This document shows positions 1-16,890 of a stretch of DNA of 16,890 bases, piece after piece; position 1 is the first letter of the stretch, and every line of letters starts with the position of its first letter. The notes beneath the pieces are model-generated. The model saw only the letters and a program-made list of their open reading frames with translations. It did no database searches and was not told the DNA's origin. The stretch comes from Thermoflexales bacterium (GTDB taxonomy: Bacteria; Chloroflexota; Anaerolineae; Fen-1058). Position numbers and translations under genes: made by a program. The stretch lies in the NCBI GenBank assembly GCA_030834835.1, contig JAUQXD010001091.1:1-16890 (forward strand), given 5' to 3'.

Positions 1-16
1 GGCTTGGAGAGTAAGA

Positions 17-1171
17 TCAGGCGGCCATCGGCAGGCGTTGCTTGCGCACATCGTCCTGCATGCGCAGGCGGGTGAACGCATCGCGTTCGATCTGCCGCAC
101 GCGCTCGCGGCTGAGGTTCAACTTCTGCGCGATGTCTTCCAGCGTGCGCGGCCGATCGCCGTCCATGCCGTACCGCATCCGCACGATCATGGCATAGCGG
201 GCGGGCAGTTCTTCCAGCGCGCGCTCCATCGCTTCCTTGAGCATGCGCCGTGCGACCAGATCATCCAGCGGCACGATGTCGCTGTCTTCGAGTTGGGCCA
301 GCGGCGATTCGTCTTCGTCGTCGCTCATCGGCTCATCAAGCGAGGTGACGGGCACGGCGGCCGATCGCATCGATTGCACTTCTTCGGGCGCAACTTCCAG
401 CGTCGCGGCCAGCTCATCGTCATTCGGGGCGCGGCCCAGCGTTTGCTCCAGGTCCTGCGCCACCCGATACATCTTGTGTAGACGATCCTGCAAATAAGCG
501 GGCAACCGGATAGCACGCCCCTGATTGGCCACCGCGCGATTGATCGCCTGACGCACCCACCACGTCGCATAAGTCGAGAGCCGCAGCCCGCGGGCCGGCT
601 CAAACCGATCGATAGCGCGCAACAACCCGATGTTGCCTTCTTGAATCAGATCCATCAGCGGCAGGCCCAGATTCTGATAGCGCTTAGCGATACTGATCAC
701 CAACCGGGCATTGCCGCGGACCAGTTCCTCGCGGGCATCCGTGCCAGCCTGAATGTCAACATTGAACTTCTTGCGTTCCGCCGTCGAGAGAGATTTGGCT
801 GGACGCGTGCTCAATCGTTTGCCTGCCATGCGGCCGCGTTTCACGGCCTGCGTCAGTTCGCGCTCCCGATCGTGCGGCAACAGTCGATGGCGCGCCGATT
901 CCTTGAAGTAATGCGCCACCGAGTCGAATTCGCCCGGATCGTTGCCCACCTCGGCCTCAGGCTCGTCATCGATCCATTCATCATCATCGGCGACTTCCAT
1001 CACCTCGGCTTCAGCCTGCTCCGCGTCGTCAAGCCACTCGCCCTCACCCACCGCCGAATCGAGATCGTCGTCGTCCAATTCGTCGATGGCTGACACGTTC
1101 AAATCAAGATCACTTTCACCCACACGTTCAATCTCAAGCCGAACCCGATTGCTGCCCGATAATTTTCCCAT
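17..1171 (-). CDS. RNA polymerase sigma factor, sigma-70 RpoD/SigA-like (group 1 or 2)
   Basis: Predicted sigma subunit that directs core RNA polymerase to -35/-10 promoters. With the start at 1171 it has 384 residues. An acidic low-complexity N-terminus (about 23-80) stands where a group 1 sigma would have region 1.1. It is followed by region 1.2 (DSVAHYFKE, about 83-113), region 2 (DLIQEGNIGLLRAIDRFEP near 174-192; STYATWWVRQAI near 199-210), region 3 (from GRAIRLPAYL, about 219-300) and region 4 with the helix-turn-helix LSRERVRQIERDAFTRLR near 353-370. I chose 1171 because AGGAG lies 4 bases upstream. The frame stays open to 1300, but that extension has a hydrophobic, uncharacteristic sequence and no ribosome site I could see. 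It diverges from the DUF2270 gene. Whether it is the primary sigma or one of several paralogues cannot be decided here. Family sure; exact group uncertain. Confidence 0.93.
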   Translation of the reverse strand: MGKLSGSNRVRLEIERVGESDLDLNVSAIDELDDDDLDSAVGEGEWLDDAEQAEAEVMEVADDDEWIDDEPEAEVGNDPGEFDSVAHYFKESARHRLLPHDRERELTQAVKRGRMAGKRLSTRPAKSLSTAERKKFNVDIQAGTDAREELVRGNARLVISIAKRYQNLGLPLMDLIQEGNIGLLRAIDRFEPARGLRLSTYATWWVRQAINRAVANQGRAIRLPAYLQDRLHKMYRVAQDLEQTLGRAPNDDELAATLEVAPEEVQSMRSAAVPVTSLDEPMSDDEDESPLAQLEDSDIVPLDDLVARRMLKEAMERALEELPARYAMIVRMRYGMDGDRPRTLEDIAQKLNLSRERVRQIERDAFTRLRMQDDVRKQRLPMAA

Positions 1172-1341
1172 AGGTCTCCTGTTCTGTGCTATCATTGCGC
1201 AAAACCGGCTTGCAATGACAGCCACACCGACAATTGCTCGATAAATTAGTCGTGCTGGCAGGCCATTTGTTACTATCTCGTACCACGAAAAATAGAACAA
1301 TATATATTCAAGATTGTTACAAGAACTATTTATCTTGCACT

Positions 1342-1370
1342 ATTCTAATTTATTATACACTACGTGTCAA
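1342..1370 (-). promoter_or_regulatory. Sigma-70 promoter for the sigma-factor gene
   Basis: On the minus strand a perfect -35 TTGACA (1365-1370) is followed after 17 bases by TAGAAT (1342-1347, 5 of 6 matches to TATAAT). Transcription would begin near 1335, giving a leader of about 165 bases before the chosen start at 1171. The AT-rich setting fits a real promoter. Confidence 0.75.
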
Positions 1371-1375
1371 GGGGG

Positions 1376-1393
1376 CTGTGAGTTCTCTCACAG
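1376..1393. repeat. 7-bp perfect inverted repeat between divergent genes
   Basis: CTGTGAG, a 4-base TTCT loop, then CTCACAG. It lies just upstream of the -35 box of the sigma-factor promoter and 11 bases before the start codon of the DUF2270 gene. It could be an operator or a leader hairpin that affects translation of the downstream gene. Only the symmetry is seen; the role is inferred. Confidence 0.5.
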
Positions 1394-1404
1394 AAGATTA
1401 AGAA

Positions 1405-2487
1405 ATGCCCGATCCTGACCCAATCAAAGACTCTGCCAACCCGAACGAGCCTGTCTGGACCTATCGCGGTTACAAGTTACGCGCCAGCGACTTCAACACC
1501 GCGATGGTCCATCTCTATCGCGGCGAACTGGCGCGCGCCAACGTCTGGCGGCAACGACTGGACAATACCACCAACTGGGCCGTCATCACGGCGGGCACGG
1601 CCATTTCGTTCGCACTGGGAAATCCCGCCGGCCACCACGGTGTCATCATTTTGAACACCCTGCTGATTACACTATTTCTATACATCGAAGCTCGCCGCTA
1701 CCGCTATTACGAGTTGTTCGCCTCGCGCATCCGCCTGATGGAGACCGATTTCTTCGCCGCGATGTTCGTGCCGCCGTTTGGCCCGGCGGCAGATTGGGCT
1801 GAAGCCATGGCCGAGAATTTGCTGCATCCGCATTTCTCCATCTCCATGTGGGAGGCACTGGGTCGCCGCTTTCGGCGCAACTATCTCTGGGTCTATGCCG
1901 TGCTGGGCGTTAGCTGGCTGCTGAAAAGCGCGCTCTTCCCCACACCGGCTCAATCGTGGGAAGAGATCATCGCGCGCGCCGCGCTGGGTCCGATTCCAGG
2001 CACCGTCATGCTGGCCATCGGCGTCATTTACAATGGCCTGTTACTGCTACTGGGCGTAGCCACCATTGGCTTGCAGCAGGCGTCCGGCGAAGTGCTGCCG
2101 CGTTACAGTGACTCGGCGATGGCCCACACCCTGTCGGCAATTTTCGCAGGCGAAACCGAGGGAACTGATGTGCCCTCCGATCGACACGCCTGGTTCCGAA
2201 AGTCAGAGAAGCGGGCGCAGTTGGTGGCCTTGATCATTGGCGGTCAGGCCACCGAGAAGTTGGGCCGGGCCATCTTGACCGAACTACAACGCGGCGTCAC
2301 GAAACTGGACGGCACTGGCATGTACACCGGCCAGGCGCATCCAGTTTTGCTGGTGGCGCTGACCGTGACAGAAGTCAATCACCTGAAGGCGCTGGCTTCG
2401 CAGATCGATCCGGCCGCGTTTGTGATTGTGCTGCCCGCGCGTGAAGTGCTTGGGCGCGGTTTCCAACCGCTGCATCCTGCCGGCTGA
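1405..2487 (+). CDS. DUF2270 membrane protein with C-terminal DUF2179-like domain
   Basis: A 360-residue predicted inner-membrane protein of unknown function. Residues about 20-230 resemble DUF2270 (LRASDFNTAMVHLYRGE, then VWRQRLDNTTNWAV). I see four hydrophobic segments near 57-73, 79-96, 160-178 and 199-222, with a charged loop between the second and third. Residues about 270-354 match the DUF2179 pattern (AILTELQRGVTKLDGTGMYTG, then IDPAAFVIVLPAREVLGRGF), a small soluble domain found at the C-terminus of YitT-type membrane proteins and suspected of ligand binding. The start has only a weak ribosome site. It diverges from the sigma-factor gene, with the two start codons 233 bases apart. The domain order suggests a membrane module controlled by a cytoplasmic sensor, which is inference. 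Confidence 0.82.
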   Translation: MPDPDPIKDSANPNEPVWTYRGYKLRASDFNTAMVHLYRGELARANVWRQRLDNTTNWAVITAGTAISFALGNPAGHHGVIILNTLLITLFLYIEARRYRYYELFASRIRLMETDFFAAMFVPPFGPAADWAEAMAENLLHPHFSISMWEALGRRFRRNYLWVYAVLGVSWLLKSALFPTPAQSWEEIIARAALGPIPGTVMLAIGVIYNGLLLLLGVATIGLQQASGEVLPRYSDSAMAHTLSAIFAGETEGTDVPSDRHAWFRKSEKRAQLVALIIGGQATEKLGRAILTELQRGVTKLDGTGMYTGQAHPVLLVALTVTEVNHLKALASQIDPAAFVIVLPAREVLGRGFQPLHPAG

Positions 2488-2781
2488 TCATCCCAACCAA
2501 ACACCAATAATCCGCCAACGAAACTCCAATGGCACAGCCGTCGATTTGCGCTATAACAGACTCAAGCGCGACCGAGACTGTCTGATCCCCGACCACTGGC
2601 GCCACCTTCGGCCGGGTGCAGAGGTTCTTCGCAGGCGATGATTATTTTGTACGGCTTCCATTGGCCACTTTTTGGTACAGAAGCCATCGACCTGCCAGAG
2701 CACTGCGCGATCAACGGTGCAGGTCGCGCCGGTTTGTTATTTGTCCCCTCACACGTTCTGGAAACAACCAGGACAAACCCT
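2488..2781. other. Intergenic region with an 8-bp inverted repeat
   Basis: No convincing gene lies here: open frames on both strands lack ribosome sites and resemble no family I know. The stretch holds an inverted repeat, CGACCTGC (2688-2695) and GCAGGTCG (2719-2726), around a 23-base loop. Just before the next promoter, AAACC/GGTTT (2775-2788) followed by a run of T makes a weak terminator-like hairpin that overlaps the -35 region. Confidence 0.45.
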
Positions 2782-2810
2782 TTGGTTTTTTCGATTGGCC
2801 GGTGTATACT
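2782..2810 (+). promoter_or_regulatory. Putative sigma-70 promoter for the cyclase-receiver cluster
   Basis: TTGGTT (2782-2787, 3 of 6 matches to the consensus) is followed after 17 bases by TATACT (2805-2810, 5 of 6). Transcription would begin near 2817, about 23 bases before the cyclase start. The weak -35 suggests an activated or moderate promoter. Confidence 0.5.
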
Positions 2811-2839
2811 CAGGTTTAGCCAACCCGGGAGATTGCACC

Positions 2840-4426
2840 ATGCCGACGCCTCACGTTGACTCGCTGGCCGCACAGCTGGCGCTCCGCAATCGCCAAATTG
2901 ATTTGATGCTGGAACTCGATCGACTGCGTGACACCGCCGATGATGAGGCCGCGCTGTTTACGCAGACCGTCGCCCTGTTGGGCAAGGCCATTCCGGCCGA
3001 TCTGATCCTGGTTGCCAGTCTGGACGCCGACACGCGCCAGCTGGATGTGCGCGCCCTGCTCGATCGCGCCAGCCTGCTGGATCGAATCGGCGAGCAGGCG
3101 CTACGGGACACCCTGGAGCGTGCCGGCGAACTGGACACGGCGCAGGCAGTCATCGGTGGCGTATGGCACGCACTGGCCGCGCCCCTGCGACCGCAACACG
3201 AGACCCTGGGCGCGCTGCTGATGATTAACGCCACGCAAGAGTTTACCGAAGCCGATCTGGCCTTGCTGACCGTCGCCACTACCCAGTTGGATTCGGCCCT
3301 GCGGCAGATGCAGCTCATTGCCGAATTGCGCCAGGAACGCCAGGAACTGCGCACGCTCTACAAGATCGATCGTATCCGTGACCGCGGCCTGCCCTTTAAC
3401 ACCATGCTGGCGGAAGTGCTGATCGAGCTCTGCCGCGCCATTCCGTCGGAGGCCGGCTTCATCATGCTCTTCGACACGAACGGCCAGCAGCTGGAACTGC
3501 GCGCGGCAACCGACGATCATCTGCTGACGACCGGCGATCATTATCAACACGTCTACGCCGCCGCCCAGGCGGCCGTTCAGCGCGGATCGCCGATCGTGCG
3601 CGGGCCGATCAGCGCCGACATCCGATCGTTGATGTGCCTCCCGCTGATCCTCAACGAGCACATCATCGGCGTGCTGGGCGTAGTGAATCGCCGCGATTCC
3701 GCCGGGTTCACGCGCGCCGATCGGCACACGCTGTGGGCCATCGCCAGCCAGATCGATACCGCGATCTTCGAGGGCTTGCAAATCCAGAAGTATCGCGAGG
3801 TGTTTGGCCGCCGCGTCGGGCCAAAGGTGATGGAGCGGCTGCTCAACACGCCCGATCGCGATTTGCTGAAAGGCGAGCGCACCGTCGTGTCCATCCTGTT
3901 TTCCGATCTGCGCGGCTTCACCAACACGGCCGAGATCGTCGGGCCGGAACTACTGGTCGGGATGTTGAACGACCACCTGAGCACGATGACGGAAATCGTG
4001 CTCAAACATGAAGGCCTGGTGGACAAATTCGTGGGCGACTGTGTGATGGCGCTGTTCAACGTGCCGGAACGCCAGCCCGATCACGCCCTGCGCACGATTT
4101 CGACCGCGCTGGACATGATGGCGGCGCATCAAACACTGATGACCAGATGGCAGCCCCACCTGCCCCCGATCGGCATCGGCATCGACACCGGCGAGACCAT
4201 CGTCGGCAATCTGGGTTCCACCCAGCGTAACGAGTACACGGCCATCAGCCATCACGTCAACCTGGCCTCGCGCCTGTGCGGGATAGCCGAAGCGAATCAA
4301 ATCCTGATCAGCCCGGACACCTATGCGCTGGTGCGCGATCATGTCGTAGCGATTCCAATCCGCGGCCTGAAACTGAAGGGTATCGGCGATGCGCTGGATG
4401 CTTTTCACGTTTTGGAACTGCGCTGA
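2840..4426 (+). CDS. GAF-GAF class III adenylate/guanylate cyclase
   Basis: A 528-residue soluble sensor cyclase predicted to make cAMP (or cGMP) from the nucleoside triphosphate. Two GAF-like domains (about 30-155 and 183-310), joined by a helical linker (about 156-182), precede a class III catalytic domain (about 345-528). Visible catalytic residues are the metal-binding D356 (FSDLRGFT) and D400 (DKFVGD), purine-specifying K396 and T467, and transition-state residues N474 and R478 (VNLASRL). K/T is the class IIIb pairing usually linked with ATP. The usual YTxIGDxVN loop reads YTAISHHVN, so GD (470-471) is replaced by SH. The start at 2840 has GGGAGA 8 bases upstream. A longer in-frame start at 2672 lies before the promoter and is unlikely. 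The receiver gene follows after 15 bases, probably in the same transcript. Confidence 0.92.
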   Translation: MPTPHVDSLAAQLALRNRQIDLMLELDRLRDTADDEAALFTQTVALLGKAIPADLILVASLDADTRQLDVRALLDRASLLDRIGEQALRDTLERAGELDTAQAVIGGVWHALAAPLRPQHETLGALLMINATQEFTEADLALLTVATTQLDSALRQMQLIAELRQERQELRTLYKIDRIRDRGLPFNTMLAEVLIELCRAIPSEAGFIMLFDTNGQQLELRAATDDHLLTTGDHYQHVYAAAQAAVQRGSPIVRGPISADIRSLMCLPLILNEHIIGVLGVVNRRDSAGFTRADRHTLWAIASQIDTAIFEGLQIQKYREVFGRRVGPKVMERLLNTPDRDLLKGERTVVSILFSDLRGFTNTAEIVGPELLVGMLNDHLSTMTEIVLKHEGLVDKFVGDCVMALFNVPERQPDHALRTISTALDMMAAHQTLMTRWQPHLPPIGIGIDTGETIVGNLGSTQRNEYTAISHHVNLASRLCGIAEANQILISPDTYALVRDHVVAIPIRGLKLKGIGDALDAFHVLELR

Positions 4427-4441
4427 ACTATCGAGGTCAAT

Positions 4442-4822
4442 ATGTCCCTATCGATCTTAGCCGTCGACGACGAGCCTTCCACACTCAAAATGCTGCGCTT
4501 GCTCCTCAAACTCAAACGGCCCGAGTGGACCTTCCATACCGCCGAGGATGGCCCACGGGCGTTGGATCTGGTCGCGAACCAGCCGGTGGATTGTGTGCTG
4601 CTGGATATTTCGATGCCGGGCATGGATGGTCTGGAAGTGTGCGAACGGATGCGCGCCCTGCCCAACATGGCCGCCGTGCCCATCGTGATCTTCACCGCGC
4701 TCGACACGCCCGATCGGCGCGAGAAGGCGGCGGCCGCCGGCGCGACGGCGTTCTGGATCAAGACGTTCCAAGCCACCGAGTTTGTGCCGGAGATCGAGAA
4801 ACTGGTGGCTCAGGCGAAGTGA
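4442..4822 (+). CDS. Stand-alone response-regulator receiver protein
   Basis: A 126-residue protein made of a single receiver (CheY-like) domain with no output domain. It should accept phosphate from a histidine kinase and act through protein contacts. Acidic pocket D9/D10 (VDDE), phosphoacceptor D55 (LLDISMPG), T85 (IFTA), the switch aromatic F104 and K107 are all present. The residue after K107 is Thr (IKTF), where most receivers have Pro. A GAGGT ribosome site lies 4 bases before the ATG. Being only 15 bases downstream of the cyclase suggests cotranscription and perhaps a shared pathway. No kinase is in the window. Confidence 0.93.
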   Translation: MSLSILAVDDEPSTLKMLRLLLKLKRPEWTFHTAEDGPRALDLVANQPVDCVLLDISMPGMDGLEVCERMRALPNMAAVPIVIFTALDTPDRREKAAAAGATAFWIKTFQATEFVPEIEKLVAQAK

Positions 4823-4890
4823 AAAGTGACGAGTAACGAGTGACGAATATCTCAACGATCGGCGCGCATGCCAATCGTCGAAGGACACTT

Positions 4891-5376
4891 ATGCACACCA
4901 ACGAGCAACTCATCGAACAGTTCTACAGCAGTTTCAGCCGGCGCGATTATGCCAGCATGATCGCCTGTTATGCGCCGACGATTCAGTTCTCCGATGAGGT
5001 ATTCACGCTGTCCGGCAAGGCCGCCGGGGCGATGTGGCACATGCTGTGCGAGAGCGGCACGGACCTGGCCGTCACCTTCAAGGACATCCACGCCGATGAC
5101 GCGCATGGCGCCCACGGCACGGCGCACTGGGAGGCGACCTACACCTTTTCGGCCTCCGGTCGCAAAGTCCACAACATCATCAATGCTGAGTTCGACTTCA
5201 GCAACGGCCAGATCGTCCGCCATCGCGATCGATTTGACTTCTGGCGCTGGTCGCGGCAGGCGCTCGGCCCGACCGGCCTGCTGTTGGGTTGGACTCCGTT
5301 CGTTCGGCGGAAAGTTCAATCTACTGCGGCCCGGCGTCTGGAGAAATTCATCGCGGCGCATCCGCAATACCAATAA
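4891..5376 (+). CDS. SnoaL-like / NTF2-fold protein
   Basis: A 161-residue protein with the pattern of the nuclear transport factor 2-like (SnoaL) fold: an N-terminal helix LIEQFYSSFSRRDYASMIACYAPTI, then an alternating beta pattern with HWEATYTFSASGRKV and a closing strand IVRHRDRFDFWRW. Members range from small-molecule isomerases to non-enzymatic binding proteins, so the substrate cannot be named. I chose 4891 because AAGGA lies 5 bases upstream; an earlier ATG at 4840 has no ribosome site and would add 17 unusual residues. It follows the receiver gene by 68 bases, a gap holding GTGACGAG-type short repeats, so it may or may not belong to the same transcript. Confidence 0.8.
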   Translation: MHTNEQLIEQFYSSFSRRDYASMIACYAPTIQFSDEVFTLSGKAAGAMWHMLCESGTDLAVTFKDIHADDAHGAHGTAHWEATYTFSASGRKVHNIINAEFDFSNGQIVRHRDRFDFWRWSRQALGPTGLLLGWTPFVRRKVQSTAARRLEKFIAAHPQYQ

Positions 5377-5428
5377 CGCCCTCGAGTTGGTGGGAGCATC
5401 GCCCACGGCCCAATTGACTTTACAATAA

Positions 5429-5711
5429 TGCCGGGGAAATCTCCCCGACGTCTGCGAGTCAACTCAAGCATGCCGGGGAAACTTCCCCGATACCGTCTGG
5501 TCTACATGGACAGGCGGGGAGATTGCCCCGATGTGTTCGAGTCAACTCAAGCAGGTCGGAGAAACTTCCCCGATACCGTCTGGTCTACCCAGACAGGCCG
5601 GGGAGATTGCCCCGACGCCTTCGAGTCAACTCAAATAGACTAGGGAAACTTCCCCGATACTGTCGGGGCTACGGAAGCAAATCGGGGGATTTTACCCCTG
5701 TTGGTGAAGCC
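5429..5711. repeat. Tandem array of about 42-bp hairpin units alternating in two forms
   Basis: Seven units begin at about 5429, 5471, 5513, 5554, 5596, 5638 and 5680. Each opens with a G4/C4 inverted repeat such as CGGGGA-AACT-TCCCCG (5474-5489). The symmetry centres are spaced 42, 41, 42, 42, 42 and 43 bases. The DNA between hairpins alternates: form A carries TTCGAGTCAACTCAAGCA-like sequence (units 1, 3, 5), form B carries ATACCGTCTGGTCTAC-like sequence (units 2, 4, 6). The basic duplication is therefore about 84 bp. Stems in units 4 and 6 are imperfect and unit 7 has lost the tail. The period is a multiple of three, so a 14-residue periodic peptide can be read in stretches, but there is no ribosome site and the 41-base unit shifts the frame. 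Confidence 0.85.
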
Positions 5712-5753
5712 AACCGCAGCCAGTCCCGGCTTGAACCAGAGTGTATAACCCGC

Positions 5754-5781
5754 TTGACGCGGATTGAGTTGGGGCTATACT
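5754..5781 (+). promoter_or_regulatory. Sigma-70 promoter for the DUF4238 gene
   Basis: TTGACG (5754-5759, 5 of 6 matches) and TATACT (5776-5781, 5 of 6) are separated by 16 bases. Transcription would start near 5788, leaving a leader of about 80 bases. It lies just after the hairpin array and gives the DUF4238 gene its own expression. Confidence 0.7.
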
Positions 5782-5867
5782 CCATTCACGATGTAAGTCG
5801 TTGGAAGGAATGCACTTCTCCCAATCAATAGTTGGCGATTTCGCTCTAGCTACAAACAGGTTCTTAA

Positions 5868-6806
5868 ATGTCCGCCCGACATCATTACATTCCCCAATTT
5901 TATCTCGAAGGTTTTGTTGACCCAGCTAGTAAGAAATCCTCAGCTAGGTCATTGGAACCATATCTTTGGGTTAGCGATTTGGAAAAGCTAACCATTAAGA
6001 AGCGGGCTCCCAAAAAAGCGGCACAATACACTGGCTATTATGATCTAGAGGGAACAGAGATAGAAGATAAGTCAATACTCGAAAAACATTTATCGGCTAT
6101 CGAGGGCTTAGCAGCGCCCATCATTCGCAAGTTGGGTAATCAGCAGTTTAAAATAACTACCGAGGAGCGGTTCCATTTCTCAAATTTCGTAGGACTTCAA
6201 CTCGGCAGAGTTCCAGCTACTCGCCGGGCGGTGGACGCCACGCTCAAGAAGCGCGCTCAAGAAATGCTTCGCGAGTATGCAATGGATGACGACAAACTAC
6301 AAGGTAAGCTTGGTGAAAAAGAGGACATTTTCAAGGATCTTGTGCTTTCAGGACAATTACTGCCTAGTCCGGGTAAAGATCTTGTTATAGCTTCCGCATT
6401 GAGGTTAGGACTCGAGATGGCAGAAATTATCTTCGCCATGAATTGGAGTTTTATACTTGCGCCCAGTGGATCTGCCTTCTTTACGTCTGATAATCCAGTA
6501 GGACTTCTGACTCCAGACGCGAAATCAGTAAAAATCAGGCGAGGAGAACTGAATCAGAGACTCGAAATTTCGTTTCCGCTTGTGCCTTCTTGTGCACTGC
6601 TTGCGCACATGTATCTCGAAATTCCCGATCTTGACGTTATATCCGTAAAAGTAGATGAAGTCATCGAAATGAACAGACGAGTTTTCCCTACAGTTCAACG
6701 ATGTGTTTATTGCTCAACAGAAGAACAGAGCAAATGGGTATTGACTCAGAACAAGAAGCGCACCGTTGATGAATTGCAGTCTCATCAAGCCAAGACCGCC
6801 CAATAA
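5868..6806 (+). CDS. DUF4238 family protein
   Basis: A 312-residue protein of unknown function. The N-terminal signature RHHYIPQFYLEGF (4-16) and the segment AFFTSDNPVGLL (203-214) with an upstream Trp (W193) are the marks of DUF4238. A mid segment HFSNFVGLQLGRVPATRR (103-120) also fits. No signal peptide or membrane segment is seen. The gene is visibly AT-richer than its neighbours, uses AT-ending codons freely and contains long A-runs, all signs of recent acquisition. It has its own promoter, an 80-base leader and only a weak ribosome site (AGG 8 bases before the ATG). Its stop codon overlaps the first core of an attC-like element, as in an integron cassette. Family likely; biochemical role unknown. 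Confidence 0.82.
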   Translation: MSARHHYIPQFYLEGFVDPASKKSSARSLEPYLWVSDLEKLTIKKRAPKKAAQYTGYYDLEGTEIEDKSILEKHLSAIEGLAAPIIRKLGNQQFKITTEERFHFSNFVGLQLGRVPATRRAVDATLKKRAQEMLREYAMDDDKLQGKLGEKEDIFKDLVLSGQLLPSPGKDLVIASALRLGLEMAEIIFAMNWSFILAPSGSAFFTSDNPVGLLTPDAKSVKIRRGELNQRLEISFPLVPSCALLAHMYLEIPDLDVISVKVDEVIEMNRRVFPTVQRCVYCSTEEQSKWVLTQNKKRTVDELQSHQAKTAQ

Positions 6807-6925
6807 TTCGTTACAGCGAACAGCGGCTTCGCCGTTCGGGGATGCGGCCAGCTGCCAGCAGACGAGTCTTTCAGAAAACAGTTTTGCGATTCACCCACCG
6901 CTGCCGCTGAACGCCAGCGTTGCGA
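6798..6925. repeat. Degenerate attC-like (integron cassette) element, tentative
   Basis: The element begins with GCCCAAT (6798-6804; the integron R'' core is RYYYAAC), which overlaps the DUF4238 stop codon, and ends with GTTGCGA (6919-6925; R' core GTTRRRY). Inside these ends, GCGAACAGCGGC (6816-6827) can pair with GCCGCTGAACGC (6903-6914) through 7+3 bp with an AA/AA internal loop. The length of 128 bases is in the range of long attC sites. The sequence right after the stop (NNSLQRT if read through) is of a kind I recall at cassette ends. Both cores deviate from consensus, so it may be a decayed site or another palindromic element. Confidence 0.4.
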
Positions 6926-6931
6926 ACATAC

Positions 6932-6963
6932 CAAAAGCGGCGCACTCGATTTGAGTGCGCCGC
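6932..6963 (-). terminator. Intrinsic terminator of gyrA
   Basis: On the minus strand, GCGGCGCACTC (6953-6963) and GAGTGCGCCGC (6937-6947) form a perfect 11-bp stem with a 5-base loop. The stem is followed by TTTT (6933-6936) and begins 5 bases after the gyrA stop codon. Confidence 0.88.
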
Positions 6964-6968
6964 ATCGT

Positions 6969-9602
6969 TTACTTTGCTTTGACTTTCGCTTTAGTCTTCG
7001 CCTTAACCGGAGGTTTCTTTCTTTCTACCTTCTCCGGCTTGTCCTTCTTCGCCGCCCTCGGCGGCGTCGCGCCGAGTAACTCCAGCTGCTTTGGCTCAGG
7101 CGCAGCCTCCACTGTCTCCGGCGCATCGATGCGCATCTGCGGTTTGACCAGCGCCGCGACGATCTCGTTCTTGAGGACGTGCTGCACGCCGTAGCCGCCT
7201 GTCGCACGCCCTAGACTCTTGAACAACTTGCCCTTGATCAATTTCGTCCGGCCACGCGAAGTCGTGAGCGCCACATCGTCTTTCGGCGCGACGATGGCGA
7301 AGCCCGCCACCGCATCGCCGCCTGCGATCTTGATACCGATCACGCCCTGCCCTGCGCGCCCCTGCCGGGGATATTCGCTCAATGGCGAACGCTTGCCCAC
7401 GCCCTGCTCCGTGATGATGGCGGCCTCTTGCTCCTCGGCGACGATGTCCGCGGCCACGACCACATCTTCATTCACCAGCTTAATGCCCGCCACGCCGCCC
7501 GCGTTGAAGCCCATCGGGCGCACGTCTTCCTCGATGAAGCGAATGGCCTGACCGCGCGCCGTGACCAGCATCACTTCGCCTTCACCCGCCGTCACGCGCA
7601 CCGACACAATCGCGTCGTCGTCGGTCACGTTCATCACGCTGAACGTACCAAAGGACTTCGCCAGATCGGCCAGCGTCACGCGCTTCACCACGCCCAGGCG
7701 CGTCGCCATGAACAGATAGCCCGGTAATTCAGGCTTATCCAGCGGCAGCGCCAACAGCGAAACGATGCGCTGGCCGCTGGGCACGCCCACCACATCGGCG
7801 GCGGGCATGGCCTGATCGGACAGTTGATGCACCCCGATCATGCCCGCCTGGCCCATCTCCGTAATCGCCACGAGGTTGTCGCGCATATCGGCATGCAATA
7901 TCGCCGATGGGGCCTTCTCCTCGATCAGGGTGAGTTCTTCGCTGGTGCGCAACAGCATGCCGTCTTCGTAAGCCGCCACCCAGGCCGCGCCGCTCTCCAC
8001 CAGATCGTGCGCAGTGATGACCTCGCCCTTGCCCAACTGCGACTCGACGATCTGCGTGCGGCGGGCGTCGCCGAACTTCTCTTTCAGTTGCAGCGTCTCG
8101 GCCTTGATCACGCCCAGAATCTTTTTCTCGTCCGCCAGCAGGTCTTCCAGCGACTTGATCAGCGCCTTCTTTTCCTTGTACTCGGCTTCGATCTTTTCGC
8201 GCTCCAGTTTCGCCAGTCGCCGCAACGGCATGTCGAGGATGGCGTTGGCCTGAATCTCGCTCAGCTTGAAGCGCTTCATCAAGCCTTCGCGGGCCTCATC
8301 GCCATTCGCGCTGCGGCGGATCAGGCGGATGACTTCATCCAGATTCGCCAGCGCCTTGAGCAAGCCTTCCAGAATATGCGCGCGTTCTCTGGCGCGGGCC
8401 AGATCATATTCGCTGCGCCGCCGCACGATCACCTGGCGGTGCTCGACGAAGATTTGCAGCATGCGCTTCAACGGCAGCAAGCGCGGCTCACCGTCGACCA
8501 GCGCCAGGTTGATGATGCCGAAGGTCGTTTGCATGGGCGTGTGCTTGTACAACAAACCCAGAATCGATTTCGGATCAGTTACTGTGCGGCTCAACTCGAT
8601 GATGATGCGCATGCCCGATCGGTCTGATTCGTCCCGCAGGTCCGTGATGCCTTCGATCTTGCCGTCGCGCACCAGATCGGCAATGCGCTCGATCAGGCTG
8701 CTCTTGTTGACCTGATACGGCAGTTCGGTGACGATGATGCGACTCTTGCCGCGCTCAGCCTCTTCGATGAAGGCCCGGGCCTGCAATGTCACGCGCCCGC
8801 GCCCGGTGGCATACGCCGCGCGAATGGCGTCGCCGCCCTCGACGGCTTCGTTGTAGCGGAACATCAAACCGCCGGTGGGGAAGTCCGGGCCTTTGATGTG
8901 ATTCATCAAATCGTCCACCGAGACTCGATCGATCTTCTCCCACCGACCGATCAGATACGCGATCGCGTCGCAGACTTCGCTCAGATTATGGGGAGCGATA
9001 TTCGTCGCCATGCCCACGGCGATGCCGGACGCGCCGTTGACCAGCAGATTCGGCACGGTGCTGGGCAGCACCAGCGGCTCTTTGAGGGTGCCGTCGAAGT
9101 TGTCGCCAAACTCGACGGTGTTCTTCTCGATGTCGGACAACAGGCTGGCCGATAACGGCGCGAGGCGGGCTTCGGTATACCGCATCGCGGCGGGGGCGTC
9201 GCCGTCCACCGATCCGAAGTTGCCCTGCCCGTCGACCAGCAGGTTGCGCATGGAAAAGTCCTGCGCCATGCGCGCCATCGCGTCGTATACGGCGGCGTCG
9301 CCGTGCGGGTGATACTTGCCCAGCACCTCGCCCACGATACGGGCTGATTTCTTGTAGGCCGTATTAGGCTGCAAGCCCATATCGTGCATCGCGTACAGGA
9401 TGCGGCGGTGCACCGGCTTCAGGCCGTCGCGGGCGTCGGGCAGTGCCCGCGCCACGATCACACTCATGGCGTAGGACAGATACGCCTGCTGCATCTCGTG
9501 ATCGATGTCGATCGGGCGGATGAGGCCGAATTCGGTGACGGTCGCTTCCAGACCGTTATTGTTATCGTTACTTGATTGAGGTGCGGACTTACGTCGGGCC
9601 AT
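6969..9602 (-). CDS. gyrA: DNA gyrase subunit A
   Basis: The 877-residue A subunit of DNA gyrase (type IIA topoisomerase), which cuts and rejoins DNA and with GyrB introduces negative supercoils. Catalytic Tyr142 is in [29 protein letters not shown] (41-60) and [12 protein letters not shown] (96-107) are the classic N-terminal motifs. The beta-pinwheel C-terminal domain carries a degenerate GyrA box, QGRAGQG, within [12 protein letters not shown] (near 748-760). A lysine-rich tail ([11 protein letters not shown]) ends the protein. Residue 103, equivalent to E. coli Ser83 in the quinolone-determining region, is Ala, while Asp107 (E. coli Asp87) is kept. The start has AGGA 6 bases upstream and a good promoter. 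gyrB is not adjacent in this window. The GyrA box favours gyrase over topoisomerase IV. Confidence 0.96.
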
Positions 9603-9638
9603 GCTTAATCCTGATGGAACAAGTTTTCTGTTGCTTGC

Positions 9639-9667
9639 ATCTTAACTGACCCCGCGCAAGTTGTCAA
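9639..9667 (-). promoter_or_regulatory. Sigma-70 promoter for gyrA
   Basis: On the minus strand a perfect TTGACA (9662-9667), a 17-base spacer, then TAAGAT (9639-9644, 4 of 6 matches). The transcript would begin near 9632 and carry a leader of about 30 bases. Confidence 0.75.
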
Positions 9668-9682
9668 CGGATGAATTCGCCC

Positions 9683-9752
9683 TCATCGGATAGCCAAACG
9701 GATAACCGGATGTCCGCCGCAGCATCCGATTATCCGTTTCACTATCCGGTGA
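9683..9752. repeat. Large imperfect palindrome between gyrA and tRNA-Arg
   Basis: Arms 9683-9712 and 9723-9752 are reverse complements at 26 of 30 positions around a 10-base loop. They are built from CGGAT/ATCCG words. Another TTATCCGTT copy follows at 9760-9768, so the unit TTATCCGTT occurs twice in direct orientation (9729-9737, 9760-9768). It sits exactly between the gyrA promoter and the tRNA promoter. It could be a REP/MITE-like repeat or a regulatory or cruciform-forming site near a supercoiling gene. Confidence 0.75.
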
Positions 9753-9766
9753 AAAAGAATTATCCG

Positions 9767-9795
9767 TTGAAAGAATCGCGCGCCTGTGGTAAACT
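9767..9795 (+). promoter_or_regulatory. Sigma-70 promoter with extended -10 for tRNA-Arg
   Basis: TTGAAA (9767-9772), a 17-base spacer, then TAAACT (9790-9795) preceded by TG one base away (9787-9788), an extended -10. Transcription would start only a few bases before the mature tRNA 5' end. Confidence 0.7.
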
Positions 9796-9805
9796 GGGCC
9801 GCGTA

Positions 9806-9877
9806 GCCCCCGTAGCTCAGTGGATAGAGCACCGGCCTCCGAAGCCGATAGCGTGAGTTCGATTCTCACCGGGGGTA
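9806..9877 (+). tRNA. tRNA-Arg (anticodon CCG)
   Basis: A 72-base cloverleaf. Acceptor stem GCCCCCG/CGGGGGT (with a G1-U72 wobble pair), D stem GCTC/GAGC, anticodon loop CTCCGAA with anticodon CCG (9839-9841) reading CGG, T stem GTGAG/CTCAC with loop TTCGATT, discriminator A9877. CCA is not encoded. The outermost anticodon-stem pair is C27-A43, a mismatch. It has its own promoter and terminator, so it is a single-gene unit. Confidence 0.95.
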
Positions 9878-9884
9878 CACTTCC

Positions 9885-9910
9885 AACGCGAGTCAGCCAC
9901 TCGCGTTTTT
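9885..9910 (+). terminator. Intrinsic terminator of tRNA-Arg
   Basis: AACGCGAGT (9885-9893), a 5-base loop, then ACTCGCGTT (9899-9907) form a perfect 9-bp stem running into TTTTTGTTTT. It begins 7 bases after the tRNA. Confidence 0.92.
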
Positions 9911-9937
9911 GTTTTAGGCACGGTGTCTGACCGCCGC

Positions 9938-10303
9938 TCAAGCAGGACGTTGTTGAGCAGCCGGCCGCGTGTAGCGCAGCACGGCGTAACAGATGGTATA
10001 CACCGTGGCCCACACGATCAAGCGCGGACAATCGATGACAAACACTTCATCCAAAAACGCCCCCAGCCCGCGCCGGAAGGTGGGATCGGCGATCAACGCC
10101 AACGCCACGACGATGAGGGTCAGCCACGTGATGGCCCGAACCAGCGTGCGCCCGACACGCTTGAGGAGTTGAATGATCAGGGCCGTTCCGATTACGCCGA
10201 CGAGGAGTGCGGCTGGGAATCGAAGATCGCTGAAACAATGATACAGCACGATCGACCAGATAATCACTACCGAGTTCGTCATTGCACCCAAAACCTGTCG
10301 CAT
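9938..10303 (-). CDS. Small multi-pass membrane protein of unknown function
   Basis: A 121-residue protein that I do not recognise. It has four hydrophobic segments: SVVIIWSIVLYHCF near the N-terminus, AALLVGVIGTALIIQLL, WLTLIVVALALIA and LIVWATVYTICYAVL. It is therefore a predicted four-helix inner-membrane protein, with a short, arginine-containing hydrophilic C-terminal tail. I chose 10303 because GGAGG lies 5 bases upstream and the promoter start is just beyond; the longer start at 10369 precedes the promoter and adds 22 unlikely residues. It diverges from the polysaccharide operon and converges on the tRNA-Arg terminator. No partner is evident. Confidence 0.75.
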   Translation of the reverse strand: MRQVLGAMTNSVVIIWSIVLYHCFSDLRFPAALLVGVIGTALIIQLLKRVGRTLVRAITWLTLIVVALALIADPTFRRGLGAFLDEVFVIDCPRLIVWATVYTICYAVLRYTRPAAQQRPA

Positions 10304-10333
10304 GTCGGCCTCCGGGCAGCAGTCGTGCCTCTC

Positions 10334-10362
10334 ACTATAGGCGGCCGCGGCAGTGGTGTAAA
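10334..10362 (-). promoter_or_regulatory. Sigma-70 promoter for the small membrane protein
   Basis: On the minus strand TTTACA (10357-10362, 5 of 6 matches), a 17-base spacer, then TATAGT (10334-10339, 5 of 6). The transcript would start near 10327, about 24 bases before the start codon. I see no equally clear promoter for the divergent flippase gene. Confidence 0.68.
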
Positions 10363-10403
10363 TACGCAATAGCCCTTATTGGCGATTCCGCTTCAGGTGC
10401 GGT

Positions 10404-11666
10404 TTGAAATTGATTGGTAAATTGGCCCGCTCACAGTCCATCGCCTTCAGCGCCGGCACCCGATTAACCGCCGACGTCATCGGGCGCGGGCTAAGCTTCG
10501 GGCTGGCCTATGTGGCGCAGCGTCTGCTCGGTCCGGCTGACTATGGCGAGTTGACGGTTGCTCTGGCCACCGGCTTTGTATTGACGACGCTGACCGATCT
10601 GGGCTTGCAGATTATCGTCACGCGCGAGATTGCCGGACAGACAACCAAGGTCGATAGCGCTCAAATCGCCAATGCAGGCCTGACGCTGAAGTTGCTCTTT
10701 TCATTGCCCGCCGTGATCGCGCTGATCGTCATCAGCGCAGGGCGGCCACCCGCCGCTCAATTTGGCGCATTGATCGTCGGCCTGTCGCTGCTGATGAATT
10801 CGGTCGTGGAATACTTTGGCTATGCACTGCGTGGCTGGCGGCGCACCGATCTGGAAGCGCTGTGGCTGCTGACAGTGCGCGTGTCCACCGCGCTCTGCGG
10901 CGGGCTGGCGCTGGCCGCCGGAACCGGCTGGGCAGGTTTGACGTTAGCGTATGGTAGCAGTGCAGCCGTGACGCTGATCGCCAGCACGGCGTGGCTAAGT
11001 CGTCAGCGCGATCGATATTTTGTGCCGCGCCCGATGTCTGACGGACGCACTCAACGCCGCCTGTTACGCGAGGCGCTGCCGCTGGGCGGCGCGATTGTGG
11101 TCTCCATCGCGTACACGCGCACGGCCGTTTTCATGCTGGATGCGCTCACGTCGGCGGCCAGTGTGGGCGTGTATGGCGTGGCGCAAAAATTGACAGAGCC
11201 GTTGGCGATGGTGCCCACCGCGTTGATGGCTGCCGTCTTTCCGGTGCTAACGCGCGAGATCAATCAATGCGGCTATGCCGCTACTCGATCGCTCCGCGTG
11301 CGCACGCTGGCCGTGCTGTTGCTGACAGGCGGCGCTTTAGCCGCGGCGGGTGCGCTCGGTGGGCCGTGGCTGATCGATCGGTTGTATGGCGAGCCGTATC
11401 GCGGCGCGGCGACGGTGGTGCAAGTGTTGGCGCTGGCGCTGCCGTTGTCATTCATCAATTACGGCTTGACGCACGTGCTGATCGCCCTGAATCGCCAGCG
11501 CCTAAACTTAATCTTCAATGTGATCGTATTTGTAGTTAACCTGGTGGCATGCGCTCAAGGGATTCCGGCGCAAGGGCCAGCGGGTGCGGCGCTGGCGACG
11601 GCCTTGAGTGAAGGAGTGTTGCTGACAGTATGCGGGTTGAGTCTGCTGCGACCAATTCGCGGTTGA
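10404..11666 (+). CDS. Wzx-type polysaccharide flippase (MOP superfamily)
   Basis: A 420-residue, highly hydrophobic protein with about 12 candidate membrane helices, typical in size and sequence of polysaccharide/O-antigen flippases (AYVAQRLLGPADYGELTVAL near the N-terminus; YGVAQKLTEPLAMVPTALMAAVFPVL in the second half). It should move lipid-linked oligosaccharide across the cytoplasmic membrane. The start appears to be TTG at 10404 with AGGTG 4 bases upstream; another TTG at 10410 is possible. It is the first gene of a run whose reading frames overlap, with the polymerase/ligase starting inside its 3' end, so translation is probably coupled. The cargo is unknown. Confidence 0.9.
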   Translation: MKLIGKLARSQSIAFSAGTRLTADVIGRGLSFGLAYVAQRLLGPADYGELTVALATGFVLTTLTDLGLQIIVTREIAGQTTKVDSAQIANAGLTLKLLFSLPAVIALIVISAGRPPAAQFGALIVGLSLLMNSVVEYFGYALRGWRRTDLEALWLLTVRVSTALCGGLALAAGTGWAGLTLAYGSSAAVTLIASTAWLSRQRDRYFVPRPMSDGRTQRRLLREALPLGGAIVVSIAYTRTAVFMLDALTSAASVGVYGVAQKLTEPLAMVPTALMAAVFPVLTREINQCGYAATRSLRVRTLAVLLLTGGALAAAGALGGPWLIDRLYGEPYRGAATVVQVLALALPLSFINYGLTHVLIALNRQRLNLIFNVIVFVVNLVACAQGIPAQGPAGAALATALSEGVLLTVCGLSLLRPIRG

Positions 11667-13375
11667 TGGCGCGGCTCGATCGGTTGAGTGCGGCGATGTG
11701 GATCATCTTCGCTGTGATGCTGCCGTTTGAGTTGAAGACACCGCTGATCACGATTGGGCCGTTATCGATCACGAATGTCGAATTGGCGATGTATGGCGTG
11801 CTCGCGGTGTGGGCGGTGCGGCTCATTCAGACCTGTCAGGTCTGGCGAAAACCTGACAGGTCTCGTCTGACACCCGTCCACTGGGCCGTGCTGACGTGGA
11901 TCGCGGCGAACATCATCAGCGCCCTGCTCGCGCCGACACTGCGCGGTGAGGCGTTGAAGTTTGCGTTTCGCAGCGCAACGGGTGCGCTGTTGTTTTTCGC
12001 CGCGGCCGATTGGGCGCGCAACGCCGATCGCGTGCGGCCGATTGCTCTGGCGCTGGGCGCGGGCACAGTGTTGTCAGCAGGCGCGGGCATTATCGAAGTA
12101 GCGATGCCATCGAGCGTGCCGCTATGGCTGGCGTTCAAAACCCACGTCACCGTCGTGGGCGAAGTGCTGCGTGCCAGCGGGACATTTCAATACGCCAACA
12201 CGGCGGCGATGTTCTGGGAGGCCGCGCTGCCGATCGGGTTGGCGGCGATGCTTAGCGCCCGGCCTATGTCGCGCCGGGGATCGATCGGGTTGGCCGCAGC
12301 CGTCATCATCGTGACTTTAGCCATCGTGTTGTCGGCGAGTCGCGCGGCGTTGATCGGATCAGCCATCGCGCTGCTGCTGTTGATCGGCTTGAATCGAGGC
12401 GCGCTGCGCCGTTGGTCGGCCTTTGCGCTGATCGGGCTAGTCGCCCTGACGGCTGCACAAGTGATCGCCAGTCCCGTCATTGCCGCCCGCTTTCGCGCTG
12501 AGAGCGAACGGACGTGGTATCTGGCGCAGATCGACCTCGAGCCGCAAGCGCTGACGTTTCGACCCAGCGAGATCAGCAGCGTGCCGTTGACGGTGACGAA
12601 TATCAGCGCGCGAACGTGGCCGGCCGGCGGGGTGACACCCGTGAGCGTGAGTTATCACTGGTTAAGCGCCGACTCACAAGATATGATTATCCTTGAAGGC
12701 GTTCGCACCGCGCTGCCCAACGACCTTGCGCCGGGCGAGCAGGTCAGCCTCGGGCTGCGCGTGAAAGCGCCGTCGCAGGCGGGGGACTATCGTTTGCAGA
12801 TCGATCTGGTACAAGAGTACGTGACGTGGTTCAGTGTACGTTCGGGACAGGTCGTCGAGATGGCCGCTCGCGTCACGAGCGCGAGCGCAATGAGTGCGTC
12901 CACACCCATCGGATCGCCGCTGACACCGATGCCGCGACCCTTGCCGTCGCCAACGCGGACAGAGTTGTGGCGCATCGCGATCGAGTTGTGGCGCGATCGG
13001 CCGGTGTTTGGCATCGGCCCGGATAATTTTCGCTGGACGTATGGCACGGTATTGGGTGCGGCGGATTTCAATCGGACGGTGACGGCCAATAGTTGGGTCG
13101 TGGAGACGCTGGTGAATACGGGCTTGATCGGGTTGGGGAGTCTGATCGGGCTGGGGTTGACGCTGGCGTGGGTGGCCTATCGCGCGCTGCGTGAATCAGC
13201 CGGCGTGAATCGCACGCTGGCTATGGGTCTGATCGCGGCATTGCTGGCCTTTGCCGTGCATGGTTTGGTGGATTATTTTATGCCGTTTACGCCGACGTAC
13301 GGGCTGTTCTGGCTGGCAGCGGGATTGTTAACAGGGCGCGGGGGTGCCGGACATGACGCAGGTGATTGGCTTTGA
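11630..13375 (+). CDS. O-antigen ligase/Wzy-type membrane protein with embedded Ig-like domain
   Basis: A 581-residue polytopic membrane protein of the O-antigen ligase/polymerase class. It has many hydrophobic segments up to about 285, the LSASRAAL segment (234-241), and after the large outer loop the hallmark FGIGPDNF (460-467) and NSWVVETLVNTGLIGLG (487-503). The His-Asn pair often seen before this last motif is Ala-Asn. Residues about 302-415 form a beta-rich insert (SYHWL 341-345; GVRTALPNDLAPGE 357-370; YRLQIDLVQ 387-395; TWF 399-401) resembling an Ig-like domain, followed by a Pro/Thr/Ser-rich linker. It should transfer or polymerise glycan at the outer face. The start at 11630 has AGGAG 14 bases upstream; an ATG at 11666 in a TGATG overlap with the flippase stop is an equal alternative. 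Confidence 0.87.
   Translation: MRVESAATNSRLMARLDRLSAAMWIIFAVMLPFELKTPLITIGPLSITNVELAMYGVLAVWAVRLIQTCQVWRKPDRSRLTPVHWAVLTWIAANIISALLAPTLRGEALKFAFRSATGALLFFAAADWARNADRVRPIALALGAGTVLSAGAGIIEVAMPSSVPLWLAFKTHVTVVGEVLRASGTFQYANTAAMFWEAALPIGLAAMLSARPMSRRGSIGLAAAVIIVTLAIVLSASRAALIGSAIALLLLIGLNRGALRRWSAFALIGLVALTAAQVIASPVIAARFRAESERTWYLAQIDLEPQALTFRPSEISSVPLTVTNISARTWPAGGVTPVSVSYHWLSADSQDMIILEGVRTALPNDLAPGEQVSLGLRVKAPSQAGDYRLQIDLVQEYVTWFSVRSGQVVEMAARVTSASAMSASTPIGSPLTPMPRPLPSPTRTELWRIAIELWRDRPVFGIGPDNFRWTYGTVLGAADFNRTVTANSWVVETLVNTGLIGLGSLIGLGLTLAWVAYRALRESAGVNRTLAMGLIAALLAFAVHGLVDYFMPFTPTYGLFWLAAGLLTGRGGAGHDAGDWL
11829..11863. repeat. 13-bp-armed palindromic repeat inside the ligase gene
   Basis: AGACCTGTCAGGT (11829-11841), a 9-base loop CTGGCGAAA, then ACCTGACAGGTCT (11851-11863): perfect 13-bp arms, each itself nearly palindromic (ACCTG-T-CAGGT). 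It lies in frame and encodes about residues 67-78, a hydrophilic loop between predicted membrane segments. I recall this kind of sequence as a dispersed repeat in some environmental bacteria, which could not be checked here. Confidence 0.8.
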
Positions 13376-14471
13376 TGTAGCGCCGCTGCTGGTGGCGAAT
13401 TTTTCGGGCGTCAGCACGTATACGCAGCAATTGCTGGAGGCGCTGCTGACCCGCGCGGACGATCGACAGTATGTGCCGCTGGCGCATCGCGCCGTCAATG
13501 GCCAGGTACCGAAGGGCGCCGCCGCGCCGATCGGGCAGCCGTATCAACGCCGCGGGTGGTGGATGCAGATGATCGCGCCGAAGTTGCTGGCGGACTTACG
13601 CCCCTCTTTCGCGCATTTCACCAACTCGATCGCGCCGCTGGCGAGTCCGGTGCCGGTGGTGCTGACCATCCACGATATGTCGCTGTTCGTGCAGGCGCGC
13701 ACGCAGCCGCTGCGCAGTCTGATCACAGTGCGACCGATTATGCCGACGGCGGCCCGACGGGCGGCGGCCATCATCACAGTCTCACAGCATGCGCGCCAGG
13801 CTATGATCCGGTTGATGAAGATCGATCCGGCGAAAGTGCACGTGGTCTATAACGCGCCCGCGACCCGCTTCAAGCCGGTGACGGACAGTGACAAACTCGA
13901 TCGGGTGCGGCGGCAATACGCGCTCCCGGCGACGTTTGTGTTGTATGTGGGCACGTTTGAGCCGCGCAAGAACATCCCGCGTTTGCTGCGCGCCTTCGCG
14001 CAAGTGCGGCGCGCTCGCCCCGATGTGCGGCTGGTGATGGCGGGTCAACTGGGCTGGAAGCATCGCGCCATCTGGCAGGCGATCGAGTCGCTGGGATTGG
14101 CTGACGCGGTGCAATGGCTGGGCTACGTGCCCGCCTGCGATCTGCCCGCGCTGTATTCGCAGGCGACAGCGTTGGCGTTTCCGTCGCTGTACGAAGGCTT
14201 CGGTCTGCCCGTGAGCGAGTCAATGGCCTGCGGCACGCCCGTGCTCACGTCGCAGTGCTCGGCCCTGTCCGAGGTAGCCGGTGACGCGGCGCTGCTGATC
14301 GATCCGCTGGAGGTGGACACCATCGCCGCTGGGTTGATTCGTCTGCTGGATGACTCCGCGCTGCGCGATGAGTTGCGGGCGCGCGGACTGTGTCGAGCAG
14401 GAGAATTTTCATGGGCGCGGGCGGCAGCGGAGACGGTGAAGGTGTATGAGCAAGTGATGGGTGATGCGTGA
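13353..14471 (+). CDS. Glycosyltransferase, family 4 (GT-B fold)
   Basis: A 372-residue retaining glycosyltransferase. The N-terminal Rossmann-like half begins VIGFDVAPLLVANFSGVSTY and has TIHDMSLF and ITVSQHARQ. The C-terminal nucleotide-sugar-binding half has FVLYVGTFEPRKNIPRLL (R205, K206 near the donor phosphates), WLGYVP, and EGFGLPVSESMACGTPV with the E281-x7-E289 pair. It is expected to add a sugar from a nucleotide donor to a growing lipid-linked glycan; donor and acceptor are unknown. The start is ATG 13353 with GGGGGT 7 bases upstream; GTG 13344 is possible. The frame overlaps the ligase 3' end, so the three genes form one operon. Confidence 0.93.
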   Translation: MTQVIGFDVAPLLVANFSGVSTYTQQLLEALLTRADDRQYVPLAHRAVNGQVPKGAAAPIGQPYQRRGWWMQMIAPKLLADLRPSFAHFTNSIAPLASPVPVVLTIHDMSLFVQARTQPLRSLITVRPIMPTAARRAAAIITVSQHARQAMIRLMKIDPAKVHVVYNAPATRFKPVTDSDKLDRVRRQYALPATFVLYVGTFEPRKNIPRLLRAFAQVRRARPDVRLVMAGQLGWKHRAIWQAIESLGLADAVQWLGYVPACDLPALYSQATALAFPSLYEGFGLPVSESMACGTPVLTSQCSALSEVAGDAALLIDPLEVDTIAAGLIRLLDDSALRDELRARGLCRAGEFSWARAAAETVKVYEQVMGDA

Positions 14472-14661
14472 CGAGTGAATTAGCGTGAAATGCGGCGGGG
14501 AGTCAATCTACTCCGCAATCAAAGGGCGGTGGACGCCCGTCGATGCGCCGGTATCGCGAGGCCGCAGTTGTTCGACCGTCATGCCCGAATGCTTCTGTCG
14601 GGCATCCAAATCGACCATTGGCGAAGCGCGTCAACGCGGAAGGCGAAGCAAGGACAAGAGT
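14472..14661. other. Hairpin-rich intergenic region after the polysaccharide operon
   Basis: No gene is supported. Hairpins seen: GGGCG/CGCCC (14524-14538) and a perfect 8-bp ATGCCCGA/TCGGGCAT (14581-14605, 9-base loop). Short open frames on either strand lack ribosome sites. The stretch may be the untranslated 3' end of the operon or a cluster of dispersed palindromic repeats. It leads into the strong terminator at 14662. Confidence 0.45.
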
Positions 14662-14695
14662 AACGCCCGAAGTCACAATTGACTTCGGGCGTTTT
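14662..14695 (+). terminator. Strong intrinsic terminator of the polysaccharide operon
   Basis: AACGCCCGAAGTCA (14662-14675), loop CAAT, TGACTTCGGGCGTT (14680-14693): a perfect 14-bp stem ending in TTTT (14692-14695). It separates the polysaccharide operon from the UDG-like gene. Confidence 0.88.
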
Positions 14696-14723
14696 GATCA
14701 TGGCATGGCACACGGAGTATAAT
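14694..14723 (+). promoter_or_regulatory. Sigma-70 promoter for the UDG-like gene
   Basis: A perfect -10 TATAAT (14718-14723) with TTGATC (14694-14699, 4 of 6 matches) 18 bases upstream. The -35 box overlaps the last two T of the terminator. The leader would be about 95 bases long. Confidence 0.6.
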
Positions 14724-14825
14724 GCTGCACAGTGCATGCTGCGGTGTTGTAAGTGAAAGCATCGCTGGCTGGCACACAGGGCGTTGGGCGCACGCCAAAC
14801 GTTGCTCAAAGTAAAGGACGATAAA

Positions 14826-15716
14826 ATGCCTCTCACTTATACTGTTTCGCAAGTCAGCCATATCCTCGACGCATACAAAAGTCTTTTCCCTTCGACAGAA
14901 GGGGAATTGGAAAATTACTGGGACTATGGGCGGACGCGTACGTGGTCATGCCTTACCACGAACTTTCACAAGATTGGCATTGAAACAATACAATCCTTCG
15001 ATGCAGCAGTGCGACAAATCGATGTCGCTGGATTGTCACATCAAAGGCTCGGGGAGCGCTTCAAAGATCTCTCTCGTCAATACAAAGTGGGCTACAGCCT
15101 GGGAATCTCACCCTGGACTGACGACTTGCTGTTGCAGACTTTTAGCGAGAAAACGAAATTTGTGGTCATCATTCTTGGACACGATTGGTATCCCATCGTC
15201 ACCAACTCAAAGGGTAAACCTCGTCCCCCTGACTCGCCACTCCAGCGATGCGCGATTTCTGATAGCCCAGTGTATAAAGACGCTATCCCGAATTCTCTTT
15301 ACGCAGTGGAAAATTGCGCGATACTGTTTATGAATCTCTACCCGGACTTCCGTCCACCTGATAGCCCCAAAACTGGACCGCTGGGTGATTACGGTGAATG
15401 GGCTAAGGGCCTTGAGGCTGTCTGCAAATCAATCTCGCAACAATATTGTGTGGTTAGCGTAATTTCCTGGGGAGGGCACGTTTGGGAAGCTCTCAGAAGC
15501 AAATTAGACACAGAATGGCAACAACTAGGAATCATGGCGGCAGTTGACCGTCAATATAAACACGAGCAAGGCGCGCCAACTGACTTGCATTTGGGAGGGA
15601 CGAACATCCCATACTACGCCTTCGCCCATCCGTCGTTTGCGACGAACTTCAAAAAAGAGTCGCATTGGAAAGCATACGAAACAGCTATGAATAAGCTAGT
15701 TTTGTCGTTGACTTAA
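14826..15716 (+). CDS. Putative divergent uracil-DNA glycosylase superfamily protein
   Basis: A 296-residue cytosolic protein without a family I can name for certain. From about residue 112 its motifs follow the order and spacing of uracil-DNA glycosylase: FVVIILGHDWYP (112-123) where UDG has VVILGQDPYH, keeping Asp120 and Tyr122; CAILFMN (164-170) where UDG has GVLLLN, keeping Asn170; SWGGHVWEAL (214-223) where UDG has WGkxA; and HPS (268-270) at the place of the HPSPLS loop, keeping His268. The first 110 residues are unlike UDG. The DNA is AT-richer and nearly lacks GATC, unlike the resident genes, suggesting acquisition. AGGA lies 7 bases before the ATG at 14826; a longer start at 14784 lacks this. 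It has its own promoter. Fold assignment is inference; the substrate could differ from uracil-DNA. Confidence 0.55.
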   Translation: MPLTYTVSQVSHILDAYKSLFPSTEGELENYWDYGRTRTWSCLTTNFHKIGIETIQSFDAAVRQIDVAGLSHQRLGERFKDLSRQYKVGYSLGISPWTDDLLLQTFSEKTKFVVIILGHDWYPIVTNSKGKPRPPDSPLQRCAISDSPVYKDAIPNSLYAVENCAILFMNLYPDFRPPDSPKTGPLGDYGEWAKGLEAVCKSISQQYCVVSVISWGGHVWEALRSKLDTEWQQLGIMAAVDRQYKHEQGAPTDLHLGGTNIPYYAFAHPSFATNFKKESHWKAYETAMNKLVLSLT

Positions 15717-15784
15717 TAGATATAGACATCACACCAACGATGACTACTCCCTTCGCCATCCTCTTTCAACCCGTCGCGCGGAAC

Positions 15785-15815
15785 CGCTAGACGGCAACGG
15801 CATTGCCGCCTAGCG
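15785..15815. repeat. 13-bp hairpin between the UDG-like gene and the lipoprotein gene
   Basis: Arms 15785-15797 and 15803-15815 pair at 12 of 13 positions (one A-C mismatch) around loop CGGCA. It has no T-run on the plus strand, so it may be a rho-dependent or transcript-end structure rather than a classic terminator. TATAAA follows at once (15816-15821), and the lipoprotein start is 17 bases further on, so it could also act on that gene. Confidence 0.7.
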
Positions 15816-15831
15816 TATAAAGCAAACCCGA

Positions 15832-16890
15832 ATGTTGATTCGAGAAATCTTTCCAACCTGCCTGCTCCTGCTGACCGCGTGCAGCCCAATCGCTGTTGCG
15901 CCAACGCCCACTCTCAGCGCGTCACCGACGATCACGACTCCGGCCACGCCAGCGCCAACCGTTGCTCCGCCCACACCGCTCGAACCGTCGCCCGCTCCGA
16001 CCGCGTTTCCCTTAGCGCGTACCGATTGCCAACAGCGCTATTCCACCATTCCAACCGAACGCGACTACTGGCCCACGACTGAGTGGCGCATCTCAACGCC
16101 CGCTGAGCATTGCCTTGACCCTCAGAAAATTGAGCGGGCCGCGTGGTATTTCGAGAACAACTATGCCACACGCAGCCTGCTCATCATCCGGCACGGCGAC
16201 CTGGTGTACGAGAAATACTTCCGATCGATTCTCAAACCCAACCGGACCGCGAACATTTACTCGGTGACCAAGAGCGTGCTCTCGGCGCTGGTGGGCATCG
16301 CCGTGGATCAGGGCACGCTCGATTCACTCGATCACGCGGTCATCGAATATTTCCCTGAATATTTCTATCCTCAAACCGATCCACGCATGAAGCAGGTCAC
16401 GCTGCGCCATCTGCTCACGATGTCGGCCGGCTTCCTGTGGGGCGAAGACGGTCCGATCGAAGCCCGGTGGCAGGCCAGCGATAACTGGGTGGAAGCAGCC
16501 ATCAATCTGAAGTTCATCGATCAACCAGGTGCGGCCTTCAATTACAGCAGCGCCAACACGCAACTTCTGTCAGCCATCCTCACCCGGGCGACGGGCGAGT
16601 CGCTGCGCACTTACGCTCAGCGCAACTTATTCACGCCACTGGGCATCACCGCCGATCGCTGGCACTGGGGCGTGGACGAGCAAGGCTATGCCGTCGGTGG
16701 TTTCGCCATGAATCTTCGACCGCGTGACATGGCGCGTTTCGGCTATCTGTATTTGAATCAGGGTTACTGGGATGGCCAACAGATCATCTCGCGCGAGTGG
16801 GTGCAGCAATCGACCTCGGCGCAGATTCATACCGGCATGGGACCCGACTACGGCTCTCTGTGGTGGGTTCACCCTCGATCGGATCAGCCC
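15832..16890 (+). CDS. Lipoprotein serine hydrolase, beta-lactamase/class C family (3' end outside window)
   Basis: The first 353 residues of a gene that runs off the window. A short signal ends in the lipobox LTAC, with Cys17 as the lipidated residue, so it should be anchored at the outer face of the membrane. Residues about 18-65 are a Pro/Thr/Ala-rich linker. The catalytic domain of the serine beta-lactamase/D-alanyl carboxypeptidase/esterase superfamily follows: nucleophile S144 and K147 in SVTK (SxxK), LRHLLTMSAGFLWGE, and FNYSSANTQLLSAIL with Y238-x-S240 replacing the usual YxN. The third motif (KTG/HxG) would be beyond the end. Such proteins range from peptidases to esterases, and resistance activity should not be assumed. 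No clear ribosome site precedes ATG 15832. Confidence 0.88.
   Translation, partial: MLIREIFPTCLLLLTACSPIAVAPTPTLSASPTITTPATPAPTVAPPTPLEPSPAPTAFPLARTDCQQRYSTIPTERDYWPTTEWRISTPAEHCLDPQKIERAAWYFENNYATRSLLIIRHGDLVYEKYFRSILKPNRTANIYSVTKSVLSALVGIAVDQGTLDSLDHAVIEYFPEYFYPQTDPRMKQVTLRHLLTMSAGFLWGEDGPIEARWQASDNWVEAAINLKFIDQPGAAFNYSSANTQLLSAILTRATGESLRTYAQRNLFTPLGITADRWHWGVDEQGYAVGGFAMNLRPRDMARFGYLYLNQGYWDGQQIISREWVQQSTSAQIHTGMGPDYGSLWWVHPRSDQP

Follow-up and report, generated by a model that had tools for sequence, protein, structure and literature searches.

A single-locus array of 42-bp palindromic units with an alternating two-unit pattern, upstream of a DUF4238 gene in a Thermoflexales genome

The window analysed here is a contig of 16,890 nucleotides (JAUQXD010001091.1, assembly GCA_030834835.1) from a Thermoflexales bacterium, and its GyrA sequence places it near Thermoflexales MAGs (79% to JAUQXC010000590). 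The region of interest carries, on the plus strand, a gene for a receiver-domain protein (4442 to 4822; PF00072), a gene for a SnoaL_2-like protein (4891 to 5376; PF12680, E = 1.5e-12), a tandem array of short palindromic units and a gene for a DUF4238 protein (5868 to 6806), followed by gyrA on the minus strand (6969 to 9602). The array is placed outside the genes, between the SnoaL-like stop at 5376, which lies 55 bases before unit 1, and the DUF4238 start at 5868. A 102-aa open frame that overlaps the array (5523 to 5831) was taken as a chance occurrence.

The orthologue of the receiver gene adjoins gyrA in two relatives, G002 (locus L033) and G004 (locus L035), where the two genes are convergent neighbours with about 280 and 250 bases between match ends; the gyrA gene of the window is 79-80% identical to theirs over long segments. 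In the window, the receiver gene and gyrA are separated by about 2.1 kb, made up of the SnoaL-like gene, the array and the DUF4238 gene, and this block is absent from the corresponding interval in both of these informative relatives, which belong to one genus. G003 has the two genes split between contigs, and G001 gave a partial gyrA-like match only, with no receiver neighbour shown. A search for the SnoaL-like gene in four relatives, three from the family and one from the class, gave no match. Because the block is missing in relatives, the SnoaL-like gene is without a match and the DUF4238 gene is rare and low in G+C, comparison of the sequences suggests that the extra block was most likely acquired, in whole or in part. 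Since the array lies inside this block, it more likely arrived or arose with it than attracted the acquired DNA, as the first-pass annotation of the array had envisaged among other roles.

The DUF4238 protein (312 aa) is a candidate anti-phage protein, matched by PF14022 (E = 9.7e-37), its only Pfam match, and by the PADLOC model DUF4238-Pers (E = 7.7e-9). The G+C content of its gene is low, about 0.42-0.49. PF14022 is present in 6 of 249 genomes of the class, this one included, and at E ≤ 1e-8 the protein itself found a match in one of 400 genomes of the phylum, namely its own, and in none of the 399 others. The closest homologue, P0002 on a 39-kb contig, shares 65% identity, and among viral proteins Stenotrophomonas phage Smp131 supplied one strong match, V9IQH5 (E = 2.2e-10). 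In a set of 40 sequences, H6, P9, Y12 and T206-S207-D208-x-P210 are among the columns that do not vary. The structure model is confident (pLDDT 91.6) and found no fold match in the PDB at E ≤ 0.001. A passage of a study of E. coli phage hotspots (PMC9122126) reports strong resistance to T7 from a single cloned DUF4238 protein. A comparable array was observed at none of 11 other DUF4238 loci, one of which (L124) has a sequence that covers almost nothing upstream. In the window, a weak sigma-70-like promoter (TTGACG-16-TATACT, 10 of 12 matches, plus strand, 5754 to 5781) can be proposed upstream of the gene, in a region (4800 to 7000) where two such promoter-like sites were found against 1.8 expected, no more than by chance. 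The last unit of the array, unit 7, ends 29 bases before this site and 143 bases before the DUF4238 start.

The array is composed of six clear units (5432 to 5682) and a diverged seventh, with a period of 41-42 bp; TRF resolves it both as 42 bp x 5.5 and as 83 bp x 2.9, with scores of 144 and 319. Each unit opens with a 16-bp imperfect palindrome near CGGGGAAAYTTCCCCG and continues with one of two alternating linkers, type A in unit 1 (5432 to 5473), unit 3 (5515 to 5556) and unit 5 (5599 to 5640), and type B in unit 2 (5474 to 5514), unit 4 (5557 to 5598) and unit 6 (5641 to 5682), all given on the plus strand. Unit 2 is shorter by one base, and the six clear units show a single 1-base indel. 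The inverted repeats are centred at 5439.5, 5481.5, 5522.5, 5564.5, 5606.5 and 5648.5, with a looser one at 5691.5, at successive intervals of 42, 41, 42, 42, 42 and 43 bases. The 16-mer palindrome pattern matched 14 times in the window, 12 of them within the array, against 1.17 expected, and none of 200 shuffles reached 14; a chance occurrence of the pattern is therefore excluded. Of the seven regular G4/C4 hairpins first described, the inverted repeats and their 41-43 spacing are thus real, and not all seven are good hairpins. Over the six outer pairs of the stem, the palindrome of unit 4 contains one A-C mismatch, the decayed left arm of unit 6 gives T-G and A-C, the sixth pair reads A-G in units 3 and 5, and unit 7 has diverged.

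The limits of the array are less sharply defined than its core. Unit 7 (5683 to 5724, plus strand) is in register though diverged, with a z of 4.3 against the six-unit profile, a score equalled by 2 of the 16,409 other 42-mers of the window, and its linker alone gives p = 0.018. A very diverged dyad, GTGGGAGCATCGCCCA, followed by a linker, forms a tentative unit 0 (5390 to 5431, plus strand; in-register profile z 2.9, p = 0.003), the score of which is equalled by 35 of 16,409 other 42-mers. A covariance model built on the six clear units did not report unit 0 or unit 7 when E values up to 10 were admitted. The array probably extends to 5724, with unit 7, and perhaps starts at 5390, with unit 0.

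The two linkers had been read as unrelated sequences, and the unit of duplication accordingly as about 84 bp. Compared in register, type A and type B linkers share on average 13.6 of 26 positions, against 6.45 ± 1.7 in 20,000 column shuffles (p = 1e-4), and none of the other circular registers, of 26 in all, exceeds 9.44 matches. The gapped local alignment score supports the relationship more weakly (p = 0.034), and a MAFFT alignment of the six units keeps this register, with no inner gaps. Of the 25-26 linker bases, 15-22 are shared between units of one type and 11-16 between units of different type. A and B consequently go back to one linker from which both have diverged, so that 42 bp is the basic unit and the alternation reflects a higher-order repeat of two units, with 84 bp as its period. 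As far as can be judged from these alignments, the array would descend most simply from one 42-bp unit, two-unit blocks of which were duplicated later to give the 84-bp pattern. Additional dyads inside the linkers, with a 21-bp spacing (A at 5460.5, 5543.5 and 5627.5; B at 5586), were considered as a second phased set and counted as incidental, because the A and B linkers are homologous and yet the centres and arms of these dyads differ. As for helical phasing, chance alone would bring a length to within half a base of an integral number of turns roughly once in seven to ten, by estimate. The agreement of 42 bp with four turns at 10.5 bp stands; the argument drawn from it is weaker than was stated, since tandem copies inherit one repeat length, so that the spacing is regular and the information on phasing is carried by one length only, not by six intervals. 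Both the alternation and the phasing have a simpler origin than was first supposed.

Within this single array, conservation from unit to unit is highest in the columns of the palindrome arms. When the three 84-bp units are compared, variable columns number 6 of 44 in the dyads and the core of the A linker and 20 of 40 in the remainder (Fisher p = 0.0004). Inclusion of the B hairpin changes the figures to 13 of 61 and 13 of 23 (p = 0.003), and 3 of 84 circular placements of the mask of dyads and A-linker core, the real one included, do as well. Across the six 42-bp units, mean pairwise identity is 0.90 in the ten arm columns and 0.62 in all others (permutation p = 0.002); the right arm does not vary, and the left arm reaches 0.80. 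Extending the test to all 16 stem columns gives a permutation p of 0.009 and puts the stem window in third place among 42 circular windows. These tests, on 84-bp and 42-bp units alike, were chosen after the data had been seen and draw on only six units, and gene conversion could also produce such a pattern. Conservation of the arms is not accompanied by covariation: four of the 36 cells of the six-pair stem in the six units are unpaired, the pairing of the left arm is lost in units 4 and 6, and no pair is altered on both sides. Only if loop columns are counted too does such a case appear, at columns 7 and 10, which read A-C in unit 1 and G-T in units 3 and 5. The covariation of stems that the first-pass annotation proposed to look for across copies is thus missing among the six units. 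Uncompensated mismatches are more in keeping with a DNA site than with an RNA stem, and the absence of compensatory change argues against selection on an RNA hairpin, not against a DNA site.

The source genome (6.48 Mb in 1452 contigs, 90.7% complete) and its relatives were searched for further copies, as had been suggested. The array was found once in its own genome, whether by DNA search, by a 19-mer with up to three mismatches or by the covariance model. It was found neither in 40 relatives by DNA search nor in 395 other genomes of the class by DNA search, a two-dyad pattern and the covariance model. A 168-bp DNA search against 396 class genomes at E ≤ 0.01, with two candidates scored per genome, gave eight genomes, its own and seven with single matches of 20-29 bp; six of the latter fall inside stop-to-stop open frames of at least 618 nt and the seventh (L158) where two long frames meet. 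With the covariance model, for which 16 candidates were scored per genome under stricter filters, the six units of the array scored 45.0-55.8 bits and the best match elsewhere in the 396 genomes 25.3 bits. At a per-genome E ≤ 1, 296 of the 396 genomes were matched, about as the rough E-values would give. The own genome had nine matches, and all eight among the matches listed fall in the array, and 14 weaker loci (L215-L228) showed no such array. The two-dyad pattern matched three of the 396 class genomes, its own, G317 and G004. The G317 match (L113), an exact 2 x 40-bp repeat, and the four listed matches of G004, at two places, were judged unrelated by their other linkers; TRF detected no array at one G004 locus (L114) and only a 12-bp one elsewhere at the other (L118). 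The L113 repeat contains the palindrome GGGGATAATTCCCC, with a similar layout and a different sequence. The array had no blastn match in 72,556 plasmid records, three DNA patterns had no match each in viral contigs, and nothing was found in it by Rfam at E ≤ 1.

In the own genome, the 19-mer with up to three mismatches matched 39 times, against 9 for the backward control genome-wide. Nine of these matches lie in the array and 30 on other contigs, where two have two mismatches, 28 have three and none has fewer than two; the two closer ones sit in long open frames. Near the starts of contigs C517 (121-139) and C1136 (3-21), one 19-mer, CGGGGAAATGTCCCCAATC, was noted in both, perhaps a dispersed repeat that broke the assembly. 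TRF on 40 other contigs of this genome (322 kb with the window included, of 6.48 Mb) gave no second array with a period of at least 30 and at least 2.5 copies; the nearest candidate is a 159-bp x 2.4 tandem repeat (L182, 11111-11484) that reaches the end of contig C499. Short degenerate repeats are frequent in these contigs, some with short internal complementarity. Those of the GATTGGTAA type, with a short period, recur in the genome (L205, 860-975, and also L176, L183 and L187), several in gaps without long open frames. The array is real, found at a single locus in these searches and known from one genome. Of the outcomes that the first-pass annotation had set against its own reading, absence from the relatives searched and the lack of compensatory changes were both observed, and randomly spaced copies elsewhere were not found.

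The explanation placed first, though held only tentatively, is that of an array built by local duplication within an acquired block, the 16-bp dyads of which are candidate sites for a dimeric protein and together would form a multi-site operator or nucleoprotein platform. It starts from what was observed: the 42-bp unit, its higher-order pairing, a single locus in the searches made, the extra block, and dyads more conserved than the rest among the units. Local duplication would have produced 42-bp units first and 84-bp pairs later. A putative dimeric DNA-binding protein would then occupy the dyads cooperatively, the multiplied dyads would serve as operator or platform upstream of the promoter-like site, and the bound protein may control DUF4238, its presumed target. 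The protein-binding role proposed at the outset keeps its standing through the arms, the most conserved part of the unit, and through a unit of four helical turns, with a phasing argument weaker than claimed. Against it, no cognate protein was found, nor were dispersed dyads in the own genome, where matches outside the window contig all have at least two mismatches; the lack of such an array at the 11 other DUF4238 loci and the chance-level promoter-like site count against it too.

A functionless minisatellite is nearly as likely: slippage or unequal crossing-over would have multiplied a 42-bp stretch with a palindrome inside a non-coding gap, and the array would now be decaying at its ends. 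Diverged end units are a known sign of tandem arrays, and the most diverged units are found here at the ends (unit 7, perhaps unit 0). The array occupies a single locus and was not found in the relatives searched, and the left arms of units 4 and 6 are losing their pairing. Prokaryotic satellites, as presented in passages of Subirana and Messeguer 2019 (PMC6749651), are likewise local, short, head-to-tail, non-coding tandem arrays of one lineage, and a member of the phylum, Chloroflexus aurantiacus, is among the genomes listed there as satellite-rich, with 76 satellites, or 14.4 per Mb as the columns were read. The abundance of satellites in at least one representative of the phylum and the decay of two left arms are the reasons why this explanation is rated so close to the preceding one. 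The conserved palindrome and the alternating higher-order unit set the array apart from the satellites of those passages; variation is uneven along the unit, with the dyads spared, and the outcome of the TRF survey of the 40 other contigs also counts against a neutral origin. A structured non-coding RNA, either a repeat RNA acting with DUF4238 in the manner of type III toxin-antitoxin systems or an RNA of the minus strand, appears unlikely. Type III systems have a transcriptional terminator between the repeats and the toxin gene, and their repeat RNA is a pseudoknot that the toxin cuts. No terminator-like site was found on the plus strand between 5711 and 5868, a weak one being present on the minus strand (5449-5430), in favour of an RNA. 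The placement of the tandem repeats, immediately before a defence-type gene, does recall ToxIN and CptIN, whose direct repeats (36 bases in ToxI, 45 nt in CptI) precede the gene and whose loci can give phage resistance, according to passages of PMC4627078, a plasmid table of which names "repeats and terminator". The partner differs, the units are palindromic, and neither Pfam, with PF14022 only, nor the PDB comparison points to a toxin of the ToxN, CptN or TenpN family at the locus. Fold energy is below that of shuffles on both strands (z -4.8 plus, -7.7 minus), as is expected of repeated palindromes. Isolated 28-nt pieces form hairpins of -4.9 to -13.8 kcal/mol; in the fold of the whole array, local stems are mostly outcompeted by pairing between units, and none exceeds a probability of 0.35 apart from that of plus-strand unit 4 (up to 0.76). 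These weak local stems, the absence of any compensated pair (6 pairs x 6 units), the lack of an Rfam match and the lack of such repeats at the 11 other DUF4238 loci all count against an RNA of local hairpins, one of the roles suggested originally.

Two known classes of repeated palindromes resemble the array more in form than in setting. According to passages of PMC9178275, the F-plasmid centromere sopC (parS_F) is made of 43-bp repeats, twelve in number, in each of which a ParB dimer binds a 16-bp inverted repeat; the tandem units measure about four helical turns and carry one dyad each. The units here, of 42, 41, 42, 42, 42 and 42 bp with 16-bp dyads, are formally very similar, and the array could be seen as the partition site of an integrated plasmid, now a relic. 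This origin is nevertheless very improbable. The array is not filed as a centromere because the SopB HTH domain PF18090, the only ParB-type family searched, was not found in the own genome (90.7% complete), by a search that detected it, among 14 control genomes, in E. coli. Moreover, no parA or parB family was found among the 10 window proteins scanned and no sopA or sopB adjoins the array, the neighbours are chromosomal (receiver, SnoaL-like, DUF4238, gyrA), the array had no match among the plasmid records, and there are 6-8 units instead of 12, with a two-unit higher-order pattern. A cluster of mobile palindromes of the REP/BIME type, which are also short, G+C-rich, extragenic and grouped, is less credible still. 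REPs are described as high-copy in a genome in a passage of PMC3733652, whereas the array is found at one locus, with no dispersed family found and with 25.3 bits for the next best match elsewhere, so that a REP cluster is not supported. The 30 weak 19-mer matches outside the window contig, against 9 for the control, bear on this reading, as does the tag of these elements, GTAG or CGTC at one end: in units 1, 2 and 4, and not in 3, 5 and 6, a CGTC starts 2-5 bases beyond the dyad on its 3' side. A more specific proposal, doubtful even though compatible with the likeness to sopC, is that the array would be a dedicated multi-dyad platform of the DUF4238 anti-phage gene, with a silencing or sensing role, extended by higher-order duplication and moved together with the gene.

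If the dyads bind a protein, the array would act as a switch for a family of anti-phage genes and would show, in a bacterium, how higher-order repeats evolve around a binding site that is conserved. A neutral array would instead provide a compact example of a 42-bp satellite gaining an alternating pattern, and of how such an alternation can be mistaken for two unrelated linkers and a designed helical phasing. Elsewhere in the window, a 310-aa open frame (14784-15716) that has no match in Pfam, NCBIfam or PADLOC is perhaps a second acquired gene, and runs of AGTGACG/AGTGATG-like 7-mers are found at 4825-4846, the left edge of the extra block, and at 14453-14478.
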